Assembly (NCBI GenBank): GCA_008125075.1
Contig: VLTH01000002.1
Location: forward strand, 2,828,924-2,892,923
Source of the DNA: Acetivibrio alkalicellulosi
Lineage (GTDB): Bacteria; Bacillota; Clostridia; Acetivibrionales; Acetivibrionaceae
DNA length: 64,000 bases
Direction: 5' to 3'
Both the position numbers and the translations under genes were made by a program. This document shows, one piece after another, positions 1-64,000 of this stretch. Each line of letters starts with the position of its first letter. Positions within the stretch are counted from its first letter, which is position 1. Below the pieces are notes generated by a model that made no database searches, was not told the DNA's origin, and was given only the letters and a program-made list of their open reading frames with translations.

Positions 1-558
1 GATTTAGATTATGCATTTTCACTATGTGATAAATTTGATTTAAAACCAAGCAAAAAAATAAAGTCCCTTTCAACAGGCTATAACTCAATTTCAAAACTTA
101 TAACCACTCTTGCATCAAATGCAGAAATTTTAATTTTTGACGAGCCTATTTTAGGTTTAGACGCTTATCACAGGGATTTATTTTACAAAGAACTTTTGGC
201 AAACTTTATTAAAAAACCAAAAACAATAATATTATCAACACACATTATTGAAGAAATATCTGATATTTTAGAAAAAGTAGTTGTTATAAATGATAGAAAA
301 ATAGCAATAGATGATAGCGTTGAAAAAATACTCGGCAATGCTTATTGTGTTTCTGGTTCATCAGAGAACATAGACCAATTTATAAAAGGTAGAAATCCAG
401 TAAATATTGAGCAAATGGCTGCATTTAAGTCGGCTACTATAACTGGGCAATTAAATGATAACGACAGAGAGGCTGCAAAAAAATTAAACTTACAGTTTTC
501 AAAAGTGGAACTACAAAAACTGTTCATATATCTTACAAAAGGGGGTAGGCAACAATGA
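1..558 (+). CDS. ABC transporter ATP-binding protein (5' end outside window)
   Basis: The reading frame is open from base 1, so the gene starts upstream; the visible part is about 185 codons. It is the C-terminal half of an ABC ATPase. A degenerate signature motif LSTGY (about residue 24) stands in place of LSGGQ. Walker B with catalytic Glu reads ILIFDEP, followed by the D-loop LGLD, and the H-loop His is in ILSTHIIEE. Walker A lies outside the window. The stop overlaps the next start (ATGA), so it is co-translated with the permease downstream and the pair probably forms an ABC-2 type exporter. The substrate cannot be read from the sequence. Confidence 0.9.
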   Translation, partial: DLDYAFSLCDKFDLKPSKKIKSLSTGYNSISKLITTLASNAEILIFDEPILGLDAYHRDLFYKELLANFIKKPKTIILSTHIIEEISDILEKVVVINDRKIAIDDSVEKILGNAYCVSGSSENIDQFIKGRNPVNIEQMAAFKSATITGQLNDNDREAAKKLNLQFSKVELQKLFIYLTKGGRQQ

Positions 559-1307
559 AATGGTTAAAATTTGCCAAATATCAAATAGCAGAAATATTAC
601 CATCAGTAAGAAACTTTTATTTAATATTCTTAGCAATAATTATTTTCATAACAATTATTAGTAGATCAAATAGTAATTTTTCCGGGATTGATTTTGCATC
701 TGTAGTATTTATATTTATAGCAGGGCTAAATTCTTTTAGAAGTAGCTTTAATTTTGCTTTAGCTAATAATATTTCAAGAAAAGTATTCTTAAAAGGCATG
801 ATAGTAGCTATTTTTCCAATAACAATAACTATGTCCTTAATAGATTTGATTATTAATAGAGTGAGTAATATTTTTGTTCCAAATCCGAATAATTTCGACA
901 TGATATATGGAGCATATAGAGATATAGACAAAAGAAACATAATACGATCACTTGATTGGATGCCACAAAATGATGTTACTACACTTTTAGGAACAATACT
1001 CTGGCAATTTGCCCTATACTCTACAGTGTTTTTATTGGGAGTATTAATTACACTAATTTACTATAGAATCAGCAAACCTTTTAAAATTTTAGTTTCAGTA
1101 TCTCCAGTAATTTTAATAGTATTAAATATTTCCATTAAAGGCATGTTACCAGAATCTTTTGGAAAAGGCTTAAGCAACTTTGCAGTAGCTGCCTTTGGAT
1201 TTGAAACTCAAAACCCATTTATAGCAGTATTGAGCTTTGGAGTTATAGGATTAGTATTTTCTACATTTATATATTTATTAACTAGAAGAGCTGTTATAAA
1301 GGAGTAA
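555..1307 (+). CDS. ABC-2 type permease, partner of upstream ATPase
   Basis: A 250-residue protein with about six hydrophobic segments (near residues 20-37, 45-65, 80-100, 145-165, 175-195 and 220-243) and no recognisable enzymatic motif. Its start overlaps the stop of the ABC ATPase by four bases, and a near-perfect bidirectional terminator follows 10 bases after its stop. It is the membrane half of a small two-gene exporter; the polytopic topology and gene pairing support this, but the substrate is unknown. Confidence 0.8.
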   Translation: MKWLKFAKYQIAEILPSVRNFYLIFLAIIIFITIISRSNSNFSGIDFASVVFIFIAGLNSFRSSFNFALANNISRKVFLKGMIVAIFPITITMSLIDLIINRVSNIFVPNPNNFDMIYGAYRDIDKRNIIRSLDWMPQNDVTTLLGTILWQFALYSTVFLLGVLITLIYYRISKPFKILVSVSPVILIVLNISIKGMLPESFGKGLSNFAVAAFGFETQNPFIAVLSFGVIGLVFSTFIYLLTRRAVIKE

Positions 1308-1313
1308 TATAAC

Positions 1314-1371
1314 TAAAAAAGGGGCTGTCGCAATCAGTTTTAAAACTGCTATTGTGACAGCCCCTTTTTGT
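1314..1371. terminator. Bidirectional intrinsic terminator
   Basis: A long inverted repeat with arms AAAAAGGGGCTGTCGCAAT and ATTGTGACAGCCCCTTTTT. The centre CAGTTTTAAAACTG is itself a perfect palindrome, so almost the whole element pairs. A-rich and T-rich flanks allow termination in both directions, serving the plus-strand permease and the minus-strand dockerin gene. Confidence 0.9.
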
Positions 1372-1372
1372 A

Positions 1373-2839
1373 TTAATTTGATTGATTAACTGGAAACTCT
1401 TTAATTATACCTAATACAAAACGCTTTAAGGTAAAGTAGTCTAAAGAGTCTATTTTGCCATCTCCATTTAGGTCAGCAGTCTCTAACCCCGCAGGTATAT
1501 CATCTATAATTTCTAATATATATCTTCTTAATAGTACAAGATCTGCTGAGTTTATTTTTTTATCTCCATTTAAGTCTCCTTCTTTTAATTGATTCCAAAA
1601 TGGGTCGGATAAAAATACGTATCCGGTTTCAAGTTCCTTTGTTAACTCAAGTATGTTGAAGTTTACAATTTCCGGGTTACTAAACTTAACATATTGTACA
1701 TCATTTCCACTTAATATGACTTTATGGGTTTCTGACCCTTTAAAACTTGACAATGTAGATTTTTGAAAAAAATCTCCTTGTAACTCAAAAATCCCCCCAC
1801 TTAATTGGTCATTATCAAAAATTGTTTCAAGTAAAAAGTCTCCTTCTATCAATACATAGTCTTCTTCATTTGTCATTTTAAGAATAGAATTTTCATATAA
1901 TTTAAAATTACCTTCTACTATTAGTGAACCTCCATTTATGTCTACTATAGAATTATCATAATGATAACCTTCTACTTTCAAACCCCCTTCTACTTTCAAC
2001 ATATTTCCATTTAGATCAATTAATGATTTCTTAAAGTTTACTGAGTTTCTAATTGTTAAATCCTCATTTAATACCAATTTTGTTCTTTCTATGTTTAATT
2101 CAGATGTAAAACAACCATTTGATTTAAGTTCATTAGATCCAAAAAAAACACCAATATGTATACCTTCTTCAGAAGTATTTTTAAATTCAAGTATATTAAA
2201 TTTTATTGGAAATACGCTAATAGTTTGCTTTTCATCACCACTTAATAAAAACTTATGAGTGCCCGACGCCTCAATAATCCAATAATCCCATAATACGAAA
2301 TGACTGGATCCTTTTAAGTTGCCTTTTAATTCAAAAACTCCCGCATCTAATTGTTGCTTGACCCTGCTTATGCGAAATAAAAAGTCTCCTTCTATCAATA
2401 CATAGTCATCTTTATTTGTCATTTTAAGAATGACATCACCATATAATTCAAAATTACCTTCTACTATTAGTGAACCTCCATTTATATCTACTATACAAAC
2501 TTCATCTCGACTAGATACATTCAAAATTCCTTCTACTTTTAATGTTCCTGAGTTTAAGTCAATACTTCCATCTTCTAAAGATAAATTTCCTTTAACAACA
2601 ATGTTATAACCATTTAGCACAATGCATTGATTCACTTCAATATTTGAGTTTACAGTAAGGTCACTTTTTAAATAGTATTTGCCACCTTCAAATTCAAAAT
2701 AGTGTTCAATTTCTGAAAATGTCACCATGCTTTCAGCTGAAATTCCTGATATATTCAACAGGAAAAAAACTGAAATAATTGATACAAAAATAAAGACCTT
2801 CGGTTTCTTTACAACTTCTTTTAAACATTTTTTCATCAT
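1373..2839 (-). CDS. Secreted dockerin protein with a duplicated beta-rich module
   Basis: A 488-residue protein with an N-terminal signal/membrane segment (about residues 14-36), then two homologous modules of about 150 residues (roughly 59-223 and 256-403). Both modules contain the exact phrase INGGSLIVEGNF and the pattern ILKMTN..DYVLIEGDFL, and both are built from short beta-strand repeats, suggesting a beta-helix or polymer-like fold. The C terminus (421-483) is a type I dockerin with two calcium loops, DLNGDKKINSADLVLLRRY and DLNGDGKIDSLDYFTLKRF. It is therefore a predicted cellulosome-borne protein of unknown activity. No strong ribosome binding site lies just upstream of the ATG. A run of six G about 40 bases upstream could serve an in-frame ATT start, but this is uncertain. 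Confidence 0.85.
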   Translation of the reverse strand: MMKKCLKEVVKKPKVFIFVSIISVFFLLNISGISAESMVTFSEIEHYFEFEGGKYYLKSDLTVNSNIEVNQCIVLNGYNIVVKGNLSLEDGSIDLNSGTLKVEGILNVSSRDEVCIVDINGGSLIVEGNFELYGDVILKMTNKDDYVLIEGDFLFRISRVKQQLDAGVFELKGNLKGSSHFVLWDYWIIEASGTHKFLLSGDEKQTISVFPIKFNILEFKNTSEEGIHIGVFFGSNELKSNGCFTSELNIERTKLVLNEDLTIRNSVNFKKSLIDLNGNMLKVEGGLKVEGYHYDNSIVDINGGSLIVEGNFKLYENSILKMTNEEDYVLIEGDFLLETIFDNDQLSGGIFELQGDFFQKSTLSSFKGSETHKVILSGNDVQYVKFSNPEIVNFNILELTKELETGYVFLSDPFWNQLKEGDLNGDKKINSADLVLLRRYILEIIDDIPAGLETADLNGDGKIDSLDYFTLKRFVLGIIKEFPVNQSN

Positions 2840-3061
2840 AATAATTTCAGCAAGAACTTTAATTCTTGCCTTTTACCCCCCTTGTTTTTATTTATTTTTA
2901 ATAATACTACCTGTTATAATTATATCCTTTAGAATGATTTACTACAATACTTTAATGTGAAATTTATTGTTACTAAAGGCATTTTTTCCAGTATTAAAAC
3001 ATTATGAATTATAAAAATATGCTCGATATATATATTGATTATTAAAACAGGGTGGGTTATT

Positions 3062-6000
3062 ATGTTTTGTTTTAACTGCGGTATTAGTCTTCATAATGGA
3101 AAAAATAAAGAATGTCAGCTTTGTGGTGTAAAATTTGCCAAGACATGTTCTATGTGTCATTATCCTAACCCTTCTTTTGGTAAATATTGCTTTAACTGCG
3201 GATCAAAACTCAATATAATTGATACTCAGAGCTCTGTATTAAATTTTAACAAGCTTTCTGAAAATCGTAAAAATGTTGCTGTTATATTTGCAGATGTTTC
3301 AGGATTTACTGCCCTTTCAGAAAAAATGGATCCTGAAGAAATAAGGGAAATAATTAATGAATGTTTTAATTATATAACAAGGCCTGTTTATGAATTGGAA
3401 GGTACAATAGATAAATATATTGGTGACTGTATAATGATCCTTTTTGGTGCAAAATACATTCACAGTGACGATGCTAAACGCGCTGTAATGTGTGCTTTAA
3501 ATATGATGGATCTGGTTAAAGAATTTTCAGAAGAAAAATTATCAAAAAAGGATTTGTCCCTAACTCTATCAATAGGTATAAATTATGGTCTTGTTGTAAC
3601 AGGAAGCGTGGGAAACACATTTGACAAAGATTATACTGTAATGGGCGACATTGTAAATACCACTCAAAGACTTCAATCTAATGCCAAAAGTGGTTCTATT
3701 CTTGTGTCTGAGTCGGTATATACCGATACAAAAGACATTATTCACTATTCAGATCCTATGAATATAAAAGTAAAAAACAAAGAAAAACCCATAAGATGTT
3801 ATTCTCCAGTAAAATTATGTATTAATTATTTAAATCAAAATGATACTGTTTTTATTGGAAGAGAAAAAGAGTTAAATCATCTTGCATATGTATATAATAG
3901 TTCTGTAAATACAGACACTAAATATGTAAATGTCGTAGGTGAGGCTGGTATTGGAAAGACAAGGCTTTTAAAAGAGTTTTCCTCTAAACTTGGTAATGAA
4001 GTAAAAAGAGTATGGATAGATTTGAGCTCTCAATATCAAAACAGAGTTTATTATACAATATCAAATGTACTTATGAAAGTAATGAACATTAATTCTGATG
4101 ATAATATTAGTGTAAAGCAGAGAAGATTAATGTCCTTTCTAGACTATATACTAAGAGGTTTGAATGAAGATGAAATTAAACGAAATTATGATTTCATTGG
4201 CCTTTTATTAGGCTTAGATCGAGACAATGAATTTCAAAACATACTTAATTCTATGAGTTTTGACAGTATCAGTAAAGAAATAATTAAGCAATTATCTCTT
4301 TTCTTTACAAATTTAGCTAAAAAGCAGCAACTTATATTAATAATTGATGATATTCATTGGGCAGATACTAATTCTCTACATATATTAAAGAAATTAATCC
4401 AAACCCTTAACTATGTTGACATAACTTTTATATTTTCTTCAAGATCAGAAGTTGAAGAATTTAAATCTATAGATAATAAAATTCACATCTTAAACATTGG
4501 CAAGTTGGGCAAGAAAAGCATAAATAAAATGTCTTGTAAACTTCTTCAAGTAAAAAAGATTGACAATGCATTTCTAAATATAATAAATAAGTTTACAAAT
4601 GGGAATCCTCTTTACGTCCGCGAGTTTATTTATAACATAATAAAGTCTGATGGTTTTATTGTTAAAAATGATTTTGCCTATATGAAGGAAAATGAGATAA
4701 AAGAACTTCCTTCAAATATCCAAGGTCTCATTCTTGCTAAATTCTCTGAACTAAAAGAACCTATTCGTAACTTTCTACAAATTGCTTCGGTGGCCGGTAA
4801 AGAGTTTAATTTTTCAATTATGAGAGAAATTCTTGAATTAAGTAGTGATGAGATAAACGATTTATTAAAAGAGCCTATTCATATGAATATAATTTCATTA
4901 AAAACTGCATACACTACTGCTGGCACAGTAGATAAAATATATGTATTTAACCAGGACACAGAAAGAGAAGTTATTTATGATAGCATTTTAAATACAAATA
5001 AAAGAGATATTCACAAAAGAATAGGTGAAATAATAGAAAAAAGATATAGTTTAGAAATAGAAAATTTTTATGAAATACTTTTTGTTCATTTTATAAGTTC
5101 AGGATTAAATAAAAAGGCCGCCGAGTACAGTTTTAAAACTGCCCTTAAAAATAAATCGGTATACAACTTTTCCAGCGCACTTTATTACTATAATAAATAC
5201 TTAACATTAATAGATGATGACTCAAAAATATTTAATGCATATAAGGATATGGGCCACATTAATTTTATTATGGCCAACTATGAAAATTCCTTAGAAAACC
5301 TTAACAAAGCCCTCAATTATGCAAGGTTCAACGATGATATATATTCGGTTAATATAATGATTGCAGAAGTATTTAAGGAGCAGGATAATTATGAAAAGGC
5401 ACTTAAAATACTAAATCAACTCCAACCAAAAATAAAACAGGAGAACAATCTTTATGGAAAGTTGATGCAAATGAAATGTAGTATTTTAAGAATTATTGGA
5501 AACCCAGAAGCTTTAAGTATTGCAAAAAAATCTGAGCAGTTAATGATTAAGTTAATGGACTATGAAAATCTCTCTGAAACTATGAATCAAGCTGGGATTA
5601 TATATTATGGGAAAGGTGACATTTCAAATTCTTTGCTTTATTTAGATAAGTCTTTTAAATATGCCGAAAAAATAAATAATCTGGCTATTATGGCAAAAGT
5701 ATCAGGAAACCTTGGTGCTATTTATCATGCTACAGGAATGATATCTAAAGCACAGGATTTTTTTAGTAAGTCAATTGAAATATCAAAAAAAATATCTGAT
5801 CAACAAGGTTACATAGCGGCATCAATAAACCTTGGAATACTGTACATGGACAAAGGCTTATTTGAAAGTGCACACGAATTGCTTGATGATGCAATAAAAA
5901 ATTCTCAAGAAATATCTTCAAAACTAAACGAGTGTATTGCATTAACAAATGTTGGTGATATTATGTATGAGCAAGGTTTTTATGAAAAGGCATTAAAATA

Positions 6001-6463
6001 CTATAATAATTCACTTGAAATAGCTAAGGAGATAAATGTCCCCATAGGAGAGGGAATTAACTATTTAAGCATTGCCAAACTTTTTATTAAAACTGATGAA
6101 AACAGTAAAGTTCCTCAATTACTTGAAGTGGCTTTTAAAATCTTTAGTGAGTCAGAAGAAAAACCATATTTAAGTGACTATTATAGGTACAAGGCACAAT
6201 ACGAGTATAAAAAAGGAAATATAAATAGCGCAATAAAGAATTGTCAAAAGGCTATTGAAATTTCTATTGAAGTTGAAAGCGATATTCGAAAACTTAAGGC
6301 TCTACGTCTACAAGCTGAAATCTGCTGCTTTCTTGGAAATTTTCAAGAATCACTTGAAATTTGTACACAATCCATAAACATTTCTTTGCAATTAGAATCA
6401 GAATATGAGGCTTCTAAAGGATATAGTCTTATAAATAAAATTAAAGAAGCACAAAAGATATAG
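3062..6463 (+). CDS. Zinc-ribbon / class III adenylate cyclase / AAA ATPase / TPR signalling protein
   Basis: About 1133 residues from the ATG at 3062, which follows AGGGTGG with good spacing; an upstream in-frame TTG is less likely. Order of domains: two CxxC zinc-ribbon pairs (residues 2-50); a class III cyclase domain (about 70-250) with metal-binding Asp in FADVSGF and in KYIGD, the adenine-specifying Lys in DKYIGD, and YTVMGDIVN with the transition-state Asn; an AAA/STAND-type ATPase with Walker A GEAGIGKT (about 295) and Walker B LIIDDIHWAD (about 427); and many TPR repeats from about 690 to the end. The domain order is typical of large bacterial cyclase-ATPase-TPR regulators. The catalytic residues look intact, so cAMP synthesis is plausible; the input signal is unknown. 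Confidence 0.9.
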   Translation: MFCFNCGISLHNGKNKECQLCGVKFAKTCSMCHYPNPSFGKYCFNCGSKLNIIDTQSSVLNFNKLSENRKNVAVIFADVSGFTALSEKMDPEEIREIINECFNYITRPVYELEGTIDKYIGDCIMILFGAKYIHSDDAKRAVMCALNMMDLVKEFSEEKLSKKDLSLTLSIGINYGLVVTGSVGNTFDKDYTVMGDIVNTTQRLQSNAKSGSILVSESVYTDTKDIIHYSDPMNIKVKNKEKPIRCYSPVKLCINYLNQNDTVFIGREKELNHLAYVYNSSVNTDTKYVNVVGEAGIGKTRLLKEFSSKLGNEVKRVWIDLSSQYQNRVYYTISNVLMKVMNINSDDNISVKQRRLMSFLDYILRGLNEDEIKRNYDFIGLLLGLDRDNEFQNILNSMSFDSISKEIIKQLSLFFTNLAKKQQLILIIDDIHWADTNSLHILKKLIQTLNYVDITFIFSSRSEVEEFKSIDNKIHILNIGKLGKKSINKMSCKLLQVKKIDNAFLNIINKFTNGNPLYVREFIYNIIKSDGFIVKNDFAYMKENEIKELPSNIQGLILAKFSELKEPIRNFLQIASVAGKEFNFSIMREILELSSDEINDLLKEPIHMNIISLKTAYTTAGTVDKIYVFNQDTEREVIYDSILNTNKRDIHKRIGEIIEKRYSLEIENFYEILFVHFISSGLNKKAAEYSFKTALKNKSVYNFSSALYYYNKYLTLIDDDSKIFNAYKDMGHINFIMANYENSLENLNKALNYARFNDDIYSVNIMIAEVFKEQDNYEKALKILNQLQPKIKQENNLYGKLMQMKCSILRIIGNPEALSIAKKSEQLMIKLMDYENLSETMNQAGIIYYGKGDISNSLLYLDKSFKYAEKINNLAIMAKVSGNLGAIYHATGMISKAQDFFSKSIEISKKISDQQGYIAASINLGILYMDKGLFESAHELLDDAIKNSQEISSKLNECIALTNVGDIMYEQGFYEKALKYYNNSLEIAKEINVPIGEGINYLSIAKLFIKTDENSKVPQLLEVAFKIFSESEEKPYLSDYYRYKAQYEYKKGNINSAIKNCQKAIEISIEVESDIRKLKALRLQAEICCFLGNFQESLEICTQSINISLQLESEYEASKGYSLINKIKEAQKI

Positions 6464-6550
6464 CTATAAATTACAAAATCAACATTACTGAAATAGACAA
6501 GCAACATATTCTTTTATACTTGTCAATTTTCGCTGCGCCCTTGCGCCCTT

Positions 6551-6588
6551 GTGTGCATGTAACAAATGTGAAGAAAAATATGCACCCC
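6551..6588. repeat. Minimal relic of the MITE family (both ends, no interior)
   Basis: The 38 bases begin GTGTGCATGTAACAAATGTG, continue with AAGAAAAA, and end ATATGCACCCC. The left part matches the left terminal repeat of the 7211-7410 MITE and the last 13 bases match its right terminus, as if the interior had been deleted. It lies in the gap between the cyclase gene and the next gene. Confidence 0.6.
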
Positions 6589-6672
6589 CCTTGCACCCTT
6601 TCCCTTGTTCCTAAATATAATTTTTGTTAATATAATTATATAGAAAGATTTAATCATGAGGGGAGTAGTAAT

Positions 6673-7119
6673 ATGTTAAATATTATTTTAGGAATCTTTT
6701 TTGGCTTTTTACCAACAATGGTAGCTTACGGAAGAGAAAAAGAAAGTAGCGGTATAATATTTGCATTAAATTTATTATTAGGATTATCAATATTTATTAT
6801 TGGTCCTTTTGTACTTTTAGGATGGATATTCCTTTTAATTTGGGCTTTTAGTGTAGATTCATCAAAGGCTAATTCATGGGATACCAGTCAGTATAAAAGC
6901 ACTTTAAGATATGATCATCCTAAAAAAGAGTGTCCAAGATGCAAGAGTTCCATTGATTCTGACTGTACATCCTGCCCAAAATGCGGAGAAAGATTTAGCA
7001 ATGCATCTAATAGTAAACTTAATTTAGATAAAAATCAAGAAAAATGGAGATGCAAAAAGTGCGGTTCTCATAATCCCGTGGGCAAGGTATTCTGTGGTGA
7101 TTGTAATAGCTATAAGTGA
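6673..7119 (+). CDS. Small membrane protein with C-terminal zinc ribbons
   Basis: 148 residues. Two N-terminal hydrophobic segments (about 2-18 and 25-56) are followed by a soluble tail with two zinc-ribbon-like Cys clusters: CPRCKSSIDSDCTSCPKCG (about 90-108) and CKKCGSHNPVGKVFCGDC (about 127-144). The start has a GAGGGGAG ribosome binding site. It has no close operon partner. A role as a metal-binding or protein-interaction tail anchored to the membrane is inferred; the function is unknown. Confidence 0.75.
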   Translation: MLNIILGIFFGFLPTMVAYGREKESSGIIFALNLLLGLSIFIIGPFVLLGWIFLLIWAFSVDSSKANSWDTSQYKSTLRYDHPKKECPRCKSSIDSDCTSCPKCGERFSNASNSKLNLDKNQEKWRCKKCGSHNPVGKVFCGDCNSYK

Positions 7120-7210
7120 GTTATTTTCTGATACAGTCCCATTTCATCTTATAGAAAGTGAAGTGTTAGATTTAAGATGCACCTTTACTAGGATTTTTTG
7201 CACATAGTGT

Positions 7211-7410
7211 GGGTGCATGTAATAAATGTGAAGAAAAACATTCCAGAAACTTAAGTTACGCAGCCTAGTGCCTGTAAATGCTCCTCGGGGTCGAGCAAAA
7301 CTCGCTATCGCTCAAACAATGCTCTCCCTTTCCTCGTCGCATTAACAGGCTCTAAAACTTGCTTCACAATGTTTCTTCCATGTTTTTCTTCACTTAGAAA
7401 ATATGCACCC
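7211..7410. mobile_element. MITE, ISLre2-type ends, with 9 bp target duplication
   Basis: A 200 bp non-coding element. The left end reads GGGTGCATGTAATAAATGTG then AAGAAAAACAT; the inverted right end reads GGGTGCATATTTTCTAAGTG then AAGAAAAACAT, giving an imperfect terminal inverted repeat of about 31 bases. It is flanked by the perfect 9-base duplication ACATAGTGT (7202-7210 and 7411-7419). The interior has further pairing (CCTGTAAATGC with GCATTAACAGG). The terminus matches that of the ISLre2-like element at 63118. The right end supplies the last codons and stop of the minus-strand gene next to it. Confidence 0.93.
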
Positions 7411-9975
7411 ACATAGTGTTTTGCCCGTGATAATGTCGGAAGCTACAAACATATTGCTATTTGAAACATTGTATACCTTTATGACATCCTGTATATCCTG
7501 ACTGTTTGGTAATATATCTTGTAGAATATTTTTTTCATTTTTAAAAAAGTTATCTTTATAGTTTAAGGTGCTCTCATCTTTATATATAGCGGCATAATAT
7601 ATATTTGCTTCAACAAGATCCTGGAAAAAGTGACTTCCAAAAGATAATTCTGGCATATACCCAGCCTCCTTATATGATACTTCACAAATAACTTTTATGT
7701 TGCTTATTTCAGCAAATCTAACTGGCACTCCAAGCTCTGGAGATGTTGTCCCAATTCTTCCAGGCGCAAGAAGCATTATTGATTTACTGCTATCTTTGTA
7801 ATACTGGTTTATTTCACCTATTGCCCTCGCAATATTATGCTTTTTGTTGTAGGGATATTCATAATAACCTTTTGGATCAATATGTATAATTGCATCTAGT
7901 GGCTCGTTATAAGATCCTCCCATTGTGCCACCTGAAAGCTCAAAAAATATGTTTTCTTCTGATACTTGTGGCATTCCTACTTTGCCGTCAGTTCCTATAA
8001 TCTCTAATGGTCTGCATTGCAATATATTTATCATAAACTCTCCGTGCTTAGAAAAATTCACTGTAAATTCAATATCTACAGGATATTTATATTGAATTTG
8101 CAATTCATTTAGTATTTTTCTTAATATATCTATAAGTTCTTTGTTATCAATTAACCCTTTACAACTAGTAAATAGTATTTCTCTTTTTTGTCCCCTGTCA
8201 CGATAAATTGCTTCTGTTTCATAGTCGTGTTCTAAAGTAAGCTTTTTATACCACTCAGGCAGTTTTGGTATAAGTTCATATAAATCCATTGTCATAAAAT
8301 CATTTTTACCCAAATCAAGTACATCCATTTTATGCTGAGAGTACTGATGACTTTCCGAAGACCCTCTTATAGGTGTAAGATGAGGCTTGTCTAAACTAAC
8401 TATTCTTGGATAGTCTCCATCTGTTCTATCAACTGCTCTTGTTCCAAGTCCCATTACCAACCTTATCATCCCTGCTGTAGGATCAATGTCTTTATGCCAT
8501 TTATATGAGTTGTATGAATATCCCACTCCTGCAGCTGACGGCATAAAAACATCATCTAAAAGAGATCCTGAAACCCTTTGCACAAGTATAGCCATCTGCT
8601 CATCACTCTTGCTAAGACCTCGCTGCAATCTATACTCTAGTGCAGCCTCATCCATTGTACTTGCATAAACTTTTTTTACTGCCTTCTCAAAGGATATAAG
8701 CCTATCCTCTAGGCTTCCCACATTAACACAGAAAAAAGATTCATATTTACCTGCAAATGCATTTCCAAAACTATCTTCTAAAAGACTACTAGACCTTACG
8801 ATAATAGGACTTTGCCCAAAATACTCAAGCATCCTTCTAAATTGTTCTCTTATTGTATCTGGGAAACTCCCCTCAAGTATTTTACTCTTTAAGTCTTTAG
8901 CTGCTGTAAAATATCCCTCTTCACTTTTTTGTAATAGTCTTATCTTCCACCATCCATTTTGAACAATATAAGTATAAAAAACATCAGATCCAATATAAAA
9001 AGAGTCATGTTCCTCTATTCTTTCATGTACATCAGGCAAGTTATTTTCTATTATTTTTCTAGCTAAAAGCATTCCCCAAGCTTTCCCACCTATTTTACCC
9101 GAGCCTGTCATTCTCTCCTTAATTAAAATTAAATCATCTGCACTAAAATTTTCAATTAAGAGATTATTGAGCTTATCTTCTTTCCCGGCAAGCCTTTCAC
9201 AGATATCTTTTAAATCCACACTATTTCCTTCACCATTATCAAGTTTCATTTTTACATATAGAAAAAATCTTTCCCAACTGTCAAGATTTTGATCATTGTG
9301 AAGCTTAGTTTTATGAGAAACAAGAGAATAAAACTTACTGACACTTACACTATCAGTTACAGCTTCAAAGCCTTCAGGGTGATTGTTTAAAAACCTGTGA
9401 GGCAAAAACATGTTAGGAGAGTATCTTTGCCATACCTTTAAGGGATGGATATAGGTCTCATTATTCTGTGAATAAACATCAAGAAAAAGCTGGGTAGTTT
9501 CGCGTATTCTTGCTATTGTGTCAAATGAATGCCTATAGCGTATTATGCAAAAAAATGCAACTGTATCAAGCTCAAATAGATAGGGGCAAGTTACTACAAA
9601 AAAATTACCCATCATAAGATCTGCTGACCATGCCGTTTGTAGTTCGGAAAGGCTGTCAAAAACATAAAAAGTCTCCTTACCCTCTCTTTCAATTATTTCA
9701 TGAACCTGAACAGTAAAATTTTCAAATCCTTCTTGGGGATTAAGTTCATATATTTTCAGACCATCCTGTGGCTCTAATATTGGTTTGTGATTTGCAAATC
9801 TTATGTATACAAGTCTCCGCTTATCTTTAATAGCTTGTTTTGCAAAAGACTGTGCAAATAAAAAGTATTCTTCAATGTTTGATATCTGCCATACAACATT
9901 GTCCCCAAGCCTAATATTTTCCAAGGCTTTATCAAGACCTTCCAGTCCTGACTTTATTTTTTCAAAAGCACCCAT
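7390..9975 (-). CDS. PEP-synthase-like ATP-grasp protein with N-terminal KaiC-like region
   Basis: 861 residues, with a GCGAGGA ribosome binding site before the start. Residues about 285-660 form a PEP/pyruvate-binding (PPDK N-terminal, ATP-grasp) domain, with KIGGKAWGMLLARKI and IIVRSSSLLEDSFGNAFAGK. Residues 1-210 resemble a RecA/KaiC-like fold (GLEGLDKALE near the N terminus) but show no Walker A. The phosphohistidine swivelling domain and PEP TIM barrel of true PEP synthase are absent, so it is not a standard PEP synthase. The gene lies 14 bases after the NA37-like gene and is probably co-transcribed with it. Its last six codons (GCIFSK and stop) come from an inserted MITE. Without the insertion the frame would have ended AKNPSKGAS, so the C terminus was rewritten with little loss. 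Confidence 0.8.
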   Translation of the reverse strand: MGAFEKIKSGLEGLDKALENIRLGDNVVWQISNIEEYFLFAQSFAKQAIKDKRRLVYIRFANHKPILEPQDGLKIYELNPQEGFENFTVQVHEIIEREGKETFYVFDSLSELQTAWSADLMMGNFFVVTCPYLFELDTVAFFCIIRYRHSFDTIARIRETTQLFLDVYSQNNETYIHPLKVWQRYSPNMFLPHRFLNNHPEGFEAVTDSVSVSKFYSLVSHKTKLHNDQNLDSWERFFLYVKMKLDNGEGNSVDLKDICERLAGKEDKLNNLLIENFSADDLILIKERMTGSGKIGGKAWGMLLARKIIENNLPDVHERIEEHDSFYIGSDVFYTYIVQNGWWKIRLLQKSEEGYFTAAKDLKSKILEGSFPDTIREQFRRMLEYFGQSPIIVRSSSLLEDSFGNAFAGKYESFFCVNVGSLEDRLISFEKAVKKVYASTMDEAALEYRLQRGLSKSDEQMAILVQRVSGSLLDDVFMPSAAGVGYSYNSYKWHKDIDPTAGMIRLVMGLGTRAVDRTDGDYPRIVSLDKPHLTPIRGSSESHQYSQHKMDVLDLGKNDFMTMDLYELIPKLPEWYKKLTLEHDYETEAIYRDRGQKREILFTSCKGLIDNKELIDILRKILNELQIQYKYPVDIEFTVNFSKHGEFMINILQCRPLEIIGTDGKVGMPQVSEENIFFELSGGTMGGSYNEPLDAIIHIDPKGYYEYPYNKKHNIARAIGEINQYYKDSSKSIMLLAPGRIGTTSPELGVPVRFAEISNIKVICEVSYKEAGYMPELSFGSHFFQDLVEANIYYAAIYKDESTLNYKDNFFKNEKNILQDILPNSQDIQDVIKVYNVSNSNMFVASDIITGKTLCGCIFSK

Positions 9976-9989
9976 AATAATCCTCGCCT

Positions 9990-10997
9990 TTATCTATTTA
10001 TAATTTTCTCTACGTTTTTAATAAGAATAGATATTGTCCCATCTGGGTTGTTTATAAATTCTATTTTGTCACTTCTGTCTGCGTACTCTAATGGAAAATT
10101 TACTTCAATACCTGTATCTGTCTTTATTTTTTGAACACTAAACTTTTTTTCAACTATTTTTTCAGGTATAACAATCTCTTTTTCTTGTAGTCCTGCTTTT
10201 GATATTTCTTCAACATACTCATTTCTTATATCTATGTTTTTATCATAAACTTTTTGTGCAATATTATCAATTTGAATTACTTCATTTTCTTCTAGACACT
10301 CAGTTACTGCCTTTTTTATTTGTATAGCTTTTTCAAAATCTTCGTCAAAATATTTTTTATTTATGTCTTTTGACACCTTATCTAAAATTTTTAGTTTTGC
10401 ATTAGTTGATAACTGGCTCTTGCACTTAAGATAATACTGACTTAGGTAAAACTCCTTTTCACCATTTATCTCATACTTTTTCTCAAGTATTCTCAAACCA
10501 TAGTCTGAAAGGTCTATTAAGGCACATTCATCTATCCTCTGACCTTCTAGTGGCAATAATGTTTTATGACGAATTATAGTATTTATATTTCCTTCTTCTG
10601 AGTTATCAACCCAGTGTGTAAATGCAGACTTATAATTCATCTTCAAAATTCCAAGGTAGTCTCTTCCAGCCTCTTCAAAAATACAGCACAACATATCTGC
10701 TGAGGGAATGTCTACATGTTTTAACATTAGTTCAAACAAATTGTTTGCCATATTTGAAGTCATTGTAAGAAAGTTTTCTTCACTAAGAGCTTCTACCAAT
10801 ATATACATAGGATTTTCACTCTCAATAAATTGTGCCTTTTTTGTATTTGGATCTTCTATTACTTTTCTTATATGCTTTGATATATACTCTGACAATTCTT
10901 CTGTTATTTCAATATCCCCTTTTGACAAAAGAGGCATGGTTGAACCAATGTCTAAAACATGTAAAACAGCTCTTTTTATTATAATTTCATCACTCAT
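9990..10997 (-). CDS. NA37/YejK-like nucleoid-associated family protein
   Basis: About 335 residues from the ATG at 10997, which follows GAGG by 9 bases; upstream GTG and ATG codons are less well placed. The N terminus (IIKRAVLHVLD, then an acidic segment ending in EYISKHIRKV) and the overall length and layout resemble the 37 kDa nucleoid-associated NA37 family. Those proteins bind DNA or the nucleoid in gammaproteobacteria. No membrane segment is present. It is the first gene of a two-gene unit with the ATP-grasp protein. The family assignment comes from pattern recognition and is moderate. Confidence 0.65.
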   Translation of the reverse strand: MSDEIIIKRAVLHVLDIGSTMPLLSKGDIEITEELSEYISKHIRKVIEDPNTKKAQFIESENPMYILVEALSEENFLTMTSNMANNLFELMLKHVDIPSADMLCCIFEEAGRDYLGILKMNYKSAFTHWVDNSEEGNINTIIRHKTLLPLEGQRIDECALIDLSDYGLRILEKKYEINGEKEFYLSQYYLKCKSQLSTNAKLKILDKVSKDINKKYFDEDFEKAIQIKKAVTECLEENEVIQIDNIAQKVYDKNIDIRNEYVEEISKAGLQEKEIVIPEKIVEKKFSVQKIKTDTGIEVNFPLEYADRSDKIEFINNPDGTISILIKNVEKIINR

Positions 10998-11021
10998 CTG
11001 TCTCATCCTCACAAAATATAT

Positions 11022-11056
11022 TTAGGATTACTGGAAGTAATATTTCAGCTAATCCT
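11022..11056. terminator. Possible hairpin between pfpI-like and NA37-like genes
   Basis: TTAGGATTA and TAATCCTTA pair around a short loop that contains GGAAGTAATATTTCA. The same 15 bases recur at about 11694-11708. The arms are only about eight bases and there is no strong T-tract, so this is weak. Confidence 0.35.
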
Positions 11057-11598
11057 TACACAATCATAGCTTGTCTTAATTTATTTGAAAGCCCTTTTCC
11101 CTTTAATACCTCAACTAACAAAAGTGAGAACTCTAAAGCTGTACCTGGACCTCTAGATGTAATAATATATCCATCCTGAACAACTCTTTCTTCACTAAAT
11201 TGAGCTCCTTCAAGATAGCTTTTATAACTAGGATAGCAGGTAGCCTTTTTCCCCTTTAGTATTCCAAGTTTGCCCAAAACCATTGGTGCAGCGCAAATAG
11301 CACTAATCCATTTATTTTTTTCATGGTAATTTTTTAACAAATCTGCCAACAGAATACTATCTTCAAGATTCTTTGTTCCTGGCATGCCTCCAGGTAATAT
11401 AAGCATTTGAGCATCCATTAATTTATCTTTTTCAAAGGTAATATCAGCCTTTAAGGTAATATTTCTAGAACCCTTTACTTCTAAATCTCCAGTAATAGAA
11501 ACTGTTTTAATATCAACTTCTGCTCTTCTTAAGGTATCTGTTACAGTTACAGCTTCAATTTCTTCAAAACCCTCTGCTAAAAAAATATACGCCTTCAT
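11056..11598 (-). CDS. DJ-1/PfpI family protein (YajL-like)
   Basis: 180 residues, the usual length for the DJ-1/ThiJ family. The conserved acidic residue is in AEGFEEIEA (about 8-16) and the nucleophilic Cys is in ISAICAAPMVLG (Cys near residue 101). LILPGGMPGTKNL precedes it, as is typical. DJ-1 relatives act in protein or nucleic-acid deglycation, oxidative stress or chaperoning. The start has an AAAGGAG ribosome binding site. Stand-alone gene. Confidence 0.9.
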   Translation of the reverse strand: MKAYIFLAEGFEEIEAVTVTDTLRRAEVDIKTVSITGDLEVKGSRNITLKADITFEKDKLMDAQMLILPGGMPGTKNLEDSILLADLLKNYHEKNKWISAICAAPMVLGKLGILKGKKATCYPSYKSYLEGAQFSEERVVQDGYIITSRGPGTALEFSLLLVEVLKGKGLSNKLRQAMIV

Positions 11599-11636
11599 TT
11601 AAAGCTCTCCTTTGTAAATATATTGTAACAATTAAA

Positions 11637-11697
11637 TAACTTCCGCTTTTTCACTTAAGGTTTCATTTATTTCAACTAGCCTTAGGTGAAAAATCGG
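11637..11697. repeat. Hairpin of nearly identical 22-base arms
   Basis: The arms are ACTTCCGCTTTTTCACTTAA + GG and, read in complement, ACTTCCGATTTTTCACCTAA + GG: 20 of 22 bases pair around a loop of about 17 bases. It lies between the DJ-1 gene start and the dockerin gene stop. It could be a terminator for neither strand (no T-run) and looks more like a small palindromic repeat. The adjoining GGAAGTAATATTTCA also occurs near 11035. Confidence 0.55.
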
Positions 11698-11712
11698 AAG
11701 TAATATTTCATT

Positions 11713-11831
11713 TATATATTATTCTTCTCAAAAAGTTTGTATTTTTAGCAAACTCTTATGTTGAAAGTCTTCTAGCGTAAGCGTTGCAAGGTACTTTTCG
11801 AGAAGATTTGCAACTTCTCCTGCTATATGAG
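11713..11831. repeat. Double-hairpin repeat family, diverged copy
   Basis: Starts TATTATTCTTCTCAAAAAGT and continues with the TTTGTATTTTTAGCAAACT hairpin, as in the copies at 14093 and 50246, but the second half is different and ends GCTATATGA. It lies immediately 3' of the dockerin gene. Confidence 0.6.
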
Positions 11832-12605
11832 TTAATCAAAATTTATGTCTCCATTACTAATATGTATCTCATAATCTTTTTCATTTAAATTTCCAAAGTC
11901 TAATACAACTCTAACTAATGCATCTTCCTTACCTAAATCTAAAGGCCATGAAGGATTAGGAATTGGACCATCAACACTTCTCTCTGCATTATTAATCTTT
12001 AATTCGGCAAAAACATCCTGTGAATCTTCTGCATTTTCCAATACTAATTTATAATTGGTATCAGTCCTCTTACCCTCTAACGAATAACTTGGATATAAGA
12101 AATTCATTATCCATAAGGATGTATATCTGTTTTTAACTTCAAAAACCTCATTATAAACTAATTTTATATCATTTCCTGATGAGCCATTGTTGATTATTTT
12201 TAGTTTTACTATGTTAGCCTCCTCATCAAACTCTCCTATCACATCTGTATCGGTAGTGCTATAAAGAGTCCATTTGCCTAATGTTTTAACATAATAGTTC
12301 GAATCAGCATCTACTTCCACAGGAAATGCACTAATTACTTCTAATATGTATCTTCTTATTAAAACTAAGTCTATAGAATTTATTTTTCCATCTCCATTAA
12401 CATCAGCTGCTTTTAACTGCATGCTATCTGTTATATTCTTCATTCCTAAAACATGTCTTTTTAATAACTGATAATCATTAGATGTAACCTGTCCATCCCC
12501 ATCTAAATCTCCATAAGAAAATGAAGCCTCTCCATCTGCGTACACACTAGAAATCATCATAGTTATTATCATCATTATAACTATTGAAAACACACCTTTT
12601 TTCAT
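11832..12605 (-). CDS. Secreted protein with N-terminal dockerin and a C-terminal unknown module
   Basis: 257 residues. A signal peptide (about 1-24, cleavage after VYADG) is followed directly by a type I dockerin (about 31-95) with loops DLDGDGQVTSNDYQLLKRH and DVNGDGKINSIDLVLIRRY. The remaining 150 residues are beta-rich with many Trp/Tyr and could be a carbohydrate-binding jelly-roll, which is inferred. An N-terminal dockerin is less usual than a C-terminal one. There is no catalytic motif, so it may be a non-catalytic cellulosome subunit. The ribosome binding site is GGGGAGGA. Confidence 0.8.
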   Translation of the reverse strand: MKKGVFSIVIMMIITMMISSVYADGEASFSYGDLDGDGQVTSNDYQLLKRHVLGMKNITDSMQLKAADVNGDGKINSIDLVLIRRYILEVISAFPVEVDADSNYYVKTLGKWTLYSTTDTDVIGEFDEEANIVKLKIINNGSSGNDIKLVYNEVFEVKNRYTSLWIMNFLYPSYSLEGKRTDTNYKLVLENAEDSQDVFAELKINNAERSVDGPIPNPSWPLDLGKEDALVRVVLDFGNLNEKDYEIHISNGDINFD

Positions 12606-12683
12606 ACTTATTCCTCCCCTAATGAATATATATTGTTTAAATTAATTATATCATTATAAATGTAGAAAGGCTACATCTTTAGT

Positions 12684-13220
12684 CTAAACATTGAGATTAT
12701 TAGGAGTTTTTCTTTTGCGCAAATAAAAGAATAAAAATATAGCATCAATTATATCAAATACAAATATTAGTTGAAGTATTACGTGTATAACAACTTCAAC
12801 TTTATTTAATTCCTTTGTCCTTCCATATAATATTATTGCTGGTATAGAAAACAAGGATGTTGCTAATAAAATTAAAAAAGTTAAAAAAACTAGGATTGGA
12901 GTGCTAAAAAACGTCAAAACAGTAGTTTTTGGAAATAAAGCAATTATAACGGTCCCTAGCGCCAAAATTAAAAAGTTTGAAACAAAAAACGGAATAACCA
13001 TAAGTTTTACAAATAGCATTACTTTTCTCATTTCATTGCTCACTTTATATAGATCATTTGAAGTTGTCACATAAAATATTGAAAATATAAAATTTACAAC
13101 ACTTAGAAATATTAATGCGAGCATAGACACTATAACCAAAGTTCCATCTGCTAATAAATATATGGATATTCCAAAAAAATATAACGTTACCAAAAACAAT
13201 GAACTAATGAACCATTTCAT
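12684..13220 (-). CDS. Polytopic membrane protein of unknown function
   Basis: 178 residues from the ATG at 13220, chosen because AGGGAGGA sits six bases upstream. A longer frame from 13262 would overlap the previous gene and lacks such a site. Five or so hydrophobic helices span nearly the whole length. The only charged clusters are near residues 55-70 and the Lys/Arg-rich C terminus. It lies 31 bases downstream of the YhfC-like protease gene, so the two are probably one transcript. No family is recognised. Confidence 0.7.
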   Translation of the reverse strand: MKWFISSLFLVTLYFFGISIYLLADGTLVIVSMLALIFLSVVNFIFSIFYVTTSNDLYKVSNEMRKVMLFVKLMVIPFFVSNFLILALGTVIIALFPKTTVLTFFSTPILVFLTFLILLATSLFSIPAIILYGRTKELNKVEVVIHVILQLIFVFDIIDAIFLFFYLRKRKTPNNLNV

Positions 13221-13251
13221 AAGATCCTCCCTAACTTTGAAGATTAACCTT

Positions 13252-14079
13252 TTAATAACCATCTTCTATTGCCTTCTTTGCCTCATCAACATATTCAATC
13301 TTCGAGCCAAATCTTTTCTTTGACTTAATAACATTTAGTATTGCTAATGCTGCCACTAGTGCAATAAACAGCTCAACAAGCCATATATTTACCTTTTTAT
13401 AATAAAGATAAGAAGATACATAGTTTATCCCTGAATGAAAGATAACAGCTAAAAAATAAAACATTAATTTTTGTTTTCTAACAATACCCTCCAGTATCAT
13501 TACAGACAAAGCTATGTGTATGAGAATTACCATTGTTCTTTCAATACCTGCTGCAAGAAAAGTTTGAAAAGGAGTCTCCATAAGAGCAACATAAATCTGT
13601 TCTATAGCTTCATTGTCAAGCTTATCTTGAAGGAATGAATGAAAGTTTCCCGTATTAATCATAACAGATAAAACAATGTTGTTTACATATGTCATACCTA
13701 CTAACAAAATAGCCTCAATTCCACCATGACCTATACCAAAAGCGATACCACATTTCCATACCTGCCTTTCTTTTAGTAATAGGGTAAAGGCAAGAAATCT
13801 AGCTGTTTCCTCAAACAAAGCTGCGGATAATGCCATAAAAAGAATTAATAGTAATGGAATTTCTTGTAATTTCGAGAACCATGTAAGATTTGGAAGGACA
13901 GCTTGAATGAGAGGAAGTCTTATAATCATTTGTGATATATAAAATGCAATAGCTCCCGCAACAACAGCACCAGTTATATTTCTACTATTTTTTCTCAGCA
14001 CTATGTATAAAAACACAGGAAAAAGAAAACACATCAGCAATGAAATTATCATTGCAATAAATGAAGCATAAGATATCAT
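13252..14079 (-). CDS. YhfC/PrsW-like intramembrane metalloprotease
   Basis: 275 residues with about seven membrane helices. Candidate metal-binding and catalytic motifs lie in helices: ALFEETARFLAF (Glu-Glu), GIAFGIGHGGIEA (His and Glu) and FHSGINY (His). This set is characteristic of the YhfC family within the CPBP/PrsW protease superfamily. It probably cleaves membrane-embedded substrates such as anti-sigma factors or signal peptides; the substrate is unknown. It is followed by a small membrane protein that may be a partner. Confidence 0.85.
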   Translation of the reverse strand: MISYASFIAMIISLLMCFLFPVFLYIVLRKNSRNITGAVVAGAIAFYISQMIIRLPLIQAVLPNLTWFSKLQEIPLLLILFMALSAALFEETARFLAFTLLLKERQVWKCGIAFGIGHGGIEAILLVGMTYVNNIVLSVMINTGNFHSFLQDKLDNEAIEQIYVALMETPFQTFLAAGIERTMVILIHIALSVMILEGIVRKQKLMFYFLAVIFHSGINYVSSYLYYKKVNIWLVELFIALVAALAILNVIKSKKRFGSKIEYVDEAKKAIEDGY

Positions 14080-14092
14080 AATTCACTCCGTA

Positions 14093-14243
14093 TATACTAT
14101 TCTTCTCTAAAAGTTTGCTTTTAAGCAAACTTTTATATTGAAAGACTTATACTCTAAAGGTTATAATACTATTTTTAAATATATAGTTCCTCTGTTTGTG
14201 CCAGCGAAACTTAAAGGTTTGATTGCAGCTTTCGCTGCAATAT
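14093..14243. repeat. Double-hairpin repeat family, copy with altered middle
   Basis: The left end TATACTATTCTTCTCTAAAA and the right part TATAGTTCCTCTGTTTGTG then TTTGATTGCAGC match the 50246-50353 copy in inverse orientation. The middle carries extra sequence. The element ends next to the stop codon of the UPF0145 gene. Confidence 0.7.
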
Positions 14244-14244
14244 G

Positions 14245-14556
14245 TTATTTATACTTTACTGCTGTTCCATATACCAATATTTCAGCTGCTCCCTGCATAA
14301 CATTGCTGGTAGAATATCTAATATTTATAATAGCGTCAGCCCCAAGCTTTTCTGCTTCTTCAACCATTCTTTTTGTTGAAATTGCCCGAGCTTCGTTTAT
14401 CATTTCTACATAAGCATGAAGCTCTCCTCCAACCAATGTTTTAAGTCCACTCATAATATCTTTACCAACATGCTTTGCCTGAATAGTAGAGCCTTTTACA
14501 AGAGCGATGGTTTCAAGTTCTTTACCACTGATAAAATTAGTATTTACCATTAACAT
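14245..14556 (-). CDS. UPF0145 (YbjQ-like) heavy-metal-binding domain protein
   Basis: 103 residues from the ATG at 14556, eight bases after GGAGG; a longer frame from 14595 lacks a binding site. Typical of the UPF0145/YbjQ family: an opening beta-strand, GLKTLVGGELHAY in the middle, then MVEEAEKLGADAIINIRY and a small beta C terminus. Family members form pentamers; their precise role is not established. It is a monocistronic gene. Confidence 0.88.
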   Translation of the reverse strand: MLMVNTNFISGKELETIALVKGSTIQAKHVGKDIMSGLKTLVGGELHAYVEMINEARAISTKRMVEEAEKLGADAIINIRYSTSNVMQGAAEILVYGTAVKYK

Positions 14557-14594
14557 ACAACATTCCTCCATCTTTTTTTCTTTTAGTATATGCA

Positions 14595-14966
14595 ATTTAC
14601 AAAAATATTCAATAGTTGATTTTTAAACTTTACTTTAACCTAAATATTAACTGTGGCCTATTTGGCATCAATAAAAACCTCGGAGTATTGAGAGCCGAAC
14701 CTCTTAAGTCTTTCACTTTGTTCTAAGACTTCTAATAAGGTCTATAGTGGAATAGTTGTTCAAGTTATATTTTCAGCGTTCCTAATTGTATATTATACAT
14801 AAATAGTATATAATAAAAATATACAATTTGACTTTAAATATCTTTGCAATAACTAAGACAATCATTGGCATTATACTTATTCATCCTATGCTTGAGATCT
14901 TTACGCTCATGGATGTCTAATAGTCAATAATTTATTTAATTTTATTTTTATCTGGGAGTTGATTTT
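14595..14966. other. Intergenic region with nested small repeats
   Basis: About 370 bases without a gene. It holds a dispersed sequence (TATTTGGCATCAATAA at 14659 and TAAGGTCTATAGTGGAATAG at 14736) that appears joined, without the middle, at 37338 and 49678. The middle carries a 31-base hairpin (14705-14735) repeated exactly at 34599-34629. Beyond this only AT-rich promoter-like sequence for the cohesin gene is seen. Confidence 0.6.
14705..14735. repeat. 31-base hairpin repeat, copy 1
   Basis: AAGTCTT and AAGACTT pair around TCACTTTGTTCT. The 31 bases from TAAGTC to TTCTAA are identical at 34599-34629. Confidence 0.75.
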
Positions 14967-16133
14967 ATGCTAAAAAAGACAAAACAACTTGTTTATATTT
15001 TAATAATAGTATATACTTTAATTTATTTCATTAGTGTTCCTATTTTTGCCTCTGATTTTGATGCGGGCGAACTGGAATTAATTGTAGAAATTGGAACATC
15101 AGAAGGCTCTATATGGGATCAAGTAGAAATACCTTTAACTATCTCAGGGGTTCCTGAATCAGGAATTAACTACATTGAGTTTGTTTTGAATTATGATTCT
15201 TCAGATTTAGACATCATTACTATAATCCCAGGAGAAATACTAACAAATCCTCTAGAAACTTTTGCTATAGGTATTGATTACAATAGCATTGTAATTATGT
15301 TTATTAATGATACTGGTATTGACAGTATAAAAGACGACGGAGTATTGTTAAAGATTGTTGCAACAATAAGAAATGAACACAAACTAGATTTAAGTGAAAT
15401 ATCTCTTAAATCCTTTGGCACAATAATATTATCAGAACCGTCTTTTGTTAATCCAGTTTTTTCAATCGGCGGAGTGCATATAATAGAATCTGCACCCTCA
15501 GATGAAAATACTGTGTTTCTTCAAAAAGAAAGAGTTTTAGGCGAAGTTGGAGATATTGTTGAAATTCCAATAAACCTCACAGATGTTTCACCTAACGGAG
15601 TAAGTCACTTAGACTTTTTATTAGATTATAATCCATCAAGTTTAAAAATAATCTCTTTAATCCCAGGTGAAATAGTTCCAGATCCCAATTTTACTTTTGC
15701 TTGGTCTTTAAATGAAAATAATGGACATATTTCTGTTATGTTTTGTGATAACATAATATTAGAAGATGGTGAATTTGTTAAAATTACCGCAGAAATACTA
15801 CATAACTCACAAGCTAAATTAAACGAAATAACTCTCTGGTCGTATACTTCAAATCAAGTTTCTCTTTCCAACTGTTCAGCATTTATTACTGGAGGAATAA
15901 TAATCGACAAAGTATTCGATCATATTCTAGGTGATTTAAATGGAGATGGAATTATTAATTCAATTGATTATGTTTTGATGAAGAGATACATTTTAGAAAT
16001 TGATACAGATATTCCTGCTGGCAATAGCTCTGCTGATTTAAATGGAGATGGTCAAATAAATTCAAGTGACTATATATTACTAAGAAGATATATTCTTAAT
16101 ATAATAAGCGAAATCCCAAAGATTCAGCATTAA
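14967..16133 (+). CDS. Small scaffoldin-like protein: two cohesin-like domains and a dockerin
   Basis: 388 residues. Signal peptide (about 1-30), then two related modules (about 32-172 and 180-312). Each has the cohesin pattern: VEIPLTISGVPESGINYIEF with YDSSDLDIITIIPGEIL and, in the second, VEIPINLTDVSPNGVSHLDF with YNPSSLKIISLIPGEIV, ending in GGVHI/GGIII. A type I dockerin follows (about 322-385): DLNGDGIINSIDYVLMKRY and DLNGDGQINSSDYILLRRY. Cohesins bind dockerins of enzymes, and the dockerin docks the whole onto another scaffoldin, so this looks like an adaptor. The cohesin assignment is by pattern. The start follows GGGAG. Confidence 0.85.
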   Translation: MLKKTKQLVYILIIVYTLIYFISVPIFASDFDAGELELIVEIGTSEGSIWDQVEIPLTISGVPESGINYIEFVLNYDSSDLDIITIIPGEILTNPLETFAIGIDYNSIVIMFINDTGIDSIKDDGVLLKIVATIRNEHKLDLSEISLKSFGTIILSEPSFVNPVFSIGGVHIIESAPSDENTVFLQKERVLGEVGDIVEIPINLTDVSPNGVSHLDFLLDYNPSSLKIISLIPGEIVPDPNFTFAWSLNENNGHISVMFCDNIILEDGEFVKITAEILHNSQAKLNEITLWSYTSNQVSLSNCSAFITGGIIIDKVFDHILGDLNGDGIINSIDYVLMKRYILEIDTDIPAGNSSADLNGDGQINSSDYILLRRYILNIISEIPKIQH

Positions 16134-16324
16134 GTAAACTAGCTAATGTCAAACCAAAATATAAGTTCTTTATAGGGAGACTCTAAAAAGCAGCTCCATT
16201 TAATAGCAACAACCTAATGTGATAGGGTTCTTGAATTTATATATACTAATAATAGTCTCATATCATATAATAGTATCTAAAATAGTTTACATTATTAGTT
16301 ATTTTTTTATGTGTAAAATTAACT

Positions 16325-18217
16325 TTACTCAAGTATTATTGCATTGATGTAATCATCAATGCTAGTTCCCTTTACCATTATGTCCGGTTTTATATATTTG
16401 TCATATACATTATTTTCTCTAACGTTCCAGTATGAATTAACCAGATAAATAACATATTTCTTTTTTTTATTGTCGAATAAATCTTGTGTTACTCTCTTGC
16501 CAGAAGTGTTACTTCCAATTATCGTTACATTGTCAAGGTATGTTCTCAAACTTAATGCCATAGTTTCTGCACAGCTTGCTGTATATTCACTTACAAGTAT
16601 AAAAATATGTTTAAATTTAAAATGCAACTCAGTAGATTCAAGGGCATATAAATATCCCTGTCTGTCTATAGTATAAAAGCTTATGCACTGAGGTAGCAAT
16701 AGATCCAACATATCTCTAGCACTACTCAAATGACCTCCCCCATTATATCTTAAGTCTAGAATCAAATAATTTTCATCATTTGAAGGTATGTCTTGAAGTA
16801 TTTGTTTGAAATTATTAGAAACACCTGGAGTAAAGATATCAAAATATACATAATGTATATTTTCTTCTACTTGCAGATATTCAACATCTTCCCATAGGTT
16901 ACTTTCTTCATATTCTTCGTACTCACTTGAGTGAAAATAATAAGTAAAAAAATCATCCTCTACTCGTATTGAATCTATAAAATTCTCAATATCGTCATAA
17001 TCAATTTCACTCTTAGATAATAAAACATCTGCCTTTATATCAAAATCCTCTACTTGATCTAAATACAAATAGTTCTCCCTTACAAAATTAACAATTCTTT
17101 CAGGCTCAGGAAGATTAGCAATTTCAAGTTCATGTGAAAGGCTTTGAGCTGAAAAGTCATAGGAATTTACATCCAAAGCTTTATTTGCGTATATTAATGC
17201 TTTATCATATTCCTGTAATTGAAAATAGGACCATCCAATATCCACAAAAGCAAATTGATTATCATCATCTATTTCATTTGCTTTTGTATAATACTCAATA
17301 GCAGTTTCATATTCACCCATAACATAATAACACTCACCTATATAGTATGGGATATATGCTAATTTCGGAAACTCATCTATTATACTTTCAGAAAATTCAA
17401 TACACTCTTGAAGGCTGTTTTGAATAAAAAGAGCATAAATTATATTGGTATGGGCATCTTCATATACGTCATAGTCATCCCAATGGGAGTTTATAGCTTT
17501 TTGGAAATATTTAATAGCATCATCATATTTTTCTTGATATAAATATGCTTTTCCCTTAAGATTATATCCTTCTAAGTTATTATCATTTATAGCTAAATAA
17601 TTGTCAGCCGTCTCAATTGCTTTATCATATTCATATAACTCTAGTAAAGTATAGCCCTTCCAAACATGAGCTTCTAAATTTTTTGGATCAATTCCAATAA
17701 CTTCATCATAGTATTTTAATGATTCATAATATTCGCTAAGAAAATGATAAGCGTAACCTAATTCATTTAAAATAAAAACATCTCTTGGATACCTCTCATT
17801 AGCTAAAAGGAAAATCTCAATTGCTTCTTGATAATTCATAAGATTTCTATGAGAGACACCTTTATATGTTAATGCTTCGTAATTATATTCATCTCTCCTA
17901 AGAATTTTCTGACAATACTCTATTGTTTTTTCGTATTCTCCATTTTCAAAAGAATTATAAACCTTATACATTGATGGATATGGATATATAATCGCAAATA
18001 AGATAAAACACACCAGAAGAACTACATACCACCTATGTAAAGTAAACGCTAATACTTTTTTAATCTTACCATGAGAAGAATCTGAACCTAAAAAACTATT
18101 TTTAAAATAGGTATTTGAAAAAGCTCCTTTTTCTTGCTTTTCCTTTTCCAGCAAATCTTTTTCAAGAATTTTCATTTCTCGCTTAAAATTTTTTTGAACA
18201 TTATTTTTAAAAAACAT
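16325..18217 (-). CDS. Membrane-anchored TPR protein with C-terminal S41-type protease domain
   Basis: 630 residues. A cytoplasmic charged N terminus (1-55) is followed by one membrane helix (about 56-76), eight or so TPR repeats (about 80-345), and a C-terminal domain like tail-specific proteases of family S41. That domain has YLILDLRYNGGGHL, the likely nucleophile Ser in YTASCAE (about residue 546) and the general-base Lys in SNTSGKRV (about 574). No PDZ domain is evident. The TPR part probably recruits substrates outside the membrane. The gene stands alone. Confidence 0.82.
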   Translation of the reverse strand: MFFKNNVQKNFKREMKILEKDLLEKEKQEKGAFSNTYFKNSFLGSDSSHGKIKKVLAFTLHRWYVVLLVCFILFAIIYPYPSMYKVYNSFENGEYEKTIEYCQKILRRDEYNYEALTYKGVSHRNLMNYQEAIEIFLLANERYPRDVFILNELGYAYHFLSEYYESLKYYDEVIGIDPKNLEAHVWKGYTLLELYEYDKAIETADNYLAINDNNLEGYNLKGKAYLYQEKYDDAIKYFQKAINSHWDDYDVYEDAHTNIIYALFIQNSLQECIEFSESIIDEFPKLAYIPYYIGECYYVMGEYETAIEYYTKANEIDDDNQFAFVDIGWSYFQLQEYDKALIYANKALDVNSYDFSAQSLSHELEIANLPEPERIVNFVRENYLYLDQVEDFDIKADVLLSKSEIDYDDIENFIDSIRVEDDFFTYYFHSSEYEEYEESNLWEDVEYLQVEENIHYVYFDIFTPGVSNNFKQILQDIPSNDENYLILDLRYNGGGHLSSARDMLDLLLPQCISFYTIDRQGYLYALESTELHFKFKHIFILVSEYTASCAETMALSLRTYLDNVTIIGSNTSGKRVTQDLFDNKKKKYVIYLVNSYWNVRENNVYDKYIKPDIMVKGTSIDDYINAIILE

Positions 18218-18326
18218 TTTTTACCTCTAAAAATACATCTAACAAATACATAAAGTATCATCAGAAATTAATTAAACCAATTATATCACATTTTTTGTCA
18301 TAATTCAATGTAATTTGTCACATAAT

Positions 18327-18528
18327 GGGTGCATTTAATAAAAGTGCTCAAAAATACTCCAGAAACTTAAGTTTTCCAGTTTAGATACTGTAAATTCTCC
18401 TTGGAACTTTGCAAAACCCGCTTCGCGAAAAAAAAGGATGATCTCCTTTTCCTCATGGCATTAACAGGCTCTACCACATGCTTCACAATGTTCTCCCTTG
18501 TTTTTCTTCAGGTTGACTAAATACACCC
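18327..18528. mobile_element. MITE, second full-length copy
   Basis: About 202 bp related throughout to the copy at 7211: left GGGTGCATTTAATAAAAGTG; middle CCAGAAACTTAAGTT and GCATTAACAGGCTCTA; right CTTGTTTTTCTTCA and ending ATACACCC. It is more diverged, and the flanking 9-mers (TCACATAAT and ATATATTAT) match only in part, so it is probably an older insertion. It fills most of the 416-base gap between the S41 gene and the next gene. Confidence 0.85.
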
Positions 18529-18632
18529 ATATATTATGCGTAAATATTTTAAGATTCTCTTTTATCATACTCTTTTGATCTTTTGCTGGAATTTAATTTT
18601 TTTAATTTACAGGAAATTTTTGCTCATAAATT

Positions 18633-18980
18633 TTATCTTACAATTAATAAGAATACAACTATATAAAGGACTATTAATGGCACACTAAGAATTACAGAGT
18701 TTTTTATAATAGAAAGATTCTTACTTTTCCTATAGCTTAATATGTTTAGTACATTTAATAAAACAACAAAATACAAAATTACAAAAGTAAATACTACAAA
18801 TTTTATGTTTATATCTTCAATAAATAAGAAGCCTAATGCAAATAAAACAAAAAGAAATCTCTTATTTTTAAGGCTGAAAAAATCTTCAGTAATTTTGCCT
18901 CCCTGTTTATACTCATCTATTGTAATTTTCCCAATATAGATTGTCATAAATAACAGTACAAGACTAAGAATAATATCCAT
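18633..18980 (-). CDS. Small membrane protein of unknown function
   Basis: 115 residues with three or four hydrophobic segments (about 2-18, 42-75 and 94-114) and a charged loop of Lys/Asp residues between the first two. The start follows GGAGGGG by four bases, supporting it as a real gene. It is not recognisably part of a family; its neighbours give no functional hint. Confidence 0.6.
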   Translation of the reverse strand: MDIILSLVLLFMTIYIGKITIDEYKQGGKITEDFFSLKNKRFLFVLFALGFLFIEDINIKFVVFTFVILYFVVLLNVLNILSYRKSKNLSIIKNSVILSVPLIVLYIVVFLLIVR

Positions 18981-19188
18981 TTTACCCCTCCAAAGAATTA
19001 TATTATTTAACCAGCTTATTATGCAGTTATCATTATTGTATTACCTTTCTGATTTTTTTGTCAATGTAGTAAATTAACAAATTAACAAGGGGTGTATTTA
19101 TGTTTTGATATGTATTTAATAACTTTATAATACTCTAGTTAAAGCTTTGCTCCAATAATTCTAATAAGATGATTAAACCTTTCAGATT

Positions 19189-21021
19189 TTATAAACTTTC
19201 ATTATATTCTAGTATTACATATCTTATATTTCCATCTTGCACAACTTTCTTTAATTTTGCAGAAAAATATCCTAGCTTTTCTATTTCATCAACATTTGGC
19301 CACTTGCTCTTTTCTCTGTAAAAATAACTGCTATCACCAGAGTGAAGAAGATACAACTCACCGGTAACTTCTATAAATTCATCACCAACATTTTTAATAT
19401 TCAATATTTGCGCAATTCTTAGCCCATGGGGATTACCCAAAGGCATATCATAATATCCACCATTATAAATTATATCAAAGCCTTCTGAAACATTAACTGT
19501 TCTGTGTTGGATTCCAAGCTGTAAATACTCTTCATTTATACTTTCTACATAATCTTTACTAATTCGTACTCCATTCTTATAAGTATCAGATATTTTAAAG
19601 TAATTATGTGTGCCCTTCTGATAGGACTCCCATGTTTCCTGATTTTTAGTTAAATCTTCATATAGACCGTAAAACAGTGCAAAACAAATTCTAGAATCAT
19701 TTGTTAATTCAGGCTTGCTATCATCATAACTAATTAAATCGTCCCCAATTAAATACCAGCTAGAAAATATACTTAATAGTCTATTAAGGCTTTCTTTTTC
19801 GTTGAGCTCATATTCACTCCATACTTCAGTATCTTTATCTATAGCTTCAGATTTTTTAAAGTTGTCATCAGTAGCTATAGATTCTTCATTTGAAGCTATA
19901 ACATCATCATATGTAGGTACAAACTCTTGATTTGTTATAGAATCATTTTTAGTTACTTTTTCTGCTTCATCGCTATATATATCATTGTTTGTTAGTAAAA
20001 ATACAACTAGCAAAATCAATGCAACAACCGTTCCAACTCCAACTAAAAAACCTGATTTTTTATATTTCCCAATCACCTTTATTCGGCTTTTTATATTGCT
20101 CTCACCAAATGCAAGTAATCCACCATTCATTAGTATATCCTGCTTAACTGCTAAATTTAAAATAGATGATGCATATTCAACACGAATATCTTTTTCAGAT
20201 ACAGAAATCACCTTTTCATCACAGGATATCTCCATATCTTTTTGGAAAAGAATATAACATATCCATATGACAGGATTAAACCAATGTATACAAAGAGCAA
20301 GCAGCCATAATGGTTTTAAAACATAGTCAATTCTTTTTATGTGGACAAGCTCATGTAAAATAACATGTTCTATAGTTTTTGTGTCACAATTTTTAGTCAA
20401 TTTTAAAGGCAATATAATACGAGGAGTTATAATACCACAAACTAATGGTGTATTTATTCTATCTGATGTAAATAACCTTATTTTTTTCTTAATCTTTAAT
20501 TTTTTACTGCATTTTGAAATTAAAACTTCATTTTTGTATATAACAGATGTTTTAAGCCTATTATATATTTTAAAATATGTAACTATACAGTAGGTTAAAA
20601 AAATTACAAAACCTAAAAACCATATTACCGATGCAATTAGCATCATTATATGAGTGGAATTATTATGGCTAATTAAATTTGATTCAGGCGTTAAGTTATG
20701 ATAATTTTCATTTATATTAGTAAACTCAGGATTTTGAAAGTTTTCAGTGTTATATGAAATATATGTTATTGATGATATGGCATTTGATGTTTGTGTAGCA
20801 GGTGTTGACAATGAAGCTGGTATAATGCTAAATATACTAAATGCAAATGAAATAGAGACGGGAACTAATATTCTTATAAGAACTATTATCCAAATAGAAT
20901 AACAAAAAATCTTTGGAAATTTATCTTTTAACATAAGTCTTATTAATATAATAACAGTTGCAACAATTGCAGCTGTAATACTCATATTAATGACTGAATT
21001 AAAAATATTCAAAAAAAACAT
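19189..21021 (-). CDS. blaR1: BlaR1/MecR1-type M56 sensor metallopeptidase, module 1
   Basis: 610 residues. Four membrane helices (about 10-30, 35-55, 118-140 and 328-348) surround an M56 peptidase domain with zinc motif HELVH (about 222-226) and a downstream Glu in KDMEISCDEKVIS. The extracytoplasmic C terminus (about 350-610) is not a penicillin-binding domain: it lacks the SxxK, SxN and KTG pattern, so the signal is probably not a classical beta-lactam. BlaR1-type proteins cleave or inactivate a BlaI repressor. The blaI gene lies 15 bases upstream in the same operon. There is a second module at 34716-37057. Confidence 0.9.
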   Translation of the reverse strand: MFFLNIFNSVINMSITAAIVATVIILIRLMLKDKFPKIFCYSIWIIVLIRILVPVSISFAFSIFSIIPASLSTPATQTSNAISSITYISYNTENFQNPEFTNINENYHNLTPESNLISHNNSTHIMMLIASVIWFLGFVIFLTYCIVTYFKIYNRLKTSVIYKNEVLISKCSKKLKIKKKIRLFTSDRINTPLVCGIITPRIILPLKLTKNCDTKTIEHVILHELVHIKRIDYVLKPLWLLALCIHWFNPVIWICYILFQKDMEISCDEKVISVSEKDIRVEYASSILNLAVKQDILMNGGLLAFGESNIKSRIKVIGKYKKSGFLVGVGTVVALILLVVFLLTNNDIYSDEAEKVTKNDSITNQEFVPTYDDVIASNEESIATDDNFKKSEAIDKDTEVWSEYELNEKESLNRLLSIFSSWYLIGDDLISYDDSKPELTNDSRICFALFYGLYEDLTKNQETWESYQKGTHNYFKISDTYKNGVRISKDYVESINEEYLQLGIQHRTVNVSEGFDIIYNGGYYDMPLGNPHGLRIAQILNIKNVGDEFIEVTGELYLLHSGDSSYFYREKSKWPNVDEIEKLGYFSAKLKKVVQDGNIRYVILEYNESL

Positions 21022-21036
21022 ATCCTCTCCCCATTT

Positions 21037-21393
21037 CTATTTGTATTTCTTAATAATTTTTTCAAGTTCTTCAACTTCATCTTTTCCAAGTTTTTCATTT
21101 TGTAGAAAAGTTGCAAAAAACATTTTTAATGATCCATTGTATATTTTATCAATATGCTCCTCTGTCTCAAGTTGCATAACATGATCTCTGTCAACTAAAG
21201 CTGTAACTATTGTATTTTCATTTTTAAGAATCCCACGTTCACAAAGCCTGCGTATCACTGTATAGGTAGTTGACTTTTTCCATCCTAACTCATCATCTGC
21301 AAGTTTAACAAGCTCTGAACTCTTTACGGGTGAATTTTCCCAAATTATATTCATAAATCTATACTCAGCATCAAATATTTTTTTACTCCCCAT
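21037..21393 (-). CDS. blaI: BlaI/MecI-family repressor, module 1
   Basis: About 119 residues from the ATG at 21393 (AGGGAAG seven bases upstream). The start aligns with the second module's protein: both open with FDAE(Y/F)(R/K)F and I(I)W. An N-terminal winged helix with the recognition segment LGWKKSTTYTVIRRLCERGI, then a C-terminal dimerisation region rich in Leu/Glu. It represses the operon through paired sites upstream; proteolysis by BlaR1 lifts repression (known for the family). Its promoter and operators at 21421-21476 match those of module 2. Confidence 0.93.
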   Translation of the reverse strand: MGSKKIFDAEYRFMNIIWENSPVKSSELVKLADDELGWKKSTTYTVIRRLCERGILKNENTIVTALVDRDHVMQLETEEHIDKIYNGSLKMFFATFLQNEKLGKDEVEELEKIIKKYK

Positions 21394-21420
21394 CTTTACA
21401 CTTCCCTTCACTTATTTCTA

Positions 21421-21476
21421 GTCTAACATATTAAACCTAATAATTTTAGTTTACTGAATTAAACCTCCTTTGTCAA
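21421..21476 (-). promoter_or_regulatory. blaI-blaR1 promoter and paired operators, module 1
   Basis: Read on the minus strand: -35 TTGACA (21471-21476), 17-base spacer, -10 TAAACT (21448-21453). Two operator-like sites, given in plus-strand sense, are GTTTACTGAATTAAAC (21449-21464), overlapping the -10, and GTCTAACATATTAAAC (21421-21436), 28 bases away in the leader. The second module has the same promoter and spacing. Confidence 0.8.
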
Positions 21477-21487
21477 TAGGTTTTTAG

Positions 21488-21597
21488 CTAAGTAATGGCT
21501 AAGAAATAACATCCAATTCTCATCGTCCAAAACCCGTAAAAACATCGAGATTTTGTACTTGAGAATATAAAGTTATTTCTAAGGCATTCCTAAGTAA
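21488..21597. repeat. Nested palindromic repeat, copy 1
   Basis: About 108 bases that fold as one interrupted hairpin: GCTAAGAAATAAC pairs with GTTATTTCTAAGG, ATTCTC with GAGAAT, and AAAACCCG with CGAGATTTT. The reverse-complement copy at 44411-44520 differs at only about two internal positions. It may be a MITE or palindromic repeat unit. It sits in the 21.4-21.9 kb gap. Confidence 0.85.
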
Positions 21598-21751
21598 GTT
21601 AAATTCTTTCTTAGCAACATTCAAAATATAAAAAAGTTTGTTGTATTAATTTACTTTTGAAGGAATTTATAAGGTAAGTAGAGAAACTAAAGATTTAAAT
21701 ATCTTCTTACATTAACATCTTGTTATTAATAAACTACTAATATTCTTATAT

Positions 21752-21861
21752 AGGCATTCATCATAAAACCTCACCTGCATAGGGTGAAGAAAAACATGCA
21801 CTTCCAACAAGTATGAATAATATGATTGAAATGAATGCCTTCTATGTTTGCGAAGCAAACA
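21752..21861 (+). repeat. Two-stem structured repeat, copy 1
   Basis: The stem AGGCATTCAT / ATGAATGCCT is followed by a small hairpin GTTTGC-GAA-GCAAAC. The same architecture recurs at 40732 and 62921. Relative to the 40732 copy one stem position has changed from A-T to G-C on both sides. The loop also contains GGGTGAAGAAAAACATGCAC, resembling a MITE terminus. Confidence 0.7.
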
Positions 21862-21959
21862 AAATAAATAATAAATATATACATTGATTTAAAACTATTT
21901 TATAATATGTTAAAATATTTATATTGTATTACATAACTAAAAAAGGGGGCTATAAGTCA

Positions 21960-23102
21960 ATGGCTAAGAAAAAAGACATATCCATTCACAATAAAAATCT
22001 AAAATACCGACCAGAAGATGTAGGTTACATACCTCAAAGACTTGAGCAAATAAATGCTCACTTAGCAAACCTTATAGAAAATAGACGTATCCAGTCAGCA
22101 GCTTACATTATATCAAAAGACGATAAAATTTTTACACATTGCTCCATGGGTAAGCTGTTATACAACAATGACCAAAAAGAATTTATGCCTGACTCCATAA
22201 GAAGAATTGCATCAATAACAAAATTATTTGTAGCTGTTTGTATTCTTCAACTAGTTGAGGATGGAAAGATCCGTTTAGATCAACAAGTATCAGAAATAAT
22301 TAAAGAGTTTGATAATGATATGTTTCAAAGAATTACTATTTTTCATCTTCTTACACATACTTCAGGCATTAGACCTGATCCTGGAACATTTTTAGAACCC
22401 TATCCGTTAGAATGGAAATGGTTAGGTGAAAAAGAATGGATAAAAGAATCCTTAAGAGATTCCCTCTTAATAGAGCCAGGAAAGGAATGGAGGTACTCAT
22501 CAACAGGTTTTACCATACTTGCAGAAATTGTCTCGAGGGTATCCGGTATACACTTTGAAAAATATGTAATGAAAAAAATAACTAAACCTTTAGGAATGAA
22601 TACTACTTTTTTTGATATTCCAAATGAACTTGTTGATAAGATATGTTTTTCAAGTGAGTTTGAAATGGACTGGTTTAAAAAAAGAACGGATCGTAAAAAA
22701 TGGTCTGCACCAAGAGGTGGCGGTGGCTTATTCTCTACCTTAGAAGATTTACAAAAATTCGGACAAATGTTGATAAATAAAGGAACCCTTAAAAATACAA
22801 GAATACTCTCTAGAAAAACAATTGAAGCTATGACAAGAAATCATACCAAAGGAGTAGTAAATTATTGCTGGAATGCAGGTGGAATTGAAATGGAATATGG
22901 TCTGGGCATGAATGTTTACTCAAATAACACATTCCTTTCTCCAGGATCATTTTCACATGAAGGAGCAGGCCTTTGTGGTCTATATATGGATCCAGTGGAA
23001 AATGTAGTTTTTGCATATATGTGTTCTTTAGTTGACGACATAGTATGGGAACCTGAAGCAGTTATAAACCTTCGAAATATAGTATGGTCAGGTATTGTGT
23101 AG
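21960..23102 (+). CDS. Serine hydrolase of the beta-lactamase/PBP4-like fold
   Basis: 380 residues from the ATG at 21960, after GGGGG; a TTG 36 bases earlier is less likely. Class C beta-lactamase fold: nucleophile Ser and Lys in ASITKLF (about 83-89), the Tyr motif YSSTGF (about 178-183) where YxN is typical, and HEGAG (about 333) in place of KTG. Such proteins are esterases, D-aminopeptidases or beta-lactamase relatives. There is no signal peptide, so it is probably cytoplasmic. It lies upstream of and divergent to module 1 blaI but does not share its operators. Confidence 0.88.
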   Translation: MAKKKDISIHNKNLKYRPEDVGYIPQRLEQINAHLANLIENRRIQSAAYIISKDDKIFTHCSMGKLLYNNDQKEFMPDSIRRIASITKLFVAVCILQLVEDGKIRLDQQVSEIIKEFDNDMFQRITIFHLLTHTSGIRPDPGTFLEPYPLEWKWLGEKEWIKESLRDSLLIEPGKEWRYSSTGFTILAEIVSRVSGIHFEKYVMKKITKPLGMNTTFFDIPNELVDKICFSSEFEMDWFKKRTDRKKWSAPRGGGGLFSTLEDLQKFGQMLINKGTLKNTRILSRKTIEAMTRNHTKGVVNYCWNAGGIEMEYGLGMNVYSNNTFLSPGSFSHEGAGLCGLYMDPVENVVFAYMCSLVDDIVWEPEAVINLRNIVWSGIV

Positions 23103-23109
23103 ATGTTTC

Positions 23110-23138
23110 TAGTGGGGCGTCAAGCCCCTTTCTTTTGT
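23110..23138 (+). terminator. Intrinsic terminator after the serine hydrolase
   Basis: The stem GGGGC-GTCAA-GCCCC is followed by TTTCTTTTG. Confidence 0.8.
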
Positions 23139-23152
23139 TAATCTTCAACATC

Positions 23153-24133
23153 TTATTCCTTTCTAGAGCTGTATAAATCTTTTATAACCCCTTCTATTGG
23201 AAGTTCCTGAACTGACATATCACTTAAAGAACTCTTTTTGTTAACATAATCAATAAACTTATTTATTTCCATTGTACTAACATCAAGCTCAAGCTCTGCA
23301 TCATACGCAGACATTTTACTTTTAACCAACACCCCAGGTATTTCCAGCGAAGGCAATGGTTCATGAGTGGATATTGATACAAGTTTTTTTGTTCCTAAAT
23401 GACTTCTTAAAGCATCAATTGAGTTATCAAAAACTGTTTCACCATGATTTACTACTATCACTCTTTTTGCAAGTCTTTCTACATCTCCTAAGTCATGTGT
23501 AGTGAGAATAAATGTCACACCCTTTTTGTTCATTTCAAGAATAAACTCTCTAATCCTGTCTTTTGCAATTACATCAAGACCTATTGTTGGCTCATCAAGA
23601 AATACTATCTTAGGGTTATGAAGCATAGCCATAATAAACTCACATTTCATTCTTTCACCTAGCGATAGAAGCCTTGTAGGTTTCTTTATCAAATTTTGAA
23701 CAGATAAAAGCTCTACCATGTAGTCTAAGTTCTTTTTAAAGCTTTTGTCATCAATTGAATATATAGCCTTATTTAGATAAAATGCATCAACAGGAGGTAT
23801 ATCCCATAGTAGCTGTGACTTTTGACCAAATACAGCTCCTATATTAGATACATACTTTTTCCTTTCCTTCCAGGGCGTATACCCCATAATGTCAACCTTT
23901 CCATCTGTCGGAAAGAGAATTCCAGTCAACACTTTTAAGGTTGTTGATTTTCCCGCCCCATTAGGACCTAAAAATCCCACCAATTCACCTTTATCAATGC
24001 TAAATGAAATTCCTTTTAATGCTTCAACATATTTAATCTTACGCCTAAAAAGACTTACAACTGTTTCCTTAAATGTGTTTCCACGCTCGTAAGACTTGTA
24101 TGTTTTGACTAAATTCTCTACTTTAATAATCAT
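23153..24133 (-). CDS. ABC transporter ATPase (COG4586-like exporter)
   Basis: About 327 residues from the ATG at 24133, behind GGTGG; an upstream ATG at 24151 is less likely. Walker A is GPNGAGKST (about 60), the signature LSLGERMK (about 160), Walker B IVFLDEPTIGLD (about 181) and the H-loop TTHDLG. The extra C-terminal region of about 90 residues is typical of this exporter subfamily. It is the third gene of a compact operon with two permeases (four-base gap). The substrate is unknown. Confidence 0.9.
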   Translation of the reverse strand: MIIKVENLVKTYKSYERGNTFKETVVSLFRRKIKYVEALKGISFSIDKGELVGFLGPNGAGKSTTLKVLTGILFPTDGKVDIMGYTPWKERKKYVSNIGAVFGQKSQLLWDIPPVDAFYLNKAIYSIDDKSFKKNLDYMVELLSVQNLIKKPTRLLSLGERMKCEFIMAMLHNPKIVFLDEPTIGLDVIAKDRIREFILEMNKKGVTFILTTHDLGDVERLAKRVIVVNHGETVFDNSIDALRSHLGTKKLVSISTHEPLPSLEIPGVLVKSKMSAYDAELELDVSTMEINKFIDYVNKKSSLSDMSVQELPIEGVIKDLYSSRKE

Positions 24134-24137
24134 ATAA

Positions 24138-24920
24138 TCAACCACCCGCACTAGTATATCTTTTCAACATTGTCTTCCAAAATAATAAACATATACTTAA
24201 AAATACAAAACTTATAATTACTGAAAAAAAAGTGCCCTCTGCTGGCCTTCCTAACATTGCACTAGCAGGTATAAATCCAAGCATAGCAATAGGCAATATT
24301 GAAGTAATTATTGTCTGAATAGACTTAGAAAAAATAGATGCCGGATACATACCAAAATTAGTTACAGAAAAAAATATTTCATACACTCTGTAATTTCCAA
24401 TCCAAACAATACCTAAACCTGACAATATCAATGCAAATCCAAACATAACTATCAAAGATACACAAAACAAAGCTAAAAATGTAACCCATTCAAGCAACCC
24501 TGGAAATGGAACATTAACTATTGAAACAATAAACAAAATCGCACCTCCAAAGAACTTCCCTACATCTTCTGCATCAAATCCTGTTACAATAGCCATATGA
24601 AGAACTGATCTAGGTTTTATTAGAATAAGGTCAAAAGTACCTTCCCTGACCCTTTCAATTGTATTCCATACCATGCCAAAGAAAAAAGGAAATGCTATTC
24701 CTCTTGATAGAAGAAATATAGCTTGAACCATAAGTACTTCATACATATCCCATCCAGGAAATGAAGCTCCGTTTGCATATATCAAATAAGTCACTAAGGG
24801 AACTAAAAATTCAACAATGAGCATGATAAAGGTGCTCATAAAAAAATCTCCACGGTAGGCCATTCTCTCCGCAAGTGCTGTCTTTATTCCCTGCAAATGT
24901 ATGTACATTGCCGTTATCAT
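24138..24920 (-). CDS. ABC-2 family permease, exporter subunit 2
   Basis: About 260 residues from the ATG at 24920, with GGGGGTGGGAG seven bases upstream, rather than the 24959 start. Six membrane helices. The conserved interior segment (NTIERVREGTFDLILIKPRS, around 83-102) is typical of the permease that pairs with COG4586 ATPases. Its start overlaps the stop of the previous permease (ATGA), indicating translational coupling. Confidence 0.87.
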   Translation of the reverse strand: MITAMYIHLQGIKTALAERMAYRGDFFMSTFIMLIVEFLVPLVTYLIYANGASFPGWDMYEVLMVQAIFLLSRGIAFPFFFGMVWNTIERVREGTFDLILIKPRSVLHMAIVTGFDAEDVGKFFGGAILFIVSIVNVPFPGLLEWVTFLALFCVSLIVMFGFALILSGLGIVWIGNYRVYEIFFSVTNFGMYPASIFSKSIQTIITSILPIAMLGFIPASAMLGRPAEGTFFSVIISFVFLSICLLFWKTMLKRYTSAGG

Positions 24921-25738
24921 GCTCCCACCCCCGTAAATCTCTTTACGCCTAAATACCATAAAATTTTATAGACAAAAAACATTACTATTACAGCTAGTGC
25001 CTGCATTCCTACTATTTCAGGAATAGAAAGCTCTATCCCCGCTAATTCATATGTTCCAATAAAAACTCTGATAGGTACATATGTTATATACTGAAAAGGA
25101 AGAAAGAATAAAATCCTTTGCATGAATCCCGGAAAAAGAGTCAAGGGCACCAGTGTTCCTGCACACAAATCACGCATAACTAAAAATGCACGCCTTAGAC
25201 CTTCTGTCTTTGTAAGCCAAAAGCCAGTAATACCTATACAATAATTTGTTAGAAACACAAGAATAAAACTCAAACTAATTGAAACTAATGCCCAAAAAGC
25301 ATTTGCAGGCAACATATTTATCTTAAAAACAAATGTAAACAAAAGATACACCGGGATAAATTCTAGCCATAGCGCCAAAAGCCTGTGTCCAAGTTTCTGA
25401 CATAATGCAAAATAGCAATGCGAAACAGGCCTTAGCATAAACGTAATAAACTTGCCTGTTCGAATAAGCATTTGTAAATTCCAGTCGCAGGAGTCATATA
25501 TCAGATAATTAATAATTGAAGCAATTCCATAGTACAAAATCATTTGTTCTAAATTAAAACCCACTACCGTGCTCTGTGTTGAGTAAACTGCACTCCATAT
25601 AAACACTTGCACAAGAAAAAAAACAGGGCCCACAAAAAGAGATACTGCCATATGACTTCTATATGCTGCCCATTCCTTATATGTAGCAAATGCTGTTGCT
25701 TTTAGAACTTCGATGTGCCTGACTTTGCCTCCAACCAT
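24917..25738 (-). CDS. ABC-2 family permease, exporter subunit 1
   Basis: About 273 residues from the ATG at 25738 (GGGTGG upstream); a further in-frame ATG at 25753 is possible. Six hydrophobic segments, with the motif LIRTGKFITFMLRPVSHCYF between helices 2 and 3. It is the first gene of the three-gene exporter operon. Related transporters in Firmicutes are implicated in exporting antimicrobials or peptides; this is inference. Confidence 0.85.
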   Translation of the reverse strand: MVGGKVRHIEVLKATAFATYKEWAAYRSHMAVSLFVGPVFFLVQVFIWSAVYSTQSTVVGFNLEQMILYYGIASIINYLIYDSCDWNLQMLIRTGKFITFMLRPVSHCYFALCQKLGHRLLALWLEFIPVYLLFTFVFKINMLPANAFWALVSISLSFILVFLTNYCIGITGFWLTKTEGLRRAFLVMRDLCAGTLVPLTLFPGFMQRILFFLPFQYITYVPIRVFIGTYELAGIELSIPEIVGMQALAVIVMFFVYKILWYLGVKRFTGVGA

Positions 25739-25817
25739 TACATAACCACCCATAATTTAAAGATATAAAAAAATTATATGCATTTTTGTTTCTACTGTCA
25801 ACAGCACCTTGTTCATA

Positions 25818-25857
25818 GGGTGTATGTAATAAATGTGAAGAAAAACATTCCAAAGAC
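25818..25857. repeat. Solo left end of the MITE family
   Basis: GGGTGTATGTAATAAATGTG then AAGAAAAACATTCCAAAGAC. It matches the first 35 or so bases of the MITE at 7211. No right end follows, and the sequence runs directly into the stop of the next gene. It is a truncated or relic copy. Confidence 0.7.
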
Positions 25858-25864
25858 ATAATAG

Positions 25865-27145
25865 TTACTTCTTTATTTTATAAGTGTACAAGTCAGATTT
25901 ATTGAAAAGAGTAAATTCTATCTCAATATGCTCTGGTAGATCCCTAGTAATGAATCTTTCCCCTGTTACAAAATCTATAGGAATATCCTGATAGTTGTTT
26001 TTATCCATAGCATAAAAGTATATTGATAGTGCATTCTTTATTCTAACAGTATTTTCACAAATCCCACTAAGCATATCAACGGTTTGTTTGTAAGGTATCT
26101 CCTCCATATATTTGAATATCCTCCAAAGGCTTTCAACATTACTCTCCTCTACAAGCTTTTCTAACTTATCATAATTTTCATAAGGTACTTTAATTGCTTC
26201 AACCATAGTAAAATAAAACTCGTCTAGTTTTCTTAAATATCTATATAAATCAAAGAAAGGTCTGGCTTTTTCTACTTTTTTAAATTGGTCATGATTAAAA
26301 TTATATTCACTTGCAAATGCTCTTTCAAATGATTTATCCAGCCCACCTAATATGCTATCTTTAAGTCTGGAAACTTCAGATAAATCATAGCTTGAAAAGA
26401 AATCTTGATTGTTGTAAAAATACTCTCCAAGGTTTCTTGTAATAGCTATATAGATAAGAGTTCCTGTGAAGTTATTGCCTTTTATATCAACTGTTTGAGC
26501 AGCGTTATACCAGAGTTCTACATATTTGTCTACCGCCTCTTGATACTTTCCTTCTAATCTATAATACTCAACTTGAAGCATTTCAGTTTTAAATATGACT
26601 AGCATAATTGGCAATTTATCTGGATTATCTACTGTTTGAATCATATCTTCATTAAAGATATGCTGATTAACATATATATCATTTGATTTTATAAGTTCAA
26701 AAATTTCAGCTCTTTTTTCACTAGTTTTATCTAACACTTTAGCTACACTTGAATTATCTGAATCTATTGTTATACCTCGATCAGTATCATCCAAGCTTTT
26801 GTCAAATTGTTCTAGCAATTCATACAAGTTTTGACCTGCTTTAACCTCTTCTTCTGTTGCTATTACATGTCTTAGTTTTGTTTCTGTTAGTTCTTCATTT
26901 GAATAATTAACTATACTAAATGTTATAAACAATAAAAATGCTAAATATGTTAATGAAATAGGTATAATAAATACTATTTTTTTTACATGGTTAATTTTTT
27001 TAAAAACTATAGTTAATAATAAGAATACGGCTGGAATAATAAATAAGTAATATGGTCTTTGTTCAGCTAAAACAAATGCTGCAATAACAATTTTACTACT
27101 TAATAATAAGCTTATTAAAAAAGAAATAAACAGATTAATCCTCAT
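25865..27145 (-). CDS. Membrane-anchored protein of unknown function
   Basis: 426 residues. Three N-terminal hydrophobic segments (about 7-27, 33-47 and 55-77) are followed by a long soluble region (80-426) of mixed helix and acid-rich content without a known motif. The start follows a run of six G. It is monocistronic and has no recognised family. Its soluble part is presumably extracytoplasmic, as an inference from topology. Confidence 0.6.
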   Translation of the reverse strand: MRINLFISFLISLLLSSKIVIAAFVLAEQRPYYLFIIPAVFLLLTIVFKKINHVKKIVFIIPISLTYLAFLLFITFSIVNYSNEELTETKLRHVIATEEEVKAGQNLYELLEQFDKSLDDTDRGITIDSDNSSVAKVLDKTSEKRAEIFELIKSNDIYVNQHIFNEDMIQTVDNPDKLPIMLVIFKTEMLQVEYYRLEGKYQEAVDKYVELWYNAAQTVDIKGNNFTGTLIYIAITRNLGEYFYNNQDFFSSYDLSEVSRLKDSILGGLDKSFERAFASEYNFNHDQFKKVEKARPFFDLYRYLRKLDEFYFTMVEAIKVPYENYDKLEKLVEESNVESLWRIFKYMEEIPYKQTVDMLSGICENTVRIKNALSIYFYAMDKNNYQDIPIDFVTGERFITRDLPEHIEIEFTLFNKSDLYTYKIKK

Positions 27146-27280
27146 CTCATTTTACCCCCCAAAAAATTTTATAATATCTTAATACTTTAAATTTTACATG
27201 ATTTTGAACTATTTAACAAGTAAAATTTGTACTTTACTGTTTGATTTTTTTTATTATTTTTGCAGAAATATTATAAGGGT

Positions 27281-29716
27281 TCATTTTTTCTCAATAACTA
27301 CAATACAAGTACTATCGGGAAGGCTTGCAGACTTTCTGTTTTCATCATAAAATTCTATTTTAGAAGACAGGGCAATTGTATATCCTTCCTGCAAAAAATT
27401 CTTAAACTCTATTATTTTTGCACTAGTTCCCAATACTACATTAATAAATTCCTTAAACTCAGTAGGTGTGAAGTATCCAAATTGTTCTTTTACCTCGTGG
27501 ACATATGACTTTTCTCCCCAAGTATATGTATAGAGAAACTCCATTGCATCATTTATAGGCATTTTCACTTCATTGTGTCCTATAACATTATACTTTATAT
27601 CCCGTCCTTTAAAGTCTTTGGCGTATCTTTTTAAAAATTCTATTCCTTCCTCTGATAAAAACCTAATAATCCTTTTTTGATTTAAAGGTTCTGTCATAAT
27701 TCCATCACGTATAATAATTCTTCCACCCTCCGGTAAGATTTCAAAAGCACTTTTAAGTGCAGCTTTTAGTGTTTCATGGTTAAACTTCTTACCATTAAAA
27801 TCAATATATGAAAATAACTCATGCAATATGGAGCAAAAAATAATTGTATTAATGCTTCCGCTTTTTATATATTGTCCTAAACTAAGTGCATCTCCATATA
27901 ATACATCCCACTTTCTCTTTTCAAGCTGCTTTTTCTTTTTTAATGTTTCTAATACATTATGTGAAATATCTACACCAATAACCTTCTTATCTGGATACTT
28001 TTCTTCTATAAGATTCATCAAGGCTCCCCCACCAGGGCCAATGTCAATAATACTGTCTCCTACAATATAGTTAAGAATTACTTTTTTATAGTCAATAGTT
28101 TTATTCATAGTTTTTAGGTAGGTTTCCTCTTCATAAAAACGATCATATTTATCTTTTCTAAGCTCAAAAAAGTCAAAAATCATAATAATTGCACTTTCAT
28201 AGATAACATCAGATTTCTCGGCTTCAACACAAAAGTCAATAAGCTTACTGCCAGCATCTGAAAAAGAAAAAGCGAAAAAAACCGTATCATCCAGTTCCTT
28301 ATGATATGTAACACTATGATTAACATGAAGATTTCCTTCAATGTTACCCTGCAATATGTCACATATAGTGATCTGTGAAAGAAATTTTTCAATAATTCTT
28401 TTCTTATAAATATTTATTTTTTTCTTGCCTTCACGCTGGTAATATATATCCTTCATTAGCCACTCAAAACTAATATGCTTAACTTTATTCAAATCAACTT
28501 TTTGAGAAATAATCAAAAATATTTTTATAAATTCTTCAAATGAAAAATCAAATAGTGCAGCTTCTACATACCACAAATCAGCTTTTTTAAGAAGATTGGA
28601 AATTATATTTAAAACCTTTGGGTCAGATAAATTTTTTTCATATTCCCAATCAAAGTTTTCACCATTTTTAATAGATACAGCTCTTAAACGCCTTATTCTT
28701 TCCCTTACATCATACTGCTCATCAAATTGTCCTGTTATAATTAGTTCTATTACTTCCTTTACTTGATTATTTATGTCTGTCCATATATCTTCATCAACTG
28801 CACAAATAATACAATAGTTTAATATATATAATATTGATTTTAGCTCAGCTGCTGATATCTTATTGTCTTCAATAAGTTTGTAAAGGGGTTTGTTCTCTAT
28901 AAGAGATACTTCTCCACGTATGTACTGTCCTATCAATCCATGAGTCAAAATTAAGCTGTATATAATTGTCTTTATGTCACAATTTGACTCCCTTGAGTTT
29001 TCTAAATACACCTGTGCAGATCCAATATTGTGAGCAAAGAGATTGAATCCCTTTTTAATCCATTGTTTCCTTTGATGTGAAAGACCTGACTTTGCAACTT
29101 CACACCATCTTAATGTTTCATCAATTATATGTGTATTGTATCTATTTAAACGAAAGTTTGAAAAAGCTTTTAGAGTTTTTTCAACATACTCTAATACATA
29201 GTTATTTTTAATTTCGCTTAGGGATGAAATTCTTTCAAAATTGATATTTCTCTCTGATGTTAATGCTAAAAACATGAGCCATTTTTCATCCTTAAGTACC
29301 TTTGTATCCCCTGATTTTAACCTTTCAATTGCCTCTATTGACGTAGTGCTTTCATATTCTAAGTCTTTAAATTCCTCGCCATAATAGGACTCAATTACTC
29401 TAATACTTCCAATTATATGATTGTTAAAATTATCAAGTTCCTCAGCTGGCACCCAAAGTTCTTTGTGCATATGGTTTCCTACTGTTTCTATATTAAACAT
29501 TGATATATAATCATCATCTACATCAAATTCAGTAACAAACCCTACATAATCAGGTGCACTTTTAGCATTCCATTCCTGTGTAATTTGCCTTGCATAATCA
29601 ACATTTAAAACCGGGTAAAAAATCGGTTGTTCTGGCAACCTTGGTGGAAACCTTTTCATTTGAGATTTTTTTATTAATTCAAGCTCTCTAATCCCTACGG
29701 GTCTATATAACCTCAT
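27281..29716 (-). CDS. Large protein with C-terminal class I SAM methyltransferase domain
   Basis: About 811 residues from the ATG at 29716, which follows GGGTGG; an upstream GTG is less likely. The C-terminal part (about 540-780) is a Rossmann methyltransferase with motif I IIDIGPGGGALMNLI (about 553-567) and VIGVDIS for the ribose-binding strand, then IIFCSILHELF and a late-strand IIIRDG. The first 540 residues are mostly helical and carry no recognisable domain. It lies between the unknown membrane protein and an HAD phosphatase. The substrate is not determinable. Confidence 0.75.
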   Translation of the reverse strand: MRLYRPVGIRELELIKKSQMKRFPPRLPEQPIFYPVLNVDYARQITQEWNAKSAPDYVGFVTEFDVDDDYISMFNIETVGNHMHKELWVPAEELDNFNNHIIGSIRVIESYYGEEFKDLEYESTTSIEAIERLKSGDTKVLKDEKWLMFLALTSERNINFERISSLSEIKNNYVLEYVEKTLKAFSNFRLNRYNTHIIDETLRWCEVAKSGLSHQRKQWIKKGFNLFAHNIGSAQVYLENSRESNCDIKTIIYSLILTHGLIGQYIRGEVSLIENKPLYKLIEDNKISAAELKSILYILNYCIICAVDEDIWTDINNQVKEVIELIITGQFDEQYDVRERIRRLRAVSIKNGENFDWEYEKNLSDPKVLNIISNLLKKADLWYVEAALFDFSFEEFIKIFLIISQKVDLNKVKHISFEWLMKDIYYQREGKKKINIYKKRIIEKFLSQITICDILQGNIEGNLHVNHSVTYHKELDDTVFFAFSFSDAGSKLIDFCVEAEKSDVIYESAIIMIFDFFELRKDKYDRFYEEETYLKTMNKTIDYKKVILNYIVGDSIIDIGPGGGALMNLIEEKYPDKKVIGVDISHNVLETLKKKKQLEKRKWDVLYGDALSLGQYIKSGSINTIIFCSILHELFSYIDFNGKKFNHETLKAALKSAFEILPEGGRIIIRDGIMTEPLNQKRIIRFLSEEGIEFLKRYAKDFKGRDIKYNVIGHNEVKMPINDAMEFLYTYTWGEKSYVHEVKEQFGYFTPTEFKEFINVVLGTSAKIIEFKNFLQEGYTIALSSKIEFYDENRKSASLPDSTCIVVIEKK

Positions 29717-29914
29717 TTGCACCACCCTTATAATTAAACTTTTTTACATCTTTCATTTTGTATCTATAAACATCATTATAATACTATAAACCATAAAATT
29801 GAAAAACCCTTTAATTTGTTTGCTAAAGGAACTTTTAGTTCATTGGCATAATGTAGTATAATCATTCTATCACAAAAGAGTATATAATACTCCAAGTATC
29901 TTAGTATTTTTCAA

Positions 29915-30565
29915 CTATGACAATAGAATTTTTCCAATATCAGCAACTGTATCAACAATAAAATCAGCACCTGCTTTCTCAAGTTCATTTCTACTGCCAT
30001 ATCCAAATAAAACACCTATTGAACTAATACCCATCTCTTTTGCACCTATAATGTCATGCTCCCTGTCACCAATCATTATTGTTTTTGATAAATCTACGAT
30101 ATTGCAACTTTTTATCGCATAACTAATAACCTCACCTTTTTTTACTCTTGTCCCATCAAGATTACTCCCAGCAACATAAGTAAAATATTTTGCAATATCA
30201 AAATACTCCACTACTTGTTTTGCAAAAACTTCAGCTTTAGATGTAGCAACAATAAGTATTTTGCTATTGTCTTTTAATGTTTTAAGCAGATCTTCAAACC
30301 CATCATAAACTAAATTTTCATATATGCCCCTATCTCTATAATATTCACGATAATATTCTACTGCCATTTTTGCCTCTTTTTTTGAAAAGCCGTAATAGTT
30401 TTCAAAAGATTCTCTTAAAGGTGGTCCTATAAATTTATATAGTTCACTTCTATCACTTACCTCAATACCGTACTTTTTGAGAGCATATATAACAGAGTTT
30501 GTTATGCCTATTGCTGGGTCTGTAATTGTTCCATCTAGATCAAACAATACGTACTCATATCCCAT
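29915..30565 (-). CDS. HAD-superfamily phosphatase (Gph/PGP-like)
   Basis: 216 residues. Motif I FDLDGTITD (about 7-15), motif II IVATSKAE with Ser/Thr (about 105-112), motif III Lys in RVKKGEVI, and motif IV MIGDREHD (about 170-177). A four-helix cap follows motif I. This is a phosphoglycolate-phosphatase-like member, acting on small phosphorylated metabolites. The start follows AAGGAGAA. Confidence 0.9.
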   Translation of the reverse strand: MGYEYVLFDLDGTITDPAIGITNSVIYALKKYGIEVSDRSELYKFIGPPLRESFENYYGFSKKEAKMAVEYYREYYRDRGIYENLVYDGFEDLLKTLKDNSKILIVATSKAEVFAKQVVEYFDIAKYFTYVAGSNLDGTRVKKGEVISYAIKSCNIVDLSKTIMIGDREHDIIGAKEMGISSIGVLFGYGSRNELEKAGADFIVDTVADIGKILLS

Positions 30566-30815
30566 AAATTTTTCTCCTTTTCCAATTCTTTAGTTCTTAT
30601 AAAAAGTTTCATGATTAAGTTTCCTCAAGTCGTTGCTGATCTAGCCTACTGTGTTCAGTTCTAAAATCAGATTTCTTTTTATTTGACATAAATTCCCCTT
30701 CAAGTTGCTAATTCTCTTTAATATGAAAAATTACTTTTTTTGAATTATATTCATTCTGGATTAATTATAATATTGACATGACCATTTAGCAAGATAGATG
30801 TGAAAAGTTATAATA

Positions 30816-30876
30816 TTGACATTCATAAACATATGTTATAAAATGAATCATATTCATTTATGAGTCATATTCATTT
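30816..30876 (+). promoter_or_regulatory. Promoter with tandem palindromic operators for the TetR regulator
   Basis: TTGACA (30816-30821), 17-base spacer, TAAAAT (30839-30844). The palindrome AAATGAATCATATTCATTT (30841-30859; 8-3-8, perfect) overlaps the -10. A second imperfect copy, ATGAGTCATATTCATTTT, follows directly (30860-30877). The position is typical of autoregulation by a TetR-family repressor, and the tetR gene lies in the same transcript; this is inferred. Confidence 0.75.
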
Positions 30877-30894
30877 TATTTGTTGGAGGCTTTT

Positions 30895-31353
30895 ATGAAC
30901 TATAAAATTCCAGGTTTATTATCAATTGTATTAGTTTTTATTTCCTTAGGGATTGGTGGATACCAATTGTTTTCGTATTCAATATTTTTAGGAATGATTT
31001 ATGTTTTACTTATACCACTAGTTTTTTTAAATGTAATGTATCAGTATTGTAGAAAATGCCCACACGTGGCTGAAAAAACATGTAGACATGTTATCTTTGG
31101 ATGGATAGTAAATAAATTATTTACACCTATAAAGCCCTCAAAGTATACATTAAAAGAAATTATTTATGCATTGACACCTTTGATTCTACTTATACTATTA
31201 CTTCAATACTGGCTGTTTAAAAATATTTTTATGTTTATTGTTTTCTGGATTCCTATGCTAATTAGTGTTATCATTATTAGGATAGGTGTGTGTAAGGAAT
31301 GCCAAAACAAAAATTGCGCCTTTTGCACAAAAACTAATAACTGCAGTTTCTAA
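30895..31353 (+). CDS. Cys-rich membrane protein in a TetR-regulated operon
   Basis: 152 residues from the ATG at 30895, five bases after GGAGG. Four helices (about 5-25, 30-46, 88-106 and 112-130). Two Cys clusters face the same side: CRKCPHVAEKTCRH (about 52-65) and CKECQNKNCAFCTKTNNC (about 133-150). It may be a metal-binding or redox membrane protein. It is the first gene of an operon with a TetR regulator; no family is recognised. Confidence 0.7.
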   Translation: MNYKIPGLLSIVLVFISLGIGGYQLFSYSIFLGMIYVLLIPLVFLNVMYQYCRKCPHVAEKTCRHVIFGWIVNKLFTPIKPSKYTLKEIIYALTPLILLILLLQYWLFKNIFMFIVFWIPMLISVIIIRIGVCKECQNKNCAFCTKTNNCSF

Positions 31354-31381
31354 ATATCTGATTATTGTTTTGGAGGATTAC

Positions 31382-31987
31382 ATGGGAAAGCTCATGGAGA
31401 AAAAAAAAGAACAGACAAGAAAAAAAATTTTAAAATCAGCAATAAGGCTTTTTGAAGAATCAGGTTATCAAAAGACTACCATTGAACAAATAGCTGCTGA
31501 AGCTCAAGTGGGAGTTGGAACACTTTATAATTATTTTTCATCAAAAGTAGAACTTTTATTTTCAATCATTGAGACTGATACTTATAAATATGTTGAAGAT
31601 CTTAATAAAGCTATTGCCAATTCTAAAGGTGTAAAAGAATCTATATATGAGTTCTACGAAATATACTTAAATAGTTTTTCTAATTATGGGAAAAAAGTGT
31701 GGAGTGAAGTTTTCGGTGAAGCCTTTTTAAGACAACTTAATTTGGCAAAAATGATTAATACAATTGATAAACATTTTATAGATAAATTGAAAGAATTACT
31801 TTTTTTCTTTCAAAAAAGCAGTATGATTAAGGAAAACATAGATGTGATCAATGTAACTTCCGTGTTATATTCATTATTAGGATATAACATAATATTGTAT
31901 ATATCTGATAATGAAATCTCTCAAATGATGTTAAGGGAATCATTAAAAAGTCAAATTGATGTAGTTATTAACTCCCTGATTATTTAA
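31382..31987 (+). CDS. TetR/AcrR-family transcriptional regulator
   Basis: 201 residues from the ATG at 31382, five bases after GGAGG; an earlier overlapping frame start is unlikely. The N-terminal helix-turn-helix (about 12-60) has KILKSAIRLFEESGYQKTTI then IAAEAQVGVGTLYNYFSSK, typical of TetR. The remaining helices form the ligand-binding region. It probably binds the palindromes at 30841-30876 and represses its own operon. The ligand is unknown. Confidence 0.92.
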   Translation: MGKLMEKKKEQTRKKILKSAIRLFEESGYQKTTIEQIAAEAQVGVGTLYNYFSSKVELLFSIIETDTYKYVEDLNKAIANSKGVKESIYEFYEIYLNSFSNYGKKVWSEVFGEAFLRQLNLAKMINTIDKHFIDKLKELLFFFQKSSMIKENIDVINVTSVLYSLLGYNIILYISDNEISQMMLRESLKSQIDVVINSLII

Positions 31988-32285
31988 TTTGATTCATTGA
32001 GATACTATTCCTGATGACATCAATAACTGATCTCTGTAATACTTAGTAATCAGAAAAATGTTTTAATGTAGACAAGTTTTTCTTTTTGCTCTAAATCTAG
32101 TCTATAATATAAAACTTTATATAGGCAAATACTATTAAAAATTAATAAAACATGTTACAATGTTAGCGTGAAATCATTCATTAAAAGTTGAATATTAGGT
32201 GTTTTAGTTTGAGATTCTAATCCACCTGAAGTTTAAAAACTACTCCATCTTAATCCATGTTTAATTTTTAAAAGGAGGAGTTAAT
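31988..32285. other. Intergenic region
   Basis: About 300 bases between the tetR and L,D-transpeptidase genes. AT-rich; no terminator hairpin, repeat or RNA gene was seen. A promoter for the transpeptidase must lie here but none stands out. Confidence 0.4.
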
Positions 32286-33026
32286 GTGAAAAAAACTCTA
32301 TTATTAATATTAGTTATATTGCCTATTGTTTTTATTACTACATACATGCTAGATTTGCTTCCTGACAGGATTTCAAGATATGTAAACCCTTCAAGAGCAC
32401 AAATTTTATATGCCCTAGGAAGAATAGACTCAAGTGAATTTTATGAAAACACAGCCCCCTCAGAAACTAATCACAAACGCAGCGTCTATCCAGACATTCC
32501 TTTAGGTGAAATAATGTCTTCAAAAGGTCTCTTAGCAGATGATAATATTAACATCTATGTTGATTTGAGTACTAGAACTCTGTCTTTTAGATATAAAGAT
32601 GAAACTTTAAAACAATATAGCATTGGAGCTGGTCCTAGGACAGATGAAGGCAATAAAGAAAGAGAAGGAGATACGAAAACTCCAAGAGGGACTTTTTACA
32701 TTTGCACAAAAGATATTTATTCTCCTCCCAAACACTATTTAGGTTCTAGGTGGATGCTTTTAAGTTATCCTGATATTAGTGCTGCCCAAAGAGGTTTAGA
32801 ATCTGGAGCAATTACACAAGATACCTACAATTCAATAGTTTCTGCTAATGAGAATAGAGAAATACCACCTCAATATACAGGTCTAGGCAGTGCTATTGGA
32901 ATTCATGGAGGAGCAGTTCCAAATTTCAGAAAAGATTGGACTGCGGGATGTATTGGCATGTATAACCAAGATGTAGACGAAATTTTTGATTTTGTTAAAA
33001 TTGGCACCACTGTTGTTATTGAGTAA
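32286..33026 (+). CDS. L,D-transpeptidase (YkuD family)
   Basis: 246 residues, GTG start after AAAGGAGGAG. An N-terminal membrane anchor (about 3-22) is followed by a YkuD domain (about 90-246), including a beta-strand opening NINIYVDLSTRTLSF, then IGIHGGAVPNF (His about 209) and the catalytic Cys in TAGCIGM (about 222), a variant of the usual SHGCIR. It cross-links peptidoglycan stems outside the membrane. The replacement of His by Ala in the SHGC motif is a little unusual. Confidence 0.85.
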   Translation: MKKTLLLILVILPIVFITTYMLDLLPDRISRYVNPSRAQILYALGRIDSSEFYENTAPSETNHKRSVYPDIPLGEIMSSKGLLADDNINIYVDLSTRTLSFRYKDETLKQYSIGAGPRTDEGNKEREGDTKTPRGTFYICTKDIYSPPKHYLGSRWMLLSYPDISAAQRGLESGAITQDTYNSIVSANENREIPPQYTGLGSAIGIHGGAVPNFRKDWTAGCIGMYNQDVDEIFDFVKIGTTVVIE

Positions 33027-33100
33027 AGCTGAAATTATGCAAGTACATTAAATTAAAGCTCTGTTCTGAAAATTAAATAAAATAAGGATGTGAAAAATTA

Positions 33101-34441
33101 ATGTTAACAACAAAATTCCCAAAAGATTTTATATGGGGTAGTGCAACATCGTCTTATCAGATTGAGGGTGCTTATAACGAAGACGGAAAAGGAGAGTCCA
33201 TTTGGGATCGCTTTTGCCACACCCCAGGAAAAATTCAAGACGGTGGAACTGGTGATGTTGCATGTGATCACTATCACCGTTATAAAGAAGACGTTGGATT
33301 AATGAAAGAAATAGGTATGCACTCATATAGATACTCAATTTCATGGCCAAGAATTTTTCCTGAAGGAAAAGGTAAGCATAATGAAAAAGGGTTGGACTTT
33401 TATAAACGGCTTACACATGAGCTATTGGAAAATGGAATAAAACCTGCCGTGACCCTTTATCACTGGGAACTTCCTCAAATACTTCAAGACAGAGGGGGCT
33501 GGGCAAACAGGGACACAACTGATTATTTTGCAGATTATGCAGGATTTATTTTTGAGAAATTAGGAGATCTGATACCTTTCTGGATTACACATAATGAGCC
33601 TTGGGTAACTGCCTTTTTAGGACATATGACAGGAGATCATGCCCCTGGAATTAAAGATTTAAAGACCACTTTAGAAGTTTCTCACAATGTTTTACTGTCC
33701 CATGGCAAAGCTCTAAATGTATATAGACAAATTAATCTTCCTGGCAAAATCGGTATAGCACCAAATTTTTCAACTAAGTACCCTGCATCAAATAAACAAG
33801 AGGATATTTTAGCTTCAGAACTATCAGATGGAGTGCTTAATAAATGGTTTATATATCCTTTATTTAAAGGTGAATATCCTAAAGATGTAATTAAGTTTTA
33901 CTCAGATAAAGGAATACCCTTTGACTTTCCTCATGAGGACATGAAAATCATCAGCAAACCTATGGATTTCTTAGCAATTAACTATTATACATCTGAATTT
34001 ATAAAACACCATCCTGTTAATGGCTTTGAAGGAGTAAATGATCAATATGACCAATTTGAGAAAACTGATATGGATTGGATTATTTATCCAAAAGGCTTAT
34101 ATGACCTTCTATTGCGACTTGATAATGATTGCAACAAAATTGATTTGATAATAAGTGAAAACGGAGCTGCCTTCGTTGACAAGATTGATGAAAACGGTAA
34201 AATTAATGATGTTAAACGAATGAACTATATTAAAGATCACTTAATAGAGGCAAGTAATGCCATAGAAAAAGGCGTTAATTTAAAAGGATATTATTTATGG
34301 TCATTAATGGATAATTTTGAGTGGAGCTATGGATATACCAAAAAATTCGGACTTATACATGTAGATAATATAAGCCAAAAAAGAACAATAAAAAATAGCG
34401 GTTATCTATATAAGGATATTATAAAAAATAACGGTTTTTAA
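33101..34441 (+). CDS. bglA: Family 1 beta-glucosidase
   Basis: 446 residues, the usual GH1 length, without a signal peptide, so cytoplasmic. Acid/base Glu is in WITHNEPW (about 165) and the nucleophile Glu in IISENGA (about 352). The N-terminal GH1 signature [15 protein letters not shown] is present. It hydrolyses imported cellobiose or other beta-glucosides and complements the extracellular cellulosome. No transporter gene is adjacent. Confidence 0.95.
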
Positions 34442-34565
34442 TATAGCATTTTAACTATTTTATTTAGTACACTCGTTTAGCTAAAACTAAAAATGGAATC
34501 TTTATGTTGAGACTACCTGAAGATTATAAGACTTATAGAAGAAGGTGGAATTTTAGAATTAAGAT

Positions 34566-34600
34566 AAAAGGTTGGGAGCATTAGGCTCCCGACCTTTTTA
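34566..34600. terminator. Bidirectional terminator
   Basis: AAAAGGTTGGGAGC pairs with GGCTCCCGACCTTTTT around ATTA; the flanks are A-rich and T-rich. It serves the GH1 gene and possibly the converging blaR1 gene. Confidence 0.85.
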
Positions 34601-34629
34601 AGTCTTTCACTTTGTTCTAAGACTTCTAA
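34599..34629. repeat. 31-base hairpin repeat, copy 2
   Basis: Identical to 14705-14735; AAGTCTT pairs with AAGACTT. Confidence 0.75.
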
Positions 34630-34715
34630 CAATGAAACACTAGAACCGTCAGACTGTTTCGTTCTATATTTTCACAAACAGTACACAAAAGTAAAAAATT
34701 AAAATCAGACATCGA

Positions 34716-36701
34716 TTATGAAAAGTGAAGTTCACATATTTTCCAACCCGAGTACTCATCATCCATTATAACAACATAAAACCGTGTATAGTTTCCATTA
34801 CCCCATTGAGCAGTTCTGTTATATTTGTCAGTTAATTTAATTGTGTAGTTTACTTCAATTACCTTAGCTTTATATGGATTATATTTGTTAATTCTGTCTA
34901 AACTAAAATAGTCTTCAGGCGTACTAGAATCAGCGATATATTCATCAATACTCCATTCCTTTAGATTGTGAACTATTATTTTTTCAACATACCTACCTTC
35001 ATTAAAATCATTTCGGTAGTTTATTACAAGTTGATCGAAATTATTATCAAAAAACTCTTTTACATATAAATCCTTAAGTTTATAATATTCATCACTAATT
35101 TTAATCCTTAAAGATTCAAAAACTGTCTGTTTAGCTTCTGACCCAGGAATAACTTCAGAACCGAAAAACCGATCGTTACTATAGTATTTTATTCTAAGGT
35201 TATCTATCGAAACACGTTCAGTCAGTTCTTCTTTTTTAAGTTCAAGCAGAGGTTTTAATGCTGTCTCTAAAACAATGCCTTCCTCCGATAATGTTCCAGT
35301 CATAATAATACCTAGAAATATAATGTTCCAGTCCTTTTCAGATACTACAAGCAATGGACTCCCCATACTAGATGTCTCCTTAATCCATCCATGATCATCA
35401 ACCTCTACACCTCCAGCAATTACTACCTTGCTTAAATCATCAGGCAGCAAGCGATATTCTAATGCATAAACATAAATAGGCTTATCTGCTAATTTATCAA
35501 ACATTTCTATTAACTCAAGTCTATTTATCTTACTGTCTATTATTTTAACTTCAGGGTTTAATTCATAATTATTTATGTCTCTATTGATTACTTCCCATGC
35601 GAAAAGTTCTATATGTTCAGGTAAATCACCAGTGCTCAAAAAGTTGTTATCAGAAAGCAGGGTACCTTTTATTTCATTTTCTTTTATTGCTGGATATCCA
35701 GCCTCTTCATCATAAGTGTTATATGATAATATACTTCTTTGAGCAGGATTCATAAGAAGTCCTATTGATAATGAGACTACAGTAGCAGTAATTAATACCA
35801 TTATCCAGAAAGCAGGTCTTCTATAATTTAGTATATTTCTTATTCTTGATTTCACGCTACTTTCCCCAAAAGCTAACGGGCTTAGAAATCCAATGTTTCT
35901 TGTAGAAAGTGAAAGCAACAAATTAGAATAATGTAGTCTTATATCCTCGTTCGTCTTGCTAATGACACTTTCATCACAAGACATTTCCATATCCTTCACC
36001 ATAAGAAAATAGCAGCTCCATATAATGGGGTTAAACCAATGAATTACAAGTGCCAAATACGCCAATACCTTAATAATGTGATCAAATCGCTTGATGTGTG
36101 TTTTTTCATGCTTTATTATGTAATCCAGTTCTTTTCCAGCAAGTCCCTTTAAAATGAATATTTTCGGCCTAATAAAACCCATAACAAAAGGAGAAATAAT
36201 GCGGTCTGTCTCAAATATATTGTCTTTTACAAGGGTAGCCGTTAAGAGTTTTTGTTTCAAAATATAATATGAAATAACGCCATACATAATAAGAATAATT
36301 ACACCTAGTATCCATATAAATGACCCAACTTCAATTAAAGTTTTATTTTTAGTTATATATGTATTTGCATTTGCAATAGTATCATTTGCAGGCACATAGT
36401 ATCCTATTTGATTATTTGTTATAGTATTCTCATATTTGTATAAATCTATTTTTGTAGAATAAGCTTCCTCATAAGGGACTGTATCTTTAGGTATAGTTGG
36501 AGAGTTAGTGGGGATAAGACTTAAAGAACTTTCAAATGAAAAGGGGCAAATTAGACGAAATAGAACTACACTCCAAAGAGCATATAAAATTATCTTTGGA
36601 GTTTTTAACTTTATTAATACAAATCTAACAGCTACAATAACAAAAGCCACATAACTTGCTGTCAAGCTCATATTTATTAAATTAATAAAAAGGTTGCTCA
36701 T
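34716..36701 (-). CDS. blaR1: BlaR1-type M56 sensor metallopeptidase, module 2
   Basis: 661 residues. Membrane helices at about 10-27, 35-55, 120-145 and 295-315; the zinc motif HEKTH (about 197-201) with KDMEMSCDESVIS downstream. The C-terminal sensor region (about 320-661) has no penicillin-binding SxxK/KTG pattern and differs from module 1. Its start overlaps the blaI stop (ATGA), so translation is coupled. It probably relays an unknown extracytoplasmic signal to the adjacent repressor. Confidence 0.9.
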   Translation of the reverse strand: MSNLFINLINMSLTASYVAFVIVAVRFVLIKLKTPKIILYALWSVVLFRLICPFSFESSLSLIPTNSPTIPKDTVPYEEAYSTKIDLYKYENTITNNQIGYYVPANDTIANANTYITKNKTLIEVGSFIWILGVIILIMYGVISYYILKQKLLTATLVKDNIFETDRIISPFVMGFIRPKIFILKGLAGKELDYIIKHEKTHIKRFDHIIKVLAYLALVIHWFNPIIWSCYFLMVKDMEMSCDESVISKTNEDIRLHYSNLLLSLSTRNIGFLSPLAFGESSVKSRIRNILNYRRPAFWIMVLITATVVSLSIGLLMNPAQRSILSYNTYDEEAGYPAIKENEIKGTLLSDNNFLSTGDLPEHIELFAWEVINRDINNYELNPEVKIIDSKINRLELIEMFDKLADKPIYVYALEYRLLPDDLSKVVIAGGVEVDDHGWIKETSSMGSPLLVVSEKDWNIIFLGIIMTGTLSEEGIVLETALKPLLELKKEELTERVSIDNLRIKYYSNDRFFGSEVIPGSEAKQTVFESLRIKISDEYYKLKDLYVKEFFDNNFDQLVINYRNDFNEGRYVEKIIVHNLKEWSIDEYIADSSTPEDYFSLDRINKYNPYKAKVIEVNYTIKLTDKYNRTAQWGNGNYTRFYVVIMDDEYSGWKICELHFS

Positions 36702-37057
36702 TTTGTAGCCTCCTCTATCATTTTTTTAATCTTCTGTGCTTCTTTCTCAGATAATTTTTTTCCCTCCAGAAAAGAAGCCAAAAAGGAAGGCAGTGAATTA
36801 TCAAATGCTTTTTCCAGCAGAGCTTCACTCTCAAATTTTTGAACATCCTCACGCTTAACAATGGCAGTTACCATAGCATTTCTGTTCTCAAGAATGCCAC
36901 GTTCAACTAATTTTCTTATCATATTATAAGTAGTTGGTTTTTTCCAACCTAACTTTTGCAAGCAGATTTTTGAAAGCTCCGTTGAGTTAACAGGTTCTAT
37001 GTCCCAAATTATACTAACAAATTTAAATTCTGCATCAAACAGCTTTAATTTTTCCAT
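36698..37057 (-). CDS. blaI: BlaI/MecI-family repressor, module 2
   Basis: 119 residues. Winged helix with KLGWKKPTTYNMIRKLVERG; it closely resembles module 1 in length and architecture. The start follows AAAGGAGAA. Shared recognition-helix residues and a shared operator layout suggest that either repressor may act on both promoters. Confidence 0.93.
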   Translation of the reverse strand: MEKLKLFDAEFKFVSIIWDIEPVNSTELSKICLQKLGWKKPTTYNMIRKLVERGILENRNAMVTAIVKREDVQKFESEALLEKAFDNSLPSFLASFLEGKKLSEKEAQKIKKMIEEATK

Positions 37058-37079
37058 TAGTCATTCTCCTTTCTCTCAG

Positions 37080-37135
37080 GTTTGTCGCAATAAACCTTAT
37101 ATGCTTAGTTTACTACAACAAACCTCACTTGTCAA
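37080..37135 (-). promoter_or_regulatory. blaI-blaR1 promoter and paired operators, module 2
   Basis: On the minus strand: -35 TTGACA (37130-37135), 17-base spacer, -10 TAAACT (37107-37112). Operators in plus-strand sense are GTTTACTACAACAAAC (37108-37123) and GTTTGTCGCAATAAAC (37080-37095), 28 bases apart, exactly as in module 1. Confidence 0.8.
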
Positions 37136-37151
37136 CAAACTTCCACTACTA

Positions 37152-37340
37152 GGTTGCATGTAATAGATGTGAAGAAAAATATTCTAGGAACTTAAGTTAC
37201 GCAGTCTAGAGCCTGCAAATACTCGTCGGAGTCGAGCAAAACTCGCTAGCGCTTAAACAATGCTCTCCCTTTCTTCGTAGCATTAACACGCTCTACTAAT
37301 GTTCCTTTCATATTTTTACATCCACTTTTCACGGCGTCTA
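37152..37340. mobile_element. MITE, third copy, right end decayed
   Basis: The left end GGTTGCATGTAATAGATGTG then AAGAAAAATATTC. The interior shares CTTAAGTTACGCAGTCTAG, GTCGAGCAAAACTCGCTA and AACAATGCTCTCCC with the 7211 copy. The right terminus (ATATTTTTACATCCACTTTTC) is too altered to place exactly, so the right boundary is approximate. It lies upstream of module 2 blaI. Confidence 0.8.
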
Positions 37341-37391
37341 TTTGACATTAAATAAGGCCTTTAGTACCCCTATTTCTACATTTTCATCCAT

Positions 37392-37420
37392 TTGTATTTG
37401 AACCTATTTTGTTGTATAAT
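37392..37420 (+). promoter_or_regulatory. Predicted sigma-A-like promoter of the sensor kinase gene
   Basis: TTGTAT (37392-37397), 17-base spacer, TATAAT (37415-37420), about 48 bases before the kinase start. Confidence 0.55.
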
Positions 37421-37467
37421 ATAATATGTACACTTCTGCAAATATCATAATTTAAGGAGTTAAAAAA

Positions 37468-39177
37468 ATGATTTCTGAAAATGTATTTCTTCTATGTAGC
37501 TCGGACACTTCAAAGTATGATACTTTTTTGAGTTTATTAAAAAATAACTTTCCAAAAACTTCGATATGTTTGCATAAAGATGATTTCATAAGTAAAATTA
37601 AAAATCATGTTTCAATGTGTGTAGATTCTAACTTTTGCATAGTATTTGTTGAGTACTCATTTTTAAGTGATATATATATCTCTCTTGAATCTATTTTTGT
37701 AAAAAAAGATTATATACTTATATCTTTTAGTTATAAAAATCAAAGTTCTTTAGCTGATTACGCTAATTTATTTGAATTTGTAGACATAAATAGTTACAAT
37801 ATAGATTTTTTCTTTAAAAAACTTAATTCTGAAATATCTAACAGAAATAAAATATCTTCTTTAAATCATCAACTAAAAGAATTCTATGAAATAGGAAAGT
37901 CTCTTTCATCTGAGAAAGACGCTATTAAGCTTTTAGACATGATAGTAACTAGTAGTATAAATCTAACTTCATCAGATGCAGGTACTATTTACTTAGTCAT
38001 TGATAAACACAGTTTTGGATGGACTTCTATTAAAAACAATGATTTTGACGATAAAATTTTAAAATTCATTATTGCAAAAAATACCAGTATTGATATAAAT
38101 CTCGAAACATATACATCTCCAATTACTAAAGAAAGCCTCTTTGGTTACTCAGTAATTACAGGAAAACCTCTTAGGATTGATGATGCATATAATATAGATG
38201 CAAAATACCCCTATAAACATAATAATAGCTTTGATATACATACAGGATATATTACAAGATCTATATTAACAATACCAATGAAAGGTCATGAAAATAATGT
38301 TTTAGGTGTAATACAGCTTATAAATAAAAAGAAAATTCAAGATAAAAAAATAGATTCTACTAATAAAAACTCATTAGATAATATTATTCCTTTTGACCTT
38401 GATGACGAAATAATAATGAATTCTCTTGCAGGTCAAGCTGCTGTTGTGCTTGAAAACAACCTTCTTTTTAGCAATATGAAAAACCTGCTGGAAGGCTATA
38501 AAAAACAAAACATAGAGCTTGAAGTGCTAAGTAAAAAAATACTAAAGGCACATGAAGAAGAACGCAAAAGAATTGCTCGTGAAATACATGATGGAGCTGC
38601 ACAATCTGTTGTTAATCTTTCACTTAAAGTTGATCTAATAAAAAAATATTTTCAAAATTCCATGTTTGAAAATGCCATGGAACAACTTAATTTACTTAAT
38701 TTTTCAATTAAGTCTACTTCAAAAGAAATTCGAACCATACTATATGACTTAAAACCATCATATTTAGAAGAAGGCCTTATATCTGCACTTGAAAATAAAT
38801 TTGTCATTTTTGAAAATGATACTGGAATTAAAGTTGACTTTACTGTCACGGGAACCCCTCCTAAAATGGAGTATTATTTATCTTCAAATATGTATCGAAT
38901 GGTGCAGGAAACTTTATCTAATATTTATAAACATGCAAATGCAAATAATGTCATAGTTAATTTTAGTGTTGATTCTACAAATATATATATTACTATAAAA
39001 GATGATGGAATTGGTTTTAATACTAAAGAACAATCAGAAAAAATAGCTAATTTAAAAGGAGGCTATGGAATTAGAAGCTTAAAGGAACGGGCAGAACTCA
39101 TTAAAGGAAAAGTAGATATACAGTCAGAAAAAGGGAAAGGAACTTCTGTCCTAATATATATTCCTATAAGTCAATAG
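37468..39177 (+). CDS. Cytoplasmic GAF-domain sensor histidine kinase (NarL/DegS type)
   Basis: 569 residues, no membrane helix. N-terminal region (1-125) resembles a degenerate receiver-like fold; GAF domain at about 150-330; HisKA_3 with phospho-acceptor His in IAREIHDGAAQS (about 374); HATPase with the N-box QETLSNIYKHANANN and the G-boxes IKDDGIGF and GGYGIRSLKER. Such kinases normally pair with a LuxR-type response regulator, but none is adjacent; it is an orphan. The start follows AAGGAG. Confidence 0.88.
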   Translation: MISENVFLLCSSDTSKYDTFLSLLKNNFPKTSICLHKDDFISKIKNHVSMCVDSNFCIVFVEYSFLSDIYISLESIFVKKDYILISFSYKNQSSLADYANLFEFVDINSYNIDFFFKKLNSEISNRNKISSLNHQLKEFYEIGKSLSSEKDAIKLLDMIVTSSINLTSSDAGTIYLVIDKHSFGWTSIKNNDFDDKILKFIIAKNTSIDINLETYTSPITKESLFGYSVITGKPLRIDDAYNIDAKYPYKHNNSFDIHTGYITRSILTIPMKGHENNVLGVIQLINKKKIQDKKIDSTNKNSLDNIIPFDLDDEIIMNSLAGQAAVVLENNLLFSNMKNLLEGYKKQNIELEVLSKKILKAHEEERKRIAREIHDGAAQSVVNLSLKVDLIKKYFQNSMFENAMEQLNLLNFSIKSTSKEIRTILYDLKPSYLEEGLISALENKFVIFENDTGIKVDFTVTGTPPKMEYYLSSNMYRMVQETLSNIYKHANANNVIVNFSVDSTNIYITIKDDGIGFNTKEQSEKIANLKGGYGIRSLKERAELIKGKVDIQSEKGKGTSVLIYIPISQ

Positions 39178-39201
39178 TTCATTTCCTATGTAAAGCTTAG
39201 T

Positions 39202-40701
39202 CTAAGTGTTTTTATAAACTCTTTTAACTGTGCCCCTATGCATTATTACTATGCGATCACTAATTTCATTTAAAATCTTAATATTATGTGTTATAAAAAC
39301 AAATGTTACATTTAAGTCTTTTTTTAGTTTTTTAATTAACTCAATAATTTGTTTTTGAGATATTGTATCTAAATATGAAGTAGGTTCATCACATATAAGT
39401 ACTTCAGGGCTCATTATCAAACATCTTGCTATAGCAACTCTTTGCCTTTGACCACCACTTAACTGGTGAGGATACCTATCACAAAAGCTCCCATCTAGTC
39501 CCACTTTCTCAAGGTAATTTGTCACCATGTGAAATCGTTGGTCTTTTTTGATTTTGTTATGAATATCTATACCTTCTGCAACTATATCTAAAACTTTCAT
39601 TTGAGGATTTAACGAACTAAAAGGATCCTGAAAAATTATTTGAACTTCTTTTGGGTAGTGTTTTATTTCAAATATATTCACACCTTTATATAAAATACGC
39701 CCATCAAAAGGCCTTTCCACTCTTGTTAAAAGTTTTGCAAAAGTTGTTTTTCCACATCCACTTTCGCCTAAGACCCCAAGAGTTTCACCTTTGTAAATAC
39801 CTATAGAAACCCCATCAACTGCTTTTTTCATTGTCTTTTTGTCAATAGTATAGTACTTCTTTAAATCCCAGATTTCAAACATAGGAATACTTTTATATTC
39901 AATTAATCTTTTATTAGTATTTGTATTGTTTTCATTGCTCTGGCAATTTAATAAATCCCTTGTTTCCTTGGTTGAGGGATTTTTAAAAATATCCGCTGTC
40001 CTTCCCACTTCAATTATTCTACCTTTACTCATAATAGCAACTCGATCTGATATGTTTTTTGCCAGTTCTAAATCATGAGTAATAAAAATAATTGACACAC
40101 CATATAGCGTGGACATTTCTTTTAATAAATTTGTAATTGATACTTGAGTAGCTGTATCTAGTGCACTAGTAGGCTCGTCAGCAATAATTATTTCAGGTTG
40201 ACAGGAAAACACTCCCGCAATCATACCCCTTTGAGCCATTCCTCCACTTAACTGGTGTGGATATAAATTTAAATAATTTTCTGGATCTTCTATTCTCATT
40301 GTTTCAAGCATATTTTTAATGATATTTAGAGCTTCTCTTTTATTAACATTTTTATGTTTAATTAGTGACTCGGTTAGCTGTTTACCCATTTTTACAACAG
40401 GATTTAAATATGTTATTGCTTCTTGAAATATCATCCCAATATTATTTCCTCGAAGTTTTTCAATCTGTCTTTCATTAAGAGAATTAATGTCTTTATCTTT
40501 AAAAAACAACTGTCCTTCAACTTTAAAATTTTTTTGATCTGTAAGCTTTAATATTGACCTTGCCAACATACTCTTTCCACTTCCAGATTCACCAACTATT
40601 GATAGAATCTCTCCTTTAAAAACATTCAAGCTTATATTATCAAGTATTACTTTCTCCTTATAATATAAATATAAATTTAAAATTTTAAGTAGATTAGACA
40701 T
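39202..40701 (-). CDS. Fused dual ATP-binding subunit of an oligopeptide ABC transporter
   Basis: 499 residues made of two ATPase halves, equivalent to separate DppD and DppF or OppD and OppF. Half 1: GESGSGKSMLA (about 36), signature LSGGMAQRGM, IIADEPTSALD. Half 2: GESGCGKTTFA (about 310), signature LSGGQRQRVAIAR, LICDEPTSYLD. It powers peptide or nickel import with the permeases upstream. It is separated from them by a perfect terminator and a structured repeat, so it may be less strongly or separately expressed. Confidence 0.92.
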   Translation of the reverse strand: MSNLLKILNLYLYYKEKVILDNISLNVFKGEILSIVGESGSGKSMLARSILKLTDQKNFKVEGQLFFKDKDINSLNERQIEKLRGNNIGMIFQEAITYLNPVVKMGKQLTESLIKHKNVNKREALNIIKNMLETMRIEDPENYLNLYPHQLSGGMAQRGMIAGVFSCQPEIIIADEPTSALDTATQVSITNLLKEMSTLYGVSIIFITHDLELAKNISDRVAIMSKGRIIEVGRTADIFKNPSTKETRDLLNCQSNENNTNTNKRLIEYKSIPMFEIWDLKKYYTIDKKTMKKAVDGVSIGIYKGETLGVLGESGCGKTTFAKLLTRVERPFDGRILYKGVNIFEIKHYPKEVQIIFQDPFSSLNPQMKVLDIVAEGIDIHNKIKKDQRFHMVTNYLEKVGLDGSFCDRYPHQLSGGQRQRVAIARCLIMSPEVLICDEPTSYLDTISQKQIIELIKKLKKDLNVTFVFITHNIKILNEISDRIVIMHRGTVKRVYKNT

Positions 40702-40731
40702 AATAAAACCACCTTGAAAATATTAAGTATT

Positions 40732-40830
40732 AGACATTCATGAGCAAAAAGTTCACTAATATAATATAAAAAGTATATTGCGAATGAATGTCTCTGCGCA
40801 TGTGCATGTTTGCAAAGCAAACAAATTGCA
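40732..40830 (+). repeat. Two-stem structured repeat, copy 2
   Basis: Perfect stem AGACATTCAT (40732-40741) / ATGAATGTCT (40784-40793), then TCTGCGCATGTGCAT and the hairpin GTTTGC-AAA-GCAAAC (40808-40822). It shares most of its sequence with the copy at 62921 and its architecture with 21752. It lies between the DppC and ATPase genes. Confidence 0.75.
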
Positions 40831-40853
40831 CCCGCATTTAATCAAAAGGTCTA

Positions 40854-40893
40854 ATTCTGAAAATCATTTTCAGAATTAGACCTCCTTTATTGT
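40854..40893 (-). terminator. Terminator after the DppC-like gene
   Basis: On the minus strand AGGTCTAATTCTGAAAAT and ATTTTCAGAATTAGACCT pair perfectly (18 base pairs, one-base loop), then TTTTG. It includes the stop codon of the permease gene. Confidence 0.85.
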
Positions 40894-41709
40894 ATCTCCC
40901 AAAACATTAAAACTAATCATAGTAAGTGTAATTATCAACACAGGTATCATTATAAGCCATGGATAATAGGAGATAAATCTATATCCTTCACTTGCTAAAG
41001 TGCCTAGGCTTGCTTTTGGTATATTTATTCCTAAGCCTAAAAAGCTCAAAAAACTCTCTGCAAAAATAGCACCTGGTATACTAAACATTAAATTAACCAT
41101 AATAGGTCCAAAACAATTGGGAATTATGTGCCTTAGTATAATACGAGTTTTCTTTGCCCCCAACACTTTAGCTGCTTGCACAAATTCCATCTCTCTTAAC
41201 ATTAGAGTTTGACCCCTTACAACTCTTGACATTCCAGTCCATTCAGTAATTGACAAGGCAAGAATAACTGTAAAAGGGCTACTTCCCATTACCATTGTAA
41301 TTAGTATAACAATAATAAGATTAGGAATTGAATGTATAACATCAACTATTCTCATTAAAATTTCATCTGCCAGTCCACCTAAGATACCTGACAGACCTCC
41401 ATAGATTGAACCAATAATCATTTGTATAAGTGCTGCAACAACACCAATTGTAAGAGAAATTCTTGCCCCTTGCCACACCCTTACAAATTGATCTCTTCCA
41501 AATTCATCTGTTCCAAATAAATTACCTTTTGTCAAAGGCGGTTGAAAAGTATTATTAAGATCCTGACTATAATAATTATTGGTTGAAAGTAACGGTACAA
41601 AAATGGATAGTAAGATGACCGCAGCTAAAAAAAAAGCACATGTAACAGCCAATTTGCTTTCTTTTATTTTGTCTACAGCACTCCTAGCAGTTAAAAACAT
41701 AATATACAC
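40876..41709 (-). CDS. dppC: Oligopeptide ABC permease, DppC-like
   Basis: 277 residues, six membrane helices, the conserved inner loop EMEFVQAAKVLGAKKTRII then HIIPN (about 174-200) with the EAA motif, typical of DppC/OppC. The N-terminal region has LFGTDEFGRDQFVRVWQGAR. It follows DppB by 12 bases. Confidence 0.93.
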   Translation of the reverse strand: MYIMFLTARSAVDKIKESKLAVTCAFFLAAVILLSIFVPLLSTNNYYSQDLNNTFQPPLTKGNLFGTDEFGRDQFVRVWQGARISLTIGVVAALIQMIIGSIYGGLSGILGGLADEILMRIVDVIHSIPNLIIVILITMVMGSSPFTVILALSITEWTGMSRVVRGQTLMLREMEFVQAAKVLGAKKTRIILRHIIPNCFGPIMVNLMFSIPGAIFAESFLSFLGLGINIPKASLGTLASEGYRFISYYPWLIMIPVLIITLTMISFNVLGDTIKEV

Positions 41710-41721
41710 TTCCTGTTGTTT

Positions 41722-42672
41722 TTAAAGTCTTACTCTCGGATCGACAAATGTATATAGTATATCAGTAAATGTGTTTATCATTACAACAACAAATGATGTA
41801 AATATCGATAACCCCAACACCATGGTATAGTCTCCTGTTTTAATGCTGGTAACAAAATGTTGTCCCATCCCGGGTATTGAGAAAATATTCTCTATTACAA
41901 AGGACCCTAGAATTATAGAAGTAAAAAGCGGTCCTAGTAAAGATATTACAGGTAGTATTGCATTTTTTAATGCATGCTTTAAAACAATTTCACTCTGTTT
42001 TAGACCCTTAGACTTTGCCGAAACTATATATCTTTGACTAAGTGTGTTAATCATACTTTCTCTCATCATTCTTGCTATCATACCAAGTGCTCCAAAAGCC
42101 AATGACACAGAAGGCACAATAGTATGACGAAAACCTTCCCAACCTGTTATAGGAAAGAGTCTAAAAGTTGTCCCTGTAAACTCTTGAATAATTCCTGATA
42201 ATTTATAACATATAAAATATTGAAACAATGTGCCTATAATAAATCCTGGAACTGCTACACCAATCATTGATATTGTCAGAGTAAAATGGTCAATTGTTTT
42301 ATTTTTATAAAGTGCAGATAACAAACCTAACAAAAGCCCCACAAATACAGCTATTATAAATGCTCTTATGCCTAAATTAAGGGATATGGGAAAAGTTCTC
42401 TTTATTATTGAGGTTACACTTCTGTTTCTATAAACCATAGATATTCCTAAGTCACCTTTTATCAAGCCTTTTAAATATGTAGTATACCTCTCATGCCAAG
42501 GTGCATCTAAACGGTATTTCTCTTTAAGATTCTCTAAAATTTGAGGATGAACAATTTTGTCGTTAGTAAAGGGGTCACCTGGTAAAAATTGCAACAGAAC
42601 AAATGTAATAGTAACAACTGCCCATATTGTAATAAGAGAAAACGCAAGTCTTTTGATAATAAAACATACCAA
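41722..42672 (-). CDS. dppB: Oligopeptide ABC permease, DppB-like
   Basis: 316 residues with six membrane helices; the typical opening LPGDPF and the conserved EAA loop RYIVSAKSKGLKQSEIVLKH (about 215-234). The ABC type is BPD_transp_1. It follows the binding protein after a 60-base gap that contains a hairpin. Confidence 0.93.
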   Translation of the reverse strand: MVCFIIKRLAFSLITIWAVVTITFVLLQFLPGDPFTNDKIVHPQILENLKEKYRLDAPWHERYTTYLKGLIKGDLGISMVYRNRSVTSIIKRTFPISLNLGIRAFIIAVFVGLLLGLLSALYKNKTIDHFTLTISMIGVAVPGFIIGTLFQYFICYKLSGIIQEFTGTTFRLFPITGWEGFRHTIVPSVSLAFGALGMIARMMRESMINTLSQRYIVSAKSKGLKQSEIVLKHALKNAILPVISLLGPLFTSIILGSFVIENIFSIPGMGQHFVTSIKTGDYTMVLGLSIFTSFVVVMINTFTDILYTFVDPRVRL

Positions 42673-42691
42673 TTTAACTCCCTACTTCCTA

Positions 42692-42730
42692 TGCAGAAAA
42701 GGAGACAGGTACTTTGTCCCCTTTTCCAAA
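42692..42730 (-). terminator. Intercistronic hairpin between binding protein and permeases
   Basis: On the minus strand GAAAAGGGGACA pairs with TGTCTCCTTTTC, loop AAGTACC. Positioned to attenuate read-through from the highly expressed binding protein into the permeases, a common arrangement. Confidence 0.7.
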
Positions 42731-42732
42731 GG

Positions 42733-44370
42733 TTATTGTATATACGTCCAATAAAGATCTATATCTTGAATTGGGCTGTTTCCTCTAATCAGATTTTGTA
42801 CTCGTGGATTTACAGCATAATCAAGCCATAAAAAGTAGACGGGACAAATTGGCATCTCATCCATTACTATTTTTTCTGCTTCAATAAGCATATCAATTCT
42901 TTTAACTTCATCCTTCTCATATATGCTTATTTCTAAAAGGTTATCGACTTTGTCATTGCTATAAAAAGCAACATTAAAGAAATTATAGGAATTAAATATA
43001 TCTAAATAAGCCAACGGGTCATTAAAGTCACCAGACCACATAAGCAATGATAGTTGGTAGTTTTTTTGCATCATTCTATCTGCCATTACATCAAAAGGCA
43101 TCACTAGCAGCTCAACCTCAACGCCTAAGTTCTTTCTCCACATTTCTTGAAATGCCTGGGCATCTCTTTTGGAAGTTTCTTTATCATCCAGTAAGAGACT
43201 TAACTTTGGTAAACTGGATAATCCTAGTTCATTTAAGCCTCTTTCCAATAAATCTTTTGCAGTGTCTACATCATTGTCAGAAAACATCTTACCAGCCCTG
43301 TCTCTAAATGTCACGCCTTCCACTTTCACTACTGGACTAACAAAACCCAATGCCTCTTGAGATTTATTACCCACTATCTTTTGAATTAATGTTTTCCTGT
43401 CTAATGAGTATGCAAGTGCCTTTCTAATATTAGTATTTTTAAGAACAGGGTCTTCATTATTCATTGATATATACTGTGTAACTCCAGCATCATAACTTCC
43501 CACATAATAATTACTTTTTTTAAGCTCATCTTTTTGCATGACCTGGGTTATATCCACAACATCAATTTCCCCTGCTTTAAATGCAGTAAATGCTGCAATA
43601 TTGTCATTTATCATTTTAAAATTTACTTTTTCCAATTGAATATTGTTAGAATTCCAATATGATCTGTTTTTCTCTAGTGTAATGTTTTGACTAGTATTCC
43701 ATGAGGTTATTTTAAATGGCCCATTTCCCATTATAGTTTCGGCAAAGGCACCATATGTTGTGACACCATTTTCTACAGGTTGGTTGTTATAAAACTCAGT
43801 ATTTACGGGCATAAAAACACTATTTGATACAAGATCTAAAAAATAAGGTGTAGGGTTTTTTAATGTAACTAAAAGAGTTTCTTCATCTTTTGCTATAATA
43901 GCAACATCTTCTTTATTACCCTCTCCATATGCATACTCTTCAGCTCCTTCAATATAAAAGAGTAGATAACCCATATAGGATGGTTCATGATTTTCTGGTT
44001 GAGGATCAATGGCTCTAAGCCATGCTTCTTTGAAATGGTTTGAGGTTACCTTAGTTCCATCCCACCACTTTGCATCACTTCTCAAGTTAAAAGTATAGGT
44101 AAGTTTATCATCACTTATTTCCCAAGACCCTGCAACACCTTCCATAGGTTGGCCATTTTTATCTTTTCTTACCAACCCTTCAAAAATGGCGTTAACAACT
44201 CTCATAGAAGTTACATCGAAAACCAATTGTGGGTCAATTGTATATGGTTCATCCCCTAAGTTAATTGTTATTTCTTGAGAAATGGCACCGGCACTGCTAC
44301 ATCCTGACATTAAAACAACTGCAAGCATCAACAAAATTAGCATCATTGAGTAGTATGTTCTTTGCTTCAT
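42733..44370 (-). CDS. Extracellular peptide-binding lipoprotein (SBP_bac_5)
   Basis: 545 residues. Lipoprotein signal with the lipobox LMSGC (Cys about 24). The mature part is a family 5 solute-binding protein: QEITINLGDEPYTIDPQL opening, VYFLWLDYAVNPRV near the end. First gene of the transporter operon (binding protein, DppB, DppC, fused ATPase). It captures peptides or oligosaccharides outside the cell; the ligand is not determined. Confidence 0.93.
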   Translation of the reverse strand: MKQRTYYSMMLILLMLAVVLMSGCSSAGAISQEITINLGDEPYTIDPQLVFDVTSMRVVNAIFEGLVRKDKNGQPMEGVAGSWEISDDKLTYTFNLRSDAKWWDGTKVTSNHFKEAWLRAIDPQPENHEPSYMGYLLFYIEGAEEYAYGEGNKEDVAIIAKDEETLLVTLKNPTPYFLDLVSNSVFMPVNTEFYNNQPVENGVTTYGAFAETIMGNGPFKITSWNTSQNITLEKNRSYWNSNNIQLEKVNFKMINDNIAAFTAFKAGEIDVVDITQVMQKDELKKSNYYVGSYDAGVTQYISMNNEDPVLKNTNIRKALAYSLDRKTLIQKIVGNKSQEALGFVSPVVKVEGVTFRDRAGKMFSDNDVDTAKDLLERGLNELGLSSLPKLSLLLDDKETSKRDAQAFQEMWRKNLGVEVELLVMPFDVMADRMMQKNYQLSLLMWSGDFNDPLAYLDIFNSYNFFNVAFYSNDKVDNLLEISIYEKDEVKRIDMLIEAEKIVMDEMPICPVYFLWLDYAVNPRVQNLIRGNSPIQDIDLYWTYIQ

Positions 44371-44410
44371 AGCAACCTGCCTCCTTTTAAAATATAGCCT
44401 TTAGCAAGTT

Positions 44411-44520
44411 CACTTAAGGAATGCCTTAGAAATAACTTCATATTCTCAAGTACAAAATCCCGATGTTTTTACGGGTTTTGGACGATGAGAATTGGATGTT
44501 ATTTCTTAGCCATTACTAAG
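44411..44520. repeat. Nested palindromic repeat, copy 2
   Basis: Reverse complement of the copy at 21488 with about two internal differences. Its edge provides the stop codon of the next gene on the minus strand (TAG at 44516-44518), so the insertion may have changed that gene's C terminus. Confidence 0.85.
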
Positions 44521-45379
44521 TATCAAAATTTATGTCATCCATATTGCCTCCAAGTTTGTGTATTGCAGCTTTTATTTCGCAAAATGTCTCGTAATCAATA
44601 GATTTTAAATTTTTTTCAACATAGCCTCTTAAAAAAGGTATTGCTCTTCCATCTCCTAAATCTCCTAAGCACATAGCGCCAATAATTTTATTGTCCATTT
44701 TAAGAAAAGTACTCTTGATACAACTGTATATTTCATCATACTGGACTTTATCATCTGTTTTTGTAGCAATTCGAACTAAAGAATATAAAAGATATTCTTC
44801 TATATTGTCTATATTATTACAGTTTAACTTTTTCACTATGTGATCTACACAGGGTTCTCCTATATTGACCAATGCATCAATTATTTCTTCAATAAATATT
44901 TCTCTTGTTTCATCAATAGCATATAATTGATCAATTAATACACCTATAACGCCGGTCTCTTTCCACTTTCCAAGTATTTTAATAGACATCAAAGGTATAA
45001 ACATTTCTTCATCATCATTAATTAAAGATGCCTTTGTAGCTAGCTTGATAAATTCATCTATAGTATCTTCTTTATAAGACTCAAGTTTACTTAAAAGTAG
45101 CTCCGGAATGTCACTATCACATATTTTTGACCCTATTTTAAATAGTCTCATTAAACTCTGCACATCATTTATTTTATCAAAATAACTCTTTGGACTAATT
45201 TTACCTAAAAAATCCTGTGAGGTACATTCCCACTTTCTAATGCCTATCTCTAAAGAAGGTGACATATCTCCTTCTTTAAGCTTTAATATATCTTCAGGCT
45301 TAATATTTTCAAACAATTCATTGTAGCTTTCTTCAATAACCTTATTGTAGCTTTCAAAAATCAGTTTTTCAACATCCAA
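44516..45379 (-). CDS. HEAT-like helical-repeat protein of unknown function
   Basis: About 287 residues from the TTG at 45379 (GGGAGG eight bases upstream); an alternative TTG lies at 45415. Helical throughout, with HEAT-like repeats in the second half (EIIDALVNIGEPCVDHIVKK, then GAMCLGDLGDGRAIPFLRGY). It follows the GGDEF regulator closely (about 40 bases) and may work with it. The stop codon is supplied by a palindromic repeat. Confidence 0.65.
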   Translation of the reverse strand: MDVEKLIFESYNKVIEESYNELFENIKPEDILKLKEGDMSPSLEIGIRKWECTSQDFLGKISPKSYFDKINDVQSLMRLFKIGSKICDSDIPELLLSKLESYKEDTIDEFIKLATKASLINDDEEMFIPLMSIKILGKWKETGVIGVLIDQLYAIDETREIFIEEIIDALVNIGEPCVDHIVKKLNCNNIDNIEEYLLYSLVRIATKTDDKVQYDEIYSCIKSTFLKMDNKIIGAMCLGDLGDGRAIPFLRGYVEKNLKSIDYETFCEIKAAIHKLGGNMDDINFDT

Positions 45380-45419
45380 ACCTTTATCCTCCCATAAACA
45401 AGCAACTATTATCAAAATA

Positions 45420-46352
45420 CTAATACTTTCTCTGGTCTTTTACACATGAGCTGCCTGGCATAGATTTTGCTTTTTTCTTTAACTCTGCAGCTATTTCAGC
45501 AATTTGCACATGGCTTATAAGATCTCTATTCTCATTAGAAACTACAGCCAGGGAAATTGAAGTAAGGGGAAATTTCATAATCTTACCTTGTCTGTTACTT
45601 GTTACAATATATCCTCTTTTGATATCCTCGTCACAATATAATTCTTTAGCTTTTAAATCAAATTCTTTAATTATATTATTTGAAATATTATCTATTTTAT
45701 CAGGTGTTGATACAATTACAAAGTCATCTCCACCAACATGCCCAATAAAATCACCTTGAGCACCATATGTATGAGTACAATCCACTAATATATCTGCTGT
45801 AAGCTTTATTGCCCTGTCACCACTTGCAAACCCATAAACATCATTATAAGCTTTAAAGTTGTCAAGATCTGCATATATGACAGAAAACAAATTACCTTTT
45901 GCTATTCTTTGATTTAATTCTGTTTGAATTTCAATATTTCCCTGCAATCCAGTTAAAGGATTTGCCCACCTATTCCTGTCAATACGCTTTAAGGTATTGC
46001 GTACTCTGCTAACAAGTTCTCTACTGTTAAAAGGCTTTATTATGTAGTCATCAGCTCCTATTTCTAGCCCTTCAAGTTTGTCATCCTCATTATCATGGGC
46101 AGTGAGCATTATAATGGGCATAAGATTATTACTTTCATCATCTCTTAACATCTTACAGACTTCAAATCCATCCATACCTGGCATAACCACATCTAAAATA
46201 ACAAGATCTGGCTTTTCTTCCCTAACCTTTTGAATACCTTGTGCACCATTTGAAGCAGTTATAACTTCATAATCTGCACTTTTTAAAATGTCTGAAATTA
46301 ACTTAGTCATAAACTCAGTATCATCAATTATTAATATTTTTTTCTTAAACAT
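45420..46352 (-). CDS. Response regulator with GGDEF-like domain
   Basis: 310 residues. Receiver domain (about 5-120) with phospho-acceptor Asp in VILDVVMPGMDG (about 54) and K in IIKPFN. C-terminal GGDEF domain (about 130-300) with the active-site variant GGDDF (about 207-211) and YADLDNFKAYNDVYGF. There is no RxxD inhibitory site. A diguanylate cyclase controlled by phosphorylation is plausible; the variant may lower or abolish activity. No kinase is adjacent. Confidence 0.87.
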   Translation of the reverse strand: MFKKKILIIDDTEFMTKLISDILKSADYEVITASNGAQGIQKVREEKPDLVILDVVMPGMDGFEVCKMLRDDESNNLMPIIMLTAHDNEDDKLEGLEIGADDYIIKPFNSRELVSRVRNTLKRIDRNRWANPLTGLQGNIEIQTELNQRIAKGNLFSVIYADLDNFKAYNDVYGFASGDRAIKLTADILVDCTHTYGAQGDFIGHVGGDDFVIVSTPDKIDNISNNIIKEFDLKAKELYCDEDIKRGYIVTSNRQGKIMKFPLTSISLAVVSNENRDLISHVQIAEIAAELKKKAKSMPGSSCVKDQRKY

Positions 46353-46526
46353 TAATCGTGAACTCCCTATCGAAATTATTATACCCTACCATAAATATCG
46401 GAAAAAACTTTGGAAAAAATAATATCATACTGCTCATTATATATTAAAATTATATTTTTGAAAAGTAGAAAAATACAACTAAAATTTAGTTTTTTGTGAT
46501 ATACTTATATTAAAGGAGTGATATAC

Positions 46527-46757
46527 TTGGCACAATTTTGCACTTGCGGATCATTAATGATAAATGATAGCTGCACAAATAAAAACTGTATAAACAAAGT
46601 ATCTGCCAAATCTGGTACTACAAAAAAACGAGTTGGTGGAGAGAAAAAAGTTTTAGAAGCTACTGAAAAGAAAGCTAAACCAACACGTACTAAAAGGGCC
46701 TCAAAATGTGTTACTTACAATCTATATGATAAAAAAGAAGAAGAGAGCTCTATCTAA
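46527..46757 (+). CDS. Small Cys- and Lys-rich protein
   Basis: 76 residues from a TTG start, eight bases after AAAGGAG (a GTG nine bases upstream overlaps the binding site). N-terminal Cys cluster CTCG...C....C (zinc-knuckle-like) and a basic middle KKAKPTRTKRASK. The 3' end overlaps a perfect terminator. No family recognised; possibly a nucleic-acid-binding small protein, as an inference from composition. Confidence 0.6.
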   Translation: MAQFCTCGSLMINDSCTNKNCINKVSAKSGTTKKRVGGEKKVLEATEKKAKPTRTKRASKCVTYNLYDKKEEESSI

Positions 46758-46776
46758 AGCTCTCTTCTTCTTTTTT
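46732..46776 (+). terminator. Terminator overlapping the small gene's 3' end
   Basis: AAAAAGAAGAAGAGAGCT pairs with AGCTCTCTTCTTCTTTTT; loop CTATCTAA. Confidence 0.9.
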
Positions 46777-46881
46777 AGTCTACATATTAGTTTTAAATGA
46801 AATATGATAAACGTATATTTGGAAACCATTTCTTCTTGTACTTGATTCCATACTAAACAAAAATTCACTCCGAAATTGGCT

Positions 46882-49383
46882 TTAATCTAGATGCGGCAAC
46901 TTTTGTATTTGTTCGAGTAAGTATCTTTTTAGGATTACATAGTCGTTAGAGTTAATTTTCCCGTCAAGGTTTAAATCCGCAGCTACTAACTCATCCTTTA
47001 CAGGAAGACTTGATACTATCTCTAAAATATATCTTCTCATTAAGACATAGTCTATAGAATTAACTATGCCATCACCATTTAAATCACCAACTATTTGATT
47101 ATTTTTCGGAGTTTCTATATTATTAGCAAATGCAGCCATAAACACCAGAAGAGCATTCCAGCCAATAGTGTGCTCATTTGTGGTAAAGTTAGAAGCGCTC
47201 TCCAAATAGCATTTGGCAGGAAATATTGATAAACCTGCACCTTGATATCTATTAGCACCTCCCGGCATAATTCCTTTGGGTATCCCTGGTAATCCATCAT
47301 CACTCCACGTAGCGAATATTTCTTTTACAGAATCGTCACCATATCCCGATACAAAACTCTTTCTCATAGGATTGGCTCCCAATATCCAGTTTAATGAAGA
47401 AAGTGCCATCCTTTCAATTTCATCTGAGGTTGTTCCAAGAATTGCAGAACCAATCAAAGCTTCCCTTGGTAGTCCTAATATTATGCTGTTACTACCCCAG
47501 TAATAATTACCGTATTCAATTACATTTCCCCATGGGTTATTTTTGTATCTATTTATTGTGTTGTTTGTCCAAATAGCAAACTTATCCCTATACCAGATTT
47601 CAATTTCACTACTGCGGTTTTGAGCTTTCATGTAATGGAAAAATCCATTATTCCATGGAATTGACCAATCTCCCCTTGCACCCTCTAAAGTGCTCCCAGC
47701 ATTCATATAATTTGCTTTTACATAATTATTGTAACTTGAGTCACCGATAACTCTATACAAAGTTGCAGCAGCCCAGAACCTTTCACATTCATCAGAGTCT
47801 GTCACATAAGGTCCGTCCGGAGATTTAATATTATTAGGATTTTGTAGAAGAAAAGACCATCCTTTTTTAGCAGCATCTAAGCATTTTTGAGCAAACACCT
47901 GATCATATTTTTCATATATTATTGAAGCATGAGCTAAAACTGCAACTGCACTTGCAGTATCAACTGTAGACCTTATATTTATAGTATCACCTTGTTTATC
48001 CATTATAACTCTTTGTCCACTTGTAAAGTTATCTGTAAAAGTAACTCGTGCGTAAAAACCTCCGCTTATAGAATCCTGCATTTTTAAAATCCACTCAAGC
48101 TCCCATCTAACCTCGTCAAGTATATCAGGGACACCATTTCCGCTTTCAGGAATATTATTCTGATTATCTGAAAATATTCCTGAGAACATTTCATAAGCCC
48201 ACAATAAAGTTGATACCGCCTCTGCTCCGGTACTTACATACTTATTAGGATCGCCGGCATCGTACCATCCTTTTGATACATCTTTTGTAATAGAAGGATT
48301 AGACGCAAAAGGACAATTAAAGTCCTGAGGTGTTTTATCTTCTCTAGGATAATCTGTGCAATATGGAGCCACTAAGTCTATATTGGCACGTTGATAATAA
48401 AAATATCTTGTTGCATCAATCACTAGATTGCTATAAACGTCATTTCCTATCTTAAATCTAGGAGAATTATCTATACCATCTGCACTAACAGTAATGTAAT
48501 AAAGACCAGATTCTTTAAGATCCGTAAATATGGCTTTTAAAACCTTTTCTCCAGAATCATATTCGTCAAAATCCGTAACTAGAGCCAATTGACCACTATA
48601 AGCAACTGAGTTGTCAGAAACCCTCTTTACTTGAAACTCAGTTCCGACAGTAGCATTAAAATCATCCTCGAATCCTGTAACAAAGACATATTTTTCAGAA
48701 GATTCCAAAAAACCAACTTGATTTACTTTAATAGCAGGAAATGCATTTTCTTTATCAGGAGATGTTAATTTAAGTTGATTTATCCAAACACAAAATGGAT
48801 TCTCAGTAACTCTGTCCAAGACGATAGCCTTCGCATTGTATGGATCCATATCGAGTGATGGATCTAAAATATCCTTTAAAGGTATCTTTACGTGTTGCCA
48901 CTCAGTAGTAACTGTGCAGTAATCCGTTATTGGTTTTATTATTTTATTCTCTACTCCCGATGGACGCTCGGTAACATTATCAATTGCACCAATTAAAAAC
49001 TCTTCGCCTCCATTTTCCCCTTTTACATAAAATTCTAGATGTCCATTTGAAACATACCGAGATACATCATGGCTGTTCCATTCAGCCAAAGTAAGTATGA
49101 CCGTCATCCAACCAGATGTAAGCGTCCTTGTAAGATTAAATCTCAAAGAAGGTAAATTTTCATAAGTTACTTCAGAATCAATAGGCAAATTACCATTTAC
49201 AGTTTCCAATTCACCTGCACCAGACCCTGACCAACCACTAACATTGTCTTTGAATACATAAAAGTCTGGAAGATCTCTCCACCCTTCAGGAGCACTTGCA
49301 TTAACTACCATCATTGACATAGTTAAAGAAGTCCATATTATTGCAAAACACAAAAATAAAGCACATAGATTTTTGCTTTTCAT
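46882..49383 (-). CDS. Cellulosomal family 9 glycoside hydrolase with CBM-like module and dockerin
   Basis: 833 residues from the ATG at 49383 (GGGAGG upstream). Signal peptide (about 1-30), a jelly-roll CBM30/11-like module (about 40-210), an Ig-like linker domain (about 215-310), the GH9 catalytic domain (about 320-755) and a type I dockerin (about 766-831). Catalytic Asp residues are in KGWYDAGDPNKYV (about 372-384) and the acid Glu in TTNEHTIGWNA (about 737). The usual HHR cluster is replaced by SVKEIFATWSDDG. Predicted endo- or exo-glucanase on cellulose or xyloglucan, carried in the cellulosome. Confidence 0.93.
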   Translation of the reverse strand: MKSKNLCALFLCFAIIWTSLTMSMMVVNASAPEGWRDLPDFYVFKDNVSGWSGSGAGELETVNGNLPIDSEVTYENLPSLRFNLTRTLTSGWMTVILTLAEWNSHDVSRYVSNGHLEFYVKGENGGEEFLIGAIDNVTERPSGVENKIIKPITDYCTVTTEWQHVKIPLKDILDPSLDMDPYNAKAIVLDRVTENPFCVWINQLKLTSPDKENAFPAIKVNQVGFLESSEKYVFVTGFEDDFNATVGTEFQVKRVSDNSVAYSGQLALVTDFDEYDSGEKVLKAIFTDLKESGLYYITVSADGIDNSPRFKIGNDVYSNLVIDATRYFYYQRANIDLVAPYCTDYPREDKTPQDFNCPFASNPSITKDVSKGWYDAGDPNKYVSTGAEAVSTLLWAYEMFSGIFSDNQNNIPESGNGVPDILDEVRWELEWILKMQDSISGGFYARVTFTDNFTSGQRVIMDKQGDTINIRSTVDTASAVAVLAHASIIYEKYDQVFAQKCLDAAKKGWSFLLQNPNNIKSPDGPYVTDSDECERFWAAATLYRVIGDSSYNNYVKANYMNAGSTLEGARGDWSIPWNNGFFHYMKAQNRSSEIEIWYRDKFAIWTNNTINRYKNNPWGNVIEYGNYYWGSNSIILGLPREALIGSAILGTTSDEIERMALSSLNWILGANPMRKSFVSGYGDDSVKEIFATWSDDGLPGIPKGIMPGGANRYQGAGLSIFPAKCYLESASNFTTNEHTIGWNALLVFMAAFANNIETPKNNQIVGDLNGDGIVNSIDYVLMRRYILEIVSSLPVKDELVAADLNLDGKINSNDYVILKRYLLEQIQKLPHLD

Positions 49384-49399
49384 ACTTTTTCCTCCCATA

Positions 49400-49680
49400 A
49401 TGATTTATTTTATTAAATAGCTTTGATTTTCATAGAATTTCAAAACTATTAAATTTATATTAAGTGTATAAACCAATGCACCCCTATCAAATATATAGAA
49501 TTCAAATGGACACACCATTACTTCATTTTTATAAACTATATTCGTAAAAGAAACATTTTTTTATGTCTGGAATTTTTATAACAGTTTTCTTTAATAATTT
49601 TATATGTCATTTATGATCTATTCAAGACAAGTTACTAAACCATATTTGACAACCTTAGTCCTGTAATTAATTTGGTCCTA
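49400..49680. other. Intergenic region upstream of the GH9 gene
   Basis: About 280 bases, very AT-rich. It must hold the GH9 promoter, but no clear -35/-10 pair or hairpin stands out. At 49472-49479 ATGCACCC resembles a MITE end but nothing else supports it. Confidence 0.4.
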
Positions 49681-49735
49681 TTTGGCATTAAATAAGGCCT
49701 ATAGTGAAATAGTGGTAAAAGTTTCCTAAACTAAA

Positions 49736-49776
49736 AGAGTTACTGACAATTATTGTGTTTAGTCAGTAACTCCTTT
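49736..49776. terminator. Hairpin with T-tract
   Basis: GAGTTACTGAC and GTCAGTAACTC pair perfectly; the right arm is followed by CTTTAAG. No complete gene lies just upstream on either strand, so it is probably a relic of the decayed dockerin gene region. Confidence 0.65.
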
Positions 49777-49810
49777 AAGTATTTATGCTTAATTTATTTC
49801 GTCTTCGTTT

Positions 49811-49905
49811 AAAATATCTCTATACTTTATCTTTCTTCTCATTAAGACTTAGTCTCATGCCATCACCAACTATTTGATTACTTTTCAAAGTTTCATTCTG
49901 TTATG
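49811..49905 (-). pseudogene. Fragment of a dockerin-bearing gene
   Basis: The minus-strand frame reads TLKSNQIVGDGMRLSLNEKK, then DKV and stop. It parallels the GH9 gene's linker and dockerin start (TPKNNQIVGDLNGDGIVNSI, then DYVLMRRYILE) with several short deletions; the DNA matches 47005-47115 closely (for example CACCAACTATTTGATTA). It is a decayed copy of a dockerin gene end. Confidence 0.75.
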
Positions 49906-50015
49906 ACGGATTTAAACATGACAAAACAGATTAGATTTGGTACTCTAATGACAGAGCAGTTAGATGTAATTCTGTGTAAAACATTCCTGTAAGGAATGAA
50001 ATGGAGGTATAAAAT

Positions 50016-51012
50016 GTGAGAATATATACATTGGAATTAAACAACGACATAAAAGGAATAGCTAAAAGGAAGTCATATATTGAATCGCTTATTGCAAAGC
50101 TACACTCCCCTGATTTAATTGTTTTACCAGAGCTTTCACTTTGCAGTTATATGGGAAGTGAGATTATTTGGAACTATGCCGATGAGAATAGCCTGACAAC
50201 ATCTGAATGGGCAATGAATATTTCCAAAAAATATAATACATACATATCGCAGCGGAAGCTGCAATCAAAGTAGTAAGTTCCGCTGCGACAAACAGAGGAA
50301 CTATATCTTCTAAAAAGTTTGCTAAAAAAGCAAACTTTTTGAGAAGAATAGTATAGCAGTGGGTTATGTTGAAAAATTGAAAGGTGACTATTACAATTCA
50401 TATCTAATAGCTGACAAGAACAAGGTTTATGGTATAGTGAGAAAAAGCGAAGGTGAATCCTATATTTTCAAACGTGGAGATTTTGATAATATCATATCAA
50501 CTCCCTTTGGCAAGGTGGCTGTTGCCATCTGCTATGATTCACGTAGACGACATTTTTATGCGAATGTAAAGGACTGTAAAATTTCATTGATTTTATTTCC
50601 TCACGGATCTCCAAACAATCCAAAAAATGAAAAGGCCGAAAGAAAAGTTAATGATTTCTTTTGCAATTCCTATGCTCAAGCTTTTGGTGTACCTGTCTGT
50701 TATGTCAACAGTGTTGGAAAAATGGACTTTATGCTTGGAAAAACAGGAAAAATGATGTTAAATGCCGGATTTCGCCTGAACGGACTATCAAAAATATACT
50801 ACAGTGGCACACCTATAAAAACAGATATTCAAGAAGCTATCGGAATTGACATAGATCTAATACCTAAAGAGAGATCAAAGGACATCAAATTTTACGGCGA
50901 TAACATCAGCAAGGGCAACTTTTTATTCAGAAACTTAATATTAAAACCTGATATCAAGGCTGGAATAAAGTTCTATGAAGAAATGAAAAACTCATTGAAC
51001 CCTTCGCTATAA
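50016..51012 (+). pseudogene. Carbon-nitrogen hydrolase (nitrilase family) gene broken by a small repeat
   Basis: GTG start after GGAGG. The protein is a nitrilase-type hydrolase: catalytic Glu in LIVLPELSLC (about 37), Cys in VAVAICYDSRRR, and a Lys near KRGDFD. Between KKYNTYI and AVGYVEK a 109-base insertion (50247-50355) shifts the frame and adds a stop at 50271. Excising it rejoins the frame exactly as NTYIAVGYVE, so the ancestral gene was intact. Confidence 0.85.
50246..50353 (+). repeat. Double-hairpin repeat, complete copy inserted in the nitrilase gene
   Basis: Hairpin 1: TCGCAGCGGAA (50247-50257) with TTCCGCTGCGA (50278-50288), perfect. Hairpin 2: TCTTCTAAAAAGTTTGCT (50306-50323) with AGCAAACTTTTTGAGAAGA (50329-50347). 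Flanked by ATA on both sides (50244-50246, 50353-50355), a possible target duplication. Related copies at 11713 and 14093. Confidence 0.85.
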
Positions 51013-51047
51013 GCATTAAAAGTCATGTTTAGATTTACTATTAACAC

Positions 51048-52808
51048 TTATGATGTTGAAAGTATTTTTAGCTCTTTGCCTTTAAACCCTATGCCAATAC
51101 ATTTTACATTTTTATGACCATAAATTTTTTGAATGCCTTCACTATACTTTTTGTCTTTAATTTGATTTAAAGCTTCCTTTGTTAAAGATTCCAAGGATTT
51201 TGAGCCTTTTGTACTATCCCATTTAAACTCAAAAACATAAGCAGTTTTTTCAGTATCTTTTGGTATTATAACTATATCTGGACGACCTAAGCCATATTCT
51301 TTATTGCTTTCAACTATATAATTATCACTTGTTCCAACAAATAATCCAAGCATAAATCCATGATGAAAGCTTTCAAATTTTTGATCTTGTTCCAGTTCAC
51401 CCATATCCTCATATTTAAATTTATTACTTTTTACATCATTATAGCTTACTTGCTTTAAATAAAGTTCACGTAGCAGTCTTTCAAATTTATCTATATTGTT
51501 ATCAAATAGTGTATTTATTATGGCTTCAATGTTGCCCAGTATTTTTTCATCATCCTTTAAATAATTAATTATCATATCTTCATATATTGTCTGTATTTCA
51601 AGATTTGGTATTTCAAGCTTATATGAAAACTTAAGCCTTTTTTGTTGTCTGTCATAGGCTTTTAAATAGCCTGCATGAGTAAGAAAACTCCAAGCAACAT
51701 CAGGATTGGTTTTTATATTTTGGTATACTACATTTTCTTCTAATTCTTTCTCAGCAGCTTCACCTTTTATAAGTTTATTAACAGTTTTTCGGCCTTCAAC
51801 TTTATCAAGTTGCATTACTTCTTTTATTATTCTATTGTCACTTGTGTTTGACCAATAAGGTCTAAGTCCGTCTTGAGGAGTATTGGCGTATTTTATTATA
51901 CTCCATGGATTGTATATTATAGTATCCGTTCCAAAAATATATCCGTTATACCAAGTTTTTATGTTATTTAAATGATTAAATAATTCGAAGTTATTTGCCA
52001 GTTCTTCAACTTCAGTTTCTGTAAACCCAAATTTATCTTTATAATTATTAGATAGTATTGTATTTACAGAAGGATTATTAAAGTCACTGAAAATACTTTC
52101 TTGAGCCACTTTCATTATACCTGTTAGAATACCCTGCTTCAATGATATATTATCCTTAAAGCCTTTTACTAAAACACTTTTCATGAAATCTGTAACTTCT
52201 TTAAAATATCCTTCAATATAGCCAGCTTGAATAGGTGTGTCGTATTCATCTATTATGACATAGCAATCTTTTTTAAAATATCTTTTAAGGTATTCTGTTA
52301 AATTTATTATTACATTGGTATACTGTACTTTTGATCCTTCTAAATCCATTATTTTATTGAATACTTTTTTTTCAGAATCACTTAATACATCTGAGTCTAA
52401 AATATATCTATGTCTTTTATATTCATTGGCAATGGTTTCTTTTAAGTTTTCATATGTATCACTCCAACTACTTTGCTTTGCATTTTTAAAAGTTAAATAA
52501 ACTACAGGATAATTAGCAAATTCATTTTTATATTCTTCACCAGCTTTAAATATTTCAAAATTAGAAAAGAGATAACTTACATCAATTTCTTCAAAATCAT
52601 ATTGTCTACACTGGGGTATTTCAAAAAAATACTTTAACATGCTCATATTTAAAGTCTTACCAAACCTTCTTGGTCTAGTAATAAGTACTATTTGGTCTGA
52701 TTTATCTATAAGTTCTTTAATTAATAGTGTCTTATCTACGTAGTAGCCATTATTGTCTATTAATTTTTTAAAATTATCTATTCCTAAAATTATTCTTTTT
52801 TTACTCAT
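51048..52808 (-). CDS. AAA-ATPase-like protein with PD-(D/E)XK nuclease-type C terminus
   Basis: 586 residues. The N-terminal AAA-ATPase-like domain has FKKLIDNNGYYVDKTLLIKE and ITRPRRFGKTLNMSML; RRFGKT stands in the place of a P-loop GxxxxGKT. The Walker B-like IIDEYD (about 188) is present. The C-terminal domain (about 480-580) has VFEFKWD with the typical D/ExK pattern (GLGRPDIVII). It is a common clostridial and Bacteroidetes family, probably a defence- or mobile-element-linked nuclease; exact role unknown. Ribosome binding site AGGGGTG. Confidence 0.8.
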   Translation of the reverse strand: MSKKRIILGIDNFKKLIDNNGYYVDKTLLIKELIDKSDQIVLITRPRRFGKTLNMSMLKYFFEIPQCRQYDFEEIDVSYLFSNFEIFKAGEEYKNEFANYPVVYLTFKNAKQSSWSDTYENLKETIANEYKRHRYILDSDVLSDSEKKVFNKIMDLEGSKVQYTNVIINLTEYLKRYFKKDCYVIIDEYDTPIQAGYIEGYFKEVTDFMKSVLVKGFKDNISLKQGILTGIMKVAQESIFSDFNNPSVNTILSNNYKDKFGFTETEVEELANNFELFNHLNNIKTWYNGYIFGTDTIIYNPWSIIKYANTPQDGLRPYWSNTSDNRIIKEVMQLDKVEGRKTVNKLIKGEAAEKELEENVVYQNIKTNPDVAWSFLTHAGYLKAYDRQQKRLKFSYKLEIPNLEIQTIYEDMIINYLKDDEKILGNIEAIINTLFDNNIDKFERLLRELYLKQVSYNDVKSNKFKYEDMGELEQDQKFESFHHGFMLGLFVGTSDNYIVESNKEYGLGRPDIVIIPKDTEKTAYVFEFKWDSTKGSKSLESLTKEALNQIKDKKYSEGIQKIYGHKNVKCIGIGFKGKELKILSTS

Positions 52809-52923
52809 ATTGGTGCACCCCTGTAATTTATAAATGACTTTATGCTTTTTATTATAACATATTGAATGGACTTATAAACGAAGTTTTAAAGCTGTCTTTG
52901 AAAAGACAAAATATTTCCTTCTT

Positions 52924-53282
52924 TTAGTCTACTTCATTTATTTTTGAATACATTTCCTGCGCCAGTATCTCAAGTGCAGTTTTTTGAAACTCCTCATCAT
53001 CTAGATACCTTATAACAATATCACCATTGTCTTTCATTCTTTGCATCATCAGTTTTTTATAGCCCTTGTCTATAAATATTTTCTCAAAATAACTGAATGC
53101 ACAAGACCCATTTCTAAAAAATCAAAGGTATATTCGTCTTTAACAGTTAATTTGGCTTGAAAACGGTATTTCCCTGGTACTGCCTCATCAAAATTCGTCT
53201 GATTAAGTAAGTATTTTTCATAGGCTTTATTTTCCAAGTTGTTAATGAATACGTTTTTTGTCCATCCGAAACGTTTTGTCAT
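52924..53282 (-). pseudogene. Chimeric remnant: DUF1016 (YhcG) fragment and a restriction-subunit-like tail
   Basis: The first 60 or so codons (from 53282) match the DUF1016/YhcG family (FGWTKNVFINNLENKAYEKY, then TVKDEYTFDFLEMG). After LVH the frame fails. A second frame continues KIFIDKGYKKLMMQRMKDNG, then DIVIRYLDDEEFQKTALEIL, ending NEVD. The tail resembles the C-terminal part of type I R subunits, which is a tentative assignment. Likely a deletion junction in a decayed type I system. Confidence 0.6.
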
Positions 53283-53397
53283 TTTGATATAAAACTCAAG
53301 CTATAAATCATCTTTGCATTTTTCCATTATAACAATGTTTTTAGTTCAACTTATTTCTCTCACCATTGGTGCGAGTTTTTGATTATTAATTAAAATT

Positions 53398-53865
53398 TTA
53401 TTCATATCTTATTTCTAATATAACTTTAGAATTTTTGTAATATTCTATTTCAATTAATTCATATTGATTTCTTTCTATTTTATTATAAGTATTTTTACTA
53501 ACTCTAAGTTTTTGATTTTTACCATCCACATTAAAATATATACCCTGTGTTCTTATAGAACTATATAGTGATATATCCGAAGCTTCTAACTGTATAGTTT
53601 TAGACCCAGTATATAAATCAAGCCCTATAAAGGTTAAATTAACAATAGCAAATATAAGAAATAATATGCATAGAAAAATACTTTTTAATTTTTTCTGGTT
53701 ATCTGAATTGTTTTTTTCTTTATACATATAGTAAGATAATAATAAAAAACCTAGAGGACTTATAATTTTTAATACTAAACCAATTGTTCCTTCTCCACTA
53801 AACTTAAAATTCAAAGAAGACATTATAGCTCCAAATAAAACTATAAAGTACTTTTTATTATTCAT
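53398..53865 (-). CDS. Small membrane protein of unknown function
   Basis: 155 residues. Three hydrophobic segments (about 5-20, 26-44 and 62-83) precede a soluble beta-rich domain (about 90-155) without known motifs. The start follows GGAGGGG. Adjacent to remnants; no family recognised. Confidence 0.6.
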   Translation of the reverse strand: MNNKKYFIVLFGAIMSSLNFKFSGEGTIGLVLKIISPLGFLLLSYYMYKEKNNSDNQKKLKSIFLCILFLIFAIVNLTFIGLDLYTGSKTIQLEASDISLYSSIRTQGIYFNVDGKNQKLRVSKNTYNKIERNQYELIEIEYYKNSKVILEIRYE

Positions 53866-53961
53866 GTTATCCCCTCCATATAAAAAAATAGGATTTCTTT
53901 TATTTTTACGTGTCCTGCTCTAGCTGCTGCTGCAAATAAAAATTTTTTAAAATTTCCCACA

Positions 53962-54150
53962 CTTCCCAAGTAAGAAAAATGGAATGATTTTGATAATCGT
54001 TTGAGTATAGCTTATAGAGAGACCTTAAATATATGTGATTACCCTGGTTCTGTTGTAGTACTTTCAATTAACTCAATTAAAAAACATGTTCAAATAATAA
54101 AAGATAGTAATAAAATTAAAAACAACACTATAATTTTTACAATAAATTAA
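53962..54150 (+). pseudogene. Unassigned gene fragment
   Basis: From about 53972 a frame without a start codon reads EKWNDFDNRLSIAYRETLNI, then CDYPGSVVVLSINSIKKHVQ and stops. Protein-like composition suggests the tail of a lost gene. Family not recognised. Confidence 0.4.
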
Positions 54151-54189
54151 GTACTTCCTTGTGTTAGATTAACATAAAATGATATCGTT

Positions 54190-55449
54190 TTACAATGTTG
54201 GACCATTTGTCCAATTATATGATCGCAAGACAGCCTCATAAACTCTATCGTCATTTTGAGAATAAACTATTTGATTATGCATTTCCCATAAAGAACCATT
54301 TATAATAATTTCCATTAATCCATCGCCATTTAAATCAGCTATCATTCCTAAGTCAACATAATGATAATGTTCTATGTCCGTGTGTTCTAGAATTCCATTT
54401 ATAAATTCTACTGTTCCTTCTATAGGCCTCATGTCCTGATGTAAAATATGTACACTTCCATCATCATTTTGATAGATAATAGCAGAAAATGTTCCGACTT
54501 TATCTTTTTCTCCTTCTCCAATAATAGCTGGAAAACCATTCTCTCCTACTGGACTATTTGCTATCATCAAGTATTCCTCTTTACCATCATTATCAAAATC
54601 GCCAATAATCGTCTTGGTGAAATTTGATATTGTATTTTCCATGTTGTTATTTTTAAACAGTATATTAAGTGCTTCTATTCCTTCTTTTGTTGGCTTACCA
54701 TCAAATGATACCGTTTTAGGGAATAAAATTGATTTTGTATTTGTCACTAATTTGTTATCAACACCCCTATTCCAATCTACTTTTTTATCAGTTTTGAAAA
54801 TAGTATAAAATTGGGAGTTTGGTATTTCTATTTTGCTAGCTTCAGTTCCCAGTTTTACAGGAAGATTAAAAGTTCTTGGTTCATAATAGCTTCCTTCAAC
54901 ATTATATACTTCACCATATTTTGCTAATTCTTTTTGTGTATCTACATCTTCATAGAAAATTTGATTAATCGGCCATACAATTTGCTTTGATTCACCTATA
55001 AACTCATTGTTTTTATAATTGCTTTTATATATGTAGAAAGCATCTTTATCCAATATATCTTTCGCGAAAAAAATGAGTGAATCATCATTCTCTTGCCTTA
55101 CTATGTTACGCCAACCTTGATAGTCATATCTTGTATTATGTGTGCTATACCAACCCTTATTGTCATAACTTCCAAGAAATAAACCATTAATGAAAAAATA
55201 TATTGATTCTTCCGTAGCAATATATTTAGGTCTATCCTGCGTAATTACCTCAATTGTATTTTGGTTGTCAGCTTCAAGTGTTGTTTCTTCATTTGATTGA
55301 ACTGGATTACTCGTATCATTCAAAGTATTTTCTTCACTAGGTTGTCTAATGTCAGATGGCGATGCTGAACAACCAGTTAGATTTATAATTACTGCTGTGA
55401 TAAAAATAATTACCATACTAAGGACTATCCTATTTTTCAACGTAATCAT
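54190..55449 (-). CDS. Lipoprotein with FG-GAP-like calcium-binding repeats
   Basis: 419 residues. Signal peptide with lipobox NLTGC (Cys about 27). The mature part is beta-rich; two calcium-loop-like segments GDFDNDGKEEYLM (about 288-300) and ADLNGDGLMEIII (about 370-382) resemble FG-GAP/VCBS repeats. It is probably attached to the outer face of the membrane. Function unknown. Confidence 0.7.
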   Translation of the reverse strand: MITLKNRIVLSMVIIFITAVIINLTGCSASPSDIRQPSEENTLNDTSNPVQSNEETTLEADNQNTIEVITQDRPKYIATEESIYFFINGLFLGSYDNKGWYSTHNTRYDYQGWRNIVRQENDDSLIFFAKDILDKDAFYIYKSNYKNNEFIGESKQIVWPINQIFYEDVDTQKELAKYGEVYNVEGSYYEPRTFNLPVKLGTEASKIEIPNSQFYTIFKTDKKVDWNRGVDNKLVTNTKSILFPKTVSFDGKPTKEGIEALNILFKNNNMENTISNFTKTIIGDFDNDGKEEYLMIANSPVGENGFPAIIGEGEKDKVGTFSAIIYQNDDGSVHILHQDMRPIEGTVEFINGILEHTDIEHYHYVDLGMIADLNGDGLMEIIINGSLWEMHNQIVYSQNDDRVYEAVLRSYNWTNGPTL

Positions 55450-55549
55450 CTCCTTGTCATATCTCTATTATTAATTTTATTAAATTCACTAGACATATTT
55501 TATAATAATTTTCCACTTAAGTCTATTATTTTACACTTTTCATTTATAT

Positions 55550-56065
55550 TTAAGTAGCTTTTGTTCGCGAAACTACAATACATTCATCAAATTCAAAGTT
55601 TTTTCTTTTAAAAACTTTTTCTATATCTGAACAAGTTAGTTGACTAATATGAATATGGTATGTTTTTAGTTTTGGCTTTGGTTCCTCAAACCATTTACCT
55701 AACCATATGTTCCAAAGCTCAATTTCATTAGAATTCTCTAGATGCTCATCTATATATTGAATAAGCTTTTTTGCTCTATTTTCTGTATACTCCCATTCTA
55801 AATATGCACAATGTTTCTTTTGTGTGTTAATATCATCATATATCTCTTCTTTATATAGCTTTCTAATTGATATTTCTCCAAAATTTTTTTCATCATCTAT
55901 CCACAAAATCACATTAGGTTTATCCCTGTCAAGTGATGGATTCAAGAGGCTCTCTGTAACCTCTATTCCCATTTCTAATGCTTGATTTACAGATAACATT
56001 TTTATATGTGGATTCTCAACTTCTATTAGTGGATAATCGCTTGCAATATAAGTAAGTACACTCAT
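55550..56065 (-). CDS. Unknown protein, paralogue of the fragment at 62796
   Basis: About 172 residues from the ATG at 56065, with a strong GGGGAGAGG site upstream. The longer frame upstream is an hsdM remnant fused in frame. Contains NQALEMGIEVTESLLNPSLD then RDKPNVILWIDDEKN; a clear decayed copy lies at 62796-62922. No family recognised. Confidence 0.65.
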   Translation of the reverse strand: MSVLTYIASDYPLIEVENPHIKMLSVNQALEMGIEVTESLLNPSLDRDKPNVILWIDDEKNFGEISIRKLYKEEIYDDINTQKKHCAYLEWEYTENRAKKLIQYIDEHLENSNEIELWNIWLGKWFEEPKPKLKTYHIHISQLTCSDIEKVFKRKNFEFDECIVVSRTKAT

Positions 56066-56446
56066 CTTACCTCTCCCCTTTTTATAAATTCTAAAATTTT
56101 TCTTTACATGATAGAGCATATTAATACTTCCACCACTCATGTTTAACAGGCAATCTATTAAGCTCATATCCGATAATTGATTTTTTTCAGCTATTGGACC
56201 TATTATCTTTTTATTTATATCATCACCTATACTGGGTGTTCCTTTTAAAGCAACCATATCTTTAAAAGTTGAACCTTTCGGTATTGCAACAGGTGCATAT
56301 GGCATCCCATCATATTTATCACTAATGTATTTTATAAAGAGCATTACCAACACATAATCCTTGTACTGGCTTGCATCCATGCCACCTCTTAATTCATCAC
56401 AGCTTGACCAAAGCGAGCTATATAGCTCTGATTTTTTAATTGCCAT
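56066..56446 (-). pseudogene. hsdM: Truncated type I restriction-modification methylase (hsdM N terminus)
   Basis: The first 110 or so codons match the HsdM N-terminal domain (LWSSCDELRGGMDASQYKDY, then VLVMLFIKYISDKYDG, GSTFKDMVALKG). After about NQLSDM the sequence departs and runs in frame into the adjacent unknown gene. The catalytic methylase domain is missing. It is a relic of a type I system whose other part may be at 52924-53282. Confidence 0.8.
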
Positions 56447-56566
56447 TTAGTTAAAGTCCCCCTATTTGTTTAATCTACTATAATTATATTTATACCCAAA
56501 GTATATTTCAACAGTATCAAATATTATTTTTATATTATAGGGACTTTATAACCCATTAAAAATTTG

Positions 56567-57154
56567 TTATTTATCTGTTCTAATTTCAGATACCACTTCA
56601 TTTACAAAATAGTACATTCTTTTGGTACCTTCCTCAGTTGCTTCATAATTGTATGCTTTATGTTTATTAATCCCTATGTTTTCAGCTTCTTTTGAAGCCT
56701 CTATATTTGCACCCAGAAAAACAAACTCCCATCCATATTTCTGATTTTGATGGCTTATCAAATTCTTTACTTTATCATATGTGTACTCCTTACTGGCATT
56801 TTCCATCCCATCTGTTGTTATCACAAATATAATCTTTCCAGGTCTATCACTTTCTTTTGTTTTTGATAATCTTTTACCAACATCTATTATTGTTTTTCCT
56901 ATAGCATCTAATAATGCAGTACTACCCCTGACATAATAATCTTTGTTACTTATTTTACAATCATTTGCTAAAACCCCATTTAGTAATATTTCATACATGT
57001 TATCAAAGAGAACAGCCGTAACAATTGTTTTACCTTTTAGTCTGCTTTGTTTTTCAATAAAAGTATTAAATCCTGATATTGTTTCACTTTCCAATCCAGC
57101 CATTGAACCACTTCTGTCAAGAAGAAAGATAATTTCTGTTAAATTATTATTCAT
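56567..57154 (-). CDS. Small vWA-domain protein (TerY-like)
   Basis: 195 residues from the ATG at 57154 after AAAGGA; a longer frame from 57253 lacks a site. A single von Willebrand A domain with the MIDAS motif FLLDRSGSMAG (Asp 13, Ser 15, Ser 17), Thr in GSTALLDAIG and Asp in ITTDGME. Cytoplasmic. Divergent from the HTH gene at 57258. The pair recurs in clostridia; the role is not established. Divergent promoters lie in the 100-base gap. Confidence 0.85.
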   Translation of the reverse strand: MNNNLTEIIFLLDRSGSMAGLESETISGFNTFIEKQSRLKGKTIVTAVLFDNMYEILLNGVLANDCKISNKDYYVRGSTALLDAIGKTIIDVGKRLSKTKESDRPGKIIFVITTDGMENASKEYTYDKVKNLISHQNQKYGWEFVFLGANIEASKEAENIGINKHKAYNYEATEEGTKRMYYFVNEVVSEIRTDK

Positions 57155-57257
57155 TTTTTTCATCCTTTCTATGTTGATTATGATATAATAATATCTGAAA
57201 TCGGTTTTTCTTTGGTCGCCTGTCAAGCGACATTCTAAAATTTTGGGGGGCAACTAA

Positions 57258-57761
57258 GTGTTTGATTATTCATTACTTATTCAATTAAAAGAATATATTG
57301 GTTATCATATTTATAATCAAAGACCATCAATTTTAAAAGAAGTACGACAAAATGATTCATATTATGATTGTTTTCCTCATTTTGAGCTAGAAAATTATAT
57401 TAAAGAAAATAAAAAAGAAGCATTTAATCGTGTACTATTTAATTTTATTGATAAAAAGGGACTTTGTGATTCTGAAGTATACAAAAAAGCTGGGCTTGAC
57501 AGAAGACACTTTTCAAAAATCCGTTCAAACTCTGCCTATAGATTATCAAAAAACTCAGTGATTGCTCTTTCATTAGCTCTTGAGCTAGAAAAGGAAGAAA
57601 CTGATAGGCTCTTGTGTGCTGCTGGATTTTCATTTTCAGACAATGATATATTTGATTTGGTAATTCAATTTTGTGTTGATAAGAAAATATTTAATATAGA
57701 TGATGTAAATCAAGCATTAGATCACTATAATTTAAAACCTTTAGCTGGAACATGTGATTGA
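57258..57761 (+). CDS. Helix-turn-helix protein divergent from vWA gene
   Basis: 167 residues, GTG start after a GGGGGG run. The C-terminal half has an XRE-like helix-turn-helix, VYKKAGLDRRHFSKIRSN then LSKNSVIALSLALELEKEET. N-terminal part unrecognised. Divergent transcription suggests that it regulates or acts with the vWA protein; this is inferred. Confidence 0.8.
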   Translation: MFDYSLLIQLKEYIGYHIYNQRPSILKEVRQNDSYYDCFPHFELENYIKENKKEAFNRVLFNFIDKKGLCDSEVYKKAGLDRRHFSKIRSNSAYRLSKNSVIALSLALELEKEETDRLLCAAGFSFSDNDIFDLVIQFCVDKKIFNIDDVNQALDHYNLKPLAGTCD

Positions 57762-57893
57762 TATTATGAAAATGTTTTGTTAATAGCTCCTCATTCGGTG
57801 TATTAATTTATTCTCTAATTAAAGCACAAGTATCTGATATATCAGTATTGTAATCATTGCTATGTATGTGAAAAGGAGCTGTTGTCATACTAG

Positions 57894-58190
57894 ATTATTT
57901 AAGTAAAGAAACAGCTCTTTTCAATAAAATTTTGATATCTTTTTTTAAAACTCTCTCAATTTGTTTATCAAGTTCATCCCTGTCTACAACCAAACTCCCG
58001 TCCATATTTCTTAATAATCAAACTTCCATAAACTCTAACATCATTGTTAATAAAAGTAATAATTTGATCTTTAAAAGAAAATAACTTGAATCCTTCGACA
58101 GTGGTTTGTTCATTGTTCTTCCAATTTGCTTCATTATAGAATCTTTTAAAACCTTTTCCTGATTTATTTGTCTGTTTACAAGGTTTACCA
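57894..58190 (-). pseudogene. Small frameshifted gene remnant
   Basis: Three overlapping minus-strand frames: one from an ATG near 58190 (MVNLVNRQINQEKVLKDSIM), then FSFKDQIITFINNDVRVYGS, then DGSLVVDRDELDKQIERVLK ending LLK at 57895. They look like one gene of about 100 residues broken twice. Family not recognised. The rest of the 57.8-58.3 kb gap shows nothing else. Confidence 0.4.
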
Positions 58191-58276
58191 TCTATCTAAA
58201 AGTGCGTTGTTTGAATCTTAATTAATTTTTACGTATAAAAAAATATATTAAAAAACACATCATTTTGCTTTTATTT

Positions 58277-59032
58277 TCAATCCTTTGTGCAACCATAATG
58301 GTTGTATATTAACTCTTCATATTCTTTACTTACTGGTAAGGTAACGTCAAAATCAGGGCACTTTCGAATACTATCTATTGGTATACTTACAGAAATCTGT
58401 TTTTGGTGCCAACTTATAAATTTAATCCATTCTGGAGCAATAAGAACTTTTTTATTGTCTAGATCTTTTATCGTATCTAATACCATGTATCGAATTAACC
58501 AGTTTTCATCATCTACTATAAAATCACTAACATATCCTAAATCGCTGTCATTGGCTGAAACTTTATATCCTGTAACCTCTTCTGTACTCCTTATACCTTC
58601 ATCTTTCACTTCATTATCTTGGGTGATTCCTCTATCTTCAATTTGATAAAAAATAGGTTGTGGACTAAATCCCATATTAGCATTTCCTATTAAATAACCG
58701 TTTCCTGTCCAATAATACGGCCAGCTATAATAATTTGCAAGCTTCTCATCGTTTTCCTTTGATATCGGTTTGTCCGAATCTATATGAGGACTATTCTTAA
58801 CTTGATCCATTGTCAACGAAACATGAAATTTCTTGTCAGTAAAAGTAGGTTTTTCAAATGACAATGGTGATATAAGTACCTGACGACCAAAAAGCCAAAA
58901 GCCTGTCTTATCAACAAGATATCTAATAACCCAGTTTCTTTCATCAAAATAAAAGTCATTTACTTTTCCTATCTCACCATCTTTTGCTGCTATTTTGTAT
59001 CCTATCATTTCTTTTAAACTTCTTAATAACAT
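58277..59032 (-). CDS. Protein with two PRC-barrel domains
   Basis: About 251 residues from the ATG at 59032, eight bases after AAGGGG. Two PRC-barrel modules: residues 9-80 (EMIGYKIAAKDGEIGKVNDF, YLVDKTGFWLFGRQVLI) and about 145-220 (EVTGYKVSANDSDLGYVSDF, YMVLDTIKDL). PRC-barrels adapt photosynthetic, RNA-processing or sporulation proteins. Single gene; precise partner unknown. Confidence 0.88.
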   Translation of the reverse strand: MLLRSLKEMIGYKIAAKDGEIGKVNDFYFDERNWVIRYLVDKTGFWLFGRQVLISPLSFEKPTFTDKKFHVSLTMDQVKNSPHIDSDKPISKENDEKLANYYSWPYYWTGNGYLIGNANMGFSPQPIFYQIEDRGITQDNEVKDEGIRSTEEVTGYKVSANDSDLGYVSDFIVDDENWLIRYMVLDTIKDLDNKKVLIAPEWIKFISWHQKQISVSIPIDSIRKCPDFDVTLPVSKEYEELIYNHYGCTKD

Positions 59033-59279
59033 TTTCATCACCCCTTAGTTTTTTATAAATACAATCAATAGTTGCAATATGTTTTTTTAGCTTCTTCTAT
59101 AATTTGCTATCATATTCTTTTAGTTATCAAGCTTTTTTTTAACCACTACGTCTTTTTTTTAATTATCATCTTTATAACCTCCTCGTATAATAATATCATA
59201 CACAACACATTAGTGTTCGTGCCTTAAGTATTTCAGTATCCAGTATTTAACTGGAAAATTCAATTCACATCAAGCATAG

Positions 59280-59638
59280 CAATTAGTTTTCTTTTCAATA
59301 ACAAACACGTAGGCCGTGCGCTATTTTGAGTAGCGAAGCGAAGCAAAATTATATTTACAACCGAGATAACCTGTAGCATTATTAATATGTAAAGTTAATA
59401 TGGGACAAGCTTTCGTCCTCCTTGCGGTTCGTCCGCTTTTTAAGAGTGGTTCCTACACCAGATTTGCCTTTTCTAACGCGAAATCTGCGTTGTCACAGTA
59501 TTGACCCCTTGCAGCAGAGGAACGAGGTCTTTATTGTTATGCGCTCATTGCGAGGGTGCTACACAATCTGGTTGCTAGGGTTATCTCAAATTAACCTTTA
59601 CTTTACTAGTCTCTCACACAGAAAGGAGGTGCTATACA
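59280..59638 (+). mobile_element. Non-coding leader of an IS110-like element
   Basis: Less AT-rich than its surroundings, with several short inverted repeats (for example CTTTCGTCCTCCTTGCGG). It precedes an IS110-type start with AGAAAGGAGG. It is the expected leader of an IS110-family insertion; its outer boundary is not clear, and this family usually lacks long terminal repeats. Confidence 0.55.
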
Positions 59639-61432
59639 ATGAACAAGCTTTATGTCGGCATGGATGTAAGTCAAAATGATGTCAAGGTATACATACTCGA
59701 CCTAGAAGGTAATGAAGCTATTAAACGCTTCGCTGTTGATAACACTCCAATAGGTGCAGAAGTAATTGCAGCCAACATTTTGGATTGCTGTAAAAAGTTA
59801 AACATCAACAAGGTTTTTGCAGGACTTGAATCAACTTCAGTATATGGGTGGCCACTCCAGTTCTATCTGGCAGATCATCTTGGACTTAAAGCCTATGATC
59901 CTATGATCATCAGCTTTAATGCCAAGATTATTGAAGCTTCAAGAAAAGAGAGAGAAGAAAGAATAAAAGCAGATATTGAGGCTGGAAATTTCAAGCAAAC
60001 AATATATAAAGAACGCAAAAAGAAGCTTGCTTTACCAAACACTAAAAGTATTTATGGTGGAGTGGATGCAGAACTGAAACAAAGACAAGATGTGGCAGAA
60101 GATTTCGTGGTTGTTTATCGACAACTGTTGCCAAACATTTTGAATAAGTTAAGCAAGATAAAAGACTACAGAAATATTAGAAAAATAAAGCATAAGATGA
60201 CAACATTGATGGCATATGGAATTTTGCTATTTGTATATCAAATTGGTTCTAGAAGAAAAGCAAACAGAGATTTGTCAAAGGATATATTTTTCGAAAATCT
60301 CAATGCAATATTTCCTGAATTTGAAACTATGCCACATGCAGATACATTGGCAAGGCTTCTTGAAAATATTGAAGTTGAGCAAATACAGGAATGTATGATT
60401 GAACTTTTTAAAGATTTAATTGGGAGAAAAAAGTTTCAGAATTATTTAATAAATAAGGGTTTCCTGATTGCAGTAGATGGAACACAAAAGTTTTACAGGG
60501 ATTATTGCTGGGACGAACGTTGTCTTGAAAGAAAAGTTGGAAAAGACAATCAAAGTAAACAATTTTATGTTTATACTCTTGATTCTGTGATTGTATTAAA
60601 CAATGGAACAACACTACCCTTTATTACTATATTTTTAAAAAATGAAGATTATGTAGAAGGAGAGAAAAAATAAGATTGTGAGCTTAAAGCTTTTACAAGA
60701 ATGGCGGAAAAGATCAAAAAGATCTTTAGAGGTATACCACTTACATTGGTACTAGACGGATTATATTCATGTGGACCTATATTTGAAATTTGCAGAAAAA
60801 ACAAATGGGACTTTATGATTGTCTTTAAAGCAGATTCAATACCAGAACTTTGGCATGAAGCTCTTGGTTTAATTGATATTGATAAAAATTGCCGAATTCG
60901 GGTTATATGGGGAGATAGAGAGCAAAATTATTTCTGGGCTAATGAAATTGAATACGAGTATGGTGATAAAAAGCGTAAAAGCATTCTTGTAAATGTTGTT
61001 TTATGTTATGAAATATGGGAAGAAAATCATAGAAATAGTACACAGAAAATAGAGAAAAAAGAGACTCGGTATGCTTGGATTTCATCTAAGCCACTAACAG
61101 AAAAGAATGTGTTTACAAGATGTACAAAATTAGCAAGAAAACGTTGGAATATAGAAACAAATATACTGGTTGAAAAACACCAGAATTATTGGTTGGAATA
61201 CTGCTATTCACATAAATGGAATGCCATGGAAGGTTTTCACTATCTAATGAGAATAGGCCATTTTATCAATGTTATGGCTATGAATAGTGAAATTTTAATT
61301 GAGAAAGTCTTACAAAGAGGGATTAGAGGTTTTATTAATGATATAAAAACAGCATGTTCTGGTGCCTTATTGGATAAGCAAAGAATACAAGCTATAATTG
61401 AGAGTAAAAAGCAGTGGAGGTTAGTGTCTTAA
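59639..61432 (+). pseudogene. Chimeric transposase: IS110 N terminus fused to a DDE transposase, with an in-frame stop
   Basis: Residues 1 to about 96 are IS110-like (LYVGMDVSQNDVKVYILDLE, LESTSVYGW). From about 97 the frame changes to a DDE transposase of the IS4-like type (LPNILNKLSKIKDYRNIRKI, AVDGTQKFY with first catalytic Asp, LVLDGLYSCG with second). A TAA at 60670-60672 interrupts GEKK-DCELKAF; typical relatives have Gln, so CAA to TAA is likely. The remainder (to 61432) is intact. Not functional as one product. Confidence 0.8.
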
Positions 61433-61737
61433 AAGAAAAAATATTAGTAAATACATAACTTATAACCTAAAATATCAAATAAGTCTTATTTGTTGCGTCT
61501 AAAAATAATAAGTAGATGCATTTGCATATACTAAACTTAAATAGAAGTATCAAAAAAAATATCTTAATTTAACATTTATGGTTCGTTATATAAAAAACTA
61601 AAGAATTATTCTATGATAAAAAAAGTTTATGCTTCAGCTATGAATTTATGGTAGGAAACTTGTTAATAATTATATATCATGCTAAACTAAAAAGGGTGTT
61701 TTTTAACATACATATTGAGGAAAAGGAGAACTGAATT
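61433..61737. other. Intergenic region
   Basis: About 300 bases, AT-rich, between the broken transposase and the methyltransferase gene. No terminator, repeat or RNA gene was recognised. A ribosome binding site (AAAAGGAG) precedes the next gene. Confidence 0.4.
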
Positions 61738-62646
61738 ATGGAGACTATAGAGCCAGTAGGGTGTCCTATTTGTAATGGAACTACAAATAAATTTATTGGA
61801 AAGCCAAGTATTCCCCAAAAATTTGTTAGTTATATACGAAAAGAGTATAAATCATTTTATTGCAAGGAGTGTAAATACTTTTTTGTTTCACCTGATATAG
61901 ATTTAACAGAAAAAGAGTGGAGCAATATGTATGCAGAAGGTTACTTTTGTGACTCTATGACAAATTGGTGGAAAAATAAAAGATTTAAAGAAAGAACTAG
62001 GGTGCTAAAACTATTTAAAAAATTCTCTTCATTTAATGGGTTAAATTTTCTTGAAATAGGTTGCGGAGAAGGCTATATGTTAATCGACGTAAATAAAACA
62101 GAATTGAATACTTATGGGATTGATGTTTCCGATAACAGAGTAACTGAAGCAAAAGACAATAGAATTAATTTTGAGGTAGGCAATTTGTTAGAGAAAAATT
62201 ATGAAAGTGAGTTTTTTGACTTTGTTTACATGGATTCGGTATTAGAACATGTACCAGATCCTGTGAAATACATGAATGAAATAAAGAGAATTTTAAAGAA
62301 AGACGGCTTGTTATATTTGGCAGTACCTAATGAAAACGCTTTGATCTTAAAATTTAGATCATTAGTATTTAAATTAACAGGTAAAAAGAGTGAAGCAGCA
62401 AGTTACAAACCATTTAAACACCCTTACCATATTAATGGTTTTACTAAAGGTTCCTTACTACAATTATTAAAAAATAATAAATTCAATGTACTTAAATATC
62501 GAAACTATGCAGGTTGGTACGAATTCTTAAAGTATGAGTTTATGTCTAAAGGTTTTATTAAAAACGCTCTACTGTTACCTGTTCATATTGTAGCTATACC
62601 ATTGAGAATGCAGTTCTATCAAGATGTAATATGTATAAAGAAGTGA
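61738..62646 (+). CDS. SAM-dependent methyltransferase with N-terminal zinc ribbon
   Basis: 302 residues. The N-terminal CPIC/CKEC pair (residues 9-12 and 42-45) forms a zinc ribbon, then the class I Rossmann domain: motif I FLEIGCGEGYM (about 104-114), ribose strand YGIDVS, motif IV DFVYMDSVLEHV and ILKKDGLLYLAVPNE. Typical of methyltransferases in surface-polysaccharide clusters. Isolated here between remnants; no partner gene. Confidence 0.85.
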   Translation: METIEPVGCPICNGTTNKFIGKPSIPQKFVSYIRKEYKSFYCKECKYFFVSPDIDLTEKEWSNMYAEGYFCDSMTNWWKNKRFKERTRVLKLFKKFSSFNGLNFLEIGCGEGYMLIDVNKTELNTYGIDVSDNRVTEAKDNRINFEVGNLLEKNYESEFFDFVYMDSVLEHVPDPVKYMNEIKRILKKDGLLYLAVPNENALILKFRSLVFKLTGKKSEAASYKPFKHPYHINGFTKGSLLQLLKNNKFNVLKYRNYAGWYEFLKYEFMSKGFIKNALLLPVHIVAIPLRMQFYQDVICIKK

Positions 62647-62795
62647 GATATTCCAGAAGTCATATAGAACGAAGTGTAGGCATTGTTTTCGATGACTTAC
62701 CTAAGCAAGGAAAAGATTATAACCAATCTTTGAAATTTTTTAGATTGAGATGGTCTCAAAAAAATAAATCCTATCTGAGCATTAAGGATTTATTA

Positions 62796-62920
62796 TGAAT
62801 CAAGCATTAGAAATGGGAGTAGAGGTTACAAAGATTCTCTTGAATCCATCACTTGACAGGGATAAACCTAACATGATTTTGTGGATAGATATTTAAAAAA
62901 ATTTTGGAGAAATATCAATC
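62796..62920 (+). pseudogene. Decayed paralogue of the 55550-56065 gene
   Basis: The frame reads NQALEMGVEVTKILLNPSLD, then RDKPNMILWID, with a stop replacing part of DDEKN, then KNFGEISI. It parallels residues 55-95 of the 55550 gene nearly exactly. Cut off at 62921 by the structured repeat. Confidence 0.8.
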
Positions 62921-63015
62921 AGACATTCATGCGCAAAAAGTTCACCAACAAAAGATTATATTGCAAATGAAAGTCTCTGCGTATGTGCATGTTTTTGAAG
63001 CAAACAAATTGTGCA
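62921..63015 (+). repeat. Two-stem structured repeat, copy 3
   Basis: AGACATTCAT (62921-62930) and ATGAAAGTCT (62967-62976; one mismatch), then the same TCTGCG-ATGTGCATGTTT tail and GAAGCAAACAAATTG as the 40732 copy. It truncates the pseudogene fragment upstream. Confidence 0.72.
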
Positions 63016-63117
63016 CATTCTAGATGAGTTGAAGCAACTAATAAAACTATAAGAATAAATTTTTATAGATATTCACCATCATAGAACCACCTAGCACCAC
63101 AGAACCCCAGTACCAAA

Positions 63118-64000
63118 GGGTGCATTTAATTTATGTGAAGAATAAAAAACCATGTTTAAAAGTTCCATTGAAAATAGACAAAAGAATAGTCTAAGATACC
63201 CATGTGAAATCAAATTAAAGGGGGGTTCTTAGACTATGATTAAAAATATCGATACTATTGTATCAAAAAACATAGGTGAAATGGAATGGGTATTAAAGGA
63301 ATTTGCTAAAGAAGCTGTAAAGCTTGATGATAAAGGTGAGCTTACAATAACTACTTTAGAAAAATTAGCAGGAAAAACAATAAAATCGCTTATTCAGATA
63401 GTGTTATTAATGATGGGTGGATTTTTAAGCAACGTTGTAAGAAGTGAGGTTAATAGAATTTGTTCCTGTGGGAAGAAAATGGGCATATCCAAAAGAGATG
63501 TTACAACTCGCATACTATCTATGTTTGGATATGTTCCTGTAACAAGAGATATGCTGTTTTGCAGAAGGTGCCGGAAAGGACAGGGAGTTTTTGATAAAGA
63601 GCTTGAGATATATGGAGAGCACAGAATAACAAAAGGAATGACAGAAATAATGACATATATGTCTCAATTAGTTCCTTCTTTTGAAAGAGCTACTGAAGCA
63701 ATAAAAAAGCTGTTAAATATTGAAGTTAGCCCTACGCAAGCACAGATAATATCTGAAGAAGTAGGGAAAAGAGTATTTGAAAAAAGAAAAACTAAAGCAG
63801 AATTAGCATATGAAAGACCTGAAGATGCAGCACCACAGGAAGTAGTAAAAATTTAAAAGAGGGACGATTATATATTCTTACAGATGGATCACAGTTAAAT
63901 ACAAGAACAGAAAACAATAAAGGCTCAACATGGAAAGAAATGAAGCTAGGTCTAGTTTTTAAAGACAGTGATGTTATAAAAAGAAAGATGGAAGCCAAAT
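63118..64000 (+). mobile_element. ISLre2-family insertion element, left part
   Basis: Left end GGGTGCATTTAATTTATGTG then AAGAATAAAAAACC, matching the MITE termini. The right end lies outside the window. It encodes a UPF0236/ISLre2-type transposase (63236 onward). Confidence 0.85.
63236..64000 (+). CDS. ISLre2/UPF0236-family transposase (frameshifted, 3' end outside window)
   Basis: The first 206 residues have the zinc-binding CSCGKK and CRRCRKG pairs and EVSPTQAQIISEEVGKRVFE, typical of ISLre2. The frame then meets TAA at 63854-63856, but the minus-1 frame continues LKEGRLYILTDGSQLNTRTE, then NNKGSTWKEMKLGLVFKDSD to the window end, including the catalytic Asp in LTDGS. A run AAAAA TTT at the junction could allow ribosomal slippage, or be a disabling indel. 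The start follows AGGGGGG. Confidence 0.85.

Follow-up and report, generated by a model that had tools for sequence, protein, structure and literature searches.

Insertion sequences of the ISKra4 family generate a 9-bp target duplication. In the part of PMC12524634 that cites d'Alencon et al., nearly precise excision of Tn10-related elements is presented as a deletion whose endpoints lie in short direct repeats, and the inverted repeats are proposed to fold into a hairpin. Bacterial MITEs such as MITEAba12 of Acinetobacter (PMC6382973) are short and non-coding and have inverted ends, target duplications and a related autonomous element; the repeats analyzed here resemble them, the related autonomous element being a putative one. 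They differ in having, beside a class of 200 bp, a second, much shorter class of exactly 37 bp. Among the titles listed by searches of open-licence PMC papers, none dealt with MITEs of the ISKra4 family or with elements of 37 bp. This genome harbors a 200-bp non-coding MITE family, and we consider it reasonably probable that the family is mobilized in trans by an ISKra4 transposase and that the 37-bp forms are stubs left by deletion in place.

The window, by which we mean the whole 64,000-base stretch of DNA analyzed (C2:2828924-2892923; G+C 30.6%), belongs to a genome of 5.31 Mb in three contigs. It contains a full copy of the MITE with the following parts:

7211..7410, plus strand: 200-bp MITE, full copy (inverted ends; genome-wide family)
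7202..7210, no strand: left target duplication ACATAGTGT (from the sequence)
7411..7419, no strand: right target duplication ACATAGTGT (from the sequence)
7211..7241, plus strand: left terminal repeat, GGGTGCAT-N9-GTGAAGAAAAACAT (inverted-repeat comparison of the ends)
7380..7410, minus strand: right terminal repeat (inverted-repeat comparison of the ends)
7242..7379, no strand: non-coding interior, predicted long hairpin (folding z scores; covariation)

The perfect 9-base duplication that the initial annotation had reported around this copy was confirmed, since ACATAGTGT is exact on both flanks of an element of 200 bp with inverted ends. Its inverted arms span 43 bases and are 79% complementary, and folding of the interior gave z scores of -4.3 on the plus strand and -4.6 on the minus strand relative to shuffles. 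An ORF of 861 aa on the minus strand (7390-9975) runs through the target duplication and has its stop codon within the MITE right end, so its last codons appear to have been supplied by the insertion.

A genome-wide search for ends of the GGGTGCAT-N9-GTGAAGAA type, allowing up to two mismatches, found 209, compared to 1 for a control with the pattern reversed. The 200-bp element, used as a query against its own genome, gave at least 49 matching pieces, the best 40 of 287 candidates being scored. These searches, which the initial annotation had suggested, agree with its description of a MITE family: the element is short, non-coding and multicopy, has inverted ends, and occurs genome-wide far above chance. 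Because 62 of 100 listed ends (out of the 209) fell outside the 40 MITE places from the 200-bp search, the DNA around those 62 was added; the sample of 597,756 bases consists of DNA taken around element ends and is not random. In it we searched for duplications flanking a full end that faces any GGGTGCAT-like end, tolerating one mismatch where k was at least 8 and none where it was 6 or 7. End pairs with a duplication numbered 45 at k = 9, and 0, 0, 3, 1, 0 and 0 at k = 6, 7, 8, 10, 11 and 12, respectively. Two of the 45 were ambiguous, overlapping another pair, which left 43 elements with lengths of 37 (n = 17), 39, 45, 46 (n = 2), 55, 91, 119 and 197-202 bp (n = 19). The 19 distinct MITE copies of 197-202 bp in this set had target duplications matching at 8-9 of 9 positions, exact in 16, and those of the 37-bp elements were exact in 11 of 17. 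Duplications of 9 bp, as at the copy at 7211, are consistent genome-wide. With respect to ORFs of at least 100 aa, which cover 72% of this non-random sample, 38 of the 45 pairs were clear, 4 lay inside and 3 overlapped. Among the entries of approximately 200 bp (n = 20, one an ambiguous pair) the median pair was 87% identical and the best pair 99%, and this best value indicates that the MITEs moved fairly recently. A second minor class comprises units of 45-46 bp that consist of right-end sequence and bear exact duplications (C2:767419-767464, C2:1370123-1370168 and C1:941770-941814).

When the flanks of 62 entries (two overlapping another) were compared with fetched DNA for empty sites, no match satisfied the criterion for spanning a junction; one weak match (71%, to L167) crossed the junction of C3:192741 by 15 bases. 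A stretch of 19.5 kb had counterparts in six relatives, with genes mostly 66-81% identical and intergenic sites too distant to align. These comparisons yielded no informative paralogous or orthologous site, and no site was found in both long and stub form.

Four further MITE-derived sequences lie in the window:

18327..18528, plus strand: diverged MITE copy (full length, 76% identical, duplication 5/9)
25818..25868, plus strand: MITE left-end fragment, about 50 bases (comparison with the 7211 copy)
37152..37295, plus strand: MITE copy without right end (first 144 bases match at 88.9%)
6551..6587, plus strand: 37-bp stub made of the left terminal repeat and GCACCC (target duplication not callable)

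The first had been listed as a copy, and it is full length but diverged and without the 9-bp duplication. The third had been drawn as a copy reaching 37340; its left part stands, but no terminal repeat ends it on the right and the duplication there is 1/9. The sequence at 25818, proposed as a relic, is truncated to a left-end fragment. The sequence at 6551 had been taken for another relic and turned out to be a complete 37-bp form, one of 33 such elements; its flanks are a CCCTTGC repeat, in which a 9-bp duplication is not callable (2/9).

What is surprising in this genome is the 37-bp class, many members of which have intact 9-bp duplications. Each stub consists of a 31-bp end followed directly by the terminal six bases of the opposite end. 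The pattern GGGTGCAT-N9-GTGAAGAANAAYATGCACCC, searched genome-wide at up to three mismatches, gave 34 matches compared to 0 in the control, and since one of these is a 46-bp element, 33 stubs of exactly 37 bp remain. A 9-bp flanking duplication (8-9 of 9) was found at 18 of the 33, exact at 11, with 0 or 1 at any other k from 5 to 13; the other 15, including the stub at 6551, fall below a flanking match of 8/9. The idea that solo ends are decayed relics was rejected because units of 37 and 46 bp turned out to be bounded by 9-bp duplications. Viral contigs contained 0 stretches with the exact 37-bp pattern.

In sequence, the stubs intermix with the 200-bp copies. The spacer GTAACAAAT occurs in 9 of 33 stubs and 13 of 39 left ends of 200-mers, and TTAGTGAAT in 7 of 33 and 6 of 39, respectively; by distance, stub ends and left ends showed no separation (permutation p 0.073), and for two stubs the nearest relatives are right ends. 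At position 26 right ends most often have T (24/41), and this base was present in 5 of 33 stubs as opposed to 1 of 39 among the left ends (p 0.087); position 29 is C (5) or T (4) in TTAG-type stubs and C in 7 of 7 TTAG- or TTTG-type left ends; these two mosaic signals point weakly in the same direction. The junction of the stubs lies in an imperfect 8-bp direct repeat at register 37.

In the mechanism we propose, the ISKra4 transposase would act on the MITE ends, and stubs would then arise repeatedly by one and the same deletion in place. Template switching or slippage between AAAAAYAT in the inner terminal repeat and the aligned AAWAATAT near the other end would drop the hairpin interior and leave 31 + 6 bases flanked by the original duplications. 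We favor deletion in place because stubs and 200-bp copies are intermixed in sequence and the stub junction falls in an imperfect direct repeat, and we put it first because there are several stub subfamilies as well as one-off deletion lengths with intact duplications; the duplications at lengths 39, 45, 55, 91 and 119 show that such deletion does happen. The stubs resemble the products of Tn10 nearly precise excision, as the excerpt of PMC12524634 presents it, in that both suggest deletion between short direct repeats within hairpin-capable inverted repeats, and they differ in that deletion is deduced here from a large number of natural copies that share a single length. The junction at a short direct repeat is what is seen in nearly-precise-excision remnants; other registers are predicted as well and are rarely or not seen. 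Direct repeats of at least 5 bp predict products of 57, 65, 80 and 37 bp in 20, 16, 13 and 16 of 25 copies, respectively, but lengths 57 and 80 are absent among the 45 end pairs of the 597,756-base sample and the 65-bp form occurs once genome-wide (duplication 8/9 by eye). Since the first three lengths are predicted about as often as 37 and are absent or rare, slippage alone does not explain the dominance of 37 bp, and microhomology was rejected as a full predictor of size. Either register 37 is favored for some further reason, or copying as units accounts for some of the stubs.

A lesser possibility is that the 37-bp unit is itself mobile, with a full end, GGGTGCAT-N9-GTGAAGAA, plus a bare GGGTGCAT sufficing for the transposase, and was amplified as a lineage of its own. 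One exact length dominates despite several microhomology options; three stubs at different sites are identical over all 37 bases, two with exact duplications and one (C2:758730) with none; and GTGAAGAA is present at just one of the two ends of the insertion sequence described below. A single founder nevertheless fits poorly with stubs that span several 200-mer subfamilies, two of them closest to right ends, and it is hard to picture both ends of a 37-bp duplex paired in one DDE transposase complex.

The distribution among relatives bears on both readings of the stubs. Searched in 148 genomes, its own included, the 200-bp query found matches in 13, and the 37-bp pattern at up to two mismatches was found among these 148 in the own genome (20) and in G011 of another genus (15) only. 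The G011 37-mers have their own spacer sequence, and 6 of the 15 show a flanking match of 8-9/9. Herbivorax sp. ANBcel31 (G002; NZ_JAVDDS010000001.1; Acetivibrionaceae) had no 37-bp pattern at this threshold; instead, three 69-bp elements with exact 9-bp duplications (L255, L256 and L259) were seen in 22 loci examined. By eye, the 69-bp junction lies at ACAAT in the terminal repeat and the register-37 repeat is broken. On the less favored view, one full and one bare 8-bp end would make the 37-bp unit an independently mobile and possibly the shortest known transposable element, with a minimal size class of its own in each lineage, 37 bp for the two genera that have it and 69 bp for Herbivorax, and we would advance this only tentatively. 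In a separate observation, 559 bases at L107:8290-8848 are 96% identical to the Herbivorax genome in a region where genes are mostly 66-81% identical, possibly reflecting recent transfer.

The putative partner of the MITEs is an insertion sequence at the end of the window:

63118..64000, plus strand: left portion of an insertion sequence of the ISKra4 family (extends beyond the window across a 100-N gap)
63109..63117, no strand: left target duplication AGTACCAAA of this insertion sequence (from the sequence)
53874..53977, minus strand: fragment related to the 63118 insertion sequence (86.7% identical)

The initial annotation had called the 63118 element an ISLre2-like insertion sequence and the only autonomous-looking element with the MITE end. 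The element is real, but the autonomy of this copy is doubtful: its reading frame stops at 206 aa, the element runs into the gap, and an intact transposase gene lies outside the window in another copy, L062 (1641 bp; 455-aa gene; duplication AAAAACATC). The other two copies are 99.2-99.7% identical to L062 in their aligned parts, and all three have exact 9-bp duplications. Two of the three near-identical copies are broken by runs of 100 N (at window position 64000 and at C2:1298533-1298632), which look like assembly gaps. Against NCBIfam, the L062 protein scored 300.7 bits for ISKra4 (NF033572; cut-off 205) and 95.6 bits for ISLre2 (NF033529; cut-off 200), which rules out the ISLre2 assignment and leaves a distant relation to that family. 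The genome has six ISKra4 matches, of which just one is above the cut-off, and a search by sequence for solved structural relatives of the transposase returned none. In its transposase, its inverted GGGTGCAT ends and its 9-bp duplication the insertion sequence is ISKra4-like; the MITE differs from it in having no gene and in carrying GTGAAGAA at both ends rather than one.

Compared with five types of MITE end, the insertion sequence agrees at 21-22 of 25 positions on its left side (22 for the 63118 copy) and at only 16-17 of 25 on its right. Followed past the window, the right end of the 63118 element has GGGTGCAT and lacks GTGAAGAA, so the earlier claim of a shared terminal repeat stands for the left end and for only the GGGTGCAT part of the right. 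The proposed trans-mobilization of non-coding derivatives is likewise supported, by the left end and the 9-bp duplication, with the transposase family corrected. From the left-end match, the duplication length, the recency of movement and the fact that the genome has no other intact ISKra4 gene, we infer that the MITEs were likely moved in trans by the ISKra4-family transposase of this genome.

Because the right end agrees so much less well, the true partner could instead be a different element, since lost or not sampled, that carries GTGAAGAA at each end; the likeness of the left end would then reflect nothing more than common descent. The MITE ends are alike on both sides, which would suit such a mover, and G011 has 112 ends of the MITE type and no match to an ISKra4 gene in a genome that is 90% complete. 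We judge this unlikely, in view of the common 9-bp duplication, the close left end, the single intact ISKra4 gene and the near identity of the insertion-sequence copies, which indicates that they are recent. Among 16 relatives, ISKra4 genes above the cut-off were found in G137 and G009, and G137 has copies with 9-bp duplications (L179 and L189). G004, of the same genus, has at least 40 distant ISKra4-like genes (at most 74 bits, under the cut-off) and 3 ends of the MITE type, and another element therefore seems to have expanded there.

Of the 18 stem pairs of the hairpin, 5 have changes on both sides among 23 diverse copies, and 94.9% of cells pair, compared to 34-53% in slid controls. Despite this pairing, the better folding than shuffles and the similar interiors between unrelated ends in G137, it is very improbable that these repeats represent mobile genes for structured RNAs, or terminator-like units, that are retained for their hairpin. 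A long inverted repeat folds in this way even if it has no function as RNA, Rfam returned a single match far under its gathering score (23.8 versus 211 bits), and a search with the interior in a phylum sample of 398 genomes gave 1 match, the own genome. In G137, four interior copies (L281, L282, L284 and L285) adjoin an unrelated TTGTGCTAG-type end (by eye; two were paired by script), and L289 of G111 has the MITE interior with one end of each type, MITE and TTGTGCTAG. This suggests that ends are interchangeable around a kept hairpin core.

Returning to the 37-bp forms, which we favor as stubs of deletion in place, the presence of dozens of elements of this exact length makes testable either the minimal size of a DNA transposon or the frequency and register of in-place hairpin collapse. 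Whichever applies, it is relevant to the way in which MITEs become shorter and to the small inverted-repeat remains that go unannotated. Furthermore, the size class differs among related species as the terminal repeats differ, which provides a natural test.
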